The translations under genes and the position numbers were made by a program. This document shows positions 1-64,000 of a stretch of 64,000 nucleotides of DNA, in pieces. Each line of letters opens with the position of its first letter. Within the stretch, counting starts at the first letter, position 1. Source of the stretch: Myxococcales bacterium (lineage in GTDB: Bacteria; Myxococcota_A; Polyangia; Polyangiales; Houyiibacteriaceae). The stretch covers positions 1 to 64,000 of the forward strand of contig JAOTYL010000004.1 in assembly GCA_029861865.1 (NCBI GenBank), given 5' to 3'. The notes beneath the pieces were generated by a model. It was given only the letters and a program-made list of their open reading frames with translations, had not been told where the DNA came from and made no database searches.

Positions 1-126
1 CGCGGCGGCTGCGCTCTTCGGCAAACCGATCATTACGGCCATCGCGGAGCAGAAGCCCAGGAACTCCCGGCGCGATACTCCGCGCGCCTCCAACTCGCGG
101 CACAGATCACTCGTCGGTCCGTTCAT
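1..126 (-). CDS. [NiFe]-hydrogenase small subunit, N-terminal Tat leader only (partial)
   Basis: Only the first 42 codons lie in the window; the gene continues beyond the left edge. The ATG at 126 is preceded by a strong GAGGAGG ribosome binding site. The peptide has a twin-arginine motif, SRREFLGFC, followed by a hydrophobic stretch and an Ala-rich end. The spacing and the FC-S-A-M pattern after the twin arginines are typical of leaders of uptake [NiFe]-hydrogenase small subunits (HupS/HyaA/HybO), which export the folded large-small dimer across the inner membrane. No iron-sulfur cysteines are visible because the mature part is outside. Another Tat-exported redox protein is possible. The gene is divergent from gdhA, with two dyad symmetries between them. 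Confidence 0.68.
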   Translation of the reverse strand, partial: MNGPTSDLCRELEARGVSRREFLGFCSAMAVMIGLPKSAAAA

Positions 127-180
127 CGCTGCCTCCTCGCTGTGGGTAAGCAAAGGTCGCGCCGTCCGTCGGGCACCCGG

Positions 181-229
181 TCGCAACGACCGTAACGTTG
201 CGAAATTCACGGAAACAAGGTCCCCTTGT
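181..229. promoter_or_regulatory. Two dyads between the hydrogenase and gdhA genes
   Basis: The 214-base divergent intergenic region holds two perfect inverted repeats. The first is TCGCAACG, 7 bases, CGTTGCGA (181-203). The second is ACAAGG, TCC, CCTTGT (215-229). Both lie upstream of both genes, where a dimeric regulator could act on either promoter. No convincing -35/-10 pair was found. The operator role is inferred from position and symmetry only. Confidence 0.4.
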
Positions 230-340
230 GAGTTGAAAGCGTTGTCGACCCCGTCGCGTATTTCTTTCGCGAGCAATCTCCCGAACGCAGTTTCTGCGCG
301 CATTTGGTGACTCCCGAAGACACGGTGTAGCATTGGCAGG

Positions 341-1612
341 ATGTCGGCCTCGCTCGAGAAATTTGGTTTCTTCGAAGTCGTACAGGGCTATCTCGAGCAG
401 GCGTCCAAGGTCATGGGTTTGCCGGACCATGTGCGGGAGATTCTCGCAGAGCCGAAGAACGAGCTCATCGTGCACTTCCCGGTTCGCATGGACGACGGAC
501 GCAACCGCGTTTTCAAAGGGTACCGGATTCAGCACAACAACGTGATGGGTCCCTACAAGGGCGGCATGCGATACCACCAGGGCGTCACTCTCGACGAGCT
601 GAAAGCCCTTTCGATGCAGATGACATGGAAGTGCGCGCTACTCGGCATTCCTTTTGGCGGCGGCAAGGGTGGCATCAAGTTCAATCCGCGCGACCACTCG
701 GAAGACGAGCTCCGACGGATCACCCGTCGCTTCACGCACGCCCTCGGCACCAACATAGGACCGGCTTATGACATCCCCGCACCCGACGTAGGCACGAATG
801 CCAAGACCATGGTGTGGATGATGGATACGTACATGAACACGGGCCCCACCTACGAAAAAAACGATCAGCGGGCCGTCGTCACGGGAAAGACCGTCAACGC
901 CGGCGGTTCGGAGGGACGTGAGAAGGCCACGGGTCAAGGCGTCGTTCACTGCATCAAGGAATGGGCGCGGGAACGGCGGTTCGACCTCGAGGGGGCGACC
1001 GCGATCGTGCAGGGTTTCGGCAACGTGGGCTCGAACGCTGCGCTGTTGCTCTCGAAGCTCGGCGTATCTACGATCGCGACGGGGGATCACACAGGGTATC
1101 TTCGCAACGATGAGGGCTTAAACGCGCACAAACTGCAGGACTACGTGCAGGCCAACGGGTCGATCGAAGGCTATCCGCGAGGCGAGAGGATCACGCGAGA
1201 CGAGTTCTTCGAAACCCCTGCCGACCTCTTCATTCCGGCTGCGCTCGAAAATCAAGTTGGCGAAAAAGAGGCCACCGCGCTTCGGGTGCGTCTCGTCGCC
1301 GAAGGCGCGAATGGTCCGACCAACCCCGCTGGCGAAGCAGTGCTCAAGGATCGAGGGATCCCGATCATTCCCGACGTACTCGCGAACTCCGGCGGCGTGA
1401 CGGTCAGCTACTACGAATGGGTCCAGAATCGAAACAGCGAACATTGGGATCTCGAAGAAGTGCAGCGTCGTTTGCTCCACATGATCCGGCGCGCCTACCA
1501 GCGGACGATGTTTTACGCGGCCGAGAAGAAGGTCGATCCTCGGATCGCCGCCTACGCCCTGGCACTCGAAAGCCTGGCGACCTCGTATGAGGAACGCGGA
1601 ATTTTCCCCTGA
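341..1612 (+). CDS. gdhA: Glutamate dehydrogenase (Glu/Leu/Phe/Val dehydrogenase family)
   Basis: This 423-residue enzyme interconverts glutamate and 2-oxoglutarate plus ammonia with NAD(P), linking nitrogen assimilation to the TCA cycle in the cytoplasm. The N-terminal dimerisation domain carries the family signature PYKGGMRYH and the substrate-binding glycine/lysine loop GIPFGGGKGGI. A Rossmann domain follows with the dinucleotide motif VQGFGNVGSNAA. Near the C-terminus is ANSGGVTVSYYEWVQN, characteristic of hexameric bacterial GDH. Length matches the roughly 420-residue NAD-type family. The ATG at 341 follows a GGCAGG sequence. Cofactor preference cannot be set from sequence alone. It is transcribed alone, divergent from the hydrogenase gene. 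Confidence 0.95.
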   Translation: MSASLEKFGFFEVVQGYLEQASKVMGLPDHVREILAEPKNELIVHFPVRMDDGRNRVFKGYRIQHNNVMGPYKGGMRYHQGVTLDELKALSMQMTWKCALLGIPFGGGKGGIKFNPRDHSEDELRRITRRFTHALGTNIGPAYDIPAPDVGTNAKTMVWMMDTYMNTGPTYEKNDQRAVVTGKTVNAGGSEGREKATGQGVVHCIKEWARERRFDLEGATAIVQGFGNVGSNAALLLSKLGVSTIATGDHTGYLRNDEGLNAHKLQDYVQANGSIEGYPRGERITRDEFFETPADLFIPAALENQVGEKEATALRVRLVAEGANGPTNPAGEAVLKDRGIPIIPDVLANSGGVTVSYYEWVQNRNSEHWDLEEVQRRLLHMIRRAYQRTMFYAAEKKVDPRIAAYALALESLATSYEERGIFP

Positions 1613-1696
1613 GTTTTTAGGGCAGATCTTTTGGGTATGGCGTCCGACCAACGGGCGCCTTGACAACATCCACACGTAGAATCACCTGCATAGGCC

Positions 1697-2581
1697 ATGG
1701 TCGCAGAAGCGGTGTTTGAAGGAGAGATCCCGGCCGAAGGCGTCGGGGACTTGCTTGGTGGTCTCGAACAGATCGGCACCACGGGAGTGCTCGCGTTTCA
1801 CAGCACGTCCGGGTCTGGTGCGATCCGTCTAGTTCACGGGCAGATCGCCGAGCCGGAGTTGAACGGTGACGAAGAGCGAGCTCTCGAAACTCTCCTTGCG
1901 CTTCGGGACGGCGAGTTCGCCGTCTACCCGAAGCTTCCACACCTTCCGGTTTCCCGCGGCACCGACACCACTCGACGGGGCTCGCTCGCAGTGCACCCGC
2001 CCTCCGAGCTGATGCGTTACTGCGAGAACGCCGGGTTGACGGGTCGGCTGCTGCTCGAGCATCGCGGTCAGCTGGCCATTGGCTACTACGAAAAAGGCCA
2101 GCTCGAAGACGTGAGCATCGACGGCGGCACGGCGGCGGACTTCGTCAAAGCGCTCGAATGGACCGAGGGCACGTTTCGAGTCGATGCGGTTCCGCCTCCG
2201 CGTGAAACGCTGCCACCCTCTCTTCAGGACAAGACTCCGGCACACTTGAGCAGTCCGACACAGCTCCCGCGTCAGGAGGCGGACCGCCCCGACGGCACTC
2301 CTGTCTCGGGCCTCCGCCCACGTATCGAACGGGATGAAGATGCGACCATCCGCATCATTCGGCGACCGGAAACCGAGGATTTGGACGAGCCGCCCGAGCT
2401 CTGGAGCACTCTCGAGTATTCTCCCTCTTTTCCCAGAGAATCTGCTACAACTACCCCCGTGAAGTCGAAAGACGACGGACGATCGATTGGGTTCTGGCGG
2501 ACGCTCGGCTGGGTGGGCGCTGTCTTCGTGGTGGTGCTCGGCTGTCTTTGGGTGCTCGCAGCTCTCCCACCGCTGGAGTAG
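1697..2581 (+). CDS. DUF4388 (PATAN-type) protein with C-terminal membrane anchor
   Basis: This is a 294-residue protein of unknown function. The first 90 residues match the DUF4388 pattern (an FEGEIPAEGVGDLLGGLEQ-type start, then TGVLAFHS and IRLVHGQIAEPE). The domain is common in Myxococcota and usually found next to receiver domains, suggesting a signalling or scaffolding role. A second, similar module appears near residues 95-170 (PSELMRYCENAGLTGRLLLEHRGQ). A charged, Pro-rich linker follows. One transmembrane helix near residues 270-290 (GWVGAVFVVVLGCLWVLAAL) ends the protein, so the soluble part probably faces the cytoplasm. It ends about 10 bases before the Omp85-like gene and may share its transcript. 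Confidence 0.72.
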   Translation: MVAEAVFEGEIPAEGVGDLLGGLEQIGTTGVLAFHSTSGSGAIRLVHGQIAEPELNGDEERALETLLALRDGEFAVYPKLPHLPVSRGTDTTRRGSLAVHPPSELMRYCENAGLTGRLLLEHRGQLAIGYYEKGQLEDVSIDGGTAADFVKALEWTEGTFRVDAVPPPRETLPPSLQDKTPAHLSSPTQLPRQEADRPDGTPVSGLRPRIERDEDATIRIIRRPETEDLDEPPELWSTLEYSPSFPRESATTTPVKSKDDGRSIGFWRTLGWVGAVFVVVLGCLWVLAALPPLE

Positions 2582-2591
2582 TGTCAGCGCC

Positions 2592-4208
2592 GTGGGCCCG
2601 CGCTCGCGATCAAGACGCTGGCGTCAAAGCCTGATCGCCGCTGCGCTGGTCGTTTCGTCCATCGCATGGCCCGGTATGGCAAGTGCGCAGGAGGGAGCGC
2701 CTGAACCGTACACGCCGGGCGAGGTCGTTCCCGCACCGCAGCTCGAAGACGAACGAGCCAAGGACTCCGATGAGGAGTTTAGGGACCCGTATGGTGTCGC
2801 CAGCGAGGGGCGCCCAACGGACCAAATCTCGTCACAGGTTCGGTACATCCTCGAGCGCATCGAGTTCATCGGAAACACGCGAACCAAATCACGAGCAATC
2901 CGGAAGTTTATCCCCCTCGCGCCTGGGCAGTTTCTCGATCCTGAGTCACCGGACTTGGTTGCTACCGAATGGCGGCTTATGGGCACCGGGTGGTTCGATT
3001 GGGTCGACATTCGACTCGAGCGCGGCGAAAAGCCTGGCTATGTCGTCCTGATCGTCCACGTTCGGGAACGCAACACGATCATCATCGAGCAGCTGGTGGC
3101 CGGGCTCACGGAAGGCGTGACGACCACGACCGACTCGCGCAATTTACGACCTTGGCTCGGCTTCAAGCTTACCGAGACCAATCTGGCAGGCCTCGGGATT
3201 CGATTGTCAGCGACGGCGTTGGTAAGCGGGTTCAACCAAGGCGGCCGGCTCGATCTTCGATATCCAAAAATGATCAGAGACCAGTGGGGTCTTCGCTTCG
3301 GCACGTTCTTTCTCAATGGTCGAGAGTTCTACGGAAACCAACCATTGGTGAGCGTCCCATGCGGCAACCCCACTTGTCCCGGCACCTCGCTCGTCGACAG
3401 CGCCGTGGTCCGGTACCGACGCGGCGGGTTCATGCTCGGTACCGAGAAGGACATCACGTCGACGCTTCGGTACCAGCTCGATTGGATCGGCGACATCGTG
3501 AGCGTCCTCGAACGTCCCGAGGCAGCGAGCGAGACGCGAGGAAACGAGATCAGTCCGATCGAGTTCGCCATCGAAGATGGACACAGCTTCGTATCTTCAC
3601 TTCGGTTCGCCCTGATCTTGGACAGACGCGACGATCCAGGCATCACGAAAGAGGGCGTGCTCCTGCGGGGCGTCGTCACGGCAAGCACCCGGTTTCTCGG
3701 AAGCGACTACGACTTCCTCCAGCTCGAAGTGTGGATCCGAAAGTGGTGGCGGCTCCCGTGGAACCACACGATTCGGTTCGGCGCGTTCGGGGGCGTCGCG
3801 TTCGGAAACACCCCCTTCTTCTATCTCTTCCACGTGTCGGACCTCACCGACCTGGTTCCATCTCGTTTTCTCGAGATGCAGCTCGACCGCCGACAGGCGC
3901 CAAACCTTCTCGGAACCTCGATCGAGAACAACTATCTCGGTGAGCTCGCGTGGCGCCTAGACGTCGGATACGACATTCCTGTCTATGAGCGCGTACGAGA
4001 TCGCGGTCTTCGAGAGATCGACCTCTACATGCTGCTCGGGCTCTACTCGTTGGCTGATATTCGTGATTCGCGGCTCGGAACCGACGGCTACTCGGGTTTT
4101 TCCAGGTATCCGATGGACCTCACCTTCGACTTCGGATTCCGGTTCGATACTCGAATAGGCGTCTTTCAAGTCGGTTTTTCGACGCTGCTGGGGTTCATAC
4201 GGCTGTGA
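2592..4208 (+). CDS. Omp85/BamA-family outer membrane beta-barrel protein
   Basis: This 538-residue outer membrane protein resembles the Omp85 superfamily (surface antigen D15/BamA/TamA), which inserts or secretes proteins. The start is placed at GTG 2592 rather than the longer open frame, because residue 1 then begins a classic signal peptide: Arg-rich, a hydrophobic core (LIAAALVVSSIA), and cleavage after ASA. One POTRA-like domain is visible near residues 70-150 (ERIEFIGNTRTKSRAI). The rest is aromatic-rich alternating strands typical of a barrel. BamA itself has five POTRA domains and about 800 residues, so this is a short paralogue. The final residue is Leu rather than the usual Phe. The next gene overlaps by GTGA, implying co-translation. 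Confidence 0.75.
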   Translation: MGPRSRSRRWRQSLIAAALVVSSIAWPGMASAQEGAPEPYTPGEVVPAPQLEDERAKDSDEEFRDPYGVASEGRPTDQISSQVRYILERIEFIGNTRTKSRAIRKFIPLAPGQFLDPESPDLVATEWRLMGTGWFDWVDIRLERGEKPGYVVLIVHVRERNTIIIEQLVAGLTEGVTTTTDSRNLRPWLGFKLTETNLAGLGIRLSATALVSGFNQGGRLDLRYPKMIRDQWGLRFGTFFLNGREFYGNQPLVSVPCGNPTCPGTSLVDSAVVRYRRGGFMLGTEKDITSTLRYQLDWIGDIVSVLERPEAASETRGNEISPIEFAIEDGHSFVSSLRFALILDRRDDPGITKEGVLLRGVVTASTRFLGSDYDFLQLEVWIRKWWRLPWNHTIRFGAFGGVAFGNTPFFYLFHVSDLTDLVPSRFLEMQLDRRQAPNLLGTSIENNYLGELAWRLDVGYDIPVYERVRDRGLREIDLYMLLGLYSLADIRDSRLGTDGYSGFSRYPMDLTFDFGFRFDTRIGVFQVGFSTLLGFIRL

Positions 4209-4798
4209 GGTACTGGCTCGCTGCATGCGTGTGGCTGATGGGCGCAAGTGCGAGCGCACAGACCAATTTGCCGCTGCGCGACGTACAGGTGCAGTGGTCA
4301 CGCGGCGCCCCGAAGGTGAGTTTTTCGGTGAAGGACCTCGCTGATGAGCGAGTCCGGAATGAGCTACAAAGCGCGCTTCGCAAGAGGTTGGTGGTGACTG
4401 TGGCCGCGCACCCGCGCGGGTCAGGGCGAGCCATCGTTCGTCGCCAGTTCGGTTGCGACGTGACGCGCGACCTTTGGGAGGACGGATACCTCGTTCGCAT
4501 TGCGAATCAGACGGAACGCTTGCCTTCGCTCGAGAAGGTGCTCGACCGATGCCTCGTGGTGCAAGGGCTCTTCGTCGGCGAACCCAAACGATACGAGTCC
4601 TACAAAGGACGAGAGATCTTCTTCTCCATCGAAGCCGAGTTCAATCCGATTTCGGAGAAACAATGCCGCGAGCTGATCCGCCCCACTGGCAGCGATGATC
4701 CGGTTGGTCCGATTACGGTGAGCATCGTTCGGCGTCGAATTTGTCAGGCGGAGCGTACAGTTCGTTTCCGAGGGAAGAATGCGCGGGTGCCGGAATGA
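4205..4798 (+). CDS. DUF4390-like exported protein
   Basis: This 197-residue exported protein has an N-terminal signal peptide (WLAACVWLMGASASA). The GTG start overlaps the upstream stop as GTGA. The body (LPLRDVQVQWSRGAPKVSFSV, then paired strands and an ARG-rich end) resembles DUF4390, a family often found immediately before NtrY-like sensor kinases. That is the arrangement here, since the kinase gene overlaps its stop codon by ATGA. This suggests a periplasmic partner or input for the kinase. Function is unknown. The family assignment rests on resemblance plus gene order and is moderately certain. Confidence 0.6.
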   Translation: MRYWLAACVWLMGASASAQTNLPLRDVQVQWSRGAPKVSFSVKDLADERVRNELQSALRKRLVVTVAAHPRGSGRAIVRRQFGCDVTRDLWEDGYLVRIANQTERLPSLEKVLDRCLVVQGLFVGEPKRYESYKGREIFFSIEAEFNPISEKQCRELIRPTGSDDPVGPITVSIVRRRICQAERTVRFRGKNARVPE

Positions 4799-6312
4799 GC
4801 CGGTTCGAGCGCAAGATCCTGTTCGCGATTGGGCTCACGGTCTTCTTGACGCTCGGGGGCAGTATTTTCTTTGCCCAGGGCGCCCTTCGAGAGGTCTACC
4901 GAGTTGGGGTGAACGAGCGCTTTGGGCAAGAGCTGGTGCACGGCGTGGAGGCGCGCCGCGGGCAGCTGGTCGCCCTTCGCGAGAGCTCCGAACAAGTCGC
5001 CGATGCGATCGGGTGGGCCGTTGAGGCTGAGGTCAGCGAAAAGGCGAGCCTACGGCCACGGGCCTTGGAGGCGCTTCTCGTAAAGCTCCTGGAGCGCTAC
5101 CCAGACGTGCGAGGCGTACGCGTCGTCGACGGAGATCGCCTCTACGCCGGTGCGAGCCGCAAGCCCGAACCGAAGGGTGACCCGTTGCGTGCAACCGTCA
5201 GGAGCCGGGACATCAGTGCGCGCGGAAAGAACCTTCGCGTCGAGGTCGAGGTGGTCGTCCCCGAAATATACTTCCAGCGACTCCAAGAAGCAGGCGAGGT
5301 CGCGGACGTCTACTCTCGGCTGCAGCGAGAAAGCGCTTCGGTTTCGGATGTGTATGTTTGGGTTTTTGGGGTGCTGGTGTTCCTCGTGATAGTCGTTGCA
5401 TTCTTAATCGGCGCCATCGCCTCTCGTCGCGTCACCCGTCGCGTGACGGTGCTCGCCGAAGCGAGCCGGCGGGTGGGCGCCGGCGATCTCACGGTGAGCC
5501 TGCCGACGGGTGCCACCGACGAAGTGACCGAGCTCACCCAGGCCTTCAACGACATGGTCCGTGACCTACGCGACTCGAGAACCAGGATCGAGTACCTCCA
5601 AAGAATTGGCGCTTGGCAGGACTTCGCTCGGCGACTCGCGCACGAGATCAAAAACCCACTCACACCCATCCAGCTCGCCGCGCAGGAAATGGACGAGACA
5701 TATACTGGTGATGACGACGGCTATCGTGAAAAGCTCGAGCACGCGCGAGCCATCATCGAAGAGGAGGTCGCAACTCTACGCAGACTCGTCGGCGAGTTCA
5801 GCGCGTTTGCCAAGCTTCCGCGAGCCGATCTATCGCCAGCCGACCTCTGTGAGTTGATACAATCGATCCAAGACTCCGTCCCGGCAATTCTCGAAGATAT
5901 CGGTGCGGACGGGCCTGCGCCGGTCGAGGTTCGGGTAAGCTGTGCAACGAGACCCATGCATGTGCGTATGGATCCCATGATGCTCCGCCGTGGAGTCGAC
6001 AACATCTTGCGCAATGCGATCCAGGCCGTTTACCGGGCGAAGCCGACCGGCGGTGGGCGGGTCTTACTTCGGGCGCACTCGGTCGAAAACTCTGCGTTCA
6101 TCGAGGTGCTAGACAATGGCCCGGGCATCGCTCGAGAGGATTGGGACAGGGTCTTCGATCCTTACTACACCACCAAGGTCGAAGGCACCGGTCTAGGCCT
6201 GGCCATTGTGAAGAAGGTCGTGCTCGAGCATGGGGGTGAGGTCAGCCTAGATGATGCGCCCGAGGGAGGCGCGCGCTTTCGGATCAGGCTGCCGCTGATG
6301 GGCTCTTCATGA
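4795..6312 (+). CDS. NtrY-like membrane sensor histidine kinase
   Basis: This 505-residue inner-membrane kinase starts at ATG 4795, chosen because it overlaps the upstream stop as ATGA and begins just before the first membrane helix. In order: TM1 (about residues 8-27), a periplasmic sensor of about 155 residues, TM2 (187-209), HAMP (about 210-262), a HisKA phosphoacceptor with His283 in RLAHEIKNPLTP, and a HATPase domain with the N box NILRNAIQAV, G1 box DNGPGI and G2 box GTGLGLAIVKKVV. The HEIKNPLTPIQLA sequence is typical of the NtrY branch. No response regulator gene is adjacent, so the partner lies elsewhere. The neighbouring envelope genes suggest it senses an envelope condition (inference). 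Confidence 0.88.
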   Translation: MSRFERKILFAIGLTVFLTLGGSIFFAQGALREVYRVGVNERFGQELVHGVEARRGQLVALRESSEQVADAIGWAVEAEVSEKASLRPRALEALLVKLLERYPDVRGVRVVDGDRLYAGASRKPEPKGDPLRATVRSRDISARGKNLRVEVEVVVPEIYFQRLQEAGEVADVYSRLQRESASVSDVYVWVFGVLVFLVIVVAFLIGAIASRRVTRRVTVLAEASRRVGAGDLTVSLPTGATDEVTELTQAFNDMVRDLRDSRTRIEYLQRIGAWQDFARRLAHEIKNPLTPIQLAAQEMDETYTGDDDGYREKLEHARAIIEEEVATLRRLVGEFSAFAKLPRADLSPADLCELIQSIQDSVPAILEDIGADGPAPVEVRVSCATRPMHVRMDPMMLRRGVDNILRNAIQAVYRAKPTGGGRVLLRAHSVENSAFIEVLDNGPGIAREDWDRVFDPYYTTKVEGTGLGLAIVKKVVLEHGGEVSLDDAPEGGARFRIRLPLMGSS

Positions 6313-6854
6313 CGGGCATCGGAAGGTCAGGCGCGCGGAAGTGGCTCCAATGGGTCGCCGGTGCGGCGGTATTCTTCGTCGTCTACACCTTGGCAACGAG
6401 CGCGCGCCAGCTTCCGTTGGTCGGTGAGGCTGCGCCGGATGTCACGCTTCCGGTCGCCGCTGGGGGTCCGAGCGATGGTCCACTCGAAGTCAGATTGTCG
6501 GCCCTCGAAGGTCAGGTCGTCGTTCTCGATTTCTGGGCCAGCTGGTGTACCGCGTGCCGTCGCACATCGCCGATCCTGAACGCACTGAAAGGCGAATTCG
6601 GAGCCGAGGACGTCGCGTTCTACGCAATCAATGTCGAGCCGATCGACAGGCAGCGAGTACAGGCCGCCCATATTTCGTTTGGGACAGACTTTCCGACACT
6701 TCACGACCGGGCCGGGACAGCCCAAAGGAGATACGCCGTCCGTACGCTCCCGACTGTCGTCGTGGTTGGCCGAGACGGGATGGTGAAGTGGGCCGCCAGT
6801 GGGGTACCCAGCAGATCCGACCTTCGGAGCGCGATTTCCGGGGCCGTAAACTAG
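6309..6854 (+). CDS. TlpA/ResA-type membrane-anchored thioredoxin-like protein
   Basis: This 181-residue protein has an N-terminal membrane anchor (about residues 12-30) and a periplasmic thioredoxin fold. The redox motif is WCTAC with Cys80 and Cys83, preceded by VVVLDFWAS. The cis-proline loop is TLPTVVVVG. Proteins of this TlpA/ResA class reduce disulfides in exported proteins or apocytochromes c. The ATG overlaps the kinase stop as ATGA, so it belongs to the same transcript as the DUF4390-like and kinase genes. Its exact client is not evident. Confidence 0.87.
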   Translation: MTGIGRSGARKWLQWVAGAAVFFVVYTLATSARQLPLVGEAAPDVTLPVAAGGPSDGPLEVRLSALEGQVVVLDFWASWCTACRRTSPILNALKGEFGAEDVAFYAINVEPIDRQRVQAAHISFGTDFPTLHDRAGTAQRRYAVRTLPTVVVVGRDGMVKWAASGVPSRSDLRSAISGAVN

Positions 6855-6870
6855 CTGGAATTGCGCATGG

Positions 6871-6899
6871 TTGACGTCTCCAGGCCACGCTGTTAGTTT
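6871..6899 (+). promoter_or_regulatory. Possible sigma70 promoter for the Fic-like gene
   Basis: TTGACG (6871-6876, 5 of 6 to consensus) is followed, after 17 bases, by an extended -10 with TG one base upstream of TAGTTT (6894-6899). It sits about 55 bases before the probable start of the Fic-like gene. The -10 itself is weak (3 of 6). Confidence 0.35.
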
Positions 6900-6952
6900 C
6901 GCCGGCCGCGCGAGGCCGATGCCGGCGGCTTGTCCGGGTGGGAGGAAATTCA

Positions 6953-7708
6953 TTGGTCCAAACGCTTCAGGGTCTGAGCTTGGAAGAGCGCGTCAGCCAG
7001 CTGCAGGAGCTGCTGGACTCGGCGGGCGAAGGGGTCCGCCAAGAGTACCAAGACCGCTTCGACATCGCGTGGATCTATCACGATAGCGCCCTCGAAGGTG
7101 TCGTCTATTCGATGGACGAGCTCAAGTCCGCGATCTACGACGACGTGGTCGCCGAAGCATCCCTGATCCCCGTGTACGACGAGATTCGAAATCACATGGG
7201 CGCGATCGAGATGATTCGCGAGATGGCCAGCCGTCGTCGGTTTTCGATCAACCTCGACGTGATCAAGAAGTTGTTCGCGCAGCTCGCGCCGGAGGAGATC
7301 GAAGGAAAAGGGCCGCCCAAATACCGTAAGGACATGCCACTTCACCGACTGTACTTCCACGAGATCGCGCAGCCTGACAAGATCAGCTATCGTATGCGCC
7401 AACTCGTACAGTGGCTCTCAGATCCTGAGACCAAGAAGACGATGCACCCGGTGCGCATGGCAAGCAGGGTGCATCACCAGTTGCTACAGATCTATCCGTT
7501 TCCGCGACACAGCGGCAAGGTGGCGCGGTTGGTGATGAACCTCATTTTGATGCGTGCCGGCTTCCCGCCGGTGGTAATTCACGCAACGGAGCGACAGCGT
7601 TATTACGAGGCACTTCGAAGTGGCGAAGACGCGACCGCTGCGCTCATCAATCAGGCGCTCGGTGCCGCGATCGAAACTGCGATTCAGTACTTCGAGGAGC
7701 ACCAGTAG
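6953..7708 (+). CDS. Fic-fold protein with a degenerate active site
   Basis: This 251-residue protein resembles Fic (filamentation induced by cAMP) enzymes, which transfer AMP or other phosphate groups to target proteins. TTG 6953 is preferred as start because GGAGGA lies 6 bases upstream; an in-frame GTG at 6938 lacks one. An inhibitory-helix-like sequence, SALEG with Glu48, occurs near the N-terminus. The fold around the active site is well kept (HPVRMASRVHHQL before it, ARLVMNLILMRAGFPPVVI after it). The signature HPFx(D/E)GNGR, however, reads YPFPRHSGK from Tyr181: the catalytic His is Tyr, the metal-binding acidic residue is Arg, and GNGR is HSGK. It is probably unable to AMPylate by the known mechanism. 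It could be a pseudoenzyme or have a changed reaction. Confidence 0.75.
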   Translation: MVQTLQGLSLEERVSQLQELLDSAGEGVRQEYQDRFDIAWIYHDSALEGVVYSMDELKSAIYDDVVAEASLIPVYDEIRNHMGAIEMIREMASRRRFSINLDVIKKLFAQLAPEEIEGKGPPKYRKDMPLHRLYFHEIAQPDKISYRMRQLVQWLSDPETKKTMHPVRMASRVHHQLLQIYPFPRHSGKVARLVMNLILMRAGFPPVVIHATERQRYYEALRSGEDATAALINQALGAAIETAIQYFEEHQ

Positions 7709-7714
7709 CAAGAA

Positions 7715-7731
7715 AAGGGGACTGTCCCCTT
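7715..7731. terminator. Palindrome between convergent Fic-like and thiE genes
   Basis: AAGGGGAC, T, GTCCCCTT forms a perfect 8-base inverted repeat between convergent genes, overlapping the thiE stop codon. It is flanked by A-rich sequence on the left, with only a weak T-rich tract on the right. It may act as a bidirectional terminator. The GGGGACTGTCCCC core could equally be a dispersed palindromic repeat. Confidence 0.5.
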
Positions 7732-8311
7732 ATCTCTCTACCAAGAACCGTGGCAGCGCGGAGATGACCGCGAGCTGAGTGGCGCCATGGTCGAGCACTC
7801 GAGCCCCGTTTTCTGGTGTAATACCGCCGATCGCGACGACCGGGCAGGACACTGAGCGACACACTTCCTCGAGGTTCTTCAGGCCAACCACTGGGTCTGG
7901 GTTCTCCTTCGTGGTGGTCTCGAAAACGGGACCAAAGGCGATCCGGTCGGCGCCGTCCCGATCGGCCTCGAGTGCCTGCCGCAAGTTGTGAGTGGACACT
8001 CCGATGTCGATCTCGCCTACGATCTCGCGTGCCTCTGCGATTCGCATGTCGTCTTGACCGAGGTGCAGTCCGTCGGCCCCGATCAGCGTGGCGATGTCGG
8101 GTCGATCATTCACGACGAAGGGTACTCTTGCCTGCTTGCAGGCGGCGTTGAGCTGCTCGGCCAGGGCGAGCAAGTGCTGGTCATCGAGCGTTTTGGCTCT
8201 CAGCTGCAACGCCGCGCATCCGACGCTCAGAGCTCGTCGGGCGAGCTCTTCGGGATCGCTCGATGTCTCCGCGTCGACGATCGCGTAGAGCCGATCACTC
8301 CAACGGTTCAT
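7730..8311 (-). CDS. thiE: Thiamine-phosphate synthase
   Basis: This 193-residue TIM-barrel enzyme joins the hydroxymethylpyrimidine diphosphate and thiazole phosphate halves to make thiamine monophosphate. Family motifs seen in order: LYAIVDAE at the start, QLRAKTLDD, FVVNDRPDIA, GLHLGQDDM (Mg and diphosphate site), IGVSTHN, IAFGPVFETTTK and VAIGGITPENG. It is slightly shorter than the usual 210 residues but complete. Its ATG overlaps the last 17 bases of aguB on the same strand, so the two are probably co-transcribed. No TPP riboswitch was seen upstream. Confidence 0.92.
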   Translation of the reverse strand: MNRWSDRLYAIVDAETSSDPEELARRALSVGCAALQLRAKTLDDQHLLALAEQLNAACKQARVPFVVNDRPDIATLIGADGLHLGQDDMRIAEAREIVGEIDIGVSTHNLRQALEADRDGADRIAFGPVFETTTKENPDPVVGLKNLEEVCRSVSCPVVAIGGITPENGARVLDHGATQLAVISALPRFLVER

Positions 8312-9158
8312 TGCGGCTCAACACGCCGTATAGCTCCGGACGGCGGTCACGGAAAAAGTCCCAGTTCGAACGATACTTGCGGAGCGCGTCTCGATCGAGG
8401 GTCGCAACGGCAACGCCCTCCTCGTTGCGACCGAGCTCGGCGAGCATTTCCCCGCGGTGATCGCAGATGAACGAGCTCCCGTAGAAGGCGAGGCCAGCTT
8501 CGGTGCCGATTCGGTTGGCAGCTGCTACAGGCACTGCGTTGGCCACCGCATGGCCGACCATCACGCGCCTCCACGGGTCTTTGCTGTCTTCTCCGGGCGT
8601 GGTGGGCTCGGTTCCGATCGCGGTCGGATAAAGAAGAACCTCGGCACCTAGCAGCGCCATTGCGCGCGCCGTCTCGGGAAACCACTGGTCCCAGCAGACG
8701 CCGATCCCGAGCTCACCATGCCTCGTGCTCCAGACCCGAAAACCCGTATTCCCCGGCCGGAAGTAGAATTTCTCTTCGTAGCCTGGGCCGTCGGGGATGT
8801 GGCTCTTTCGGTAGACTCCGAGCGCGGCTCCATCGGCGTCGACCACCGCGAGGCTGTTGTAGTAAACGCCGTCCGCTTCCTCGAAGAACGACACGGGAAG
8901 GACGACGGCGAGCTCTTTCGCGAGTCGCTGCATCCGTTGGATCGTCGGGTGGCCTTCGGCGGGCGCGGCGAGGTCGAAGGCGTTCTGGTCTTTCGCCTGC
9001 GGGAAGTACCGGCCCTCGAAAAGCTCCGGCGTGAGCACGACGCGGGCGCCTCGGCCGGCAGCCTCCCGGACCAGCGCCTCGATCCTCGAAACGTTGACGT
9101 CCCGCGATGCTTGAAGCTCGCATTGGACGACTGCGATCTCGAGTCGTGCGTCGGTCAT
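8295..9158 (-). CDS. aguB: N-carbamoylputrescine amidase
   Basis: This 287-residue nitrilase-superfamily enzyme hydrolyses N-carbamoylputrescine to putrescine, ammonia and CO2. The Glu-Lys-Cys catalytic triad is visible as Glu45 (TPELF), Lys118 (YRKSHIPD) and Cys155 (GVCWDQWFPE). The IPDGPGYEEKFYFRPG segment is characteristic of AguB rather than other nitrilases. ATG 9158 is preferred over an upstream in-frame start because it overlaps the aguA stop as ATGA. With aguA it completes conversion of agmatine to putrescine. Confidence 0.93.
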   Translation of the reverse strand: MTDARLEIAVVQCELQASRDVNVSRIEALVREAAGRGARVVLTPELFEGRYFPQAKDQNAFDLAAPAEGHPTIQRMQRLAKELAVVLPVSFFEEADGVYYNSLAVVDADGAALGVYRKSHIPDGPGYEEKFYFRPGNTGFRVWSTRHGELGIGVCWDQWFPETARAMALLGAEVLLYPTAIGTEPTTPGEDSKDPWRRVMVGHAVANAVPVAAANRIGTEAGLAFYGSSFICDHRGEMLAELGRNEEGVAVATLDRDALRKYRSNWDFFRDRRPELYGVLSRNEPLE

Positions 9159-10153
9159 GGTAGCGTAGGTTGGGGTTGGGTGGCGCAGTGAAATGCCCCG
9201 CCACCCCATAGCAGGTCCCGCGCCGAAAGGCCGATGACGGCCCGGCTCGGAAACGCGGCAGCGATTTCGTCATGTGCTTCGCCGTCCTCGGGCACGCCGA
9301 AGAACGGCACCATCACCGCTTCGTTGGCGACGTAGAAGTTACAATAGTTCGCGGGGATGGGAGCGCCGTCAGGTGCGAACACTAAGCCAGGCGAAGGCAC
9401 GGTGCGCACGGTCAACCCGGCGTCCCGAAGTACGGTCTCGATCGAGCGGATCACTTCCGCGTTGGGGTCATTGGTATTGGCCCGGATGCACATCACGGTG
9501 TCGGCCGCGACGAAGCGCGCGATCATGTCCACGTGCCCATCGGTATGGTCGTGATTCAAACCGCGTTCGAGCCAGATCACGCGTTCTACGAAGAGGAGCG
9601 AACGAAGCGCGTTCTCGACGTCGGTCGGGCCAAAGCCTGGGTTTCGATTGTCGTTGAGGACGCAGGATTTCGTAGTGATGAATGTTCCGCGCCCGTCGAA
9701 CTCCAACGCACCGCCTTCGAGGACGAGGTCGTGCTCGAGACGTGCCGCGCCGAGGTGGTCGGTAAACCATCGCCCAATCTCGACGTCGAGCGCATCTTCG
9801 AACTTTCGGCCCCAACCATTGAACCGAAAACCGACAGCGCCGAGCGCCCCACTCGGAGTGTGCCCGAGAAGTGGAAGGGTATCTCGAACCCAACAGTCAC
9901 CGTAGTCGGCAGCAACGTAGTCGATCTTGTTCGAAGCTCCGATCAGATTTCGAGCCACCGCTTCGATGTCCCGGTCTCTTACGAGCAGCCGAACCTGTTC
10001 GTTCCCCGCGGTTGCGATCGCTCGGCAAAGGGCGGCGATCGTGCGTTGCGCCCCTTCGAGATTGAAGGGCCACTCCGCTGCCAGGTAAGGAAACGCGAGC
10101 CAGCAGCAGTCGTGACGCTCCCACTCGGCCGGAATTCGCAGCCGCTCTTTCAC
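9155..10153 (-). CDS. aguA: Agmatine deiminase
   Basis: This 332-residue enzyme of the pentein fold converts agmatine to N-carbamoylputrescine and ammonia. Diagnostic features: PAEWERHD near the N-terminus, YGDCWVRDT, LEGGALEFDG, the acid/base segment LNHDHTDGHVDM, and the catalytic Cys323 in GGGAFHC close to the C-terminus (usually GGGNIHC). Length is near the bacterial norm of 340-370. The stop overlaps the aguB start, giving a tightly coupled two-step polyamine module. No arginine decarboxylase is present here, so agmatine must come from elsewhere or from the medium. Confidence 0.94.
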   Translation of the reverse strand: MKERLRIPAEWERHDCCWLAFPYLAAEWPFNLEGAQRTIAALCRAIATAGNEQVRLLVRDRDIEAVARNLIGASNKIDYVAADYGDCWVRDTLPLLGHTPSGALGAVGFRFNGWGRKFEDALDVEIGRWFTDHLGAARLEHDLVLEGGALEFDGRGTFITTKSCVLNDNRNPGFGPTDVENALRSLLFVERVIWLERGLNHDHTDGHVDMIARFVAADTVMCIRANTNDPNAEVIRSIETVLRDAGLTVRTVPSPGLVFAPDGAPIPANYCNFYVANEAVMVPFFGVPEDGEAHDEIAAAFPSRAVIGLSARDLLWGGGAFHCATQPQPTLP

Positions 10154-10162
10154 CGACGAAAC

Positions 10163-11215
10163 TTACCACGCAAGAGCTTCCTGCTCACCGAATCGATCGA
10201 TCATCGTAGCGACGTGAGAGAGGAACGCTCGTTGGCGCTTCTTCAGCCCTTCGAGTTGCCGATCGTTGAGAACGGGCGCCAACGGATCAGAGGCAAGGCG
10301 CTTCGCGAAGCGTTCGAGGTCGAGCTTTCGAACCGCTTCGACCGTAGAACGGCGAAAACGCTGGACGGCTCTGAGTCGCGCTTCCATCAAACCGAGACGC
10401 TGGTCACCAAGCCAAAAGCCCGCACCGTTGTCGAGGTAGATCAGGGGACCCCCTTTTCCACGAGTCCGAACGTTAGTGAAGTTACCTCCCCAGCGATCGA
10501 CATTCTGAGTGAGATAGTCGAACACGATCATGTCGGAGAGCTCTGCGGCACGCTCCTCGGTGTCCGGCGCTATCGCAAGCGGTCGGCTGGGATCGGTCGC
10601 CTCGCGAGCGCCGGGCCTCCGATTGAGGTCGGCCCGGTAGTCCACGGGCCGCTGATAGGGGGTGATCGGGAGTGACTCTTGGACTCGTATCCATCGCTCC
10701 CATTTGCGGCCCAGCTTCAATCGCACCAACGGTTCGGGAATCCACCAAACGAAGGCACCTTGAATGGTTCCGTCTTTTTCGAACTCGAGCTCTCCGACCC
10801 GCTTGTCATCGCCGGCCGCTTTTTCGAGATCCGCCCAAGCGAACCCTCTTCCTGTCGTCGGGGGAACGCGGCCGAGACCTAGCTCCCGATCCAGGTAATA
10901 AGCGGCGACCTCGGAGTACCAGTGTGCCGCCGAGAAGCTTTGTTTGGGTTTGAAGTAGCCCTTGGTGCCGTCCGCGAGCGTGATCTTGAACGCCAGGCTC
11001 CGGCCCCCCTTGCCCTTTCTCGTCGACAGGATCTTCTCGGATCGCAGCGCATCGATTCTCGGACCGTCGGCCTCCCCTAAGAACCCAGGCAAGCTGACGG
11101 CGTCGGCACCGAGAAGGGGCCACATCAAGACCATCAGGAGCATGGGCAAGACGACGCGCGGCACGCGGCACAGAGTAGTCCGTCGGGCCCGTCGCCCGCC
11201 TCTTTCGGACCACAC
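10163..11215 (-). CDS. Secreted FAM20/Four-jointed-like kinase
   Basis: This 350-residue protein has an N-terminal signal or anchor (LPMLLMVLMWPLLGADA) and a FAM20-type kinase domain. Several blocks match animal FAM20C: the glycine/lysine strand ADGTKGYFKPKQ (Lys85/Lys89), SEVAAYYLDRELGLGRVPP with Glu102, FDYLTQNVDRWGGN with the catalytic-position Asp240, and IYLDNGAGFW with the metal-binding Asp262. A conserved FRRSTVEAVRKL helix follows. FAM20 enzymes are secretory-pathway kinases that phosphorylate proteins or sugars, so a periplasmic or extracellular kinase is inferred. The substrate is unknown. The GTG start at 11215 is uncertain because no clear ribosome binding site is present. It is divergent from the DUF1592 gene. 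Confidence 0.78.
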   Translation of the reverse strand: MWSERGGRRARRTTLCRVPRVVLPMLLMVLMWPLLGADAVSLPGFLGEADGPRIDALRSEKILSTRKGKGGRSLAFKITLADGTKGYFKPKQSFSAAHWYSEVAAYYLDRELGLGRVPPTTGRGFAWADLEKAAGDDKRVGELEFEKDGTIQGAFVWWIPEPLVRLKLGRKWERWIRVQESLPITPYQRPVDYRADLNRRPGAREATDPSRPLAIAPDTEERAAELSDMIVFDYLTQNVDRWGGNFTNVRTRGKGGPLIYLDNGAGFWLGDQRLGLMEARLRAVQRFRRSTVEAVRKLDLERFAKRLASDPLAPVLNDRQLEGLKKRQRAFLSHVATMIDRFGEQEALAW

Positions 11216-11364
11216 TCGTTCAGGAAGGAAAGCATGACCATCTGCGACATCTTTTTACCTTTGGCCTAAGGGGGTGAAAGCAGAGGTGTTTACGCGGAAT
11301 CCAGGTTGCTTCCTTAACCCTTCCGGCTTGGCGAAATCCGAGGATCTGTCGCAATACTGATCCA

Positions 11365-13038
11365 ATGCACTGGGGGTTGCGTGCGAAGTGGGCAAAAGCG
11401 TCGTGTTTGTGCGCGCTTTTCTTCATATGCGGTTGCGAGGGCGTCATCGGCGGGGCCGGGGTGGGGGGCCCCGGCCAAGCACAACAGGAGTTCATCTGCC
11501 TCGACCCGTCGGGGATCTTCCTCGGTACATCGCCGGTTCGGCGGCTCACCAACGTCGAATACGAAAACACCGTGCGTGACCTCCTCGGTGGGCAAATGCC
11601 CCCGCTTCCAGAGCAGCCAAGTGACGCCGTGCTCGAAGGCAGCTTCGAGAACGACGCAATTTCGCTTGGACCTTCGGATGTCCGAATCGCGCGATACGAA
11701 ACGGCGGCAGTCGACCTTGGAGCGCACGCGGCCGCCAGCAGCGAGGTCCTTGCGCGGATCATGCCTTGTGATCCGTCGGGCAACGCGAGCGCCTGCGGCC
11801 GCGATTTCGTCGAGAGCTTCGGACGGCGTGCATTTCGCCGACCGCTCAGCGCGGAGGAGACCGATCGCTGGGCTGCGTATTTCGAAGAGCAACGCACTGC
11901 GATCGACTTCGACGCGGCCGTGCAACTGACGGTGGCAGGGATGCTTCAGTCACCGCAGTTCCTCTACCGACTTGAAGATCAAGCCTCAGCCGGAGCGCCT
12001 GGGCAGATGGAGCTCACCCCGCACGAGCTTGCGAGCCGGCTCTCGTACTTCCTTTGGGAAAGCATGCCCGACGATCAGCTCTTCGCAGCCGCCGACAACG
12101 ACGAGCTTCAAACCGACGAGCAGATCGAGGCGCAGGCGCGGCGCATGCTCACCGACGGCCGCGCCCGCGAAACGATCCGCAATTTTCACCGTCAATGGCT
12201 CTACCTCGACCGCGTTCTCGGCGAGGACAAGCTTCCTGAGCAGTACCCGATGTGGGGAACCCAGGCGCAGCAATCCGCCCGCGAGGAGTCCCTCAAGTTC
12301 ATAGAGAACACCGTGACCGAAGGCGGGACCCTCGAGGACTTGCTCACCAGCACCGTGGCCTATCTAGACGACGTGACCGCCGAGCTTTACGGGGTCAACG
12401 CGCCAAGCGTACCGTGGGGTGCCGTCGAGCTCGACCCTACCGAGCGCGCTGGAATCCTGAGCCGCATCGCATTTCTCGCGGGCAACGCACACGAGGCCAA
12501 CGGCTCACCCCCGCTCCGCGGCGTGTTCGTGATGGACCGAATCCTTTGCGAGCCACGATTGTCGCCGCCAGCGGACGCCGATGTGTCGGTACCCGAGGCC
12601 GATCCCAACCAGGGCCCGATGACCAATCGCGACCTTTTCGAGCAGCGGGTGGCCCCGTCGACCTGCCAGGGCTGTCATGTCCGCATCGACGGATTTGGGT
12701 ACGGCTTCGAAGACTATGATGCCGCGGGTATTTTCCGCACCATGGACAATGGCCTTCCGGTCGATGCCAGTGGATACGCCGCCGGCATTGGCAACGACGC
12801 CGACTACGAAGGGGCGGTAGAGCTTCAGGGCTTGCTCGCGCAAAGCGATCTCGTTCACAACTGCGTGGTCAAACAGTGGTTCACCTATGCCTATGGGCGC
12901 ACGATGGAGCCTGCCGACACCTGCCAAGTCGAAGCCATTCAGGCGGCTTTCCTCGAAAACGGGGGCAACATCAGCGAGCTCTTGGTGGATCTGGTCACGC
13001 GGCCAGAGTTCAGGCTTCGAATTCAGGGGGGGGAGTGA
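11365..13038 (+). CDS. DUF1592-family lipoprotein with a CxxCH haem motif
   Basis: This 557-residue exported protein is probably a lipoprotein: the hydrophobic leader ends FFICGC. Blocks recognisable from the DUF1587/1592/1588/1585 multi-domain family appear in order: VRRLTNVEYENTVRDLLG, ELASRLSYFLWESMPDDQL, GILSRIAFLAGNAHEANGSPPLRGVFV and a C-terminal WFTYAYGR. A CQGCH haem-c attachment motif lies near residue 435, followed by RIDGFGYGFEDYDAAG. Such proteins are numerous in Planctomycetes and Myxococcota, nearly always beside a DUF1552 gene as here (4-base gap). The chemistry is unknown; an electron-transfer or oxidative role on secreted substrates is inferred. Confidence 0.85.
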   Translation: MHWGLRAKWAKASCLCALFFICGCEGVIGGAGVGGPGQAQQEFICLDPSGIFLGTSPVRRLTNVEYENTVRDLLGGQMPPLPEQPSDAVLEGSFENDAISLGPSDVRIARYETAAVDLGAHAAASSEVLARIMPCDPSGNASACGRDFVESFGRRAFRRPLSAEETDRWAAYFEEQRTAIDFDAAVQLTVAGMLQSPQFLYRLEDQASAGAPGQMELTPHELASRLSYFLWESMPDDQLFAAADNDELQTDEQIEAQARRMLTDGRARETIRNFHRQWLYLDRVLGEDKLPEQYPMWGTQAQQSAREESLKFIENTVTEGGTLEDLLTSTVAYLDDVTAELYGVNAPSVPWGAVELDPTERAGILSRIAFLAGNAHEANGSPPLRGVFVMDRILCEPRLSPPADADVSVPEADPNQGPMTNRDLFEQRVAPSTCQGCHVRIDGFGYGFEDYDAAGIFRTMDNGLPVDASGYAAGIGNDADYEGAVELQGLLAQSDLVHNCVVKQWFTYAYGRTMEPADTCQVEAIQAAFLENGGNISELLVDLVTRPEFRLRIQGGE

Positions 13039-13042
13039 TCGC

Positions 13043-14479
13043 ATGAGTCGAGGCCGCTACATTTTGGATCGGCGTCGCTTTCTCGCTGGCCTCGGCCTCG
13101 GCGCCGGGTCGCTCTTCCTGCCGTCACTGCGCCTCAGCGGCGCGCGTGCACAAACCAGCGCTCCGGCGCGCCTCCTCCTCTTCATCACCCCGCATGGCAC
13201 CGTTCCGGGGCGATGGCACATGCGAGAGTCAGGGCGCGATCGGGAGGAGTACGACTTCCCGCTTGCAGGGTTGAGCGAAGGTCAGTTCAGCGAAATTCTC
13301 CGGCCCCTTCACCGGCACCGGGACAACCTGTTGATCGTCGACGGCCTTGCGCGCGCCGTCACCTACGCTGAGGAATACCGGGTTTCCGAAGAGGGCTACG
13401 ACGGCGACATCAACCGTCATCATATGGCTCAAGCACACTTGCTGACCAGCAATTGGGCCTACCAGGGGGCTTCCTCGGCCCGAGGGGGTGCGCTTTCGAT
13501 CGACCAGGAGATCGGCAATGTGGTCGGGCAGCCCGGTCGCTGGAATAGCCGCGTCTACGGGTTCAATCATCAGCACGCCTACAACTACGTGGGTTCCAAC
13601 GAACCGGCCCCACGCGAGCAAAAAGCGCAGAACGCGTTCGACGACATCCTCGGCTTGGCTCCAGAGCCGACCGATCCGAACGCTCCACCGACCCGAGACG
13701 ACCTCGTTCGCGCGGCTCGGTCGAGCGCGCTCGACATGGCCAGCGAGGAGTTCGCGACGGTGCTTCCGAGGCTCAGCTCGACCGATCGAGAGAAGCTCGA
13801 GCGCCATCGGGCTTTGGTTCGCGACCTCGAGCTCGGCTTGAGCTCATCGCCAGCGGATATCATCGGCTGCGAACCGACGTTTACTGAGCAGGGCCATATC
13901 ATCGATCAGTTCTCGCGGATCTCGACGATGGCACTTGCCTGCGACCTGACACGGGTCGTCACGCTCGTGACGCAGAACATCCCGTCGCAAGAGTTTGGCG
14001 TCGATCCCGGCATCGACATGCACCAGGACATCGCCCACGAGTCGGACGAGAGCGACGGGTCCACGGCCGGCATCGAGGGAATGGTCAACTACAACCGTGT
14101 ATACGCAGAGCACTTCGCGTACCTCCTCGACCAGCTCGATTCCGTTCAAGAAGGCCCTGGATCGTTGCTCGACAATACCGCCGTCGTTTGGCTTACCGAG
14201 CTCGCGACCGGAGGTCATGATCTGCATCGTACGCCGGTCGTCATTGCGGGAGGTGGCTCGGGCTATTTCCGTCCAGGTCGGTACGTGCACTTTGCGGAAA
14301 CCCATCGAGTGGACGCAGCGAGGGGACACACCCACGATATCGGCTTCGCGCAAGAGCGATTGTTCGTGAACCTGATGCACGCCATGGGGATGACGGAGCG
14401 CCAGTTCTTTGGGTTGAATCAGGTGCAGTTCGGCTCGACGACCATCTCGCTCAGTGGTCCACTTCCGCGTCTAACCTAG
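13043..14479 (+). CDS. DUF1552-family Tat-exported protein
   Basis: This 478-residue protein has a twin-arginine leader (DRRRFLAGLGLGAGSLFLP). ATG 13043 is chosen because it begins this leader, and a GGGGGGAG purine run lies upstream. The body matches DUF1552: LLLFITPHGTVPGRW near the start, HHMAQAHLLTS, HQHAYNYV, a central helix SSTDREKLERHRALVRDLE, and VVWLTELATGGHDLHRTPVVIAGGG toward the end. This layout resembles the sulfatase/DUF1501 fold. It is the standard partner of DUF1592 proteins and is probably exported folded with a cofactor or partner. Its stop overlaps the stop of the convergent DUF2852 gene through a shared CTAG. Confidence 0.87.
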   Translation: MSRGRYILDRRRFLAGLGLGAGSLFLPSLRLSGARAQTSAPARLLLFITPHGTVPGRWHMRESGRDREEYDFPLAGLSEGQFSEILRPLHRHRDNLLIVDGLARAVTYAEEYRVSEEGYDGDINRHHMAQAHLLTSNWAYQGASSARGGALSIDQEIGNVVGQPGRWNSRVYGFNHQHAYNYVGSNEPAPREQKAQNAFDDILGLAPEPTDPNAPPTRDDLVRAARSSALDMASEEFATVLPRLSSTDREKLERHRALVRDLELGLSSSPADIIGCEPTFTEQGHIIDQFSRISTMALACDLTRVVTLVTQNIPSQEFGVDPGIDMHQDIAHESDESDGSTAGIEGMVNYNRVYAEHFAYLLDQLDSVQEGPGSLLDNTAVVWLTELATGGHDLHRTPVVIAGGGSGYFRPGRYVHFAETHRVDAARGHTHDIGFAQERLFVNLMHAMGMTERQFFGLNQVQFGSTTISLSGPLPRLT

Positions 14480-14910
14480 GCGGGGCCCGGTGCGAGTGAA
14501 TCGGTTTCAGTCGGCGGGTCATCGCCGCCCGGCCCTTCTTCGAGACTCGCGCGCCGCGTCGCCATGAAGCGATCAAACTCGGTGCGGTCCTTGGCCATTC
14601 GAAGCTTCGTCAGGAATTCCTGGAACTCACGCTCCTCCTCCTCGAGGCGCTCCAGCGTTTGCTCGCGGTACTCGTCGAACGCGGCGTTGCCGGTCGTGGC
14701 GTAGTTGCGATGAGAAGAGATGCCTCGGTGCGAATGTCGCCTTCCAACACAACCCCAATGCCTGCCCCGCCCCGAGCCGAGACGGCCACTCATCACCAAA
14801 AACGCCAGCAAGGCGAGGCCTACGGGCCAGAACATGACGAAGCTGAGGACCAGAAGCGCGATCCAAATCGGTGTGCCCAAATCATCCAGTTTTGCGACCA
14901 TTTGCGTCAT
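14476..14910 (-). CDS. DUF2852 domain membrane protein
   Basis: This 144-residue protein has one or two N-terminal membrane helices (about residues 14-40, IWIALLVLSFVMFWPVGLALLAFLVM). A His/Arg-rich linker follows, then the helical DUF2852 signature NAAFDEYREQTLERLEEEE with FLTKLRMAKDRTEFDRFMATRR. The family is best known from Alphaproteobacteria and has no assigned function. AAGGAG precedes the ATG by 8 bases. The probable operator at 14931-14955 lies 20-45 bases upstream, just after the tetR gene, suggesting that TetR controls this gene. Confidence 0.82.
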   Translation of the reverse strand: MTQMVAKLDDLGTPIWIALLVLSFVMFWPVGLALLAFLVMSGRLGSGRGRHWGCVGRRHSHRGISSHRNYATTGNAAFDEYREQTLERLEEEEREFQEFLTKLRMAKDRTEFDRFMATRRASLEEGPGGDDPPTETDSLAPGPA

Positions 14911-14930
14911 TTCTGGTACTCCTTGCTCGA

Positions 14931-14955
14931 ATGTAAATGTTCTTCACATTCACAT
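14931..14955. promoter_or_regulatory. Probable TetR operator upstream of the DUF2852 gene
   Basis: An inverted repeat, ATGTAAATGT, 5 bases, ACATTCACAT, pairs in 9 of 10 positions. The AT-rich dyad stands out from its GC-rich surroundings. It lies in the 67-base gap between the tetR stop and the DUF2852 start, where a repressor would block transcription of the latter. Confidence 0.55.
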
Positions 14956-14977
14956 ATGGGACGAGGTCCGCGTTCCG

Positions 14978-15616
14978 TCAAGGGGAAATTCCGAGACCGG
15001 CCAGGTAAACCAACACGGCCGCCTCCAAGAGCTCGGCGGGAGCCATCGGAATCTTTCGGCGAGACGAGTCCCCTCGCGTGTAAAGCGCTGCGATTCCGTG
15101 CGCGAGCGACAACAGGTGAAGCGCGATCATGGTAGCGGGTGGGCGCTCGTCCTCCATCATGGTGTCGGTGAGGGCTTGGCTTGCCTCGAGCAGCACGGCA
15201 AACGCGCGCTCCTCAGCCGCCCTGACTTCGGGGGCTTCGTAGGACTGGCCCGACTCGAACATCGCCGAAAAAAGAGCCGGCTCTTTGCGTGCGAACTCGA
15301 TGTATGCCTGGCCGATCCGTTCGAGGCGCCGGACTGGGTTCGTGTCTCCCGCCCCCGAAGCTCGTGTCAGGTCCTCGGCAAGCAATTCGAAACCCCGCTT
15401 GGACACGTCGGCCATGAGAGCATCGCGGTCGCGGAAGTGTCGGTAGGGCGCAGCAGGGCTCACCCCCGCACCACGGGCTGCGTCGGCAAAGGTGAATCCG
15501 CCGGGCCCTTTTTCGGAGATGAGATCGAGAGCCGCGTCGATCAGCGCTTCACGTAGGTTCCCATGGTGATAGCCGCGGCGGCCCCGAGATCGACCTCCCC
15601 TATTGCGATGACCCAT
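14978..15616 (-). CDS. TetR/AcrR family transcriptional regulator
   Basis: This 212-residue regulator has an Arg/Gly-rich N-terminal tail and then the helix-turn-helix domain at about residues 18-65: REALIDAALDLISEKG, then FADAARGAGVSPAAPYRHFRDRDALM. The C-terminal ligand-binding half includes the WHG-type pattern with LHLLSLAHGIAALYTRGD. The PAAPYRHF recognition helix is frequent in TetR proteins linked to lipid or envelope stress. It overlaps the upstream ornithine cyclodeaminase family gene by 17 bases and is followed by a dyad and the DUF2852 gene. Its effector is unknown. Confidence 0.92.
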   Translation of the reverse strand: MGHRNRGGRSRGRRGYHHGNLREALIDAALDLISEKGPGGFTFADAARGAGVSPAAPYRHFRDRDALMADVSKRGFELLAEDLTRASGAGDTNPVRRLERIGQAYIEFARKEPALFSAMFESGQSYEAPEVRAAEERAFAVLLEASQALTDTMMEDERPPATMIALHLLSLAHGIAALYTRGDSSRRKIPMAPAELLEAAVLVYLAGLGISP

Positions 15617-16598
15617 TGTCAGCTCTCAACGATTGCGATTCGAGGCCCAAGAGATCGATCTCGAGCCCCAGCCCACTCTCTTTGGCGAGATCATAGATCG
15701 CGCGGGCGAGGGCGACGTCTTGAATGGCGAGGCCTGTCGAGTCAAACACGGTCGTCGTTTCGGCCGACGGCCGCGGAAGCTTACCCGCTACGACTTCTCC
15801 TAGCGTGCCGACGATCTCTTCGACCGCGAAATCCCCTTTGCTCAACGGCACGTTGATCTCGCCACTTCCAGTCGCCTGGTGAATGTCGTCGATGTAAACG
15901 GCGGCGTGCTTTAAGACCTCTGAAGCGAGCTCTTGCTTGCCTGGGGCGTCGGCGCCCATTGCGTTGATGTGTGCCCCCGGCCGTATCCACTCGGCTCTCA
16001 CGAAGGGAGCTCGCGACGGGGTTGCCGTGCAAGCGATGTCCGCGGCGGCGGCTGCTTCCAAGCTCACGACCCGCCCGTCGATTTCATTGGCAAGCTTACG
16101 AGCAGCGGTCTCGTTTCGATCGTGCACGAGCGGCTCGAAGGAAGGGTAGACTACGCGATGTGCACCGTGGAGCGTCCGAGCTTGTACCCCTGCACCGATG
16201 AAGCTGATTGTGGCTGGCCGGCCCGATACGAGATACTTCGAGGCGACGGCACCGGCGGCGCCCGTGCGGAGTGAAGTCAGCAGGGTGCCATCCATGACCG
16301 CGAGCGGAAACGCGTTTGCAGGATCGTTCAGCACGAACACCCCCATCACCGTCGGGAGGCCATAGTCCCGGCGATTTCTTGCGTGAACGTTGACCCATTT
16401 GATCCCAGCCGAGTCGCCGAGCCGGGACGGCATTGCGCGAAAGTCACCGTGATGGTCTTCGATCGGCAGGTACACCTTGGGCGGCATCGAGGCTTCACCG
16501 CGTCCGAATGCGGCGAAAGCGCTCTCTACGGCCGCCACTGCCAGCTTCATGGTCACTACGTGCTCAACATCCACTCGCGTCAGGACGAGAGTCTTCAT
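15600..16598 (-). CDS. Ornithine cyclodeaminase / mu-crystallin family dehydrogenase
   Basis: This 332-residue member of the OCD/AlaDH/mu-crystallin family has the N-terminal substrate domain ending in LTSLRTGAAGAVASKYL, the Rossmann signature ISFIGAGVQARTLHGA, and IACTATPSRAPFV. Then come HINAMGADAPGKQELASEVL, VYIDDIHQATGSGEINVP and FDSTGLAIQDVALA, all standard for the family. Possible reactions include ornithine cyclisation to proline, alanine or ketimine reduction, and lysine cyclodeamination; sequence does not choose between them. It is divergent from frdA and shares its strand and 3' overlap with tetR. Confidence 0.88.
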   Translation of the reverse strand: MKTLVLTRVDVEHVVTMKLAVAAVESAFAAFGRGEASMPPKVYLPIEDHHGDFRAMPSRLGDSAGIKWVNVHARNRRDYGLPTVMGVFVLNDPANAFPLAVMDGTLLTSLRTGAAGAVASKYLVSGRPATISFIGAGVQARTLHGAHRVVYPSFEPLVHDRNETAARKLANEIDGRVVSLEAAAAADIACTATPSRAPFVRAEWIRPGAHINAMGADAPGKQELASEVLKHAAVYIDDIHQATGSGEINVPLSKGDFAVEEIVGTLGEVVAGKLPRPSAETTTVFDSTGLAIQDVALARAIYDLAKESGLGLEIDLLGLESQSLRADNGSSQ

Positions 16599-16635
16599 GA
16601 TTTCACCTTACCCCGGCGGTCGGAGCAGGAACACT

Positions 16636-16663
16636 TTGTTTGGTCTGGCTCTTTCGGTATAGT
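16636..16663 (+). promoter_or_regulatory. Sigma70-type promoter of the frd operon
   Basis: TTGTTT (16636-16641), 16 bases, TATAGT (16658-16663, 5 of 6 to consensus) lies upstream of frdA and predicts a start near 16670 with a leader of about 57 bases. The leader contains a 21-codon reading frame from ATG 16675 that overlaps the frdA start. No convincing FNR box was seen. Confidence 0.5.
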
Positions 16664-16726
16664 CCGCCGAACTCATGCCGACCATACAGTTGAAGGTAAT
16701 CGACACTACCTCGCACCTCAGGCGCC

Positions 16727-18478
16727 ATGCCAGAGCATGATGTCGTGATTGTAGGGGGCGGCGGCGCAGGATTGCGCGCTGCCATTGCGGTTGCGGAAGT
16801 CGATCCGTCGCTCGATGTAGCCCTCGTAAGCAAGGTCTATCCCATGCGCAGCCACACCGTCGCCGCCGAAGGTGGAGCCGCCGCTGTGCTCCAGGAGAGC
16901 GATAGCCTGGACAATCATGCCCTTGATACCATCGCCGGAGGGGATTGGCTCGTCGACCAAGATGCCGTGGAGCTTTTCGTGAAGGAGGCTCCTCGGGAGA
17001 TGACGCGATTAGAGCATTGGGGGTGCCCGTGGAGCCGGGAGCCGAGCGGCAAAGTAGCCGTGCGGCCCTTTGGTGGGATGAAGATCGAACGTACGTGGTT
17101 TGCCGCGGACAAAACGGGATTCCACATGCTCCACACCCTCTTTCAAACGTCGCTGAAGTACGACAATGTCACGCCCTACGATGAGTGGTTTGCAACACGC
17201 CTGCTGATTGAAGACGGACGTTGCCAAGGCGTGACTGCCATCGAGTTGCAGACCGGACGCGTCGTGGTGCTTGCCGCCCGGGCAGTCATCCTTTGCACAG
17301 GGGGAGCCGGACGCGTCTTTCCGTTCACGACGAATGGGGCCATCAAGACGGGCGACGGCATGGCGATGGCCTACCGGGCTGGTGTCGCGCTGAAGGACAT
17401 GGAGTTCGTGCAATACCACCCGACCGGGCTGCCTGGAACTGGAATACTGATCACCGAGGCGGCTCGCGGCGAAGGTGGCATCCTGGTCAACAAGGACGGC
17501 TATCGCTACCTACAGGACTACGACCTCGGCACCCCGGTCGAGATCACCGACCCGCGACATCCTATCAAGAAGAGCATGGAGCTCGGGCCTCGCGACCGAC
17601 TGAGCCAAGCCTTCATGAAGGAGAGGGAGCGCGGACGTACGATCCCCGGCCCCGAAGGTGACGTGGTCTACCTCGACGTGCGTCATCTGGGCGAGAAGAA
17701 AATAGACGCGAAGATCCCCTTCGTGCGCGAGCTGGCCCGAAAATACGTCGGGATCGACCCTGTTCATCAACCGATTCCGGTCCGGCCGGTGCTGCATTAC
17801 ATGATGGGCGGCATCGACACCGACATTAAGGGCGCCACCTCGTTGCCGGGCTTGTTCGCCGCCGGCGAATGTGCCTGCGTCTCGATCAATGGAGCCAACC
17901 GATTAGGTTCCAATTCGTTGACTGAGTTGCTGGTGTTCGGTGCGCTGGCGGGAGAAGCGGCCGCTCGCTTTGCCAAGGAGAGTCGCAGCCTCGCCGTGGT
18001 CGCTCTCGAAAAACAGGGTGTCGATGAGCAGGCACGCATCGCCCGGGACTTCATCGGGAAGACCGACGGTTCCGAGCGGGTCGCCGCGCTACGCAAGGAA
18101 ATGCGTGACACCATGGAAGCCGGTGCAGGCATTTACCGAGACGCCGCGAGCCTACGGGCAACCTGCGACAAGCTTGCGACGCTACGCGGTCGATTCTCTG
18201 ACATTCAGCTGGATGACCGCAGCCTGACGTTCAACACGGAGCTTACAGCGGCCCTCGAGCTCGACTTCATGCTCGACGTGGCCGAGGCGGTTGTCCATAG
18301 CGCGCTTGCCCGAACGGAAAGCCGGGGGTCGCATCAGCGGACCGACCACCCCGAACGCGATGATGCGAAGTTTCTCAAACACTCCCTGGCATACCATTCG
18401 GACGGACCTCCCCGAATCGACTATAAAGACGTGGCTATCACGCGCTGGCCACCCGGCGAGCGCGTCTACGGACGGTAG
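16727..18478 (+). CDS. frdA: Fumarate reductase flavoprotein subunit
   Basis: This 583-residue catalytic subunit of quinol:fumarate reductase is the site of fumarate reduction on covalent FAD, on the cytoplasmic face of the membrane. It has the FAD-binding start [14 protein letters not shown], then SHTVAAEGG with the FAD-linking His43, [64 protein letters not shown] and [13 protein letters not shown] with active-site His and Arg. These blocks are nearly identical to the E. coli enzyme and closer to it than to typical SdhA or epsilon-type FrdA. The complex could also run as a succinate dehydrogenase. First of four genes in E. coli order. Confidence 0.95.
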
Positions 18479-18500
18479 GCATGAACAACACGGGTAACCA

Positions 18501-19244
18501 ATGACGCAACAGACCATCGCCCTCGAAGTGTTCCGTTACCGGCCCGAAGAGGAGCATGAGCCGACATTTCAGACGTATGAGGTACCGCTCAAGAAGGAGT
18601 GGGTCGTCCTCGATGCACTGAATTACATCAAGGACGAGATCGACGGAACGCTTACGTTTCGCTGGTCTTGCCGCATGGGCGTATGTGGAAGTTGCGGGAT
18701 GATGATCAATGGCACACCGGTGCTCACCTGCGCCGCCTTCCTCGAAACGTATCAGCCCGGCCCCGTCCGCATCGAACCACTAGCCAACTTCCCAGTCGTT
18801 CGCGATCTCGTCATTCTGATGAGCGATTTCATGGAGAAACTAGGTCGCGTCAAGCCCTGGATCATTACCGAGAAAGAGAAACCAGTTGCGGAAGGCGAGT
18901 ACCTCCAGACGCCAACCCAGCTTGCCGACTTCAAACAATACAGCATGTGCATCAATTGCATGCTGTGTTATTCGGCGTGCCCCGTATCCGGTTTAGAGCC
19001 GGATTTCATTGGCCCGGCTGCGATCGCCTTGGCACAGCGGTATAATCTCGACAGCCGCGACGAGGGTAGTGCTCAGCGGATGGAGATCCTCTCACAAGAC
19101 GATGGCATCTGGCAGTGCACGCTCGTGGGCGAGTGCTCCGCGGTATGCCCCAAGGGGGTTGATCCGGCAGGGGCAATTCAGCGCTACAAAGTCGCTAGCA
19201 CCAACGACTGGTGGAGATCGAAGCTCATGCCCTGGGGGAAATGA
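18501..19244 (+). CDS. frdB: Fumarate reductase iron-sulfur subunit
   Basis: This 247-residue electron-transfer subunit links quinol oxidation to FrdA. The [2Fe-2S] ligands lie in [21 protein letters not shown]-type spacing (about residues 57-78). The [4Fe-4S] ligands are in [12 protein letters not shown] (about 150-160) and the [3Fe-4S] ligands in [17 protein letters not shown] (about 206-222). All expected cysteines are present, and length equals that of E. coli FrdB (244). It starts 22 bases after frdA. Confidence 0.95.
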
Positions 19245-19271
19245 GTCAACTCGGAGCAAGGCAGGCATGCC

Positions 19272-19688
19272 ATGTCACACCCGACACGCTACAGAAAGTA
19301 TCATCCTAAGCTCTATCGCACTCGCATGCCGATCTTCTGGTGGGTGCGCAAGTGGACGCACATACACTTCATCACGCGCGAATTGACGAGTGTGTTCGTT
19401 GCCTTCTACGCAATCGAGCTCCTCTTCTTACTTCGGACGCTGACGCGCGGACAGGAAGCATATGATGCCTTCCTTGCCTGGCTTCAAACGCCTCTCGCGC
19501 TCGCTCTGAACACAATTGCGTTCCTGATGATCGCTTTCCACAGCATCACGTGGTTCAACCTGGCACCGAAGGCACTGGTGATCCGCGTGGGCGAGCTGCG
19601 CATTCCGCCCGTTGCCATTGCGGGGATGAATTACGCGGGTTGGGCCGTTTTTTCCGCGGCACTAGCCTGGCTCATTCTTTCGGCCTGA
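19272..19688 (+). CDS. frdC: Fumarate reductase membrane anchor subunit C
   Basis: This 138-residue inner-membrane anchor has three transmembrane helices (about residues 35-55, 72-95 and 112-135). N-terminal RYRKYHPKLYRTRMPIFWW matches the FrdC start block (TRKPYVRPMTSTWW-like in E. coli). With FrdD it anchors the FrdAB dimer and forms the quinone sites; in the E. coli class it carries no haem. Base composition is more AT-rich than the surrounding genes. Confidence 0.9.
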   Translation: MSHPTRYRKYHPKLYRTRMPIFWWVRKWTHIHFITRELTSVFVAFYAIELLFLLRTLTRGQEAYDAFLAWLQTPLALALNTIAFLMIAFHSITWFNLAPKALVIRVGELRIPPVAIAGMNYAGWAVFSAALAWLILSA

Positions 19689-19707
19689 GGAGACGCTTCT
19701 GGGACCC

Positions 19708-20055
19708 ATGAAAAAATCCAACGAACCACTTTGGTGGGCCTTTTTTGGTGCCGGCGGCGCCCTTTCGGCGCTCTGCCTTCCGGCGCTCCTATTCCTGCTC
19801 GCCTTGGCGATGCCGTTAGGGTGGATCGAGACGCCTAGCTTTGAAGCCGCGAGCGGTCTCGTGCATCATCCGCTGGCACGCTTGTTTCTGTTCGCCTTGA
19901 TTTCCCTTTCACTACTTCACTGGGGCCATCGCTTCCGATTCACGCTTTACGATGGCCTCCAGCTCAAGCATCTCGAATCTCTCATCGTCGTATTTTGTTA
20001 TGGTGGTGCCATCGTTGGCAGCATCTTCGCAGGGTTTGTCCTTTGGCAGCTCTAG
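19708..20055 (+). CDS. frdD: Fumarate reductase membrane anchor subunit D
   Basis: This 115-residue anchor has three transmembrane helices. KSNEPLWWAFFGAGGALSAL matches the FrdD N-terminus ([20 protein letters not shown]-type), and HWGHRFRFTLYDGLQLKH matches the conserved loop between helices 2 and 3. Its presence as a separate gene from frdC confirms the four-subunit, haem-free class of fumarate reductase. Last gene of the core operon; the TPR-like gene follows after 48 bases and may be co-transcribed. Confidence 0.9.
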   Translation: MKKSNEPLWWAFFGAGGALSALCLPALLFLLALAMPLGWIETPSFEAASGLVHHPLARLFLFALISLSLLHWGHRFRFTLYDGLQLKHLESLIVVFCYGGAIVGSIFAGFVLWQL

Positions 20056-20103
20056 CAAGGAGTCCCGCGAGGAGGAGCACTTGGGGACATAGCGGAGGAG
20101 AAG

Positions 20104-20607
20104 ATGACAGAACGCTTCGCCCTGAAAAAGATTTCCAAAGATGGCGTTGAACACGCGGTAGAGCGGGCGGAGCACTATCGTTTGCTAAACGATCCCGAGC
20201 AAGCCGAGAGCATCTGTCTCGACATTCTCGCCGTAGATGAGGACAATCCGCGCGCGCGTATCACGTTGATCTTGTCGCTCACCGATCAGTTCAGCGGCGG
20301 GGGTGGCTCGCACGCGGCGCGGCGAGCGACCGACCATGTGAAGAAGCTTCGCGGCGAATATGAGCGCGAGTACTACGCCGGGGTGGTTGCCGAACGTCAA
20401 GGACGCGCCCACCTCGTACAGGGCGGCATGGCGCGGACCTTTGCCTATGAGGGTCTCCACGAAGCGATGTTGCACTATGAGCGAGCGGATGCCTTGAAAC
20501 CCCCGGGCGTCGACGATGCGATTTTGCGATGGAATGCTTGTGCCCGGACCATCATGCGAGAGGATCTTCATCCGCGACGGGACGAGCCGGAGATGCAGCT
20601 CGAGTAA
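20104..20607 (+). CDS. TPR-like protein of unknown function
   Basis: This 167-residue cytoplasmic protein has no signal peptide or membrane helix. The first third reads as helical repeat (AVERAEHYRLLNDPEQAESICLDILA followed by NPRARITLILSLTDQF), and a second helical pair lies near residues 110-150 (MLHYERADALKPPGVDDAILRWNACARTI). This is tetratricopeptide-like without a perfect consensus. A strong GGAGGAG site precedes the ATG. Position after frdD suggests co-expression, but no function can be assigned. Confidence 0.65.
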   Translation: MTERFALKKISKDGVEHAVERAEHYRLLNDPEQAESICLDILAVDEDNPRARITLILSLTDQFSGGGGSHAARRATDHVKKLRGEYEREYYAGVVAERQGRAHLVQGGMARTFAYEGLHEAMLHYERADALKPPGVDDAILRWNACARTIMREDLHPRRDEPEMQLE

Positions 20608-20624
20608 GCCTCGGGGAGGTGCAT

Positions 20625-21044
20625 GTGTCCGCTTCAGCCCTCGCTTTGATCGGTTATGTCGCGTGGACGTTGCTCCTGGTGATCACGATCATCACGGTGC
20701 GGACGTGGATCTCGCTGGTGGAGAAGCGTGAGAGCTACAGCTTCAAGCCCGACGGCTCGGACGTGTCTGAGGCCTCGGTGCGGCTCTGTCGAGCGCATGC
20801 GAACTGCGTCGAGAACCTTCCGATTTTTGCGGCGATCATTCTCGTGGCGATCGCCATGGGGCACTCAGAGGTTACAGACTCATTGGCGTTGTGGGTGCTC
20901 GCGGCTCGGCTCGCGCAGTCCGTCACTCACCTCATATCCACCAGCAACCTCGCGGTTACCATTCGGGTGACGTTTTTCTCGGTGCAGTTGGCGATCGAGG
21001 CGTGGTGGGTGGTCCAGCTCGCGCGGATCGCCCTCAGGGCCTGA
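20625..21044 (+). CDS. MAPEG family membrane protein
   Basis: This 139-residue inner-membrane protein has four predicted helices. It resembles the MAPEG family (membrane-associated proteins in eicosanoid and glutathione metabolism): RLCRAHANCVENLPIFAAIILVAIAMG is the conserved N-terminal block, and RLAQSVTHLISTSNLAVTIRVTFF the second. GTG 20625 is chosen because GGGGAGG lies 5 bases upstream and it begins the first helix. Bacterial members may be glutathione transferases or peroxidases, but activity is unproven. It is convergent with dnaE2, leaving a 28-base gap. Confidence 0.83.
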   Translation: MSASALALIGYVAWTLLLVITIITVRTWISLVEKRESYSFKPDGSDVSEASVRLCRAHANCVENLPIFAAIILVAIAMGHSEVTDSLALWVLAARLAQSVTHLISTSNLAVTIRVTFFSVQLAIEAWWVVQLARIALRA

Positions 21045-21072
21045 GAGCTACGTGTGCGAAAAGATCCGTACA

Positions 21073-24154
<3,082 letters not shown>

Positions 24155-24171
<17 letters not shown>

Positions 24172-25633
24172 GCAGGAACCAACGCTTGCGGGGCCGATCG
24201 TAAAAGAGCCAAAGCAAGTCTCCGTGGTTGGTTTCGGCGTAGTAGTAATCGCGCTCGACCAAACGCTTCCACCAACCGCCGCTCACGCGGTAGGGCCCGT
24301 ACAAATGCTCGATAGCTTGGTTTTGCGACAGTGATGGCCCCGCTTCGGGCTCTTTGGGCTCGCGAGGAGGCAGGGGCTTCGGTCGGGCGAAGACGCGGCG
24401 AATCATTGCTGGCTTTTCGGAGGAAGTATTCGCGGACCCTTCGGCACATTGAATCGGCTCCCAACGAAATGATGCCTCGGGCAGATGAGCATTGTGCAGG
24501 GTTGCTTTGGTGACCGACTTCTCGCCATAGGCCGCACGAATCCGTGCAAGCGCCCGGTGTGCAGCACCCATGTCGAGCGCGGATTGGTGCCCTGGCAGAC
24601 GAGCTTGCTCGGCCCGTGCACGGACGTTACTGGTCAAAATCTCCACCTCTTCGACGGCACCTTCGAGCTTCACCTCACCGAGGCGAAGCCGAATGAGCTC
24701 GAGCAACGTCATCAAATCCAACGTTGGCGAAGCGGGTTCGATGTGTTCCTGGTGAAGCGGGGCCCGCTCTAAATGAAGCGAGAGCTCGAGCGACTCGACG
24801 GCCTCGCCACGTGCTCGAACCTGATGAAGAAGCGAATGAAGAGCGCCTTTGATCGCGAACAACAGCCGATGTTGATCGTCATCGGGCGGATCGACTTGAA
24901 ACGAGATTCGCGATGGCTCATCGAAGGCAGAAGGTTGAATTGGAAGCTGTAAGCCCTCGGCAAAGAGATCGTGAAGCGCGCTTGCCTCCGCACCAAACCG
25001 ACTGTGAAGCTCGCCAGCAGGCAACCCCAAAAAGTCGCCCAGAGTTTCGATGCCCAACGCCGCCAGGTTTTCGCAGACATCGCCAGGCAAATCGAACTCG
25101 CCAAGTGGAGTTTTGTCGGATTGTTCTCGTTCTTGATCGGGACTTTCGAGGATCGTGACCCCAACATTCGACATGGCGACCGCGAGCGTTCGATAGCGAT
25201 TAAAACCGACTGTCACCGAGCTCTGCCAATGTCGCGCCCGTAAGTAACGATGGATGCAGGTAGCCCAATTGCGATAACCACCATAGAGGCGACGAAGTCC
25301 CTGTGGATCAACGTGGAATGCACCCTTTTGGTCGATCGCTTCGACTTTGGGCGAAAAGGTTTGAAGAGAGGTGATCAGCTCTTTTGTGATCACCGTAGCC
25401 TCGTCGGGTGACACGACGGCGGTGTGCAGATTGGGAACCAGGTCGCGCGCTACGATTTGGCGCATGCCGATGCGAAGTCGATGCTTGCGCGCGAGCCCAT
25501 TGAGGTGAGTGATGCGGCCGTGGGGCCCCTCGTCATCGACGACGGCGACAGAAGCATTTTGCCAATGGGGTTTTTGCCGAAGCAGGATCTGCATCGGAAA
25601 CATCGGCAAAAGAACGCAGGTCATTCGCCTCAT
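24155..25633 (-). CDS. imuB: ImuB, Y-family polymerase-like mutasome protein
   Basis: This 492-residue Y-family polymerase homologue bridges DnaE2 to the sliding clamp during SOS mutagenesis. The N-terminus (CVLLPMFPMQILLRQKP) aligns with the palm strand of DinB but lacks the catalytic Asp, as in other ImuB proteins, so it should be non-catalytic. VAVVDDEGPHGRITHLNGLARKHRLRIGM matches the family, and LGIETLGDFLGLPAGELHSRFG is the thumb helix-hairpin-helix. The C-terminal YGPYRVSGGWWKRLVERDYYY and GDLLWLFYDRPRKRWFLHGVLD blocks are ImuB-specific. The ATG overlaps the imuA stop as ATGA. Confidence 0.92.
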
Positions 25634-26286
25634 CGGAAACCTCGCAGACCTGTCGGTGCAATCGGTTTCGTCGATGCGAGACCAGTGGCGAGGCCGACTT
25701 TATCTTTGAGAATTCGGGAACGAACTTCGAAGCGATCCGCACGTAGAGGACCGCGTCGTGGCTCGATCCGCAAACCTACCAAAGGACCTGATGATGGTTC
25801 TTCATAGGCGTTCGAGGTGAGTAAGAGGATCCGTCCGTCGTACTGCCGCAACACGCCCTGAAGACGACCTTGCCAGTTGACCGAAGACCTTGGGGGTAGC
25901 GCATCGGTGAGGTCGATCACCGTCAATCCAAAGGCGCCCGATCGGGCAAGCCATTCGGCTGCGCGCACCAGCGCAAACGGACCTCGATCATGGGGCACGT
26001 GAATCGCGATGAAGGTATCGAGGTCTACACCGGCTGAAGCGAGGTCAGGAGGAAAGAGCGCGCCGTCTTTGGGTTGCACCCAAGCCACGAGCTCGTTGCG
26101 TGCCTGCACATGGATCACGCACGACACCGCAGTGGTCGTCCGTGCACACGCATGCTGACCCGAAACCTCGACCAACCGCGCCCGGGGCAAGAGCTTAGAT
26201 AGGGGTAGACCGGCTGAGCGGGAGGACGAGGAGATGAGAGTCGCCTCGAGCTCGATCACCTCTGCTTCGACAGTCCCAGAAGTCAT
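25630..26286 (-). CDS. imuA: ImuA, RecA-like mutasome protein
   Basis: This 218-residue protein resembles ImuA/SulA-RecA-like proteins encoded before imuB. Recognisable parts are LPLSKLLPRARLVEVSG at the N-terminus, LVAWVQPKDGALFPPDLASAGVDL, and FALVRAAEWLARSGAFGLTVIDL. A clear Walker A motif is not seen. An upstream in-frame TTG at 26310 is rejected because it lies inside the SOS box; ATG 26286 is only 10 bases from the -10 hexamer, so the mRNA may be leaderless. First gene of the imuA-imuB-dnaE2 operon. Confidence 0.85.
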   Translation of the reverse strand: MTSGTVEAEVIELEATLISSSSRSAGLPLSKLLPRARLVEVSGQHACARTTTAVSCVIHVQARNELVAWVQPKDGALFPPDLASAGVDLDTFIAIHVPHDRGPFALVRAAEWLARSGAFGLTVIDLTDALPPRSSVNWQGRLQGVLRQYDGRILLLTSNAYEEPSSGPLVGLRIEPRRGPLRADRFEVRSRILKDKVGLATGLASTKPIAPTGLRGFR

Positions 26287-26296
26287 GGGACCACCC

Positions 26297-26324
26297 AGTA
26301 TACTGAACAAAAGATCAGTTACAA
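26297..26324 (-). promoter_or_regulatory. imuA promoter with LexA-type SOS box in its spacer
   Basis: Reading the minus strand: TTGTAA (-35, 26324-26319), CTGATCTTTTGTTCAG (26318-26303), TATACT (-10, 26302-26297). The 16-base spacer is a complete CTG-N10-CAG box and contains GTTCAG, the conserved half of the LexA site described for Myxococcus. LexA bound there would cover the promoter, making the cassette DNA-damage inducible. Confidence 0.72.
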
Positions 26325-26345
26325 GAGAGACGAGGAGTTGAGTGA

Positions 26346-27251
26346 TTACAAGGGCTTGGGGCCCTGTGATTCGAGCTCCTCGAGGGATCGCGGCCAGTCA
26401 CCCTTGAGCAGTCGAGAAAGCGAACGGTCTGCGAGCAGCTTGCCGCCGGTTTGGCAGGTCGCGCAGTAATTGGTCTCCCGGTCGGCGAATACGATCCGCT
26501 GAATGGGGTCGCCGCAGACCGGACATGGCTCGCCGTATTTTCCATGTGCTGCCATTTCTGGCCGGAACGCGGTTACCTTCTCCGGAAACTCCTCTCCGTT
26601 CTGTTCTTGAAGGCGGGTCACCCATTGTTGGAGGACCTCGCGTGTTGCGTCATAGAGCCGACGTAACTGCTCTTCACCGAGGCGCTGCGTCCAAATCAAG
26701 GGAGAGAGCTTTGCCCGATGGAGGATTTCATCCGAGTAAGCGTTCCCGATCCCACTGAAGATTCGCGGGTCGGTTAGCCCGCGCTTGACGGTATGGTTAT
26801 GTTCCGTCAGCGCGTTGCAAAAGGCTTTGAAGTCGATCTCGAGCGGCTCGATGCCTCCTGAATCGTGCGCGTCCAAAGCCTCCGCACCTCGACAGAAATA
26901 CAACGCGGCGCGCTTCTTCTTGCTGGCTTCGGTGACGATAAGGGTACCTCCGCTGAAATCGAACGCGGCGAGTCCCACCCGTCCCGGGATCTTCGCCTGA
27001 ACCGCTTTCCAACGCAGCCTTCCGGCGATCATCAAGTGCAGCACGATGAACAGGTCTTCTTCGAGCACGAAGACGAGCCGCTTTCCGAGTCGATTGAGGT
27101 CGATGACCCGCTTGCCGACAACCTCCTCGAGTGGCGGGTCCACACTCCGCAACAAGAAAGGAGAAGCTAGTCGAACCTCCTTCAGAACCTGGCCAACTAC
27201 CCGCGGCCGCAGAGCGGAGAGGTAGAGCTCGATGTCGGGAAGCTCGGGCAT
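26346..27251 (-). CDS. Fpg/Nei-family DNA glycosylase
   Basis: This 301-residue base-excision repair enzyme cleaves oxidised bases and nicks the abasic site. The mature N-terminus is PELPDIELYLSALR, with catalytic Pro2 and Glu3. The helix-two-turn-helix includes DPRIFSGIGNAYSDEILHRAKLSP. The C-terminal zinc finger has four cysteines (CPVCGDPIQR and YCATCQTGG). PELPDIE instead of PELPEVE, and a GGGTLIVTEASKKKRA segment, suggest a divergent Fpg/Nei subgroup, so substrate preference is open. The long upstream open frame is a shadow of the ABC permease genes; ATG 27251 is the only start giving Pro2. It begins 2 bases after dppC. Confidence 0.88.
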   Translation of the reverse strand: MPELPDIELYLSALRPRVVGQVLKEVRLASPFLLRSVDPPLEEVVGKRVIDLNRLGKRLVFVLEEDLFIVLHLMIAGRLRWKAVQAKIPGRVGLAAFDFSGGTLIVTEASKKKRAALYFCRGAEALDAHDSGGIEPLEIDFKAFCNALTEHNHTVKRGLTDPRIFSGIGNAYSDEILHRAKLSPLIWTQRLGEEQLRRLYDATREVLQQWVTRLQEQNGEEFPEKVTAFRPEMAAHGKYGEPCPVCGDPIQRIVFADRETNYCATCQTGGKLLADRSLSRLLKGDWPRSLEELESQGPKPL

Positions 27252-27253
27252 GG

Positions 27254-28072
27254 CTATCGTAGGCGCGGGTCGAGTCGATCTCGCAACCAGTCGCCGGTCA
27301 GGTTGAATCCGAGAACGGTCAACGCGATCGCTCCTCCGGAAAAGAGCGCAACATGAGGAAAGCGCAAGAGAACGCTCGTGCCCTGGTCGAGAAGCGCTCC
27401 CCAGGAGACCGCTTTTCCGGGGCCTAGACCGAGGAAAGAGAGCGTCGACTCGGCGAGAATGACCACCCCGAGGCCAGTCGTCGCTTGAATCACGAGCGGC
27501 CCGAGGAGGTTCGGAATCACGTGCCGCCGCAACACTTGGTTCGTCGGAATCCCCAGCGCCCTCGCCGCTTCGACGAACTCGCGCTCTCGGAGGCTCAGTG
27601 TTTCGGCTCGTGCCAAGCGCGCATAGAGGACCCATCCATTCACTGCGAGGGCCACTATCAGATGTATCAGCCCCGGCCTCGCGACCAACGCGAGGACCGC
27701 AATGTTGAGCACGATCGCTGGGAACGCCTGAACCAAATCCGCGATGCCCGTAATCACGTGGTCCGTTAGGCGGCCGAAGTAGCCTGCCCAAGCGCCGAGT
27801 ATCGTGCCGATGACGACCGAGATGCCCACCACGACGATTCCGACGATGGCGGCCAGCCTTGCTCCGTACAAGAGCGCGCTCAAGATGTCGATGCCATTGT
27901 CGCCGGTCCCCAAGAGATGAGTCCAAGACGGGGACTCGTACTCGTGCGCGAGATCGATCATAAGCGGGTCATATGGCGCAATCCAAGGTCCGATCACTCC
28001 GAGCACGAAGAATGCGATCACGATCATCAGGCCGAACGGCGTCTTCTTCAACCGGTGGCGCAACCGACTCAT
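27254..28072 (-). CDS. Peptide-type ABC transporter permease (DppC/OppC family)
   Basis: This 272-residue inner-membrane permease has a short cytoplasmic start and six predicted helices. The DppC signature is present: [31 protein letters not shown], and the EAA coupling loop [24 protein letters not shown], where the ATPase docks. [10 protein letters not shown] follows. ATG 28072 overlaps the dppB stop as ATGA. No ATPase or substrate-binding protein gene is nearby, so the imported substrate (peptide, nickel, sugar or other) is not identifiable. Confidence 0.87.
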
Positions 28073-29010
28073 GACAACCTCACTCGGGGATCGACCAGGC
28101 CATAGGCCAAGTCGACGATGAGGTTCACCCCTACGTAGATCACGGCGATGATCAGCACGCATCCCTGGACGACGGGAATGTCGCGCGCGAAGAAAGACTC
28201 GAGGAACAACGTGCCCAAGCCGGGGCGCTCGAAGATCTTTTCGGTGACGACGGTTCCGGAAAGAAGGGCGCCCAATTGAGCTGCGCCGATCGTCATCACC
28301 GGCAAGAGGGCGTTTCGAAGAGCGTGCCGAAGCAGAAGCGCAAACGATGGCACCCCACGCGCCCGCGCCGCCGTGATGTACTGCTGCTGGAGCACGTCGA
28401 TCATCGCCGCCCGCGTTTGGCGCGTCAGCACGGCTGCGAGCGCCGTCCCTATCGTGATCGCTGGCAGAATGAGAGCCTCCGGCCCAGCGAGATCGTCCCC
28501 TGGCAACGGTAGCCAACGAAGCTTCACTCCAAACCCCAGGATCAACAGAGGACCGAGCCAGATATTCGGAATCGCGAGCCCCGCGACCGCCACCGTCGAT
28601 GCGACCTTGTCCCAGGCTCTGCTGGCCTGCGCGGCAGCGATCGTCCCCAAAGGAATGGCGACGAACCAGGCCACTAACAATGCCGCAAGCGCGAGGACGA
28701 TTGTGTAAGGGAACACCTCGCGCACCAACGACCAGACCGACCGATCGGGCTTTCGAAAGGAAGTTCCCATGGTCCCGTCGAGCATCTCGCCGAAGAACGA
28801 CACGTATTGCTCGGCGATGGGCCGATCGAGGTTGAGCGAGCGACGAAGCTCCGCCTTTTCTTCGGGCCCGGCCTGATCTCCGAGGATCGCTTCGACCGGA
28901 TCGCCAGGTATCAAACGAACCAAGAGGAAAACAATCGTCACCAGTCCGACGACGGTCAGGAGCGCGCGCAGAAGGCGGCCCGCCAGGTACCGTACCAGGC
29001 CCGGGGACAT
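28069..29010 (-). CDS. Peptide-type ABC transporter permease (DppB/OppB family)
   Basis: This 313-residue permease has a first helix at about residues 10-32 followed by RLIPGDPVEAILGDQAG and LNLDRPIAEQYVSFF, the DppB periplasmic block, then five further helices. The EAA loop is YITAARARGVPSFALLLRHALRNALLPV and the C-terminal block is VTEKIFERPGLGTLFLESFFARDIPVVQG. It pairs with the overlapping DppC-type gene to form the membrane channel. Confidence 0.87.
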   Translation of the reverse strand: MSPGLVRYLAGRLLRALLTVVGLVTIVFLLVRLIPGDPVEAILGDQAGPEEKAELRRSLNLDRPIAEQYVSFFGEMLDGTMGTSFRKPDRSVWSLVREVFPYTIVLALAALLVAWFVAIPLGTIAAAQASRAWDKVASTVAVAGLAIPNIWLGPLLILGFGVKLRWLPLPGDDLAGPEALILPAITIGTALAAVLTRQTRAAMIDVLQQQYITAARARGVPSFALLLRHALRNALLPVMTIGAAQLGALLSGTVVTEKIFERPGLGTLFLESFFARDIPVVQGCVLIIAVIYVGVNLIVDLAYGLVDPRVRLS

Positions 29011-29028
29011 ACCCGGACCATACTACGC

Positions 29029-29511
29029 CTATTGCGAGCCGCTGTCGGGTTCTACGCTGGCGTCCTGCACAGGCAAGCCGCGCGGATCCACGAGCGCCGC
29101 GCAGATCAGCGCAGACGCTTTCTTGTCTTCGAGGTCGATGATGCGTGCAATACGCTGGTCTTCAGGCAGCTCCACTTCCGAGCGCGTGCCCTCGGGGGTG
29201 ATCTGGCTCGGCAGCGCGCAGAGATAGGCCGTCCGGCAATCGCCATCGTTCGAGCACGGCTTCATGCACCAGGTTTCAGCCGTTCGGCTCGGGATGAAAC
29301 GCCATTCGACGCAGACCGACCCACCGGGACAGGTATCGGCATTGCAGCCGAGAACCGTGCAATAGCCCCCAGGCTGCGCCCGGTCACATTGGCGCTCGCC
29401 GGTGGCTGAGCAATCGGTGGAGCTTCCGCAGCTGTCGCCGATGCCGGGTTGGCAGCCCCCTACGACGAATCCCACCAGCGCCAGGAGCGATAAGACAAAC
29501 GAACGGCTCAT
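29029..29511 (-). CDS. Cys-rich putative lipoprotein
   Basis: From ATG 29511 this is a 160-residue protein with a lipoprotein leader (SFVLSLLALVGFVVGGC). In-frame ATGs at 29529 and 29574 are alternatives. After the lipidated Cys comes a short domain with paired cysteines: GDSCGSSTDCSATGERQC, GGYCTVLGCNADTCPGGSVCV, then WCMKPCSNDGDCRTAYLCALP. Such small disulfide-rich modules are common in secreted proteins of Myxococcota. Function is unknown. It is the first of a minus-strand group with the two permeases and the glycosylase. Confidence 0.68.
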   Translation of the reverse strand: MSRSFVLSLLALVGFVVGGCQPGIGDSCGSSTDCSATGERQCDRAQPGGYCTVLGCNADTCPGGSVCVEWRFIPSRTAETWCMKPCSNDGDCRTAYLCALPSQITPEGTRSEVELPEDQRIARIIDLEDKKASALICAALVDPRGLPVQDASVEPDSGSQ

Positions 29512-29596
29512 TCTCAGCCGCCCGAGCATACGGGACGACTCGCTCACCTGCCAATCGCACTGCGTCCTCGTCAATGAGTGGTAGATTCGCCTGGTA

Positions 29597-31711
29597 TTGC
29601 GGGTTTTTTGGCTGGGGGCTGGGTTCGCATGGCTGGCTTGCGCCGTGGCGCTTGCCGCGGGCGATCTCGATCGCGTCGCCTCGTTGGTGCGTGCAGGCGA
29701 CGGTCAGGCCGCGCTTCACGAGATCGATCAGCTCCCGCAGCCAGACCGGGATGCCGACTCAGTTCGCTATCTCCAGGGTCGCCTCCTGTTGGGTGTCGGT
29801 CGCCCCTGCGATGCGATGGACAAGCTCGCCCAGACCCCCGCCTCCCTTCCAACGTCGATGCGCACGGACTCTCTTCGGCGGTGGGCGACGGCAGCCTCCC
29901 GATGCGGCCACTGCGCCGAAGCCCGGCCGGTCTTGCTCGGTCTGGCTTCGGGCGACACCGCGGTGACACGCCACGATCGCGTCATCGCTGCTGACTGTGC
30001 CGTTCAGCTGGGCGAGCTCGACACCGCTGCTCGAGAGCTCGAGCGCTTGACGCAGCGCAACCGGAACGGAGAGGACCGCGTCACGCTCCTAGCCATGCTG
30101 TCGAACGTCTACCTCCGGCTCGACCGCCCCGACGACGCTCGTGATGCGGCCCGGCGCGCATGGATCGCTGCCGTGCAGCCGCATCAGCAGGATGCTGCAC
30201 GGAAGCTCGAGGAGCTTGCCGCACCAGCGGTAGGCGATCGCGTGGAGCGTGCCGAAGCCTTGATCAGCGCGCGCCGGTTTTCGAAAGCAGTAGCAGAGCT
30301 CGAGGCGATCGAGGTGAAGGATGACAACGCTCTCGATCAGCGTTGGCACCACACGTACGGTATGGCCCTCTTTCGAATGCGATCTCGCTACGCAGACGCG
30401 GCTCGGGTGCTTCGAAAATCCGCGGCGCTCGGAGGGGAGCAGGCGGTCGAAGACGCTTTCCATGCCGCCCGCGCTCTCTCTCGTGCCGATCAAGACGCGC
30501 GCGCCATTCGGGCATATCGACACTTCGCGCAGCGCCATCCGAGAACCAACCGGGCACCCGAAGCGAGGTTTCTTGCGGCTTGGCTCGAGATACGGATGGG
30601 CCGCGCGAGCGGCGAGCAACACATGAAGCGGCTGCTCGAGGGGAAGCATCAACTCCGAGGGAGGTGGCGACGCGCCGCTCTATGGGAGCTCGGCTTTCGC
30701 GCCTTCGAAAAGAAGAGATACTCCCGGGCCGTTCGTTACCTCTCGCAATACACGAAGCTCGCGACCACCTCGATGGATGAGGCACGCGGACTCTACTGGC
30801 TTGGTCGGTCTTATCGACGAGGGCCCAAGGCGCTCGAGGCATACCTTGAGACGATAGACGTCGAACCGCTCCATTGGTACGCGGTTTTGGCTGCAGCCCG
30901 GCTCGCGCGACTCAAAGTGAAGCCCCCCCGGCCCTTCGAGAGTGCTAGCTCCAGCAACGGGCCGATCGACGTCGAGCAGTCGTTCCCGCTCCCCCCAACC
31001 TTTGAAGCATATCGTGCGCTCGGGCTTGACCGCGACGGCATACGTTGGCTCATCGAGCACGAAAACGAGCTGGTTTCGGGCTATCCGCGCGCCCAGCGGA
31101 TACCCCTTCTCGCGGCGATGTACCACGACGTCGGCGCGTATCGCGAGGCGCTTCGTGTCGCTCGTCGTCGCATGGCCTATTTGCACACCGATCCCGAAGA
31201 GCAGCGGTGGTGGTGGAACGCTGCATATCCGATGCCATGGCTTTCGATCGTCGACGAGCATCGAGGCGAGCTTCCAAGAGCTCTGATCTACGCGACGATG
31301 CGACAGGAAAGTGGTTATCGCCCCGAGGTCGTGAGTCATGCCGGGGCGGTCGGATTGATGCAGGTCATGCCGGAGGTAGCGACGCGGATCGCGGGACAAC
31401 CGGTCACGAGACGCATGCTCGAATCACCCGAGCACAACATCCCTCTGGGCGTCGCTGAGATGGCCGCGCTCGCTGCCGACTTCGACGATGTTCACCCGCT
31501 GAGTATCGCCGCATACAACGCTGGAAAGAAGCGCGTGAACCGTTGGCTCCGTGAAAGCCGACGCATGGAGCTCGACCGCTTCGTCGAGCGGATTCCGTTC
31601 AACGAGACTCGCAACTACGTGCGACGCGTCACCACGCACTACGCCCGATACACATACCTCGATAATCCCGAATCCGGTTGGCCGAAGCTCCCTCGTTTCG
31701 TTAACCCCTGA
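29597..31711 (+). CDS. Soluble lytic murein transglycosylase (Slt family)
   Basis: This 704-residue periplasmic enzyme cleaves peptidoglycan glycan strands with 1,6-anhydro product formation. A signal peptide (FWLGAGFAWLACAVALAAG) is followed by about 500 residues of helical TPR-like repeats forming the Slt superhelical ring. The catalytic SLT domain lies near residues 550-680: ALIYATMRQESGYRPEVVS with the catalytic Glu, then HAGAVGLMQVMPEVATRI, NIPLGVAEM, AYNAGKKRVNRWL and RNYVRRV. All hallmark blocks are present and length fits. The TTG start lacks an obvious ribosome binding site, so the exact start is uncertain. Confidence 0.9.
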   Translation: MRVFWLGAGFAWLACAVALAAGDLDRVASLVRAGDGQAALHEIDQLPQPDRDADSVRYLQGRLLLGVGRPCDAMDKLAQTPASLPTSMRTDSLRRWATAASRCGHCAEARPVLLGLASGDTAVTRHDRVIAADCAVQLGELDTAARELERLTQRNRNGEDRVTLLAMLSNVYLRLDRPDDARDAARRAWIAAVQPHQQDAARKLEELAAPAVGDRVERAEALISARRFSKAVAELEAIEVKDDNALDQRWHHTYGMALFRMRSRYADAARVLRKSAALGGEQAVEDAFHAARALSRADQDARAIRAYRHFAQRHPRTNRAPEARFLAAWLEIRMGRASGEQHMKRLLEGKHQLRGRWRRAALWELGFRAFEKKRYSRAVRYLSQYTKLATTSMDEARGLYWLGRSYRRGPKALEAYLETIDVEPLHWYAVLAAARLARLKVKPPRPFESASSSNGPIDVEQSFPLPPTFEAYRALGLDRDGIRWLIEHENELVSGYPRAQRIPLLAAMYHDVGAYREALRVARRRMAYLHTDPEEQRWWWNAAYPMPWLSIVDEHRGELPRALIYATMRQESGYRPEVVSHAGAVGLMQVMPEVATRIAGQPVTRRMLESPEHNIPLGVAEMAALAADFDDVHPLSIAAYNAGKKRVNRWLRESRRMELDRFVERIPFNETRNYVRRVTTHYARYTYLDNPESGWPKLPRFVNP

Positions 31712-31819
31712 TTTGCAGCTGGGAGGTCCCTCAATCGATCTTTCGACACGGTTGGGTTGCTCGCGTTCGCGTCGAAGGCCAAAGAAGGCCTAGGCGATTC
31801 GACGGGTGTGGGGACCTCT

Positions 31820-32596
31820 ATGAACTTTGTCGCAGCAGGGATCTCGGATGTCGGGCGTCAGAGAGAGCACAACGAGGACAGCTTTTGCATCCTCTCGAGG
31901 CACCGACTCTTCGTAGTGGCCGACGGGATGGGCGGCCACCGCGCTGGCGATGTCGCAAGCCGCATGGCGACCGCCGAGATCTCGCTGTTCTTCGATGCGA
32001 CCGAAACGCGCGACGGTGAGCCTTCGGACTGGCCTCTCGAGCTCGATTCTCGGCTCACGACCGAGCAGAATCGTCTGGTTTCCGCCGTGAAAGTTGCCAA
32101 CCAACGGATCTTTCAAGCCTCGATTCGCAATCAAGCGGTGCAGGGCATGGGCACCACGGTCGTCGGAGCCCTATTCGCCCGAGAAGATCGCAAGATCCAC
32201 ATCGCTCACGTGGGCGACAGTCGCGCCTACAGGATTCGCGGCGGCGATATCATTCAGCTCACGCGCGACCACTCGCTCCTCAACGACTATCTGCTCGTGA
32301 TGCCCAACCTGACCGACTCGCAAAAGGGTCGCCTTCCGACCAACGTGATCACGCGCGCCCTGGGGATGCAGGACGGCGTTGCGGTCGACCTCTACTTCGA
32401 GCGGGTCGAACCTGGGGATACATACGTGCTCTGCTCCGATGGCCTGAGCGGGATGGTGAGCGACGAGAGGATCCTCGGAATCGTTCGTGATGCGGATACC
32501 GACATCGAGTCCGCTGCGAAAACCTTGATCTCCGAGGCCAACGACAAGGGTGGCGAAGACAATATCACTGTCGTCCTGGTCCGCATCACCGAGTGA
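31820..32596 (+). CDS. PP2C-family Ser/Thr protein phosphatase
   Basis: This 258-residue metal-dependent phosphatase starts at ATG 31820, giving the usual N-terminus GISDVGRQREHNEDS. Metal-binding Asp residues occur in EDSF, VVADGMGGHRAG, VLCSDGLSGMVSD and GGEDNITVVLVRI. HVGDSRAYRIRGG and LTRDHSLLND complete the family motif set. There is no membrane segment, so it acts in the cytoplasm, probably reversing Hanks-type kinase phosphorylation; no such kinase is encoded here. Convergent with ggt, 14 bases apart. Confidence 0.94.
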   Translation: MNFVAAGISDVGRQREHNEDSFCILSRHRLFVVADGMGGHRAGDVASRMATAEISLFFDATETRDGEPSDWPLELDSRLTTEQNRLVSAVKVANQRIFQASIRNQAVQGMGTTVVGALFAREDRKIHIAHVGDSRAYRIRGGDIIQLTRDHSLLNDYLLVMPNLTDSQKGRLPTNVITRALGMQDGVAVDLYFERVEPGDTYVLCSDGLSGMVSDERILGIVRDADTDIESAAKTLISEANDKGGEDNITVVLVRITE

Positions 32597-32610
32597 ACGG
32601 GAAACGGCGG

Positions 32611-34323
32611 TCAACGTCCTGCCGGGCTCCCGCCTTTGCGGGGATCGCTCGCCGCGTGGAGTCTCCGCTCGGGCTTGGTGACGATCTGGATCGCTTGGAC
32701 GTTTGCGATGTTTCGAATCGACGCGATCGCGTGGCCCCTCTCCCGCAGGGCTTCTTGAAGGGCCTCATCGAGTGGTGCCTTGGTTTCGACCCGGAGCTTG
32801 TTGGGGAAACCCTGATGGTGAATCCGCGGGGCGTCGACGGCGCGGCCGGCGTCCATGCCGAAGAAAAGAACGTTCATGGCCACCTGTTGGGTTGCCGTGA
32901 CGATGCGACTGCCGCCGGAGGCCCCCACGCACAGCACGGGTTTCCCATCTTTGAAGACTATCGTCGGGGACATCGTCGAAACGGGCCTCTTTCGGGGGCC
33001 GGGGAGGTTCGAAGCGCCGCCGATCAACCCAAACGCGTTGGGCTCCCCGACACCACGCGCGAAGTCGTCCATCTCGTCGTTCATCACGATGCCCGCTGCG
33101 GTGAATCGCGCGCCGAAGGGAAGGTTCACCGTGGTAGTCACCGCCGCGACGTTCCCCTCTCGATCGACGACGCACAGGTGCGAAGTCCCGGCGTTGTCAG
33201 AGCTTGTGCGAGGAGGGCTCGTCCACACGATAGGCAGATCGTACGCCTCGGTCGGGTTCGCCTTCTCGCCCGCCGCCAAAGCGGCCCGCTTTTCGATGCG
33301 GCTGGGGCTCATCATCCGATCGAGCGGCTGGATGATCTGGGCTGGATCGCCGAAGTAACGTTGTCGGTCGATGAACGGGCCCTTCCAGGATTCGGCCATC
33401 GTGTGAAGCAGAGGAGCACCGTAGACCGGGGTCGCGCCGGAAACGCGCTCGAGGATGGTCAGGCTTTGAAGCATCGTGAAGCCGCCAGCGCTCGGCGGCG
33501 GCGCGGTGACCCAACGGTATCCAAACAACTCCGCGTCTAGCGGCCTCCGGGTCACGACGCGGTAGTCGCGCAGGTCTTGAAAAGTCATGATGCCGCCGTG
33601 CTGTTGAACGACAGCCGCCATCTCTCGGCCGAGAGGGCCATTGTAGAGTGCCTCCACGCCCGCGTTCGCAAAGAGGCGGAGGACGTGAGCGAGGCTCGGC
33701 CGCCGCAGCACCGCCCCCGGCATCAGGTTCCACTTGGACATCACCGGGTCCTGGTCGAGTTGGGCTGCGAAGGAGGCACCCATCGAGGCAAGCGCCGAGC
33801 TCACCACGAGCCCCTCTTCAGCGAGCCGGAGCGCGGGCGCGATCACGTCGCTCAGCGACATCGATCCGAAGCGTTCGACCAGGGTGGCGATTCCCGCGGG
33901 CTCACCCGGAACTCCTGCGGCGAGGCCACCGACCTGGGAAGGGGCGGCCGAAGGCCCAGATGGTGCTTCGCCTTCGGCACCTGCGAACATGTCTGGCGTC
34001 GCAGCGGCAGGCGCCCGCTCTCGGAAGTCGAGAAAAGTCAGCTCGTCGTCTTTGGCCGAGTAGTAAAGCGCGAAGCCCCCGCCACCGAGTCCGCTGCTCG
34101 CGGGATTGACCACCCCGAGTGCAAGCATAGTGGCAGCCGCGGCGTCGGCGGCGTTGCCCCCGGCAGCTAGGACCTCCGCACCCGCCTTGGAAGCTTCGGG
34201 GTGGTCGGCCGAGACCGCATACTCGCGGAACACTTTCGTGTGCCCGACCGAGGCCCCCGTGGTTGCGCCAACCATCAAAAGCGCCGAAACACACCACAAA
34301 GCGATCGAAAACCATCTCGTCAT
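32611..34323 (-). CDS. ggt: Gamma-glutamyltransferase
   Basis: This 570-residue periplasmic enzyme hydrolyses or transfers the gamma-glutamyl group of glutathione. ATG 34323 begins a signal peptide (FSIALWCVSALLMVGATTGA). The large-subunit region has HPEASKAGAEVLAAGGNAADAA and SSGLGGGGFALYY. Autoprocessing would occur before the nucleophilic Thr in NAGTSHLCVVD, releasing the small subunit. NLPFGARFTAAGIVMNDEMDDF and PRKRPVSTMSPTIV complete the active site. The Thr is followed by Ser-His rather than Thr-His. It is divergent from gshB with a 49-base gap, pairing glutathione synthesis and turnover. Confidence 0.93.
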   Translation of the reverse strand: MTRWFSIALWCVSALLMVGATTGASVGHTKVFREYAVSADHPEASKAGAEVLAAGGNAADAAAATMLALGVVNPASSGLGGGGFALYYSAKDDELTFLDFRERAPAAATPDMFAGAEGEAPSGPSAAPSQVGGLAAGVPGEPAGIATLVERFGSMSLSDVIAPALRLAEEGLVVSSALASMGASFAAQLDQDPVMSKWNLMPGAVLRRPSLAHVLRLFANAGVEALYNGPLGREMAAVVQQHGGIMTFQDLRDYRVVTRRPLDAELFGYRWVTAPPPSAGGFTMLQSLTILERVSGATPVYGAPLLHTMAESWKGPFIDRQRYFGDPAQIIQPLDRMMSPSRIEKRAALAAGEKANPTEAYDLPIVWTSPPRTSSDNAGTSHLCVVDREGNVAAVTTTVNLPFGARFTAAGIVMNDEMDDFARGVGEPNAFGLIGGASNLPGPRKRPVSTMSPTIVFKDGKPVLCVGASGGSRIVTATQQVAMNVLFFGMDAGRAVDAPRIHHQGFPNKLRVETKAPLDEALQEALRERGHAIASIRNIANVQAIQIVTKPERRLHAASDPRKGGSPAGR

Positions 34324-34349
34324 GGCGCCACACCTTGCCTCCAAACCAT

Positions 34350-34366
34350 CCCCGGTGCTACCGGGG
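34350..34366 (+). promoter_or_regulatory. Hairpin covering the gshB ribosome binding site
   Basis: CCCCGGT, GCT, ACCGGGG is a perfect 7-base stem in the 49-base ggt/gshB gap. Its right arm contains the purine-rich GGGG(AA) that serves as ribosome binding site 6-9 bases before gshB ATG 34373. In mRNA the stem would sequester that site. As DNA it could also be an operator for both genes. Confidence 0.42.
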
Positions 34367-34372
34367 AATGTC

Positions 34373-35326
34373 ATGCGCTTGGTGTTTGTGATGGACCCGG
34401 TGTCCACGGTCATCGTCGACGAGGACACTAGCTTCGCCCTGATGCTCGAGGCCCAGGCGCGCGGGCATCACGTCGATCATTGCCTACCTCGAGACGTCGG
34501 GCTTCGAGGCAAGAAGGTCCTGGCGCGGGTTCGCAAGGCGACCATGCGGCGCGACGCTGCCGAGCCAATCCAGCTTGCGGAGCCCGAAGACATCGACTTG
34601 GTCGATGTCGATGCGGTGTTCATTCGAAAGGACCCGCCGTTCACCGACGAGTACTTGTGGCTGACTCTCGTCCTCGATCACCTCGATGGAAGCACGCTCG
34701 TCGTCAACGATCCCCGGGGGCTCCGCGAGGCAAACGAAAAGCTCTACGCCCATCACTTCCCGGAAATCGTGCCGCCCACGATCATGACTAGCCATCGAGA
34801 CGAGGTACTACGGTTCTTGAGCGACATCGGTGGGAAGGCCGTGATCAAGCCAATCGACGGTCACGGCGGCGAAGGCGTGTTTCTTCTCGCCAACGGTGAC
34901 AGCAATCTCAACGGGCTCATCGAGGCGGTCACGCACAAAGGCGCCCGCAACGCGATCGTGCAGGCCCTGATCCCGGAGATCTACGACGAAGGGGACAAGC
35001 GGATTTTGCTCGTCGACGGCGATCTCTTGGGCGTCGTCGCTCGGATGCCCAGCAAAGGCGACCTTCGGAGCAACATTCACGTGGGAGGGTCAGCGATACC
35101 TGCGCAGCTCAGCAAGGCGGACCGGACGATCATCGACACGATGCGAGAGCGCTTGTTGGCCGATCGATTGTTTTTCGTAGGGCTCGACGTGATCGGCGGC
35201 AAGCTGATCGAGGTCAACGTCACCAGCCCAACTCTCCTTCAGCAGATGTCGCGGTTGATCGGTGAGAATCTAGCCACTCCCGTGATCGAGCGCCTAGAAG
35301 AAAAAGTCCGCACCTACCCCTCGTAA
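34373..35326 (+). CDS. gshB: Glutathione synthetase
   Basis: This 317-residue ATP-grasp ligase joins glycine to gamma-glutamylcysteine. ATG 34373 gives the standard N-terminus RLVFVMDPVSTVIVDEDTS (E. coli: MDPIANINIKKDSS-type). Further blocks are VFIRKDPPFTDEYLW, VVNDPRGLREANEKLYAHHFPEI, VIKPIDGHGGEGVF (ATP-binding glycine loop), RILLVDGDLLGVVARMPSKGDLRSNIHVGGS and GLDVIGGKLIEVNVTSPT. All match the bacterial GshB family in order and length. No gshA is in the window. Confidence 0.95.
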   Translation: MRLVFVMDPVSTVIVDEDTSFALMLEAQARGHHVDHCLPRDVGLRGKKVLARVRKATMRRDAAEPIQLAEPEDIDLVDVDAVFIRKDPPFTDEYLWLTLVLDHLDGSTLVVNDPRGLREANEKLYAHHFPEIVPPTIMTSHRDEVLRFLSDIGGKAVIKPIDGHGGEGVFLLANGDSNLNGLIEAVTHKGARNAIVQALIPEIYDEGDKRILLVDGDLLGVVARMPSKGDLRSNIHVGGSAIPAQLSKADRTIIDTMRERLLADRLFFVGLDVIGGKLIEVNVTSPTLLQQMSRLIGENLATPVIERLEEKVRTYPS

Positions 35327-35335
35327 CCGACCAGC

Positions 35336-35695
35336 TCAGGCCGAGAAGATCCGCACCGCGGCGTTGGTTCCAGCCCCTACGATGACCCCGGTGCCGATTG
35401 CGACGAGCAGTGCCACCGCGGGGGTCATGACGTCCAAGCCGTCGAGCACGAGCCCGGTCATTCCGAAGAACGCCACGAAAAAAGTCCAGAACCGAACCGA
35501 CTTGAGGGTGCCGAGGAAGAACCGCTTCGGAGAGGGTTGGACTCCGTCGAGCTGACCTATGTCGCTCGGCCGGGCCGAGCCGGGACCGGCCTCCTGGTCT
35601 GCCGCGACGTCGGATGAGGTATCCCCTACCAACAGCGATGCCACCAGGAGAATGGCGCTCAACACGAGCGCGAAGATGTAGAGCTGAATCAGCAC
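35336..35695 (-). CDS. Small membrane protein of unknown function
   Basis: This 119-residue inner-membrane protein has an N-terminal helix (LIQLYIFALVLSAILLVASLL), a charged Pro/Ser/Asp linker of about 40 residues, and two further helices (FWTFFVAFFGMTGLVL and VALLVAIGTGVIVGAGTNAAV). The arrangement recalls the membrane part of YqiJ/NfeD-like proteins without their OB-fold, so a clear family cannot be named. It is the last gene of the mevalonate cluster, 25 bases after the phosphomevalonate kinase stop. Confidence 0.6.
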   Translation of the reverse strand: MLIQLYIFALVLSAILLVASLLVGDTSSDVAADQEAGPGSARPSDIGQLDGVQPSPKRFFLGTLKSVRFWTFFVAFFGMTGLVLDGLDVMTPAVALLVAIGTGVIVGAGTNAAVRIFSA

Positions 35696-35720
35696 GGGTC
35701 GCCTCCCTCGACGAGTGGGT

Positions 35721-36659
35721 TCAAGGCACGCAAGGACTCACTCCCCGCGCACCCCATGACACCTCGATAGGATGAAGGCCCGAGTCTCTGCAAGCGTTTT
35801 CGAATCGGCTGGCAGACGTCTCGTCGAGGAAGAACGCCACCGCAACGTCGCCACCGCCAGCGCCGCAGGGCTTCGCGCTCCCCGACAACCCCTCGGCGAG
35901 GTTCTGAGTCTTTTTCAGCTTTTCTTCGATGATCGGAGCCCCGGCTGCGTTTCCGAGCGCCTCCATGGCTCCGGCATAGGCCGCCGCTTCTTCGACGACC
36001 GCTCGCGCTGAGCTTGCCTCGAAAGCCTGCACAAACCGCTCGGCAACGGCATGCAAGCGTGCCATGGCGGTCCGATAGCCACTCGGATCCAGCTGGCGAA
36101 AGCGATCGACGCGTTCGACCAGGTCGCTCGTCCGAGCTGGCTGCCCCGTCCACACGAGCCGCAGGACGAGACCGGTTGGCGCCTCCAGACCTCGATGCGA
36201 GGTCTGTTCTTCGTTGCGCGTGAAGCAGAGAAACCCGCCAAAGGTCGCCGCCGCGACGTCGACTCCGCTGCCCTTCGGAGCCACCGAAGCGTGTCCAGCA
36301 AAGGCGCAATCGAAGACCTCTTCCAATACTTCAAGCTCGCCGAGCTCGTGGCCGTAATGATCGAATGCAGCCCCTGCAGCTGCCGCGGCCGCCGCGGCCG
36401 AAGAGCCGAGCCCCAGCTTGACGCCCTCGGTCTGAAGGTCGCTGACGTCGAGCACCATCGAGCGCGGCAATGGGCCGAGGCGCTCGCGTGCCAATCTAAG
36501 GGTCGCTTCGACCTCCGGGGGCAGAGCGGTCGGCTCGGCCGTCCAAGAGACTTTGACCCGACGGTCGACCGCGGCGACCACTGCCGGGGCGCCTTCGAGC
36601 ACGGCGTACTCTCCGCACAGCAGGGCCTTGCCCGGCGCGGTAGCGCCCCCAGCCGTCAC
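35721..36659 (-). CDS. Phosphomevalonate kinase (GHMP family)
   Basis: This 312-residue GHMP kinase converts 5-phosphomevalonate to the 5-diphosphate. GTG 36659 overlaps the decarboxylase stop as GTGA. APGKALLCGEYAVLEG is the N-terminal substrate motif, LGLGSSAAAAAAAAG the phosphate-binding loop, GSGVDVAAATFGGF the PMK-type second motif, and CGAGGGDVAVAFF the C-terminal glycine motif. Assignment as PMK rather than another GHMP kinase relies on motif similarity and on its place with mevalonate kinase and diphosphomevalonate decarboxylase, which would otherwise lack the middle step. Confidence 0.88.
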   Translation of the reverse strand: MTAGGATAPGKALLCGEYAVLEGAPAVVAAVDRRVKVSWTAEPTALPPEVEATLRLARERLGPLPRSMVLDVSDLQTEGVKLGLGSSAAAAAAAAGAAFDHYGHELGELEVLEEVFDCAFAGHASVAPKGSGVDVAAATFGGFLCFTRNEEQTSHRGLEAPTGLVLRLVWTGQPARTSDLVERVDRFRQLDPSGYRTAMARLHAVAERFVQAFEASSARAVVEEAAAYAGAMEALGNAAGAPIIEEKLKKTQNLAEGLSGSAKPCGAGGGDVAVAFFLDETSASRFENACRDSGLHPIEVSWGARGVSPCVP

Positions 36660-37651
36660 GGCCGAACCTCGACCTCGACGGCTGGCCCCGGTTTGGCGAC
36701 CCAAGTGCGGGTGACCCCTGGCGTTCGGTCGAGAGCTTGCCGGACACGCATCGCATCACCGACCCCACAGAGCGCCTTCACGTGCGGGCCGGCATCCATG
36801 GTTGCCCAGGCCGACGTCCCGCGCTCCCGAAGTCCGCGCACCGTCGCCATCGCGGCCAAGGTCGCGGGCGCCCAATAGATGATCGGTGGATCCGAGGTCA
36901 TGGCGCAGCAATGAAACGCGAGGGTGCTTCGCTCCATCGCGGCTCCAAGCGTGTCGAGGTCGCGCGTTTTGATCGCGCGCTTGATCTGCCGCGCCCACTT
37001 CGGCGCATCGGTCACCCAGGCGTCGTAAAACGGAGACGTCTTTCTCGAGCGCTCCATGCCCTCGGTCGACCCCACTTTCTTCGTACCACGCTCGGTGACC
37101 GCGATCACCAGGCGAACATTCCAATGGTCCGGTGTCGCGATCGGACGCGCGTAAAGATCGTCCTGTCCTCTCACTCCTGCCGGAAGCTCCGCGAAGCCGC
37201 CGAAAATCGATCGCGCCGCCGAAGCGCTCGATGCTCGGGCCAATGCGCTCAGCTTGCGTGGGCTCGATCGTAAGCCGGCGGCAGCCGAAGCCGAGGCCGC
37301 CAATGCCGCGAAACCCGACGCGCTCGAGGCAAGCCCAGCCGCAGTGGGAAAATGATTGTGGCTCGCGACGTGCGCTCGCGCTCTGAGCCCCGCTTGTCGA
37401 CGAATGGTGTTGAGCATCTTGACGACACGGTCTTTCTCGTCGGCAGTGGCGCGCCTCCCGTCGAGCCTGACCACGTCTTCGGCGAGCTTGCTGTCGAAGC
37501 GAACGCGGGTTTCGGTGACGAGTTGGTCCAGCGTGAGGGAAACGCTCGGAACTGCAGGAATGTTCTTCTTGACGTCGGCCTTGCCCCAGTACTTGGCCAG
37601 CGCGATGTTTGCGCACGCACGAGCGGTCACGTCTCCAAAAGCCCGCTTCAT
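36656..37651 (-). CDS. mvaD: Diphosphomevalonate decarboxylase
   Basis: This 331-residue GHMP-fold enzyme makes isopentenyl diphosphate from mevalonate 5-diphosphate with ATP and loss of CO2. ATG 37651 overlaps the mevalonate kinase stop as ATGA and yields the correct N-terminus ANIALAKYWGKAD. The motif TAAGLASSASGFAALA and the SASAARSIFGGFAELP segment are diagnostic, and MDAGPHVKAL holds the conserved Asp region. Middle gene of the overlapping MVK-MVD-PMK triplet. Confidence 0.93.
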   Translation of the reverse strand: MKRAFGDVTARACANIALAKYWGKADVKKNIPAVPSVSLTLDQLVTETRVRFDSKLAEDVVRLDGRRATADEKDRVVKMLNTIRRQAGLRARAHVASHNHFPTAAGLASSASGFAALAASASAAAGLRSSPRKLSALARASSASAARSIFGGFAELPAGVRGQDDLYARPIATPDHWNVRLVIAVTERGTKKVGSTEGMERSRKTSPFYDAWVTDAPKWARQIKRAIKTRDLDTLGAAMERSTLAFHCCAMTSDPPIIYWAPATLAAMATVRGLRERGTSAWATMDAGPHVKALCGVGDAMRVRQALDRTPGVTRTWVAKPGPAVEVEVRP

Positions 37652-38541
37652 GCGCCGACCTCCGTCACGAACGCGTTTTCGCCCAGGATCTCTCGGATCC
37701 TCAGTGCCTCGTCGCGCTTCGGGGCCAGCGCGATCATGCACCCACCGCCCCCGCCACCGGTCATCTTCGCACCCAGCGCTCCTGTCTTACGGGCTGTCTG
37801 ACACATCTCATCCAGCTTGGTCGTACAGAGCATGAGCGAGCTCAAGATGGTGTGGTTGAGGTCCAGCAGTTGGCCGAGCGCGACGTGATCCCCAGCCTCT
37901 ATCGCAAGCTTCGCGTTCCGGACCAGGACGTCGATCGCCTCGAAGGCCTTGTTGACCCGGACCGGGTCGGATTCCAGCTGGCGGGCAACAGACGAGACCA
38001 TCTCTTTGGTGCTCGGGCTTTGTCCACTGTAACCGACCACCAAGTGCAGCGGCTTGTTCGAGCGAAGTGGCTGAAGCGGCTCTCCTTTCCGAAAGAGCGC
38101 TACGCCTCCAACTGCCGACATCGTATTGTCGATTCCCGATGGGTTGCCATGGAAGATCTTCTCCCACTCATACGCCGCCTCGGCGAGCTTTTCCCGCGAC
38201 CTCTCCAGCCCGAGCGCCTCGTCGATCGCCTGCAACACAGCGACCCCGATCGCCGCCGAGCAGCCGAGACCCGCGCCCCCGGGAAGCCCAATCTCTGCGC
38301 GTACCTCGAGCGGCGGCCGCTTCGAATGTCCCGACAGCGCTATGGCGAATGCTCTTTCAAGCGGCTCGCCTGCCGGATCAGGCCGCACGTCCAGGTCCCA
38401 AGGGGACAGGATCAACAGGTCTTCATCCCCGGGCGACGCTTCGGCGACGACGCCTCGGTCAATGCCCACCGCGATCGCAGGGTATCCGTGCACCACTGCG
38501 TGCTCCCCGAGGAGGATGACCTTTCCCCGGCCAAAGCCCAT
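37648..38541 (-). CDS. mvk: Mevalonate kinase
   Basis: This 297-residue GHMP kinase phosphorylates mevalonate at position 5. It begins almost at the motif GKVILLGEHAVVHGYPAIA. The ATP loop is GGAGLGCSAAIGVA, the catalytic Asp/Ser block is HGNPSGIDNTMSAVGG, and the C-terminal glycine-rich motif is GAKMTGGGGGGCMIAL. Its ATG immediately follows the stop of the polyprenyl synthase, and its stop overlaps mvaD. HMG-CoA synthase and reductase are not in the window. Confidence 0.94.
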   Translation of the reverse strand: MGFGRGKVILLGEHAVVHGYPAIAVGIDRGVVAEASPGDEDLLILSPWDLDVRPDPAGEPLERAFAIALSGHSKRPPLEVRAEIGLPGGAGLGCSAAIGVAVLQAIDEALGLERSREKLAEAAYEWEKIFHGNPSGIDNTMSAVGGVALFRKGEPLQPLRSNKPLHLVVGYSGQSPSTKEMVSSVARQLESDPVRVNKAFEAIDVLVRNAKLAIEAGDHVALGQLLDLNHTILSSLMLCTTKLDEMCQTARKTGALGAKMTGGGGGGCMIALAPKRDEALRIREILGENAFVTEVGA

Positions 38542-39564
38542 TCAGCTTCCTCGTTCCGTGAGCAGCGTGGTCACGTTGGCAAGCACTTGTTTTCCTTCGT
38601 CGTCGAAAGGACTTGCCGCCAAGGCACTCCGTGCTTCGTCGCCCAAGCAGATCAGGCGCTCTTCGACGCGCACTCTGGCGCCGCTCAAAGCGCGCGCGGC
38701 TTCCTCGACCTCGGCGTTTGAGGCATCGGGATGTCCCCAGACTCGCGCGAGAGCAGCTCTGTCGAGCTCGCTCGGCGAAAGCTCGTGGAACGCTGCGACG
38801 ACCGCGTTGTGCTTGCCGTGACGCAAGTCGTCTCCCGGCTTGCCCGTCTCTCGGGTCGTGCTGAAGGTGCTCAGAAGATCGTCACGAAGCTGAAATGCGA
38901 TCCCGACCGGCACCGCCCAGCTTCGCAGTGACTCCATTGCGTTCTTCGACGCGTCCGCAAGTAGGCCACCCAGCTCTGCAGGGCCTCGAGTCGTGTAACT
39001 CCCTGTCTTCAAGCGGTGCATGCGCTCGACGTCTTGGTCAGCCATCAAGTCGAGCTGTTGCCCTGCGAAGACCTCTTTTTGAATGTCGACGAAGAGGTCG
39101 AGCGCTTCGTCACGACGGCCTTTCGGCAGCGAGCTCTCCAGAAAGAGCTCCCAACTGAAGGTGGATGCCAAGTCACCGGCCAGCACACCCAGGCTCGCAC
39201 CGAGGTGGGCATCGCCATGCTTCTTGGCGAACGCAAAATGCACCGCGGGGCCCCCGCGTCGCTCGTCGTCTTCATCCATCCAGTCGTCGTGTATCAGCAA
39301 GTAGCTTTGAAGAAGCTCGAGCGATGCTCCGACCTCGAGTGTCGGGCTGGGATCCGGGTCGCCGCTCGCTGCCCTGTAGGCCGCCGCAGTGACGATCGGT
39401 CGGAGCCGCTTCCCACCCCTCATCGTGAGGTCGCGCACCTCCGTAACGAGGTCGATCGCACGGGGCGAAAGCGCGACAGACTCCTCTTGCTTCAGCTCGA
39501 AAAAGCGACTGAGAATGATGTCGACCTTCTGCCGAATGTCGCTCATCCACGATTCGAGATCCAA
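38542..39564 (-). CDS. Polyprenyl diphosphate synthase (FPP/GGPP type)
   Basis: This 340-residue all-helical prenyltransferase condenses IPP onto allylic diphosphates. TTG 39564 is chosen: AAGGG lies 5 bases upstream and the resulting start DLESWMSDIRQKVD resembles the N-terminus of known homologues. ATG 39546 is an alternative. MRGGKRLRPIV binds IPP, and the first Asp-rich motif is LLIHDDWMDEDDERRGG (DDxxD). The second reads QLRDDLLS, where the usual third Asp is Ser. Tyr five residues before the first motif is compatible with a short-chain product, but FPP versus GGPP cannot be decided. First gene of the mevalonate kinase operon, divergent from fni. Confidence 0.88.
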   Translation of the reverse strand: MDLESWMSDIRQKVDIILSRFFELKQEESVALSPRAIDLVTEVRDLTMRGGKRLRPIVTAAAYRAASGDPDPSPTLEVGASLELLQSYLLIHDDWMDEDDERRGGPAVHFAFAKKHGDAHLGASLGVLAGDLASTFSWELFLESSLPKGRRDEALDLFVDIQKEVFAGQQLDLMADQDVERMHRLKTGSYTTRGPAELGGLLADASKNAMESLRSWAVPVGIAFQLRDDLLSTFSTTRETGKPGDDLRHGKHNAVVAAFHELSPSELDRAALARVWGHPDASNAEVEEAARALSGARVRVEERLICLGDEARSALAASPFDDEGKQVLANVTTLLTERGS

Positions 39565-39641
39565 TTGCCCTTGCACCACGGTCAGAGTGTCCCTATCCCG
39601 AGCTTCGTACACGGGGTAACCCTGCCGAGCAAGCAATCCAA

Positions 39642-40682
39642 ATGAGCTCCGACATCAAACAGCGAAAGGCTGATCACCTCGATCTCTGTGCAACCGACGA
39701 GGTTTCGTTCCGGCAGCGCACCACGCTGCTCGAGTGCGTTCGCCTGGTGCACCAATCCCTCCCTGAAGCAGACTTCGATTCTGTCGATACACGGGTTCGG
39801 CTGTTGGGCAAGGAGCTTCGTGCGCCTCTTCTGATCGCCGCGATGACCGGTGGTCACGAACGGGCCGCCGAGATCAATCAGGCGCTTGCGTCGATCGCGG
39901 ATGAGCGAGGATACGCATTCGGCTTGGGGAGCCAACGGGCCATGCAAAAGAGGCCCGACACTGCATGGACGTACCAAGTTCGGGAGCAGGCTCCGGACGT
40001 GCTGCTTCTCGGCAATGTTGGCGTCGTGCAGGCGCGCGATCTTTCGAGCAAAGCGATCGCCAAGATGCTCGCTGAAGTCGGCGCGGATGCGCTCTGCCTT
40101 CACATGAACCCAGCCATGGAGCTCGTGCAGCCCGAAGGCGATCGCGACTTTCGTGGAGGGCTCGACACGTTTCGGCGACTCTGGGAAGAGCTCGATCGGC
40201 CAATCATCGCCAAGGAGACCGGCAGCGGGGTGAGCCGTCAAGTGGCAGACAAGCTTCACGCGATTGGAATTCGGCACGTCGATACTTCTGGCGCCGGGGG
40301 CACTTCTTGGGTGGGCGTGGAGACCCTTCGCGCCGAAGGTCGAGGCAAGGCCATCGGCGAGGCTCTTTGGGATTGGGGCATTCCAACCGCAGCTTCGGTT
40401 CACTACTGTGTCGGTGCCGGCATGACGACCATCGCGACCGGTGGCATTCGCTCCGGGATGGACGTCGCCCGTGCGATCGCTCTAGGGGCGGGTTGCGCGG
40501 GAATCGCGCGCAACGTGTATCAAGCGTTTCTCGAGGGTGGAAGCGAGGGCGCACGCGCGTTTCTCTCCGGCGTCGAACGCGAGCTTCGCTCGATCATGCT
40601 GCTTTGTGGCGCGCGCACGATCGAAGAACTCCAACGCGCCCCTCACGTCATCACTGGCGAGCTAAAAGACTGGATCGACTGA
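39642..40682 (+). CDS. fni: Type 2 isopentenyl-diphosphate delta-isomerase
   Basis: This 346-residue FMN-dependent enzyme interconverts IPP and DMAPP, supplying the primer for the divergent polyprenyl synthase. Family blocks: RKADHLDLC near the N-terminus, PLLIAAMTGG, FGLGSQRAMQ, CLHMNPAMELVQPEGDRDF, PIIAKETGSGVS, VDTSGAGGTSW and TTIATGGIRSGMDVARAIALGA for flavin phosphate binding. The type 2 enzyme is usual where the mevalonate pathway is used. Its stop abuts the mscS stop with no gap. Confidence 0.94.
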   Translation: MSSDIKQRKADHLDLCATDEVSFRQRTTLLECVRLVHQSLPEADFDSVDTRVRLLGKELRAPLLIAAMTGGHERAAEINQALASIADERGYAFGLGSQRAMQKRPDTAWTYQVREQAPDVLLLGNVGVVQARDLSSKAIAKMLAEVGADALCLHMNPAMELVQPEGDRDFRGGLDTFRRLWEELDRPIIAKETGSGVSRQVADKLHAIGIRHVDTSGAGGTSWVGVETLRAEGRGKAIGEALWDWGIPTAASVHYCVGAGMTTIATGGIRSGMDVARAIALGAGCAGIARNVYQAFLEGGSEGARAFLSGVERELRSIMLLCGARTIEELQRAPHVITGELKDWID

Positions 40683-41639
40683 CTACTCGCTGGTTGTGTC
40701 TTCGGGATTGGTCGGCGAGGTTTCCCGCTCACGGGTGCTTGGTTGGTACCGCAACAGGTCCTCGACTCGTTCGAGCAGTTCGCCTTCGAAGTGCACCGAG
40801 AACCGAGGTTCGAGGAGCTTGCTTCGCACCCGCCAAACCACTGGGTCGGCCGGATCCCTGAGAACGACTGGCGCGGCGCCTGCGAGCACCCAAGGGGAAC
40901 TGAGGATCGCGTCGTTCAGCGCCAATCGTACCTGCGATGCGTCATGATACCCCTCGAGCCTGACGACGACCTCGTGCTCTGCTTCGGCGCCAGCATCGTA
41001 GACCATCGGCGCGCCGACCATGGCCCGGTTCGGAACGGTCAGCCGGTGGCCCTGTCCGTCGCGTAACCAAGTTGCCCGTAGGGAACGGCCCTCGACGGTG
41101 CCTTGGAAGCCATCTCCAGACACCCACATGCCTTTTTTCACGCGGCGCTCGCTGGCGAGAATTGCGCCTGCGACGACGTCTGCGAAGAGATCGCGAACCG
41201 ACCATCCCGTGACGATGGCGATAATCACGACCCCCCAAAGAATCCAATCGCGGCCCGAGGGCAAGAGCTCGAGAGCGATCGCGATCACAAGCCCAAACCC
41301 GGTGAGACGCAAGAGCATGACCAGCGCGCCCATGACGCGACGCAGGGGTACGTTGACCGTTATCCACGCACGCGTTCGCTCGGAGACGAAGAGCGCGAGG
41401 CCCACTCCGAGGAGCGACAAGAATAGAATCAAAAGCGGCCGACGCTTGGACGGCGATTCCTCTTCGATCTCGTCTGTGAATGGCTCAGACCCCTCGAATC
41501 CGAGGTCGGTGTCGAGTCGTTCTTCAGCCCGCGGCCGCTCCGAGGACTCGTGCTCAAGCGGTTCTTGTGCAGTCCCAGGCGAGACCAAGAGCAAGGCGAG
41601 AAGAAGCCCAAGCGGCATATTGCGATGAACAAAGGCCAT
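40683..41639 (-). CDS. MscS-family mechanosensitive channel protein
   Basis: From ATG 41639, which overlaps the upstream stop as TGATG, this is a 318-residue protein. It has a signal peptide (MPLGLLLALLLVSPGTA), an acidic periplasmic stretch, three membrane helices (about 70-165) and the MscS beta domain: SVRDLFADVVAGAILASE, then ATWLRDGQGHRLTVPNRAMVG and a cytoplasmic C-terminal region. Small MscS-type channels release solutes under hypo-osmotic shock. As the last gene of the Trk/Kef operon it fits an osmotic function. Confidence 0.85.
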   Translation of the reverse strand: MAFVHRNMPLGLLLALLLVSPGTAQEPLEHESSERPRAEERLDTDLGFEGSEPFTDEIEEESPSKRRPLLILFLSLLGVGLALFVSERTRAWITVNVPLRRVMGALVMLLRLTGFGLVIAIALELLPSGRDWILWGVVIIAIVTGWSVRDLFADVVAGAILASERRVKKGMWVSGDGFQGTVEGRSLRATWLRDGQGHRLTVPNRAMVGAPMVYDAGAEAEHEVVVRLEGYHDASQVRLALNDAILSSPWVLAGAAPVVLRDPADPVVWRVRSKLLEPRFSVHFEGELLERVEDLLRYQPSTRERETSPTNPEDTTSE

Positions 41640-44600
41640 CACAGCACCCATCCTCGTTCGGCGAATACCCTGCCGAGCGCACCGCGCAGGTGGACTGCGA
41701 TGACGAACGAACCGTCTCGTTCTTCGAGCAGGCCGAGATGAGCCAATCGACTGAGCTGCGCCTGCGCGGCATTTCGTTCCAGGCGAAAGAGGCGCGCTTG
41801 GCCGGCATCATCCATCCAACCCTCGCGCGCAATTTGATACAGGTTCACCAGAATGTCGTCTGGCAGTCGCTTGACACGAGCGTATGGCGACGCCGGGATG
41901 GGCCCGACGTGCACGACGTCGTCTACGATCCCACGGATCGAAGCCAACCACAATCGGAGCGCGTCGCGCACCAGCCCCCCCGTGGCCCTCTGTAGCTCGT
42001 GAAAGTACTGATCGTAGGGGCGTCGAATCCGGCTAGCACCTCGTGCGAACATGCCCTCGATTGGCGAACCGTCGCTCCGGTCGAACGAATGCTCGTAGCC
42101 GCTCAAACGGTGTCGCGCCATGACTGCCGCTTGCAGCTCGTGCTCGTTCAATGGCTCGAGCTTGATCACTTCGGGGAATGCATCTCTCAGCGGCGCGACC
42201 GTGGAAGCAAAGTTCCAGAACAACACTGCGCCGTGCGCCAACCAGCGGCGTCTTCCCCCTTCTTCGATGATCCCAGAGACGAAACGCCGCAGGGGATCAA
42301 ATCCCCCGGGCGCCATCGACAACATCCAGTGAAGCCCGTCCACGACGACCAGCTGACCTTCAGGCTTGTCTTGGAAGATCGCGTCGACGTCTTCGACCGT
42401 CACCGGCGCGGTGAAGACCACGCGCTTCACGTTCCTCCAGCGTCGGCTTCTGACGATCGCGCTCGACACTGCGGCCTTGCCAACCCCGTCGACGCCGATG
42501 AGCGCCACCGACCGCAGTCGCCCCTTGACCTCGCTAGAAAGGACAGCCTCCGCGCGACGGATTTCCTCTTCGCGACCAGTCAACACATCGCCAGCCTCCA
42601 TCGTGTCGGCCGCGAACAGGCGTCGGTACACCAGGGGCAAGTCGACCGAGACTTCAGGCGCGGCAAACGCGCCGGCAGAAAGAGCTTCGGTCGGTATCGC
42701 GGCCGTGATCCCGAGTGTCTCCGCCCAGCGCTCGAGCCGGTCCTCCCCAAACACGGCGCGCATGCCGCCCCGCACCTGGCGCTTGAGCCGCTCGAGCGGA
42801 GGCGCACGCTCAGCTTGCTCGATCATCCGGAGGCCACTCGCCGCCCGACGCATCGCCTCGAGCCGCGATTTGCTGAATGTGCCCTCTGCAAGCTCGCTAC
42901 GGAGGTTCGCGAGCGTTCCGAGCGATGCGTCACGCATCTCGCTCTCTATCAGTGAAGGCCACCCTCTTGCTTCGGCAAGCATCTCTTCGAGCGAGTTGTA
43001 GCTGCGCTCGAGTTGCCCATAGACCATGTCGCGAAGAAGAGTGTACATCTCTTCGGGGATCACTTCGTCATGGACGACCTCGAGCTCAGCGGTCGCGAGC
43101 TCGACGTTGAAGGCCACCGCCCGCTCGAGCTCCTGAAGGAGGTTCGCGAGAGGCTGGGCCTTCTCGGCGAGCTCGCGGCGACTTGCGAGCAGCTTTGGCG
43201 CTACCTGACTGTCGATGTAGGTGAGCACCACCTCGCGGAACGGCACCTCGACCTCGGGCAGGGCCGTCGGTAGTCGCCATTCACCAGTCTGGCGCTGTCC
43301 GACGGTGACGCGATAGCGAGGCGTGAGGCCGCGACAGGCATCAACCAACGTATCGAGCAGAGAAGCGATTTTCGAATCGTCGCTCAGGTCTTGATAGAGC
43401 TCGGTCGTGATGCGCACCGCTTCGCCGGTGACCTTGCTGGTCGCCTCGGTCGTCTGCCTCAGCGCCGCGGCGAGCTCTTCGCCCGAATAGTCCTTTTCGA
43501 GCTCCTGCTCCAGCTCTTTGAGCGTACCCTCGAGGGTCTCGCTCACCCGCTCCACCTGCGTGATTGCGCGGCGCTTCACCGTGTTGGCGAGTCGTGACAC
43601 GTACTCCGCCACGTTGTCTTTGATACGCGCCTCGAGACCGAGGAGCTCGAGCTCCATAGCCAGCGACGAGTATTCGGCGGAGCTCGCCTTACGGAGATTC
43701 GCAACGTCTTTTGTCAGCGTTTCCATCGCGCGCATCCGGGTCGCAAAACGGCGACTGGTGCGACGCTCACTTCTCGGCAGGTCCAGCGTGCCAAACGTCG
43801 GTAGGTCTTCTTTCATCTTGACGAACCCGCCGCTTAGGGCGCTTGCAGCTCTGTGTGTGCCTTCGTTCGTGATTCGCACCACTTCGTCGAGGGCCAGGGA
43901 AAGCTCTTCCTCGACATCATGGCGCAAGCGCACCAGCTGCTTTTCCAGATCGACGTCTGGATCCGGCCCGATTTCGACGATGTCGTCGTAACCCGCCATC
44001 ACGCCGTCAAAGAGACTCCGGGTACGGGCTGCAAGATGTCGGTTCGCCTCCACGAAGAGCGCGGCCAGAGCCTCGAGGCGAGCAGGAGCGTCGTAGGAAA
44101 GACGGAAGCGAGCGAGTGCACGAAATTTGAGGTCGCGCGTGGGTGGACCTTGCCCGAGTGCCTTCCGCCACCCACGCCTGAGGCGTAACATCTGACGTCG
44201 AAGCCGCCGCCAAGGCGAATCATCCTTGTTTGGCCCGTACGACTGCGGCTCGAAGGGCGCGACCACGACCTCGGGCAGAGCGTCGACTATGCTGTCCAGG
44301 TCTTGAATCATGCTCTCTGGTGTCCAGGTTTGCTTTGCCAACGTGACCGACCGGCCAAGCACGATCCCGCGCCAATGGGCTGCCAAGTCGGACTGCGCGG
44401 ATCGCAACATCGTGACCAGCTCCTCGCGATCGGCATCGTTTTCAGCTCGGGCTTGCACCGTCAATCTTCGATGATGCCGTAGGAATTCGCGACGAAGGTC
44501 ACGCAGATACTGCGCGGAATCGGTTTGAAACTCGCGAAGGGGACCGGTCGACACCTCTCGGACGATGCTCTGCAAATCGCCGGCGAGATCCTGCATGCGC

Positions 44601-46153
44601 GTGTTGAGCTCGTCGCTTTGAGTCTCGAGGGTCGGACCCCACAGATCCTTTTCGCCGATGTGTTGCGGCCACGGCTCGAGCCGTCTCGGTGCGCCGGGCT
44701 CTTCACTCTCCGGTCGAAGCGAAGGCGGCCTGACCGACAGGTGTCGGGTGGGCGCAATCGAAGAGCCACCGGTGATCGTTTCGCCCGCTAGACCGAGCCC
44801 CATCTTGAACATGACCGGGCCCACCAGCTCGTTGATCGCCACCCCTCCGATGATCAGGGTCTCGAGCGATGTGCCAAGCTCGCCGAAGGTCTTTCCAATG
44901 ATCGCCGCCAATAGGATCGAGACCCCTGCCTGGGATACGAAGCCCATCCAGCCAAACTGCCGAGTCGCTTCATCTGCCTTACCGAGCCGAGCGCCAGCCT
45001 TGGTGCCCGAGTAAATGGCGAAGCCACGAACGGTGACGAGGGCGATCGCGAACAAAGCGACCTCCCGAAGCTCCTCCAGATGGAGCTTGGCCCCGGCGAG
45101 CGTGAAGAAGACGACGTAGACGGGCAGTGACAACCGTTCGACCGTCTCGATCAATCGATGGCCTGTCTTCGAAAAGTTGGCGACGCCAAAGCCGGCCGCT
45201 AGGAACACCAGGACCAGATCCCATTCGAGAACCCCGGCGATGTATGCGACTAGATAGACGACGCCTACCACGAAAATCAGGAGCTCTTGATTGACGTAGC
45301 GGATGTACAGAGCCATCAAGCCGCCGACGACCACTCCGCCAAATAGGATCGAAAACCCGATGTGCTTGACCAGGTATTCGCCGATACCGCCTTCGATCGC
45401 GGTGACCCCGAGCTGCTGACCGACGATCACTACGGCAATCGCAAATGCGACCACCACGAGGACGTCCTTGAGGACGACGACGGATAGAACGTTTTGGGTC
45501 ATCGCACCCTTGGCCCTCGTTTCCATGATCACGGCGATGGTCGCCGCTGGGGAGGTGGCGAGAGACACGGAGGCCACCATCGCCCCGACCGCGAGAGCTG
45601 CCGTCATGGGAAGCCCCTCGACGCCAGGCAGAGCGACGACCGGCACGACCCCCGAGATCAGCCAGAAAAACGCCGTGACCAACACGAGGACAGAAATCAG
45701 TTGTGCGGCTAGAACTCCGGTGATCGCGCCAAGACCCTTCTTCAGGCTCTCTAGCTTCAGCTCTCCACCCGCGGTCATGGCGATCAACGCGACGGCGAGA
45801 GTGTCGAACAAGCTCAGCTGCTCGATGACCTCGTCGTTCAGGACGCCTTTGTCGAACGGTGGAGGAAGCGCGAGTCCGGATAACGACTTGGCGAGGGATG
45901 GACCGAACAGCAAACCGGCGATCAGGTACCCCGTGATGTGAGGCAGCCGAATCTGGCCCACGAGGCCGCCGATGGTGTAGCTCGCAAGAACGACGAACCC
46001 GAGCGCGAGCATGGCGGTTGGGTCAAACGGACGTTTCGCGAGTTGCTCGAACTGATAGAGCGCGACCATTCCGAACAACAGCAGCACGATGACTGTAATC
46101 TGCCGGCGTGCGTGGGATTCTTCGCCCGGCGGCGGCATGCTGTAGGTGCTCAT
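41639..46153 (-). CDS. CPA2/Kef-type cation:proton antiporter fused to a STAND/AAA-like ATPase
   Basis: This 1504-residue protein has an unusual domain set. ATG 46153 is preferred because GGAGG lies 8 bases upstream. Residues about 20-455 form a CPA2 monovalent cation:proton antiporter with some 12 helices (VGQIRLPHITGYLIAGLLFGP, the ALAVGAMVASVSLATSPAAT core, LKDVLVVVAFA). Residues about 480-1150 are soluble and strongly helical, with coiled-coil-like Glu/Arg/Leu runs. An NTPase follows: Walker A-like GVDGVGKA near 1220 (Ala replaces the usual Ser/Thr), Walker B-like QLVVVDGLHWML near 1267, and a helical lid (LEPLNEHELQAAVMARHRL). A probable winged helix (DILVNLYQIAREGWMDDAGQ to SRLAHLGLLEE) ends the protein. 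STAND-type gating of an ion transporter is inferred. It lies between trkH and mscS. Confidence 0.82.
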   Translation of the reverse strand: MSTYSMPPPGEESHARRQITVIVLLLFGMVALYQFEQLAKRPFDPTAMLALGFVVLASYTIGGLVGQIRLPHITGYLIAGLLFGPSLAKSLSGLALPPPFDKGVLNDEVIEQLSLFDTLAVALIAMTAGGELKLESLKKGLGAITGVLAAQLISVLVLVTAFFWLISGVVPVVALPGVEGLPMTAALAVGAMVASVSLATSPAATIAVIMETRAKGAMTQNVLSVVVLKDVLVVVAFAIAVVIVGQQLGVTAIEGGIGEYLVKHIGFSILFGGVVVGGLMALYIRYVNQELLIFVVGVVYLVAYIAGVLEWDLVLVFLAAGFGVANFSKTGHRLIETVERLSLPVYVVFFTLAGAKLHLEELREVALFAIALVTVRGFAIYSGTKAGARLGKADEATRQFGWMGFVSQAGVSILLAAIIGKTFGELGTSLETLIIGGVAINELVGPVMFKMGLGLAGETITGGSSIAPTRHLSVRPPSLRPESEEPGAPRRLEPWPQHIGEKDLWGPTLETQSDELNTRMQDLAGDLQSIVREVSTGPLREFQTDSAQYLRDLRREFLRHHRRLTVQARAENDADREELVTMLRSAQSDLAAHWRGIVLGRSVTLAKQTWTPESMIQDLDSIVDALPEVVVAPFEPQSYGPNKDDSPWRRLRRQMLRLRRGWRKALGQGPPTRDLKFRALARFRLSYDAPARLEALAALFVEANRHLAARTRSLFDGVMAGYDDIVEIGPDPDVDLEKQLVRLRHDVEEELSLALDEVVRITNEGTHRAASALSGGFVKMKEDLPTFGTLDLPRSERRTSRRFATRMRAMETLTKDVANLRKASSAEYSSLAMELELLGLEARIKDNVAEYVSRLANTVKRRAITQVERVSETLEGTLKELEQELEKDYSGEELAAALRQTTEATSKVTGEAVRITTELYQDLSDDSKIASLLDTLVDACRGLTPRYRVTVGQRQTGEWRLPTALPEVEVPFREVVLTYIDSQVAPKLLASRRELAEKAQPLANLLQELERAVAFNVELATAELEVVHDEVIPEEMYTLLRDMVYGQLERSYNSLEEMLAEARGWPSLIESEMRDASLGTLANLRSELAEGTFSKSRLEAMRRAASGLRMIEQAERAPPLERLKRQVRGGMRAVFGEDRLERWAETLGITAAIPTEALSAGAFAAPEVSVDLPLVYRRLFAADTMEAGDVLTGREEEIRRAEAVLSSEVKGRLRSVALIGVDGVGKAAVSSAIVRSRRWRNVKRVVFTAPVTVEDVDAIFQDKPEGQLVVVDGLHWMLSMAPGGFDPLRRFVSGIIEEGGRRRWLAHGAVLFWNFASTVAPLRDAFPEVIKLEPLNEHELQAAVMARHRLSGYEHSFDRSDGSPIEGMFARGASRIRRPYDQYFHELQRATGGLVRDALRLWLASIRGIVDDVVHVGPIPASPYARVKRLPDDILVNLYQIAREGWMDDAGQARLFRLERNAAQAQLSRLAHLGLLEERDGSFVIAVHLRGALGRVFAERGWVL

Positions 46154-46155
46154 CG

Positions 46156-47646
46156 TCACCGCCTCCAGAAACCCGGTAAGATCAACGCGAACAAGGTGAA
46201 GAACTCGAGTCGTCCGAGGAGCATCGCCACGGAGAAAAAAACTTTGGCCAGCGGCGAGTAGCTTGCAAAGTTATCAGCGCCTGAATGAAACGGCGCTGGT
46301 CCCATGTTGCAAAGCGTTGTCAACATGGCTCCGAAAGCCGTAGAGAGCGGGACTTGTTCGTGCCATGTCACGAAGAACAGGCCGAAAGCCATGCATGCGA
46401 AGTAGATGGCAAGAAAGGCAGCGACACCGAGAAGGACCTGGTTATCGATCACTCTGCGACCCATGCGCACTAGTTGAACAACGGAAGGTTGAAAACTCTT
46501 GCGAATCTCGGCCGCGGCGTACTTGGCCATCAAGACGACTCGTTCGACTTTGACACCGCCGGCGGTGGACCCCGAGCAGCCACCGATGAACATGAGCATC
46601 ACCATGATCGCCATCGCGGTTGAACCGTAGTTGCTGTAGTCATGTGTGCCGTAGCCCGTCGACGAAATAAGGGTGGCGACCATGAAGAACGAATAGCGGA
46701 AGGAATCAGCGAGCGATCCATGTAGCGAGACATTGAGCATCGTCAGAAGAACGATCGCGGTGACGACGATGCCGACGAACGCCCGAAACTGTGTGGAACG
46801 CAAGATCCCGCGGCCACTGCGGCTCTTGATAGCAGCGTAGTAGAGACCGTAGTCAACGGTTCCGATGAGCATGAAGCACGCGATCACGTACTCGACAACG
46901 GGTCTGTTGAACCCACCGATGGAGGAATCGAGCGTTGAGAAGCCCGCGGTCGCAATCGTGGTGAAGGCGTGACAAACCGCGTCGAAGAGGTCGATACCGA
47001 GTGCGAAGAGTACGATGATTTCCAGGAGGGTGAATGCTGTGTAGAGCTTCCACAGAGTGAATGAAGTTTCCGCAATGCGTGGAGTGAGTCCCTCGGATCG
47101 CGTGCCTGCTACTTCGCTTCGAAAAAGTTGTTTGGCTCCAACTCCGAGGTTCGGAAACACAGCGACAAACAAAACGACGATGCCCATGCCTCCGAGCCAC
47201 TGGATCAATGACCGCCATAGCAACATCGGACGCGAGAGTCGGACTTCGATGTCGGCGATTACGGTCGAGCCCGTGCTGGTGAGCCCACTGACCGATTCGA
47301 ACAGCGCGTCTGCTGGGGGAAGGTCCGCCCCCAACATGAACGGCAACGTGCCGCACAGCCCCGACGATGCCCAGATAGCACTTACAGTCAGGAGCGCTTC
47401 GCGACGAGAGAGACGTTCCGTAACGAAGCGGGAGCCGTAGCGAAATAGAAGGAGACCGATGAGCAGCACGACTGCCGCGGATTGCAGAAGCTCTGCGACC
47501 CCGCCTTGAGGCCGTCGCGGGTCAGGAGCGAGCTCGTCCCATGCAAAGCCGAGACCGGCACAAAGCGCGATAGCGAGGGCCAATCCCATCAGGACGGTTC
47601 CGACCGGGCGCGCGACGCCTCGAAAGTCTCTCGCTTGGGTGCTCAC
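46156..47646 (-). CDS. trkH: TrkH-type potassium uptake protein
   Basis: This 496-residue ion-conducting subunit of the Trk potassium uptake system has ten predicted helices and four selectivity-filter glycines: GLTSTGSTV, TTIATAGFST, LISSTGYGT and TLCNMGPA. SLIQWLGGMGIVVLFVAVFP and FIGGCSGSTAGGVKVERV are strong TrkH blocks. GTG 47646 overlaps the trkA stop as GTGA; the longer open frame is a shadow of trkA. Acts in the inner membrane with the TrkA ring encoded just upstream. Confidence 0.95.
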   Translation of the reverse strand: MSTQARDFRGVARPVGTVLMGLALAIALCAGLGFAWDELAPDPRRPQGGVAELLQSAAVVLLIGLLLFRYGSRFVTERLSRREALLTVSAIWASSGLCGTLPFMLGADLPPADALFESVSGLTSTGSTVIADIEVRLSRPMLLWRSLIQWLGGMGIVVLFVAVFPNLGVGAKQLFRSEVAGTRSEGLTPRIAETSFTLWKLYTAFTLLEIIVLFALGIDLFDAVCHAFTTIATAGFSTLDSSIGGFNRPVVEYVIACFMLIGTVDYGLYYAAIKSRSGRGILRSTQFRAFVGIVVTAIVLLTMLNVSLHGSLADSFRYSFFMVATLISSTGYGTHDYSNYGSTAMAIMVMLMFIGGCSGSTAGGVKVERVVLMAKYAAAEIRKSFQPSVVQLVRMGRRVIDNQVLLGVAAFLAIYFACMAFGLFFVTWHEQVPLSTAFGAMLTTLCNMGPAPFHSGADNFASYSPLAKVFFSVAMLLGRLEFFTLFALILPGFWRR

Positions 47647-48983
47647 TCGCCCCTCGGTCGAAACAGTCGTTCCACGGTTGCCCGTGCATCTTTCGTGGTC
47701 ATCAGGATCACGCGGTCGCCAGGGTGCACGATGTCCTTGCCACGTGGGATGATCACGTCGTCCCCATGGACGATCGCGGCCAGCAGAGAGCCGCGCGGCA
47801 GGTTCATCCGATGCAGCGGCTTGTTGACCGCGCGGCATTTGGGGCTTGCCGTCAGCTCGACCACCTCGGCCTGACCGTTTTCTAGGACTGTCAAACTATG
47901 GATGCCGCCGCCCCGCGAGAATCTCAAAATCTGGTCCGATGCGACGGTTCGCGGCGACAGGACGATGTCGATCCCGAGTTGTCGATAGATCGACGTGTAG
48001 TCGGCACGTTGGACGATCGTTGCCGTCCTCTTGCATCCCGCACGTTGCGCGAGCAGCGCCGCCATCAGGTTGATTTCGTCGGCGCGGGTGACGGCGGCAA
48101 AGAGATCGTAGGTTCCGACCTCTTCTTCCTCGAGGAGTGCGCCATCGGTCCCGTCACCGTGCACCACCTGTACGCCTTGGAACTCGCCGCTGATCTCCTC
48201 AGCAACGGCGAGATCGCTCTCGATCATCATGACGGTGGCTTCTTGCTGAAGGAGCTCGCGGGCCAACGCTTTGCCGACGACACCGCCTCCCACGATACAA
48301 ACGCGCCTAGCCTCGCGCTCTTTGCTGAACAGACGCTCGGCCGCGAGCACGCCTTCGGGCCGGCCGATCAGATATACGCGGTCGCCCTTTACCAAGACGT
48401 CCGCCCCACCTGGCACGAACAGATCGCCGTCGCGAACGACCGCGCTCACCAGTGTATGAGGCGGCAGCTCGACTGCTGACAACGGCTTGTTGAGCACGCG
48501 CGAATCACCGAGGTCGATCTGCACGAGCTCGACCCTCTCTTGTGCGAGGTCGACGACATCAGACGCGCCGTGTGATCTCGCGATGCGGCTGAGCTCTTGG
48601 GCGACGAGAACGCGCGGATTGATCACCACATCGACCCCGAGTAGTCCGTAGCGAATACCTTCGGTCCATCCGGACCAGGCCGTGCCCTGCACGCGCGCAA
48701 CCACGTGTTTGGCGCCCAGTTGTTTCGCTGCGAGCGCAGCGATCAAGTTCATTTCATCGTGGTCGGTGACTGCAACGACCAGGTCCCCACGGGCGACCCC
48801 CGCAACCTTCAGCAGCTTTTCGCTGGCGCCGTAGCCCACGATCGAAGCGACATCGTAGTGCTCCTCGGCGTACCGGACGGCCTTGCGGCTCGAGTCCACG
48901 GCAACGATGTCATGCCCCTCCTTGTCGAGGACGCTCAGCAAATGGCGCCCGACTTCCCCTAGGCCTATCACGACGATGTTCAT
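47643..48983 (-). CDS. trkA: TrkA-type potassium uptake regulator
   Basis: This 446-residue cytoplasmic regulator has two RCK modules, each a Rossmann RCK_N domain plus RCK_C domain. The first begins NIVVIGLGEVGRHLLSVLDKEGHDIVAVD. The second begins near residue 225 with RVCIVGGGVVGKALARELLQQ. ATG 48983 gives the nucleotide-binding strand at residue 2 and overlaps the antiporter stop as ATGA. Binding of NAD(H) or adenine nucleotides gates TrkH in known systems. Confidence 0.94.
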   Translation of the reverse strand: MNIVVIGLGEVGRHLLSVLDKEGHDIVAVDSSRKAVRYAEEHYDVASIVGYGASEKLLKVAGVARGDLVVAVTDHDEMNLIAALAAKQLGAKHVVARVQGTAWSGWTEGIRYGLLGVDVVINPRVLVAQELSRIARSHGASDVVDLAQERVELVQIDLGDSRVLNKPLSAVELPPHTLVSAVVRDGDLFVPGGADVLVKGDRVYLIGRPEGVLAAERLFSKEREARRVCIVGGGVVGKALARELLQQEATVMMIESDLAVAEEISGEFQGVQVVHGDGTDGALLEEEEVGTYDLFAAVTRADEINLMAALLAQRAGCKRTATIVQRADYTSIYRQLGIDIVLSPRTVASDQILRFSRGGGIHSLTVLENGQAEVVELTASPKCRAVNKPLHRMNLPRGSLLAAIVHGDDVIIPRGKDIVHPGDRVILMTTKDARATVERLFRPRGE

Positions 48984-50347
48984 CTCGATGTTGCTCCAAG
49001 GGACGTATCCGTGTCCTTCAGCTCGCGTTGCAGATCGCCCTGATCGACCAGCAAACCTCTCAATAGACGGGGCGCCAAGAGGTCGTTCAAGATGATCGAG
49101 CACAGAATGACCGAGTAGGCGATCTCGACGGCAGATCCCTCGTACACCAAACGAAACGACACCGCCATCGCAAGGGTGACGTCGCCGTGTGCGAGAAGAC
49201 CGCGAAAGAGATCCTTGCGTAGGCTCGTCCCCCAACCCGCGATGACGCTGGCAAGCCACTTAGCGCCGGTGCGCGCCGCAACGAAAGCCGCGAACGCAAT
49301 CAGGGTCGGGATCAACGGAGACGGGGTCCAAAGCGCACCCGCGAAGATCAAGAGGACGATCGTCATCGGCCGTTCGGTAGACTCGAGGGTGGAGTGCAAG
49401 AGCTGCCCGCCTCGCGCTACGTTGACCAGCACGAAACCCATCCAGAGGTTCACTGCCAACGGTGACAGCTCGAGGACGTACGCACCGCCCGATGCGAAGG
49501 CGATGATTCCGAGGAGCGCCAGAAATCGAGAGTTGTCGGACTCGTCGCCGGCCAAAAAGATCGAGAACAGCAGCCCGAGTGCTGCTCCCAGGCCGACCGT
49601 GACCCACGCCCAAGTCGACGCCGAATAGGTGGTCGCCTCGGGCGCATTCTCGTGAAAGACACAAAAAATCAGGCCGAACACGAGGATGACGGCGATGTCA
49701 CCGAGCCTCGTCCCATTGCGCAAGAGCGGAGCCAGGCGGCCGCTGATTTCGTATCGACGCGCGAGGAGGTCGAAGGGCTCCGAAGAGTCGGCGGCCGCGA
49801 AGCACGCGAGGGCGGCGGCGCACAGCGCGGACTCCCGCCTCGTGGTTTCGAGCAATAGCCCACTCTCGAACAAGTAGTACGCGCCAAAACCAACGGCGAG
49901 CCCCGGCAGTAGGTGGTGCAAGAACACGACTCGCCAAGTCGCTGGGTCGAGCTTCTGCAAGCTTGCAAACTCGAAGTCGGTTCCTCGCAAGAGACCCACC
50001 CAGCCGGCAGCGAGGGCGATGATCGGCAATAGGCCCGTCAGGTCATCGAACGCACCGATCGCAGGGAAGAGTGGACCCAGCATCACTCCGAGAAGCAGGT
50101 ACTCCACTCCACTCACGACGAGGAATCGATGTTGCAGTCGCTCGACGACGCTGTGGGCCAGCACGTACGCAACGCCGATGACTAGAACCAGCAACACTAC
50201 GGTTCCGAGCTCGCCTGCGCCTCCAGCTTGTTCGGCGCCGCTCGCAGCAGACGCAACGTCCGGTAGCCCGGCGAAAACGCCCAGTGCCCCCACGCCGCCG
50301 CTGATGATGCCCCCACGCCGCCGCCCCACCTCTGCCTTCCCGGCCAT
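48980..50347 (-). CDS. CPA-type (Na+/H+ exchanger-like) antiporter
   Basis: This 455-residue inner-membrane protein starts with a Gly/Arg-rich N-terminus and has about 12 helices. FLVVSGVEYLLLGVMLGPLFPAIG resembles the start of cation:proton antiporters, and NGTRLGDIAVILVFGLIFCVF and LLAHGDVTLAMAVSFRLVYEG resemble later core helices. Classification within the CPA superfamily is uncertain, and the ion may be sodium or potassium. First structural gene of the Trk/Kef operon, 77 bases downstream of tetR; trkA overlaps its stop. Confidence 0.78.
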   Translation of the reverse strand: MAGKAEVGRRRGGIISGGVGALGVFAGLPDVASAASGAEQAGGAGELGTVVLLVLVIGVAYVLAHSVVERLQHRFLVVSGVEYLLLGVMLGPLFPAIGAFDDLTGLLPIIALAAGWVGLLRGTDFEFASLQKLDPATWRVVFLHHLLPGLAVGFGAYYLFESGLLLETTRRESALCAAALACFAAADSSEPFDLLARRYEISGRLAPLLRNGTRLGDIAVILVFGLIFCVFHENAPEATTYSASTWAWVTVGLGAALGLLFSIFLAGDESDNSRFLALLGIIAFASGGAYVLELSPLAVNLWMGFVLVNVARGGQLLHSTLESTERPMTIVLLIFAGALWTPSPLIPTLIAFAAFVAARTGAKWLASVIAGWGTSLRKDLFRGLLAHGDVTLAMAVSFRLVYEGSAVEIAYSVILCSIILNDLLAPRLLRGLLVDQGDLQRELKDTDTSLGATSR

Positions 50348-50412
50348 GCCGGCCCAATTGTGAAGAAGAAGCAGCCCGAGTGGTAGTTCCTCGCTGGACA
50401 GGCGTTTAGGCC

Positions 50413-50439
50413 GGAATTCGGGCGCTATTTGCGAATTCC
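50413..50439. promoter_or_regulatory. Probable operator before the antiporter operon
   Basis: GGAATTCG, 11 bases, CGAATTCC is a perfect inverted repeat straddling the tetR stop codon and lying about 65-90 bases upstream of the antiporter start. Its placement parallels the dyad after the other tetR gene at 14931-14955. It suggests TetR control of the downstream ion-transport genes or an internal promoter. Confidence 0.42.
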
Positions 50440-51090
50440 ATCGAGAACGAGACCGATCAGCGCATTTGCGGTCTCGAGGGGATCCAGCGGGAACTGCTTT
50501 CTCAACGCAGCGAGCGCCAAGGACTCGACTGCGCCGCTGACCGCAAGCGCACTGACTCGCGGGTCATCCACTGTGAGCAAGCCGCGCTCGACGGCTACCT
50601 CGCTCAGCGCAATCGCACGGTCGTCGAGCTCTACTGCGAGCTCCGAGAGGGCCCGTCGCGCGGCGGTGGCTGGCGCCCTGCGTTCCTGAAGATAGACGCA
50701 TGTGGCTTCCGGATACATCGCGAGGGTTGCGACCAGCTTCGTTCCGAGATGACGATAGGCATCGACGGTGTCTTCGTGCCCGTCAGCCCCGCGGAGCTTG
50801 TTGTCGCATTCACGCAGTGCGGTCCGTGCGGCGTTGGCAACCGGCTCGATGACCGCTTCGACGAGGTCTGCTTTGTCCCGGAAGTATCGGTAGAAATTGC
50901 CTTTGGCCATCCCAGCCTGGCGGGCAACTTCGTCGATGGTGACGCCCTCGATACCGTGCTTCAAGAATAACTCTAGCCCGGCGGCGACCAGGTCCTGCAC
51001 CCGTTTGCGTCGGTTGAGGTCACGTTTTCCGCCCCGAGCGCCTGGTCGCTCTAGAGGCCCGGCTCGTCGCGGTCGTCTTTCCTCATCCAT
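50425..51090 (-). CDS. TetR/AcrR family transcriptional regulator
   Basis: This 221-residue regulator has an Arg-rich N-terminal tail and then the helix-turn-helix at about residues 30-76: VQDLVAAGLELFLKHGIEGVT, then IDEVARQAGMAKGNFYRYFRDKADLV. The C-terminal domain is helical and Ala/Leu-rich, as is normal for ligand-binding TetR cores. It heads the minus-strand run that continues through the antiporter, trkA, trkH, the Kef-ATPase fusion and mscS, and is divergent from lipA. Confidence 0.92.
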   Translation of the reverse strand: MDEERRPRRAGPLERPGARGGKRDLNRRKRVQDLVAAGLELFLKHGIEGVTIDEVARQAGMAKGNFYRYFRDKADLVEAVIEPVANAARTALRECDNKLRGADGHEDTVDAYRHLGTKLVATLAMYPEATCVYLQERRAPATAARRALSELAVELDDRAIALSEVAVERGLLTVDDPRVSALAVSGAVESLALAALRKQFPLDPLETANALIGLVLDGIRK

Positions 51091-51253
51091 CGCGTCGCTC
51101 CTGAACCGGGTTCGCGCTCCCGGGCGCAGAATATGGGGCCACTCGGGTCGAGGTAAAGGCAGATCGGCGAAAATCCTGCGCCGTTGCCCTCCAGTCCATC
51201 TAAACGTTGCAGCGGGCCACAGAAACCATCACAATTCGTAGTGTTAGGCGCAA

Positions 51254-51282
51254 TTGACACTTCGAGCGCGCCCACCTAGAGC
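51254..51282 (+). promoter_or_regulatory. Probable sigma70 promoter of lipA
   Basis: A perfect TTGACA (51254-51259) is followed after 17 bases by a weaker -10, TAGAGC (51277-51282). It lies about 25 bases before the lipA start and is the only good -35 in the 217-base tetR/lipA intergenic region. Confidence 0.4.
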
Positions 51283-51307
51283 TTGGGTTAGGACCCAGCG
51301 AGGGAAG

Positions 51308-52264
51308 ATGAATCTCCGAGCTCGCAAACCCGATTGGCTTCGCGTGCGGCTTCCAGCGGGGCCAGAACACGAAGAATTTCAGAGCCTCAAGGCCAAGTTC
51401 CGGGCTCGCGGCCTCCATACCGTCTGCGAAGAGGCCCGCTGCCCCAACATTTTCGAGTGCTGGGGCAAGGGAACCGCCACGATCATGATCCTCGGGGAGA
51501 CCTGTACCCGCGGCTGTCGGTTCTGCTCGGTGAACACCGGCAAGCCCGGCGGCGTCGTCGACCCACAGGAGCCCGAGAACACCGCTCTGTCGCTCGCCGA
51601 GATGGGGCTCGCTTACGTGGTGCTGACGATGGTCGATCGGGATGATCTTTCGGACGGGGGCGCCGCGCATGTCGCCCAAACGGTTCGACGGATCCAGCAT
51701 CACAGCCCAGATCTTCGCGTCGAGACTCTGGTGGGGGACTTTCTAGGTCGCCACGATGACGTCCGCACGGTCGTTCAAGAGGGCAAGCCCGATGTCTTCG
51801 CGCACAACGTCGAGGTCGTGCCGCGCTTGCAGCGAACCATTCGAGACGCGCGATGCTCTTGGGATCGCTCGATCGACGTTCTGCGTGCCGCCAAGAAGAT
51901 GGGCTCGGCGATCACCAAGTCGTCGCTGATGGTGGGGCTAGGCGAGACCCATGACGAGATGCTCGAAGCGATGCAACTCCTGCGAGACGCGGACGTCGAC
52001 GTTCTCACCGTCGGGCAGTACCTCCGCCCCACCCAGAAGCATGCCGACGTCGAGCGATACGTCGAACCCGAGGAGTTCTCGGAATACGAGGCCGCCGGTC
52101 TTGAGATGGGATTCCGGTTCGTCGCGTCCGGGCCACTCGTCCGGTCGAGCTATCGCGCGGCAGAGGCTTTTCTTCAGGAGGCGCTCGTTCGAGAGGATCG
52201 TTCGAACCGACCTCCCATGATGGATCGTTACGGAAAGAGGAAGCGGCTTTCCGTAGTCACGTAA
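51308..52264 (+). CDS. lipA: Lipoyl synthase
   Basis: This 318-residue radical SAM enzyme inserts two sulfurs into octanoyl groups on E2 subunits. ATG 51308 is preceded by GAGGGAAG. The auxiliary [4Fe-4S] ligands are in CEEARCPNIFECW, the radical SAM cluster is CTRGCRFC, and the C-terminal RSSYRA provides the serine ligand of the auxiliary cluster. LTMVDRDDLSDGGAAH, NVEVVPRL and TVGQYLRPT are further family blocks. It sits 8 bases before the E1 alpha gene, coupling cofactor assembly to the dehydrogenase that needs it. Confidence 0.95.
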   Translation: MNLRARKPDWLRVRLPAGPEHEEFQSLKAKFRARGLHTVCEEARCPNIFECWGKGTATIMILGETCTRGCRFCSVNTGKPGGVVDPQEPENTALSLAEMGLAYVVLTMVDRDDLSDGGAAHVAQTVRRIQHHSPDLRVETLVGDFLGRHDDVRTVVQEGKPDVFAHNVEVVPRLQRTIRDARCSWDRSIDVLRAAKKMGSAITKSSLMVGLGETHDEMLEAMQLLRDADVDVLTVGQYLRPTQKHADVERYVEPEEFSEYEAAGLEMGFRFVASGPLVRSSYRAAEAFLQEALVREDRSNRPPMMDRYGKRKRLSVVT

Positions 52265-52272
52265 GGGGGTGC

Positions 52273-53352
52273 ATGCACATCATTCGTGAGGACGGAAGCT
52301 TAGACCCACGCCTCGACCCGGGGCTGTCGATCGACCAGGTGGTCGCCCTCTACAAGGCGATGACACGGACGCGGGTCATCGATGATCGATTGCAGCGCCT
52401 GCAGCGTCAGGGAAGGATCGCCTTTCACGTCGGTTCGCTCGGTGAGGAGGCGGCCATCATCGGTTCGGCCGCGGCCTTGCGAGATCGAGATTGGATCGTC
52501 CCCTGCTACCGCGAAGTGGGTGCTCTCTTGTGGCGGGGTTACCCGCTTCAGCGCTACGTCGATCACATGTTCGGAAACGCCGACGATCCCGTCGTCGGCA
52601 GGCAGATGCCCGACCACACATTCAGTCGAGAGCACCGTTATCTTTGCGTGAGCGCGCCGATCGGGACTCAGCTTCCGCACGCGGTAGGCCTCGGGTGGGC
52701 CGCGAAAAAGCGAGGCCTCGACGAGTGTGTCGGTGTGTTCTTCGGGGACGGGGCGACGAGCTCGAACGACTTCCACGCAGCGATGAATTTCGCCACCGTG
52801 TACCAAACGCCGACGTTGTTCCTGTGCCGCAACAACGGTTACGCGATCAGTTTGCCGACCGATCGTCAAACCGCCACCCGAACCCTCGCCGAGAAGGCCA
52901 CCGCCTACAACATGTCTGCGCTTCGAGTCGACGGCAACGACGTTCTTGCGGTCTGGCGAGCTGTTCGAGAAGCCCTGCAGCGCGCTCGTGAGGGAGGCGG
53001 TCCGACCTTCGTCGAGCTGATGACCTACAGGCTCGGTGGGCACTCGACCTCGGACGACCCGCGGATCTATCGCAGCAAAGAGGAAGTCGAGTCTTGGCGG
53101 CGCGCCGACCCGCTCGTTCGCGTGCGCAAGCATCTCGAGCAGCGCGACGTCTGGGACGACGACATCGACGCGGACTGGCGCAGCGCATGCGAAGCCGAGG
53201 TCAAAGACTGCGTGCGTCGGGCTGAGGAGAAGCCGGCCCCCGAGCTTCGTGAGATGTTCACCGACGTCTACAAAGACCAGCCTCCGCACCTCGCCGAGCA
53301 AGAGTCGCGCTGCCTTGCAGGCCCGCGCGCACCCGAGGAGGATCAAGATTAG
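52273..53352 (+). CDS. bkdA1: 2-oxoacid dehydrogenase E1 alpha, branched-chain type
   Basis: This 359-residue thiamine-diphosphate-dependent subunit works with E1 beta. The ThDP motif GDGATSSNDFHAAMNFA through CRNNGYAIS is present. GRQMPDHTFSREHRYLCVSAPIGTQLPHA and YRLGGHSTSDDPRIYRSKEEVE match branched-chain 2-oxoacid dehydrogenase E1 alpha better than pyruvate dehydrogenase. Such complexes supply isovaleryl-, isobutyryl- and 2-methylbutyryl-CoA for branched fatty acids, abundant in myxobacteria (family knowledge). Pyruvate cannot be excluded as substrate. The E1 beta start is 2 bases after its stop. Confidence 0.88.
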   Translation: MHIIREDGSLDPRLDPGLSIDQVVALYKAMTRTRVIDDRLQRLQRQGRIAFHVGSLGEEAAIIGSAAALRDRDWIVPCYREVGALLWRGYPLQRYVDHMFGNADDPVVGRQMPDHTFSREHRYLCVSAPIGTQLPHAVGLGWAAKKRGLDECVGVFFGDGATSSNDFHAAMNFATVYQTPTLFLCRNNGYAISLPTDRQTATRTLAEKATAYNMSALRVDGNDVLAVWRAVREALQRAREGGGPTFVELMTYRLGGHSTSDDPRIYRSKEEVESWRRADPLVRVRKHLEQRDVWDDDIDADWRSACEAEVKDCVRRAEEKPAPELREMFTDVYKDQPPHLAEQESRCLAGPRAPEEDQD

Positions 53353-53354
53353 CC

Positions 53355-54329
53355 ATGCCTGAGATGAACCTAGTGCAGGCGATCAATAGCGGGCTCCGCG
53401 GAGCCATGCGGGAGAACGACGACGTCCTCGTCTTAGGCGAAGATGTCGGCCGGCTCGGCGGAGTGTTTCGGGTCACCCAAGGCCTTCAAGAGGAGTTCGG
53501 CGCCGACCGGGTGATCGACACGCCTCTTTCGGAAAGCGGCATCATCGGCACGGCTATCGGCATGGCCCTTCATGGGATGCGACCGGTTTCGGAGATCCAA
53601 TTTGCGGACTTCATCTATCCAGGGTTCGATCAGCTCGTCAGCGAGGCCGCGAAGTATCGCTATCGAACCGCTGGGGAGTTTCAAGTGCCCCTGGTCGTTC
53701 GAACACCCTACGGCGGCGGCATCCGCGGCGGGCAGTATCACTCGCAGTCGCCTGAAGCGCTTTTCATACACACTTCGGGGCTCAAAGTGGTGTGCCCGTC
53801 CAATCCCTACGACGCCAAGGGACTCCTGATCGAGGCGATTCGCGACGATGATCCGGTCATCTTCTTCGAGCCGAAACGGGTCTATCGCGCCGTCAAAATG
53901 GAGGTGCCGGAAGAGCCCTACGTCGTTCCGCTCAGCGAGGCCAAAATCGTCCGAGCCGGCGAGCAGGTGACCTGTGTGGCATGGGGAGCCATGCTCTACG
54001 AAGCGTTCTCGGCGGCAGAGGAAGTGGCAAAGCAGGGGATTGACGTCGAGGTGATCGACCTTCGCACTCTTTGGCCGCTCGATGTCGAGACCATCGTCTC
54101 GAGTGTCAAGAAGACGGGGCGTTTGGTGGTCGTTCACGAGGCGCCGCAAACCTGTGGCTTTGGCGGCGAGCTCGTGGCGCTCGTGACCGAGCGCGCGTTC
54201 CTATACCTCGAGGCTCCGCCCTGCCGCGTCACCGGTTGGGATACACCCTTCCCACAAACTCACGAACAGGAGTATTTGCCGCTCGCGCACCGCATCATCC
54301 CTGCGGTGATCGAAACGGCGCGGTACTGA
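53355..54329 (+). CDS. bkdA2: 2-oxoacid dehydrogenase E1 beta, branched-chain type
   Basis: This 324-residue transketolase-like subunit completes the E1 heterotetramer. VLGEDVGRLGGVFRVTQGL, IDTPLSESGIIGTAIGMA, EIQFADFIYPGFDQLVSEAAKYRYR, GGQYHSQSPEALFIH and VIDLRTLWPLDVETI follow the branched-chain E1 beta pattern closely, including the YRYR and SQSPEA blocks. HEAPQTCGFGGEL and the DTPFP end complete it. Confidence 0.92.
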   Translation: MPEMNLVQAINSGLRGAMRENDDVLVLGEDVGRLGGVFRVTQGLQEEFGADRVIDTPLSESGIIGTAIGMALHGMRPVSEIQFADFIYPGFDQLVSEAAKYRYRTAGEFQVPLVVRTPYGGGIRGGQYHSQSPEALFIHTSGLKVVCPSNPYDAKGLLIEAIRDDDPVIFFEPKRVYRAVKMEVPEEPYVVPLSEAKIVRAGEQVTCVAWGAMLYEAFSAAEEVAKQGIDVEVIDLRTLWPLDVETIVSSVKKTGRLVVVHEAPQTCGFGGELVALVTERAFLYLEAPPCRVTGWDTPFPQTHEQEYLPLAHRIIPAVIETARY

Positions 54330-54334
54330 GGACC

Positions 54335-55690
54335 ATGGCACGGCTCGAATTCAAGCTTCCAGACATCGGCGAAGGCGTCACCGAAGGCGAGATTGTCGAG
54401 TGGTTCGTGCGGGCTGGCGACGCCGTGAAGGAAGACGATCCGATGGTCGAGATCATGACCGACAAGGCAACCGTCACGATCGGTGCGCCCTGCGATGGTC
54501 ATGTCGAGGAGCTCAGGTTCGAGATCGGCTCGATCGCGCGTGTGGGTCAGGTGATTCTGACGCTCGAGCCGGATGGCGTGACGAATGTGAGTCGCTCACA
54601 GCGCTCATCGCGACCTCCGGCGAGCGCAGTGGGTGACATTCAAGACTCGCTTCCCGGCGCCAGTCTCTTTCAACGAGGCGAGGTCGAGCCTCCGCCTGCG
54701 TCCGGTGTCGGCAATGGACATGGCAATGGCGACGGTCGGCGGCATAGCTCCGTTCGACCAGCCGCCGCCGCGCATCGGCGTTCGGTGAGAACCTCCGAGG
54801 CCTCGATCGGCGGAATCGCGTACTTTGAGGCCAAGCCCCTCGCCACTCCGGCGACCCGTCGGCTCGCCAAAGAGATGGGGGTGGATCTCCGCCGCGTCCG
54901 TCCGACCGGAGACAAGGGCCGTGTGACTCGTGATGACGTGCGGGCAGCGCTTCGGGATCACATGGCCGAAGACCGGCCATACGACTTGCTCGAAGAGCGC
55001 ACACCGATCGTCGGAATGCGTCGAAAGATCGCTGAGCGCATGGCCCACGCGAAGTCGACCGCCGCACATTTCACGTTCGTGGAGGAGTGCGATGCATCAC
55101 GATTGGTGGAGATGCGAGAGCGGTTGCTTCCCGAGGCAGCGCGGCGCGGGGTTCGGCTCACCTATCTGCCGTTCATCGTCAAGGCCGTCACCGAAGCGCT
55201 TCACCGGCACCCGGTACTCAATAGTGCCGTCGATGAGACGACCAACGAGTTGGTCTACAAGAAGTACTACAACATAGGAGTGGCTACGGCGACGGATGCT
55301 GGTCTGATGGTGCCGGTCGTGCACCACGCGGACCGCCTCCGGCTTTTCGAGCTCGCGACCGAGATCGAGCGCCTTTCGCAGGCCGCCAAGGACGGCTCCC
55401 TTGGTCCCGAAGACCTTCGGAACTCGACTTTCACGATCACCTCGCTTGGAAAGCACAGCGGCCTGATGGCGACGCCGATCCTCAACCATCCCGAGGTCGG
55501 TATTTTGGGCGTGCACCGGATCAAAGAACGACCGGTCGTTCGCGACGGTGAGATCGTGGTCGGGAAGGTCATGCTGCTTTCGCTTTCGTTCGATCATCGA
55601 ATCGTAGATGGCCACGTCGGTGCCGCATTTGCGTACGACATCATCGAAACCCTAGAACAGCCCGAGCGCCTGTTCACCGAGTTCCTCTGA
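54335..55690 (+). CDS. bkdB: Dihydrolipoamide acyltransferase (E2) of 2-oxoacid dehydrogenase
   Basis: This 451-residue core subunit starts at ATG 54335 and has one lipoyl domain (residues 1-78, lipoylated Lys44 in EIMTDKATVTI). A Ser/Gly/His-rich flexible linker follows, then a peripheral subunit-binding domain at about 165-200 (ATRRLAKEMGVDLRRVRPTGDKGRVTRDDV), and a catalytic acyltransferase domain from about 220 with the active-site SFDHRIVDG. It transfers the acyl group from E1 to CoA. E3 (dihydrolipoamide dehydrogenase) is not in the window. The mutY start overlaps its stop as TGATG. Confidence 0.93.
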   Translation: MARLEFKLPDIGEGVTEGEIVEWFVRAGDAVKEDDPMVEIMTDKATVTIGAPCDGHVEELRFEIGSIARVGQVILTLEPDGVTNVSRSQRSSRPPASAVGDIQDSLPGASLFQRGEVEPPPASGVGNGHGNGDGRRHSSVRPAAAAHRRSVRTSEASIGGIAYFEAKPLATPATRRLAKEMGVDLRRVRPTGDKGRVTRDDVRAALRDHMAEDRPYDLLEERTPIVGMRRKIAERMAHAKSTAAHFTFVEECDASRLVEMRERLLPEAARRGVRLTYLPFIVKAVTEALHRHPVLNSAVDETTNELVYKKYYNIGVATATDAGLMVPVVHHADRLRLFELATEIERLSQAAKDGSLGPEDLRNSTFTITSLGKHSGLMATPILNHPEVGILGVHRIKERPVVRDGEIVVGKVMLLSLSFDHRIVDGHVGAAFAYDIIETLEQPERLFTEFL

Positions 55691-56748
55691 TGGCGTCGGT
55701 TCGGGAGAAGCTTCTCGTCTGGTTCGATCGCGAAGGGCGCGATCTTCCATGGCGACGAACGCGAGACCCTTACGCGATTTGGGTGTCGGAGGTGATGCTC
55801 CAACAAACTCGCGTCGATACCGTCATCCCGTACTACGAGCGCTTCTTGTCTAGCTTTCCGACGATCGAAGCCCTTGCGGAAGCCGACGAAGACGCCGTTC
55901 TCTCGCATTGGAGTGGGCTCGGCTACTATCGCCGTGCGCGGCTCTTGCATCGCGGGGTTCGAGAGGTGGTCGCGGAGTATGGCAGCGCGGTCCCCGAAGA
56001 TGCCGAGGCGAGACGCGGGCTGCCCGGCGTCGGTCGTTACACGGCCGGGGCGATCGGAAGCATCGCGTTCGACAAGGAAGAGCCGGTCGTCGACGGAAAC
56101 GTGAGCCGCGTGCTCTCTCGCTTGTTTCGAATCGACACCCCACTCGGGACTACCAAAACGACCAATCGTTTTTGGGACGAAGCCGCGCGTCTCGTCCTTG
56201 GCGAGCGTCCAGGGGATCTCAACCAAGCGCTGATGGAGCTCGGCGCGAGGATCTGCACGCCCAAGAACCCTCGCTGCCAGTCGTGCCCGGTATCGGCCGA
56301 CTGCAAAGCGCTCGGGCATGACGAAGTCGATCGGCTTCCTGTGAAGCGCGCTCGCAAAGCACCGAAGCAGGTAGAGCTCGCAGCTGTGGTGGCGACGCGA
56401 GGCCGAGGCACCGACCGAAAGGTTTGGCTGATCAAAGGCGACCAACCGTTGTTTGGCGGGCTTTGGGGCGTGCCGATGGCCGAAGGGAGCCCACGCAAAG
56501 CCCTCGTCGAAGCAAGTCTCGAGGCACGCCTTCGACCCGAGCCCATTGGGCAAGTCGACCATGTGCTCACGCATCGCCGTCTGCGGATCGCCGTCTTCTT
56601 GGCGTCAGCCGCGAAGGGCATCGAATCGAAAAACGGGCAGCTGTTCACCTCAGCGTCGCTGCAACGGGTGGGCGTCTCGACGCTCACCCGGAAGATCCTA
56701 GGCGCTAGCGTGGGGGCGGCCGGGTGGGGCGCGTGGGTCCACACGTAG
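55690..56748 (+). CDS. mutY: A/G-specific adenine DNA glycosylase
   Basis: This 352-residue repair enzyme removes adenine opposite 8-oxoguanine. The helix-hairpin-helix GLPGVGRYTAGAIGS and catalytic Asp region VVDGNVSRVL are present. MLQQTRVDTVIPYY and GLGYYRRARLLH are MutY-specific. The [4Fe-4S] ligands are CTPKNPRCQSCPVSADC (C-x6-C-x2-C-x5-C). The C-terminal NUDIX-like domain (GDQPLFGGLWGVPMAEG, HVLTHRRLRI) recognises 8-oxoG. It is translationally coupled to E2; the functional link is unclear. Confidence 0.95.
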   Translation: MASVREKLLVWFDREGRDLPWRRTRDPYAIWVSEVMLQQTRVDTVIPYYERFLSSFPTIEALAEADEDAVLSHWSGLGYYRRARLLHRGVREVVAEYGSAVPEDAEARRGLPGVGRYTAGAIGSIAFDKEEPVVDGNVSRVLSRLFRIDTPLGTTKTTNRFWDEAARLVLGERPGDLNQALMELGARICTPKNPRCQSCPVSADCKALGHDEVDRLPVKRARKAPKQVELAAVVATRGRGTDRKVWLIKGDQPLFGGLWGVPMAEGSPRKALVEASLEARLRPEPIGQVDHVLTHRRLRIAVFLASAAKGIESKNGQLFTSASLQRVGVSTLTRKILGASVGAAGWGAWVHT

Positions 56749-56780
56749 ACGTGTTGTTCTCGCCCTCTGCATCAAGTCCC

Positions 56781-56888
56781 AGTGCCAGTGCCAGCGTCAG
56801 CGTCAGCGACAGTGCCAGCGACAGTGTCAGTGCCAGCGCCAGTGCGAGTGCCAGTGCCAGCGCCAGTGACGGCGCCAGCGTCAGCGCC
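56781..56888. repeat. AGYGNC hexanucleotide repeat tract, 18 units
   Basis: Eighteen contiguous 6-base units run from 56781 with consensus A-G-(T/C)-G-N-C: AGTGCC, AGCGTC, AGCGAC, AGTGTC, AGCGCC and similar. Units vary at positions 3, 5 and occasionally 6 but stay in phase. The tract fills the gap between mutY and the ABC transporter gene. Related tracts lie at 59230-59391, 59817-59876 and, short, inside dnaE2. Confidence 0.85.
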
Positions 56889-56956
56889 GCGTGACCGCGA
56901 CCGGATCCGCGATCGCGAACTGGTCCCTCGCCGGTTCCCCGGATAGACTGCCTCTT

Positions 56957-57850
56957 GTGGGAATTCTCGCTTTTCGCGGAGTGTCCAAGCGGTTTGGGGG
57001 GCAGGTCGCGCTCGATGGCGTGACGCTCCAGGTGTCGCAGGGCGAAGTGTTTGGGCTCATGGGGCCCAACGGGGCGGGGAAGACCACGCTCATTCGGATC
57101 GGCCTCGACATCCTCCGCGCAGACGAAGGTGAGGTCTCTCTCTTTGGTGCGCCGCTCAACCGTTCAACGCTCGACCGCACGGCGTATCTCCCCGAAGAGC
57201 GCGGGGTCTATCGCCGCGCGAAAGTGCGGGAGCTGCTCACCTATCTCGGGCGGCTCAAGGGTCTCAAACCAGCCAACGCGCGAGAGTCGGCAGCGCATTG
57301 GCTAGGGCGCGTGGGTCTTTCGCACGTCGCCGAGCAGCGGGTCGAAAGCCTCTCGAAGGGGATGACACAGAAGGTTCAGATCGCGGCATGCCTGATGAGC
57401 GACCCGGAGCTCTGTGTGTTGGACGAGCCGTTTTCCGGGTTGGATCCCGTCAACGTGGCCCTCGTGAAGGAGCTGATCGAAGAGCGTCGAGCGCGCGGGC
57501 TCACCACCGTCCTCTCGACCCATCTCATGCATCAAGTCGAGGCGCTTTGTGATCGCGTGGCCCTCATCCACCGTGGACGCGTAGTCGTGTATGGCGACCT
57601 CGAAGAGATTCGCCGTCGTTATTCGCCACATGAGGTGATCGTCTGGACTTCGATCGACCTCGTCGAGCTCGGAGTCGACGCGATCCGCGATGCGAACGGA
57701 AGCTGGCGCGTCTCGCTGCCCCATGCCGAAACTGCGGCCGGCTATTTGAACGAGCTAATTCGCAGCGGTGTTCCGATCGACCGCTACGAGCCGTTGGTTG
57801 CGCGAATGGACGACATCTTCGTGAACTTGGTGAGCGGAGGAGTCGAGTGA
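56957..57850 (+). CDS. ABC-2 type exporter ATP-binding protein
   Basis: This 297-residue ATPase drives the permease encoded next. GTG 56957 starts the first strand (ILAFRGVSKRFGGQVALDGV). Walker A is GPNGAGKTT, the signature is ESLSKGMTQKV, Walker B is LCVLDEPFSGLDP, and the switch His is in STHLMHQVE. The C-terminal extension and the ATP loop resemble NatA/YhaQ-type exporters. The substrate is unknown (sodium, lipid or peptide are options). Its stop overlaps the permease ATG as TGATG. Confidence 0.9.
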   Translation: MGILAFRGVSKRFGGQVALDGVTLQVSQGEVFGLMGPNGAGKTTLIRIGLDILRADEGEVSLFGAPLNRSTLDRTAYLPEERGVYRRAKVRELLTYLGRLKGLKPANARESAAHWLGRVGLSHVAEQRVESLSKGMTQKVQIAACLMSDPELCVLDEPFSGLDPVNVALVKELIEERRARGLTTVLSTHLMHQVEALCDRVALIHRGRVVVYGDLEEIRRRYSPHEVIVWTSIDLVELGVDAIRDANGSWRVSLPHAETAAGYLNELIRSGVPIDRYEPLVARMDDIFVNLVSGGVE

Positions 57851-59118
57851 TGCGGCCGGATCGGGTCACCGCCGTTGCGAAGTTCGAGCTCTTGTCGGTG
57901 GTCAAACGATGGTCGTATCTCATCACTACATTCGGTCTCCCGGTTTTCCTCGCGCTCATTTCCGGTACGGTTCTCGGCGCACAAACCTACTTCTTGACCC
58001 TGCGTGGCGCCGAGAGCTCCGCATTCGGCCTCATCGACGAAGCGAACGTGGTCGACGAATCGGTGTTCGAAGACGATGAGGGCGCCCGGGTCTGGAGGGT
58101 CAACGCCATCGAAGTCGAGCTTTACGCGTCGCTCGATGCAGCCAAAGTCGACCTCGAAGCGGGTCACATCCGTGCGCTCTACGTGGTCGAGCCCGATTAT
58201 TTGAAAACGGGAGAGGTACGCGCGGTCCAATCCGAGAAGACGCCGCTCTTGAGCATGCGAGGTACAACCGTCGAGCCGGTTCTGCGATCGCTTCTTCGAC
58301 GTTCGCTCATGGTCGACCATCTCGACCAGGAAGTGCAGGAGCGTGTGCTCGCGCCAGCCAATTTCGTGCGGACGCGCCTCACGCCCGGCGGCGATGACGT
58401 GGTCAGCATCGACGAGACCATCGACCTTCTGGTGCGCACCACCATCCCGCTCTTTTTGGGCGTGTTGTTGCTCACGGCGCTTCTCAGCGCATCGGGTTAC
58501 CTGGTTCAAACCGTGTCGACCGACAAAGAAAGCAAGATCGTCGAAGTGCTTCTCGCGTCGGTCACGTCCGAAGAAATCATCGCCGGCAAGCTCTTCGGCC
58601 TCGGTGCGGCAGGTCTGATTCAATTCGCGGTTTGGTCTTCGATGGTGGTCTTCGTGGCGCTGAGCGCTTCGGCCGCGCTTGCCTCGGTGGTCGCGATTCC
58701 GTGGGAGGCCATCGGGGTAGCACCCGTGCTCTTCGTGCTTGGCTACCTCTTCATGGGCAGTCTGATGCTCGCTACGGCGGCGCTCGGCGCCAACGCTGCC
58801 GAGAGCCAAAAGCTCACCGTCGGCTGGGCGATGCTTGCGGTGCTGCCGTTGATGGTGATGGTGATCTTGCTCGACGAACCCAATGGTTTTCTCGGTCAGC
58901 TGATGACCTGGATCCCATTCACCTCCCCGCTCACCGTCATCCTTCGACTGGCCGTGGACTCGGCGGGAATCGCCTGGTGGGAGGTGATCGGCTCGATGCT
59001 GATGTTGGTTCTGTCGACCTGGGTCGCAATTCGCATCGGCGCCAGGCTATTTCGCGTCGGGTTTCTGCTCACCGGCTCGCGCCCGTCGCTAGCCGAGCTC
59101 TGGCGCCAGGCGCGGTAA
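57850..59118 (+). CDS. ABC-2 type exporter permease (NatB-like)
   Basis: This 422-residue inner-membrane permease has one N-terminal helix (about 20-45), a large extracytoplasmic domain to about residue 195, then five or six helices. SGYLVQTVSTDKESKIVEVLLASVTSEEIIAGKLFG is the coupling block of the NatB/ABC2_membrane_3 family. Paired with the preceding ATPase. The hexamer repeat tracts flank this two-gene unit on both sides. Confidence 0.9.
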   Translation: MRPDRVTAVAKFELLSVVKRWSYLITTFGLPVFLALISGTVLGAQTYFLTLRGAESSAFGLIDEANVVDESVFEDDEGARVWRVNAIEVELYASLDAAKVDLEAGHIRALYVVEPDYLKTGEVRAVQSEKTPLLSMRGTTVEPVLRSLLRRSLMVDHLDQEVQERVLAPANFVRTRLTPGGDDVVSIDETIDLLVRTTIPLFLGVLLLTALLSASGYLVQTVSTDKESKIVEVLLASVTSEEIIAGKLFGLGAAGLIQFAVWSSMVVFVALSASAALASVVAIPWEAIGVAPVLFVLGYLFMGSLMLATAALGANAAESQKLTVGWAMLAVLPLMVMVILLDEPNGFLGQLMTWIPFTSPLTVILRLAVDSAGIAWWEVIGSMLMLVLSTWVAIRIGARLFRVGFLLTGSRPSLAELWRQAR

Positions 59119-59229
59119 TAGCGTCAGCGTACTCGAACTGCGTCAACCGGTGACTCGGACTGCGGCGCGGGACGGGCGTGCTCGCGCTGGGGCCGTGGTC
59201 GCCCTTTGCTACACCTACTCCTCGAGAAC

Positions 59230-59391
59230 AGTGCCAGTGTCAGCGGCAGTGCCAGTGCCAGCGACAGTGTCAGCGGCAGTGCCAGCGACAGTGCCAGCGG
59301 CAGTGCCAGCGGCAGTGCCAGCGTCCGTGCCAGTGTCAGCGGCAGTGTCAGCGGCAGTGCCAGTGTCAGCGCCAGTGTCAGCGTTAATGTC
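59230..59391. repeat. AGYGNC hexanucleotide repeat tract, 27 units
   Basis: Twenty-seven in-phase hexamers (AGTGCC, AGTGTC, AGCGGC, AGCGAC, AGCGCC variants) occupy most of the 360-base gap between the exporter permease and the small MYXO-CTERM-like gene. AGCGGC often alternates with AGTGCC or AGTGTC, giving a 12-base higher-order period. All three frames on the plus strand remain open through it, producing Val/Ser/Ala-rich, Gln/Cys/Arg-rich and Ser/Ala-rich translations that I do not regard as genes. Nothing else was seen in the gap. Confidence 0.88.
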
Positions 59392-59478
59392 GGTGGACGG
59401 GTTCTCGTTTGCGCACTGGCCCGGCGGATAGATTCGGAGGCTCTTTTGGGGTAGACAAGCAGCACGTGGAGGTGTGAC

Positions 59479-59808
59479 GTGAAGCATGTATGGATCGCAG
59501 TAGCTGTTGTGGCATTGGGGTGGATGTCGACCGCGCAGGTATCGGCGCAAGTCGATGCCAAGGAAGAAGAAAAGGCCTTGGAAGAGCGAAACGAGGTCTC
59601 AGGGGAAAGCGTCGAAGAGGAATGGTTGGGCGAGGAGGACGAAAAGGTGCAGACCGAGGTCCCAACGGCTGACCGTAAAGGAGGTCGCTGCGCGATCGAC
59701 CCATCTTCGTCGACCCCCTCCCGGACCCCGATCGCGATGATGCTCTTTACACTCGGTCTGGTCGCCCTCCGAAGGTCCGGCGGAGATTCCTCCCCGCGAA
59801 GCGACTAG
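59479..59808 (+). CDS. Small secreted acidic protein with MYXO-CTERM-like tail
   Basis: This 109-residue protein has a GTG start 6 bases after GGAGG. A signal peptide (HVWIAVAVVALGWMSTAQVSA) is followed by a very acidic, Glu-rich stretch of about 40 residues. A C-terminal element then has a single Cys (GGRCAIDPSSST), a hydrophobic helix (PIAMMLFTLGLVAL) and RRS. Cys, helix and Arg cluster at the extreme C-terminus is the MYXO-CTERM sorting pattern of Myxococcota, so surface anchoring after processing at the Cys is inferred. Hexamer repeat tracts lie on both sides. Function unknown. Confidence 0.72.
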   Translation: MKHVWIAVAVVALGWMSTAQVSAQVDAKEEEKALEERNEVSGESVEEEWLGEEDEKVQTEVPTADRKGGRCAIDPSSSTPSRTPIAMMLFTLGLVALRRSGGDSSPRSD

Positions 59809-59816
59809 GGCGCGTC

Positions 59817-59876
59817 AGCGCCAGTGTCCGTGCCAGTGTCAGCGGCAGTGTCAACGCCGGCGTCGGTGCCAGTGTC
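59817..59876. repeat. AGYGNC hexanucleotide repeat tract, 10 units
   Basis: Ten units (AGCGCC, AGTGTC, CGTGCC, AGTGTC, AGCGGC, AGTGTC, AACGCC, GGCGTC, GGTGCC, AGTGTC) begin 8 bases after the small secreted protein gene and run into the stop codon of the convergent phosphoesterase gene. More degenerate than the other two tracts. Confidence 0.78.
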
Positions 59877-60549
59877 AGGGGTACTCGACGGGGGGTGGAA
59901 CCGGGAGCGGTAGCTCTTCGACGAGCTTTCCCGTGCTGCCGCTGGCGGCCGAATAGTATCTCACGCGCATTTGGTCGAAGTCGATCACCGTGAAGGTCTG
60001 TTCGTCGTTCCGGTAGATCGTGCCTGCGTTGATGACGGTGAGGCCGGGAAACACGCGTACCATTCGCTCGTGGGTGTGTCCGCCGATCATGAACTGCAGG
60101 TCGTCGTCGAGCATCAGCTCTCGCAAGGTTGGAATGTCTTGGAGCGCGTAGCCTTTGGTATCCGGAAGTAGCCAGGCTTCGTCGGCGTCACCTACGCCGT
60201 GACAGAGAAGGGCTGTGCCGTGCGGAGTTTGGTAGTGACGCATCTTCGGAAGCGCCTCGATGAATGCTCGCGACTCCTGGTTGATCACGTGGGTGGCGTT
60301 TTCCAGATTTCGGTGCTCACCGGTCAAGAGCCAACGCTCGTGGTTTCCGGCGACGCATTGTACGTGTCGCGATTCGAGCAGCTTCAGGGTAGCGTCGGCA
60401 TCGCCGTGACCGTCGACGAGATCGCCCACGCATAACACCGGCTCGACGTTCATTGATTCGAGCACATCGAGCACTCGCTCGAGGGTTTCCGATTCGCAAT
60501 GGACGTCTCCGATCACGCCGCAAAAGCTCAAGCTTGGGAGAGTGCTCAC
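59875..60549 (-). CDS. Calcineurin-like metallophosphoesterase
   Basis: This 224-residue protein starts at GTG 60549, chosen because it begins just before the first core strand; in-frame upstream codons would add an unlikely Arg-rich extension. The dinuclear metal site motifs are in order: [33 protein letters not shown] and GGHTHERM. It resembles the YfcE/MJ0936 phosphodiesterase group. There is no signal peptide, so it is cytoplasmic. Substrate unknown. It diverges from serS. Confidence 0.88.
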
Positions 60550-60612
60550 TACTCTGAATCTAAGAGCTTTTCGGAGCGCCGCCAAGAAGCACGCGACTGG
60601 TGCTTTGACCCC

Positions 60613-60629
60613 GCGTGTTGTAGACACGC
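60613..60629. promoter_or_regulatory. Inverted repeat just upstream of serS
   Basis: GCGTGT, TGTAG, ACACGC forms a 6-base stem ending 4 bases before the serS ATG, where a ribosome binding site would be expected and none is obvious. It may be an operator or a translational hairpin. Evidence is symmetry and position only. Confidence 0.3.
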
Positions 60630-60633
60630 TTCC

Positions 60634-61956
60634 ATGCTCGATCTGCGCTACGCGAGCGAGAACCTAGCCGATGTCAAAGCTGCGTTGGCGCGCCGCGGGT
60701 TTGACGATGTTGCGCTTCTCGACCGGCTCGGGTCCCTTGCCGAAGAGCGCCGGGAAATCATCACGCAAGTCGAAGCGCTTCGCCAAGAGCGAAACGCCGC
60801 CAGCGAAGCGATGGCGAAGGTGGCTGACAAAAAGTCCGAGGAGTTTCAGGCCAAGCGCGACGAGCTACGGGCGCTCGGCGACGAGATCAAAGCAGGCGAG
60901 GCCCGCCAAGCCGAGGTTGCCGAAGAGCTCGAGGGGATCCTCCTGAACCTTCCAAATCTCCCACACCCCGAAACCCCGAACGGCCTGAGCGAGGACGACA
61001 ACGTCGAGATGCGCGTCTGGGGCCAGAAGCCGTCATTCGACTTCGAGATGCGCGATCATGTCGAGGTCGGCGTCGGCCTCGGCATCCTCGACTTCGAGCG
61101 CGCCGCAAAGCTAAGCGGATCGCGGTTCGTCGTCTTGATGGGAGCCGGGGCTCGGCTCGAACGCGCCCTGTTGCAGTTCATGCTCGACGTTCACACCACC
61201 GAGCACGGCTACCGAGAGGTGTGGCCCCCGGTACTCGTGAAAGACAGCGCGATGCTCGGAACGGGCCAACTCCCGAAGTTTGCAAAGGACTCGTTTCGGA
61301 TGGCGAAAGAAGAGGAATGGGAGGCCCAGGCCGAGGCGCAGGGGCACGATCTCTATCTCGTACCGACCGCCGAGGTACCCCTCACCAATCTGCACGCCGA
61401 CGAAATTCTCGCGGAAGCGGACCTGCCGGTCGCCTACACCGGGTACACGGCATGCTTTCGAAGTGAGGCGGGCAGCTATGGCAAAGACACGCGGGGCATG
61501 ATCCGTGTGCACCAGTTCGACAAGGTCGAGCTGGTTCGATTCTGCCATCCAGACCACGGCGATCGCGAGCTCGACATCCTCACCGGGCACGCCGAGTCGA
61601 TTCTGCAAAAGCTCGAGCTCCACTATCGAGTCGTCCAACTCTGTGCCGGCGACATGGGCTTTGCTGCGCAAAAATCCTACGACCTCGAGGTGTGGCTTCC
61701 TGCTCAAGACACCTACCGTGAGATTTCGAGCTGTTCTTGGTTTGGTGACTTTCAGGCTCGCCGCATGAAGGCGCGCTTCCGGCCCGAACAAAAGGGCAAG
61801 CCTCGGCTCCTTCATACGCTCAATGGATCGGGCCTCGCCATTGGCCGAACGCTCGTCGCGATTCTCGAACAAAATCAGCAGGCCGATGGAAGCGTCTCGG
61901 TGCCAAAGGCTCTGCGGCCGTACATGGGTGGCCTCGAGAGGATCACCGCCGCATAG
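60634..61956 (+). CDS. serS: Seryl-tRNA synthetase
   Basis: This 440-residue class II synthetase charges tRNA-Ser. ATG 60634 gives the conserved N-terminus [18 protein letters not shown]. An antiparallel coiled coil (about residues 28-105) contacts the tRNA extra arm. Motif 1 lies near [10 protein letters not shown], motif 2 is [22 protein letters not shown]-like, and motif 3 is [26 protein letters not shown] binds serine. Immediately followed by murB with no gap. Confidence 0.96.
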
Positions 61957-63003
61957 ATGACCGACTTCGAGATTCAACGAGACGTGCCCCTGGCTCCGCT
62001 CACCACTTTCGAGCTCGGGGGGCCGGCACGGTTCTTCGTTCGTGCCGGAGGCACGGAGACCCTCGTTGCGGCGCTTCGTTGGGCTCGCGAAGAGGGTCAC
62101 GGGGCGGCCATTCTCGGCGGCGGCTCGAATTTGATCGTACCCGACGAAGGCTACTCGGGTCTCGTGATCCACATGGCCCTTGGTGACATCGATTTTGAAG
62201 ACAGTGGGAGGGTCGAGGTTGGTGCGGGCGTTCCGTGGGAGGTCGTCGTCGACGGAGCAGTGACCCGCGACTGGGCAGGCCTCGAGTGCCTGACCGGCAT
62301 TCCCGGCTCGACCGGGGCCACACCGATTCAGAACGTCGGCGCGTACGGCCAAGAGGTCGCCGAGGTGATCGAACGCGTCCTGGTGGTCGACCGGGAAAGC
62401 CTCGTGCTCGGGGAGCTCGCTCCCGGAACCTGTGAGTTCGGCTACCGCGACAGCATGTTCAAGCGAGAGCCCGAGCGGTATGTCGTCGTCGGCGTGCACT
62501 TTGCGCTTCGCCCCGGTGGCGCAGGAACCGTTCGCTATGGCGAGCTCGAAAAGCAAGTTCGACCAAGCGCGTCGCTCGGCGAAATTCGAAACGCCGTCCT
62601 CGACCTCCGACGCAAAAAGTCGATGGTGATCGATCCCGACGATCCGAATCACCGGAGCGCAGGATCGTTCTTCCTGAATCCGGTCGTCACGAGGACGGAA
62701 GCCGACCATGTCGCGGCGCTTGCTGTGGCTGAAGGGCTAGTTCCTAGCATCGCTGCGGTCCCCAGTTATCCCACGCCAACCGGTGAGGTGAAGCTCGCGG
62801 CCGGTTGGCTGATCGAGAAGTCCGGCATCGCCAAAGGCACGCGCCGCGGAGCGGTCGGGATATCGAGCAATCACGCCCTAGCGTTGGTGCACCACGGCGG
62901 AGGCACTACCGCTGAGCTACTCGCCTTCGCAGACGAAGTTCGCGCGCGCGTGGCAGACCGCTTTGGCGTTCAGCTGAAGCGCGAGCCCAGGCTCTTGGTC
63001 TAG
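61957..63003 (+). CDS. murB: UDP-N-acetylenolpyruvoylglucosamine reductase
   Basis: This 348-residue FAD enzyme makes UDP-N-acetylmuramate in peptidoglycan synthesis. The ATG abuts the serS stop. TTFELGGPARFFVR starts the FAD domain, ILGGGSNLIVPDEGYSGLVI binds flavin, GIPGSTGATPIQNVGAYGQE is the core motif, and GYRDSMFKRE contains the conserved Tyr typical of type I MurB. NHRSAGSFFLNP supplies the catalytic Ser, and a Glu near the C-terminus lies in PTPTGEVKLAAGWLIE. Confidence 0.95.
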   Translation: MTDFEIQRDVPLAPLTTFELGGPARFFVRAGGTETLVAALRWAREEGHGAAILGGGSNLIVPDEGYSGLVIHMALGDIDFEDSGRVEVGAGVPWEVVVDGAVTRDWAGLECLTGIPGSTGATPIQNVGAYGQEVAEVIERVLVVDRESLVLGELAPGTCEFGYRDSMFKREPERYVVVGVHFALRPGGAGTVRYGELEKQVRPSASLGEIRNAVLDLRRKKSMVIDPDDPNHRSAGSFFLNPVVTRTEADHVAALAVAEGLVPSIAAVPSYPTPTGEVKLAAGWLIEKSGIAKGTRRGAVGISSNHALALVHHGGGTTAELLAFADEVRARVADRFGVQLKREPRLLV

Positions 63004-63223
63004 TTATTCGGCGAATGGGTCGCTGAAGGCGGGGTTATTGAGGAAGTCGTCGTCGGTCAGGGCGTTGAGGAAAGCTTTCAGGTCTTCCCGCTGTTCCGCC
63101 GCGTGCATAGTGATCGATCACGTCGTCCAGGGTCACAAGCGAGCCATCGTGCAGCACACGAGCTAGGAACGCCTCATCGGGTTGTCCTCGGGAACCCGAG
63201 GCAGAGGGATTGCTTCCGGCCAT
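63004..63223 (-). pseudogene. Cytochrome c peroxidase / MauG C-terminal remnant
   Basis: Two minus-strand frames give consecutive pieces of the C-terminus of a dihaem cytochrome c peroxidase (MauG family). Upstream piece: DEAFLARVLHDGSLVTLDD, then VIDHYARGG. The frame shifts near 63090, and the downstream piece reads EDLKAFLNALTDDDF and ends PFAE at the TAA at 63004-63006. The peroxidase helix and C-terminal FLxALT block are recognisable, but the haem-binding N-terminal domains are absent and no start fits. A short C-terminal fragment of a decayed gene is the simplest reading. Confidence 0.65.
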
Positions 63224-63244
63224 CGAGCCGTGAAAAACGATTGG

Positions 63245-63751
63245 CTACCAGGTGCCGGGTTCCCGCCAAAGGGCAGCCCGAGGTTGCCGAAGATCGAACG
63301 CCACGAACATTCCGTAGAGATGCGTCTGGAAATTTTCGCCATGACCATGCTCACCGAGATCGCTGGCCGGGATGTGAACATAGAACAGCCCCGCAAACGA
63401 CACCATCGACAACGCCGCGATCGTCCACGTCCACACCCCCGACAGCATCACCGCCGACATCGCGACGTAGACGACATAAATGATGCTGAACGGGTTGGTC
63501 GGACCCCCCGAGAGATAGAGCACGCCCGTCAACAGAGCCACGTCCAGCACGAAGAATCCGCCGAGAACCTCGACCGACCCCAACGACAGCCAAAGGTTCG
63601 AAACCGCGCCGACCGTGAGCAGCCCCCACATCCATGCCGTAGGCAGCTCGAGCCCTAGCAATCTTTCCGCGACCAGGATCGACGCGGCTTCAATCGCGAG
63701 CGCACCCCAACGCATGCGAGCAAGCCACTGGGCGTTGGTCACCCGAGCCAT
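63245..63751 (-). pseudogene. Truncated RegB/PrrB-like sensor kinase, membrane domain only
   Basis: This 168-residue open frame begins ARVTNAQWLARMRWGAL and has five to six membrane helices with GGPTNPFSIIYVVYVAMSA. The GGxxNPF motif is the quinone-binding signature of RegB/PrrB redox sensor kinases. After HLYGMFVAF, in the middle of the last helix, the sequence changes to an unrelated Arg/Pro-rich tail (DLRQPRAALWREPGTW) and stops. Dimerisation and ATPase domains are missing. The break lies next to the peroxidase remnant, suggesting a deletion fused the two. A functional membrane fragment is possible but unlikely. Confidence 0.68.
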
Positions 63752-63752
63752 G

Positions 63753-64000
63753 TTACGAGTCTGATTGAGCTTCGCCTTCGGCCTGCGCTTCGAGATCGAC
63801 GCTTCCGTACATGGCCTCGGCGATCTTGTAGGCGCTCAGCTCCAAAGTCTCGAGAGAGTCTCTGATCGCGATCGCGTCGCCGTTTTCTATGCATTGATGA
63901 AGCGTCTCGATGTCGGCTTCGACCTGCGCGACCACGTCTTCGGGGACCATCTCACGACATTCGGCGACTGCGCGCTCACTCGTGTAAAGCAGGGCCTCCG
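63753..64000 (-). CDS. Hsp70/DnaK-family chaperone, C-terminus (partial)
   Basis: The last 82 codons of a gene that enters from the right edge. The peptide EALLYTSERAVAECREMVPEDVV, then IETLHQCIENGDAIAIRDS and LELSAYKIAEAMYG, matches the helical lid of DnaK (ALIYQTEK, VPEE and KLAEAMY-type blocks), followed by a short acidic Gln/Glu tail. The nucleotide-binding and substrate domains are outside the window, so DnaK and HscA cannot be fully separated. Confidence 0.75.
   Translation of the reverse strand, partial: EALLYTSERAVAECREMVPEDVVAQVEADIETLHQCIENGDAIAIRDSLETLELSAYKIAEAMYGSVDLEAQAEGEAQSDS

Follow-up and report, generated by a model that had tools for sequence, protein, structure and literature searches.

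Whether the FAM20 kinases of the animal secretory pathway have close relatives in bacteria, and what such relatives might do there, is the question raised by a gene at positions 10163-11215 of the window, by which we mean the whole stretch of 64,000 nucleotides analysed here (positions 1 to 64,000 of Myxococcales contig JAOTYL010000004.1). In the portions available to us, the published papers cite FAM20 when illustrating clusters confined to eukaryotes or Metazoa (PMC9758233), report its conservation in animals ranging from sponges to mammals (PMC7948968), and cluster Legionella families with FAM20/CotH (PMC9758233). No paper on bacterial Fam20 homologues closer than the CotH and Legionella families was found in the open-licence PMC literature, as far as its accessible text goes; bacterial entries may already stand unremarked under PF06702.

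The gene and its predicted product

The gene (P0001) runs on the minus strand from a GTG start at 11215 to a stop at 10163, and its 350 codons specify a protein of 350 aa. Alternative starts can be read from the sequence at 11164 (GTG) and 11143 (ATG), and the translation start is to that extent uncertain. A plus-strand ORF that overlaps the gene (9533-10675) is taken here as a high-GC shadow ORF. The initial annotation had described the product as a secreted FAM20-family kinase with four blocks of FAM20C and two catalytic Asp residues. All four blocks are present, in the order given (F88-K89-P90; S101-EVAAYYLDRELGLGRVPP-119; F232-DYLTQNVDR-241; Y260-LDNGAGF-267), as are the Asp residues at 240 and 262. 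As regards secretion, a putative N-terminal export signal was recognized at residues 18-40 (11096-11164, minus strand), with the hydrophobic core VVLPMLLMVLMWPLLGA and a hydrophobic window mean of 2.47 in a crude Kyte-Doolittle scan. Judging by eye, a signal peptidase I site is likely after ADA; the start of the protein is signal-peptide-like and has no lipobox, and there are no cysteines after residue 16. The genome contains two Fam20-lineage copies. The second is a divergent gene, also with a signal-peptide-like start (G000:C8:552755-553582; L002, L093), which together with a copy from G012 makes up a separate long-branched clade.

Sequence and fold relationship to Fam20

The Pfam Fam20C model (PF06702) matches the window protein with 42.4 bits (E 8.5e-11), above its cut-off of 26.8, and a phmmer search with the protein finds human FAM20C at E 4e-12; such scores lie well outside what chance would give. 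A bacterial profile, referred to as A1, was built from the Pfam-model matches in the phylum together with six loci from a contig scan, in which a single-sequence query was used that reaches close relatives only; these six loci are titled Myxococcales (3), Deltaproteobacteria, Proteobacteria and uncultured bacterium. Removal of near-copies (at least 97% identity) reduced the input of A1 from 37 to 33 rows. Against the PDB, A1 matches six distinct animal Fam20 sequences with E values from 2e-40 to 1.1e-29, the best being human FAM20C (E 2e-40, profile positions 8-300), whereas the best non-Fam20 chain reaches only 0.18, and PI4KII 0.35. In the other direction, PF06702 is matched by all 33 members of A1 at E ≤ 0.1.

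The predicted structure leads to the same relatives. The AlphaFold2 model of the window protein (pLDDT 88.5, pTM 0.85, with residues 1-37 at pLDDT <50) was compared by VIA-align with Fam20 crystal structures, giving Z scores of 24.5-26.4 with rmsd of 2.6-3.9 Å over 269-281 aligned residues, as against 16.7 for PI4KII, 15.5 for CtkA, 11.9 for HipA and 11.7 for CotH. A model of one relative (L009, from the group designated clade B below) has a pLDDT of 91.8 and a Z score of 27.0 to hydra Fam20, with 28% identity over 273 residues. Both the profile comparison, in which the Pfam model scored above its cut-off and A1 led to human FAM20C, and the fold comparison, in which the predicted structure was nearest Fam20 and no closer fold devoid of an ATP site around D240/D262 was seen, thus came out in favor of the initial annotation. 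By sequence and predicted fold, the closest known relatives of the window protein are FAM20.

Active site

Site counts were taken from an alignment of 48 rows (43 bacterial and 5 animal); in FAM20C numbering, human equals mouse + 5, as derived from D453/D458. All 43 bacterial rows retain residues K285, E311, D451, N456, D458, R459 and D478 of human FAM20C. In the window protein (codons on the minus strand), the equivalent of K285, the lysine that contacts the ATP phosphates (role from PMC4421793), is K89 (10949-10951); that of the helix-C glutamate E311 is E102 (10910-10912), which lies in helix 99-112 of the model; the catalytic Asp, D458 in human and D453 in mouse, is D240 (10496-10498), and the DFG-like metal-binding Asp D478 is D262 (10430-10432). 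Each of these four is found in 43/43 bacterial sequences. The two aspartates are also those whose mutation is reported to inactivate the animal enzyme, as D453G in mouse FAM20C (PMC3416761) and D478A in human FAM20C (PMC4421793). Of the mouse FAM20C sites mutated in Raine syndrome, G261, D446 and R544 (PMC3416761), the first is G in 42/43 bacterial rows, the second D in 43/43 and the third R in 38/43.

A different picture emerges for the metal site. According to the available text of PMC4421793, a Fam20-specific loop between K-beta3 and K-alpha3 brings in E306, which coordinates Mn and is required for activity, while FAM20A, a pseudokinase, has Gln at this site. Animal Fam20 kinases have this loop, of 13 residues, whereas the bacterial family is without it: loop and metal ligand are absent in 43/43 bacterial sequences, and the spacing from the K to the E is 13 residues in 42 bacterial rows and 11 in one, as compared with 26 in all four animal rows covering the region. 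All 43 bacterial sequences have an Asn within the catalytic loop, at a distance after the catalytic Asp of 8 residues for the window protein, 6 for clade B and 10-12 for clade D, whose Asn is shifted by two alignment columns. The Asn of the window protein is N248 (10472-10474, minus strand), which directly precedes strand 249-252 of the model. The catalytic-loop Asn of ordinary kinases also directly precedes a strand. In the human, zebrafish, hydra and FAM20A rows no Asn is aligned at this position; C. elegans has an Asn eight residues after the Asp. Judging from the alignment and the model, N248 is probably a metal ligand that replaces E306 of Fam20. The metal pair of the bacterial enzymes would be the ordinary Asn/Asp, and it is in animals that the Asn would have been swapped for E306.

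Other features of the animal enzymes are also missing. The sugar-binding residues of hydra Fam20 include H301 and K321 (PMC5865150), and these Fam20B-type sugar contacts are not kept: DRH is replaced by DR[WYF] in 43/43 bacterial rows, and at the position of K321, 35/43 have A and none has K. The four disulfides of hydra Fam20/Fam20C are absent from the window protein. Because the E306 loop, the four disulfides and the Fam20B sugar-binding residues are all lacking, we place the protein in a lineage that is sister to FAM20 and whose metal site differs. The designation as a FAM20-family kinase therefore stands as regards closest relatives and catalytic residues, and has to be given up as regards FAM20 proper.

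Distribution and diversity of the bacterial family

The window gene is one of a widespread family and not a single odd gene. Among 377 genomes of the phylum, the Pfam Fam20C model matched 42 at E ≤ 0.001, with 31 above the cut-off. With A1, a match at E ≤ 1e-5 was obtained in 111 of the same 377 genomes (a count that takes in the genomes that supplied A1), distributed over 72 of 234 genera. The Pfam model found no match in 14 named control genomes; tblastn of plasmids and phages with the window protein gave nothing at E ≤ 0.01, and PADLOC gave E 0.038 at best. A BFVD fold search had a weak best E of 7.7e-6, with no Fam20-like name among the best 50 matches listed. The A1 scan of viral contigs produced a single short match, 43 residues long and with 47% identity, which covers the catalytic loop and is encoded on a 68.8 kb IMG/VR viral contig (L125:3001-3117).

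Across 45 loci, a crude scan recorded a hydrophobic window mean of at least 1.5 ahead of the kinase in 37, and a lipobox-like string in 22, some of these strings being surely spurious. A distinct architecture is seen in clade D (L098-L103 and L109-L111), whose proteins are about 400-1080 aa long, L099 and L111 running off the contig end. Inspected by eye, most of them open at the N-terminus with CxxC pairs resembling a zinc ribbon, followed by a long stretch of low complexity, then a hydrophobic segment and a C-terminal kinase, which is the domain order of a type II membrane protein. For one member of the clade, L102, Pfam gave no match at E ≤ 0.001.

Gene neighborhood

Nine nucleotides downstream of the kinase gene is an agmatine deiminase-like gene (9155-10153, minus strand; Pfam PAD_porph 2e-95), for which the best NCBIfam models are agmatine deiminases, below their cut-offs; it is probably an operon partner of the kinase gene. 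N-carbamoylputrescine amidase (AguB) is encoded at 8295-9209, also on the minus strand (TIGR03381, 420.4 bits, cut-off 410.25). In 15 of the 45 loci, representing 14 genomes (L005 and L077 belong to one genome), the next co-directional gene is a deiminase gene; these loci come from families f1, f3 and f7 and include the unplaced L004; in one f5 genome (G341) a single gene intervenes between the kinase and deiminase genes.

In other lineages the neighbors are of a different kind. A gene for a NAGPA (PF09992) phosphodiester glycosidase is head-to-head with the kinase gene in 9/45 loci. In a set of 23 hand-chosen genomes, 18 have a NAGPA match and 12 the head-to-head arrangement, namely 6/6 of f4, 5/5 of f5 and G206 of f1; examples of the arrangement are L087:9167-10405, L106:7490-8674 and L081:8229-9842, among others. 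No NAGPA match was obtained in the genome that contains the window. A polysaccharide deacetylase gene is head-to-head with the kinase gene in two of three clade B loci (L090:5853-7358, L092:5610-6641), an M23 peptidase is next to or near the kinase at two loci, and PpiC foldase lipoproteins occur at two. With the reservation that related genomes are not independent in these counts, the neighbors indicate the cell envelope, several of them more specifically glycans.

The window has some further features of its own. Adjoining DUF1592-group and DUF1552 proteins are encoded at 11365-14479, a pair that is associated with Planctomycetes-type genomes. A Fic-domain protein (PF02661, 4.2e-12) is found at 6938-7708, between thioredoxin-like and thiamine monophosphate synthase genes, and the candidate ORFs 48980-50347 (455 aa) and 61111-62709 (532 aa) have no Pfam match at 1e-5.

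Possible function

On the strength of its sequence and modeled structure, we consider it fairly likely that the window gene encodes a Fam20-lineage kinase that is exported and located in the envelope. In such an enzyme K89 and E102 would secure the phosphates of the nucleotide, the metal would be bound by N248 and D262 in place of the E306/D478 pair of animals, and D240 would be the catalytic base, so that a phosphate from ATP or a similar donor would be transferred to a hydroxyl outside the cytoplasm. Against this reading stand the immediate partners of the window gene, which are agmatine-pathway genes, the lack of a NAGPA match in its genome, the missing hydra sugar contacts and the question of the donor: to our knowledge, neither the periplasm nor the surface of Gram-negative cells is known to hold ATP. 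The family thereby raises the puzzle of which donor would feed a kinase outside the Gram-negative cytoplasm.

As for the acceptor, a cell-envelope glycan or glycopeptide appears likelier than exported proteins, and we would tentatively give it somewhat less than an even chance. It is favored because basal animal Fam20s are sugar kinases, and because relatives of the window gene adjoin genes for phosphodiester glycosidases, polysaccharide deacetylases or M23 peptidases. According to PMC5865150, Fam20 of hydra and sponge phosphorylates Gal-Xyl but none of the proteins that were tried as substrates. Since the hydra contacts H301 and K321 are not kept, any glycan acceptor must be a different one.

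An enzyme that phosphorylates exported proteins, as Fam20C does, and not glycans, is possible and rather unlikely. The fold and the catalytic residues are the same, the best single PDB sequence match is FAM20C, which is a protein kinase, and the bacterial rows have no Lys at the K321 site of Fam20B; however, the sugar kinase activity of basal animal Fam20s, as well as neighbors that in several lineages act on glycans or peptidoglycan, argue in the opposite direction. A pseudokinase, or a different chemistry such as AMP transfer or regulation through ATP binding, is improbable. ATP is not expected outside the cytoplasm, and the bacterial proteins are without E306, whose replacement accompanies the inactivity of FAM20A (PMC4421793), but the catalytic-loop Asn is present in 43/43 sequences, and the K, the E and both Asp residues are invariant, as selection on catalysis predicts. 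A HipA/CtkA/PI4K-like or CotH-like kinase with a superficial resemblance to Fam20 can be regarded as very improbable, since the catalytic-loop Asn, as in canonical kinases, and weak HipA_2 matches in 4 of the 33 A1 members are set against Z scores of 24.5-26.4 for Fam20 versus 16.7 or less for the other four folds, and profile E values of 2e-40 versus 0.18 or more outside Fam20.

Relationship to the animal enzymes

In the tree, clade B (family f2, 7 rows) groups with the animals with support 98/87. Two Cys columns are C in 7/7 clade B and 5/5 animal rows, and in 0 and 1 of the 36 other bacterial rows; the clade B pair matches Cys341-Cys400 of hydra Fam20, which form a disulfide (PMC5865150). 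When these two columns are left out the support for animals with clade B is 89/63, and when clades D and P are removed as well it is 92/66. The AU tests on the placement of the animals are not decisive: they keep A+B without animals (p 0.051), animals+A (0.099) and animals+E (0.0505), and the placements that they reject are animals+D (0.011) and animals+paralog P (0.004). The animals sit on a long branch (2.1), and the residue composition of their rows deviates. TIGR03843 was tried as an outgroup and rejected, as the places compared turned out to be the Fam20-like genes themselves. For this reason, and because the HipA_2 loci were unused, the tree is unrooted, with clade D as a drawing root only; Four-jointed, GASK1 and protist sequences were left out of it.

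The bacterial family may sit near the origin of the animal Fam20 enzymes. As the tree is unrooted and contains no other eukaryotic kin, we treat a myxobacterial descent of animal Fam20 as possible and not more. A specific version, which we hold to be doubtful, is that animal Fam20 descend from a clade B-type myxobacterial envelope lipoprotein kinase acquired by an ancestor of animals; in the animal line the E306 loop would then have been added and the catalytic-loop Asn given up, with one Cys pair retained from the bacterial protein. If this were true, the bacterial enzymes would serve as present-day models of the enzyme from which phosphorylation in the secretory pathway arose. The reverse, a horizontal transfer of the gene from an animal to bacteria, could appeal to the same grouping of animals and clade B, but it is hardly credible, as the bacterial diversity (several deep clades, 72/234 genera) is far wider than that of the five sampled animal chains, and the animal loop is missing from all the bacterial sequences. 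With its almost complete Fam20 anatomy, the large bacterial family provides an outgroup for the origin of the odd metal site of animals, and a route to asking where secretory-pathway kinases arose.

Comparison with known systems

The CotH spore-coat kinases are, like the window protein, bacterial and of PKL fold, and in the accessible text of PMC7821199 and PMC12189002 CotH is a bacterial kinase distantly related to Fam20C. Their fold is far more distant from the window protein (Z 11.7) than that of Fam20, no CotH model occurs among the Pfam matches of the protein at E ≤ 10, and the DFG-like motif present in the window protein is, according to the part of PMC12189002 available, lacking in CotH. 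PI4K type II, CtkA and HipA also have an atypical kinase fold, with a sequence match to A1 that is marginal or absent. A catalytic-loop Asn is found in these three families too, which stand outside the alignment of the bacterial Fam20-lineage set. TIGR03843 (SCO1664 family) has a weak similarity to residues 221-333 of the window protein (E 0.0042, 16.5 bits versus a cut-off of 172.4). FAM198/GASK1 (PF15051) matches 25 of the 33 A1 members at E ≤ 0.1, with 4.7e-6 as the best value, while the window protein itself scores 14.1, under the cut-off of 25. With the animal Fam20 proteins, which comprise the Golgi casein kinase FAM20C, the xylosylkinase FAM20B/hydra Fam20 and the pseudokinase FAM20A, the window protein has in common the fold, the residues equivalent to K285, E311, D458 and D478, and the Raine sites; for the window protein, export is a prediction from the crude scan of its N-terminus.

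Follow-up and report, generated by a model that had tools for sequence, protein, structure and literature searches.

A CPA2-type antiporter fused to an AAA+/STAND-like P-loop module in a conserved K+ operon of Myxococcota, beside an MscS-like channel gene

For the bacterial K+ transporters and K+ efflux antiporters that are well studied, gating is by KTN/RCK domains, and in the Kef antiporters the C-terminal domain of this kind (TrkA_N) binds glutathione adducts. Genes for K+ and osmotic functions, such as those of Trk systems, antiporters and MscS channels, often cluster. Our analysis of a 64,000-nucleotide stretch of myxobacterial DNA, hereafter the window, indicates a phylum-wide, conserved operon in which an AAA/STAND-like module takes the place of KTN/RCK on an antiporter and is tied by gene order to an MscS-like gene. 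A preliminary description, made from the letters alone, had already proposed that a CPA2 antiporter is followed here by a long helical stretch and then by a winged-helix P-loop NTPase; Pfam bears this out for the antiporter, AlphaFold2 for the remainder. The component kinds are all known; as far as could be seen, their combination and the constant MscS partner of the module are not. None of the NCBIfam and PADLOC models names the fusion protein, no solved structure has a sequence match to the profiles of the fusion, of its antiporter domain (CPAb) or of the second antiporter-like protein of the operon (CPAa), and a search of the open-access literature, which is not proof of absence, found no description of the architecture.

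The reported frame of 1504 residues is real and intact. It runs on the minus strand, which the preliminary description had not named, from an ATG at 46153, and the plus strand is full of stops there. A frameshift or stop between the transporter and NTPase parts, the result that had been named as speaking against the fusion, is absent, and a chimeric reading frame is likewise ruled out by single-frame orthologues and dN/dS. The same length in a single frame is found in at least ten orthologues from independent Myxococcota genomes, and the search for homologues of the same architecture proposed earlier did return full-length relatives; they are 79-92% identical within the genus and, among other Myxococcota, go down to about 20%. 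From synonymous and nonsynonymous counts, dN/dS is 0.08-0.12 in the antiporter, 0.06-0.09 in the helical region and lowest, at 0.04-0.05, in the NTPase; with purifying selection on all of them, the three parts are one selected protein. The features are collected in Table 1.

Table 1. Positions in the window of the operon genes and of the domains and motifs of the fusion protein.
Feature	Coordinates	Strand	Basis
TetR-type regulator, upstream, conserved in genus	50425..51090	-	Pfam TetR_N E 3e-16; synteny
CPAa, second CPA2-fold antiporter-like protein, 455 aa, no own Pfam match	48980..50347	-	hhalign to CPAb antiporter domain
TrkA, two TrkA_N and two TrkA_C	47643..48983	-	Pfam E 2.5e-45; start chosen at MNIVVIG
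TrkH K+ transporter, start codon uncertain	46156..47643	-	Pfam E 1.2e-55; genome's only TrkH
CPAb-AAA fusion gene, 1504 aa	41639..46153	-	single ORF; single-frame orthologues 79-92% identical; dN/dS 0.04-0.12
Antiporter domain, residues 20-465, CPA2-like	44759..46096	-	Pfam Na_H_Exchanger E 1.5e-20
CPA motif positions 1-4, A199-T200-S201-P202, unwound TM4	45548..45559	-	Ser201 in 40/40 aligned members
CPA motif positions 6-7, K229-D230, TM5	45464..45469	-	D230 site: 35 Asp, 2 Glu, 3 Asn of 40; K229 26/40
CPA motif position 8, R376	45026..45028	-	Arg 40/40; placed at position 8 by alignment and inference
Cytoplasmic helical region, residues 505-1147, diverged internal duplication around two beta-hairpins	42713..44641	-	AF2 and hhalign
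AAA+/STAND-like P-loop domain and winged helix, residues 1165-1504	41642..42661	-	AF2; AAA+ matches Z ~15; profile matches to Cdc6/Orc and Clp
Degenerate Walker A GVDGVGKA, residues 1220-1227	42473..42496	-	Lys kept, Ser/Thr lost
Walker B-like LVVVDG, residues 1268-1273	42335..42352	-	alignment
C-terminal winged helix, ~residues 1423-1499	41657..41887	-	AF2 secondary structure
MscS-like channel, 322 aa, overlaps fusion gene end	40683..41651	-	PF00924 E 7e-10; neighbour in 45/51 loci

In one relative (L010 7902-12698, CP070650.1) the frame continues with a different C-terminus past about residue 1480, a frameshift or rearrangement that may be an assembly error, and an MscS-like gene was looked for downstream of it and not found.

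The Pfam match to Na_H_Exchanger (PF00999) covers residues 58-448 and scores 73.9 bits (cut-off 26.2; E 1.5e-20). Read against the eight-position CPA motif defined in PMC6181914, CPAb has A199-T200-S201-P202, V225, K229-D230 and R376, that is, the Asp at position 7 (D230), Arg or Lys at position 8 (R376) and lack of Glu at position 5 (V225) by which the CPA2/NhaA fold is recognised. The model of that paper, whose text does not mention Lys at position 6, predicts electroneutral exchange where this position carries no acid, and with Lys there CPAb exchange is predicted to be electroneutral. The antiporter had been called Kef-type, a label that does not survive: the Kef signature L-S-S-T ... Q-D ... 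K (PMC10224563) is absent from CPAb, which reads A-T-S-P ... K-D ... R in the terms of PMC6181914, and no Pfam match to a TrkA_N (KTN/RCK) domain occurs in the fusion protein, whose residues 480-1504 fold as helices and an AAA+ domain. These two features rule out Kef membership. The operon also contains no KefF/KefG-type oxidoreductase, the neighbours being Trk, CPAa and MscS genes; the nearby FMN dehydrogenase belongs to PF01070 and lies on the opposite strand. The ATSP motif is neither the LSST of Kef nor the ATDI of NhaA, and K+ versus Na+ is not readable from it. In three loci (L065, L066, L071) the TM5 motif of CPAb is NN, and the ion-binding Asp is absent.

An AlphaFold2 model of residues 480-1504 (mean pLDDT 84.6) is mostly helix from about 514 to 1147; then comes an alpha/beta domain with a P-loop, and after it a winged helix. 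The P-loop domain of the model superposes on AAA+ chains with Z ~15 over about 210 residues at 3 A, and its Foldseek matches are RuvB/Orc1/STAND-type chains, so that the lack of a P-loop fold, which had been set out as a refuting result, did not occur; the Pfam AAA_16 match at residues 1191-1235 is weak and below the cut-off. Of the earlier term STAND-like, the AAA+/ORC/STAND-type fold with its winged helix stands. The rest does not: in the winged-helix region the STAND GxP motif is absent from the window protein (TGGLVRDAL), distant members and the paralogue in the same genome having GNP, and the modelled protein ends with the winged helix, with no C-terminal repeat sensor domain.

The change of the Walker A Ser/Thr to Ala proposed for GVDGVGKA is exact and conserved in the genus. 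The window protein thus has no catalytic GxxxxGK[ST], and the Walker B-like acid is present. Loss of catalysis in the antiporter-fused branch is likely, given that K[ST] is found in 3 of its 34 (CPA2) members as against 4/10 of the modules not on an antiporter, and that the own-genome copy is intact. Since conservation within the protein is highest in the NTPase domain despite the loss of catalytic residues, a role as sensor or scaffold fits better than decay. The rarity of K[ST], the loss of the Lys in 11 of the 34 members (23 keep it), the two loci without a recognisable Walker A loop (L072, L074) and that same conservation would also suit a dead, purely structural scaffold: a complex of the antiporter, and perhaps of the MscS-like channel, would be held together by the AAA-like domain with the helical arm, and nucleotide would be irrelevant in this lineage. 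We consider this rather unlikely, because the genus of the window still has the Gly, the Lys and also the Walker B acid, the RH..SG and lid motifs of the module are conserved, and the loop of the own-genome paralogue is intact (GERGLGKTT).

Residues 505-1147, between antiporter and NTPase, are predicted to be almost wholly helical (pLDDT 88, pTM 0.77). The two halves of this region, laid out around the beta-hairpins, resemble each other (hhalign probability 91%, E 1e-6), which makes an ancient internal duplication likely. Fold searches gave no confident fold for it. The likeness to a bacterial dynamin stalk, with a best Foldseek E of 0.3 and a VIA Z of 9.1, lies below what is informative for helical bundles and, like that to the MnmE helical domain (Pfam E 0.006, below the cut-off) or to helical toxins, does not rise above chance level.

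The gene order in the window is TetR - CPAa - TrkA - TrkH - CPAb/AAA - MscS, and from CPAa onward the genes abut or overlap by a few bases. The order CPAa-TrkA-TrkH-CPAb/AAA-MscS recurs across Myxococcota families, several lineages have a reduced version, CPAa-CPAb/AAA-MscS, that lacks Trk, and within the genus the operon sits in a chromosomal block of lipA, TetR, the operon, the FMN dehydrogenase and a polyprenyl synthase. The genome of the window has a single TrkH, in this operon, and neither KdpA nor Kup, which points to a housekeeping operon; a module for K+/osmotic balance is its best reading. Osmotic or ion control, named early on as a possible field, is borne out as the likely one.

CPAa has the CPA2 fold. 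Na_H_Exchanger is matched by 4 of 32 CPAa members, and the alignment of the CPAa family to the CPAb antiporter domain spans some 370-408 columns (hhalign probability 99.9-100%, E 1e-31 to 9e-40). The TM5 acid of CPAa is lost in 9/32 paired loci, and there CPAb always has Asp; in the two pairs with Asn in CPAb (L066, L071) the motif of the partner CPAa is DE, with Glu present; and in the window both proteins keep the TM5 Asp. An acidic TM5 residue is therefore found in at least one partner in 32/32 CPAa/CPAb pairs, a pattern that is not significant because just two paired CPAb lack the acid. These sequences suggest that CPAa and CPAb may form a mixed dimer.

Among the loci with enough sequence, an MscS-like gene starts directly downstream of the module gene in 45 of 51: 12/13 in the genus, 24/28 in other antiporter-fused loci and 9/10 in non-antiporter loci (L080, L087, L090 and L093 are among those without it). 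In the window, the MscS beta-domain (PF00924) of the downstream gene scores 39.3 bits (cut-off 20.2). Chance adjacency is very unlikely, since the genome of the window has 11 MscS-domain matches in 4.2 Mb, yet an MscS-like gene follows both of its module genes. As read from gene order, the adjacency is a sign of co-inheritance, not of physical contact. The second module copy of this genome (L127 4824-9261; G000 contig C6, ~370.8-375.3 kb), overlapped by its MscS-like gene, has a signal peptide, a coiled coil, TM helices, the intact Walker A loop in question, GNP and an AAA_22 match above the cut-off. Signal peptide/coiled-coil/TM proteins bear the module in L077, L082, L091, L092 and L094 too, and in L075, L081 and L085 it occurs without membrane helices. 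One protein joins a K-Cl-cotransporter-like part (TIGR00930, E 6e-108) to the AAA-like module, with an MscS-like gene downstream (L089 6327-11531, minus strand), and L081 (3315-9902) has the order TrkA - TrkH - soluble 958-aa module protein - MscS, antiporter absent. A tree of the module places the coiled-coil/TM type in one group, and up to three changes are needed to account for the antiporter type. All this bears on a rival reading of the locus, an ordinary CPA2 antiporter with an unrelated C-terminal extension in a cluster of K+ genes without joint regulation. Trk, antiporter and MscS genes are indeed all K+/osmotic genes of the clustering kind, but the extension is under strong selection and retained over deep divergence, and the same module occurs on other transporters with MscS still adjoining; we therefore think this reading improbable.

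The last 505 residues of the fusion have matches with E <1e-20 in 26 of 284 Myxococcota genomes. A profile of the module matches at E <= 1e-6 in 184 of the 284, with a best match <1e-30 in about 100; many of the weak matches may be other AAA_22 proteins. Plasmids in the collection searched gave weak antiporter-domain matches only, and the phage and viral-contig collections (a single-protein query in the viral scan) contained no fusion relatives. STAND/AAA domains fused to membrane effectors do occur in anti-phage systems. The preliminary description had raised a suicidal ion-efflux defence; a STAND-like sensor would then open the antiporter or a channel upon infection. We give this idea very little chance. 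The fusion has no PADLOC match, no relatives on phages or viral contigs and no C-terminal sensor repeats, and it lies among housekeeping neighbours in a conserved chromosomal block of the genus, in an operon that holds the only TrkH of the genome; the PADLOC result, the genomic context and the absence from phage and viral collections lead us to reject an anti-phage defence system.

Taken together, the explanation that we favour, and to which we give about an even chance of being right, casts the fusion protein as the regulatory antiporter subunit within a chromosomal operon for K+/osmotic balance, with an AAA-like sensor or scaffold, a CPAa/CPAb dimer and a link to MscS. The repeated operon order, the only TrkH, the constraint on the NTPase and the CPA2 fold of CPAa count for it, as do the MscS-like neighbour, kept by the P-loop module whatever its fusion partner, and the presence of the module on a K-Cl cotransporter, after TrkA-TrkH (L081) and on coiled-coil/TM proteins. 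CPAa and CPAb would form one asymmetric antiporter dimer, which would exchange cytoplasmic K+ (or Na+) for H+. In the lineage of the window the AAA-like domain probably binds nucleotide and hydrolyses it poorly or not at all, and as a sensor or scaffold it may set antiport by nucleotide state, conformation or cell swelling. The module may further dock on, or signal to, the MscS-like channel, so that Trk uptake, fine efflux by the antiporter and emergency efflux by MscS would be set together.

More tentatively, Myxococcota as a whole may possess a class of osmoregulatory machines in which an AAA/STAND-like switch, often a pseudo-ATPase, sits on a CPA2 antiporter, a K-Cl cotransporter or a coiled-coil/TM sensor and gates an MscS-like partner, the antiporter of the window being an asymmetric heterodimer with one subunit degenerate in many lineages. 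Should the coupling be true, MscS-type channels and CPA2 antiporters would gain a nucleotide-switch partner, and one hub would set K+ uptake, graded efflux and emergency efflux. In CPAa there is, moreover, a natural case in which to ask if a CPA antiporter is able to function as a heterodimer when one half is non-catalytic.

Several known systems resemble parts of this locus. Like Kef (KefB/KefC), it combines a CPA2-type antiporter with a cytoplasmic regulatory domain of nucleotide-binding type and a likely role in K+/H+ exchange, but KTN/RCK and KefF/KefG are replaced by an AAA-like domain, another antiporter-like protein and a neighbouring MscS-like gene. With the TrkAH uptake system it shares TrkA and TrkH in the same operon, to which it adds two antiporter-like proteins, the AAA-like module and the MscS-like channel. 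The module resembles the AAA_22/ORC-Cdc6/STAND P-loop NTPases (PF13401, PF13191) in its P-loop, winged helix and AAA+ fold, and its paralogues pass the AAA_22 cut-off; the fusion differs from them in having lost the Walker A Ser/Thr and, in the lineage of the window, GxP, in lacking C-terminal repeats and in being placed on ion transporters. The downstream gene shares the beta-domain of MscS/MscK, and the coiled-coil/TM/AAA relatives with a signal peptide recall in layout the long N-terminal part of MscK, although here two adjoining genes encode them, one for that protein and one for the MscS pore domain. Finally, L089 links a transporter of the SLC12 K-Cl cotransporter type to the AAA-like module, whereas the known animal cotransporters of this type have a different C-terminal regulatory domain.
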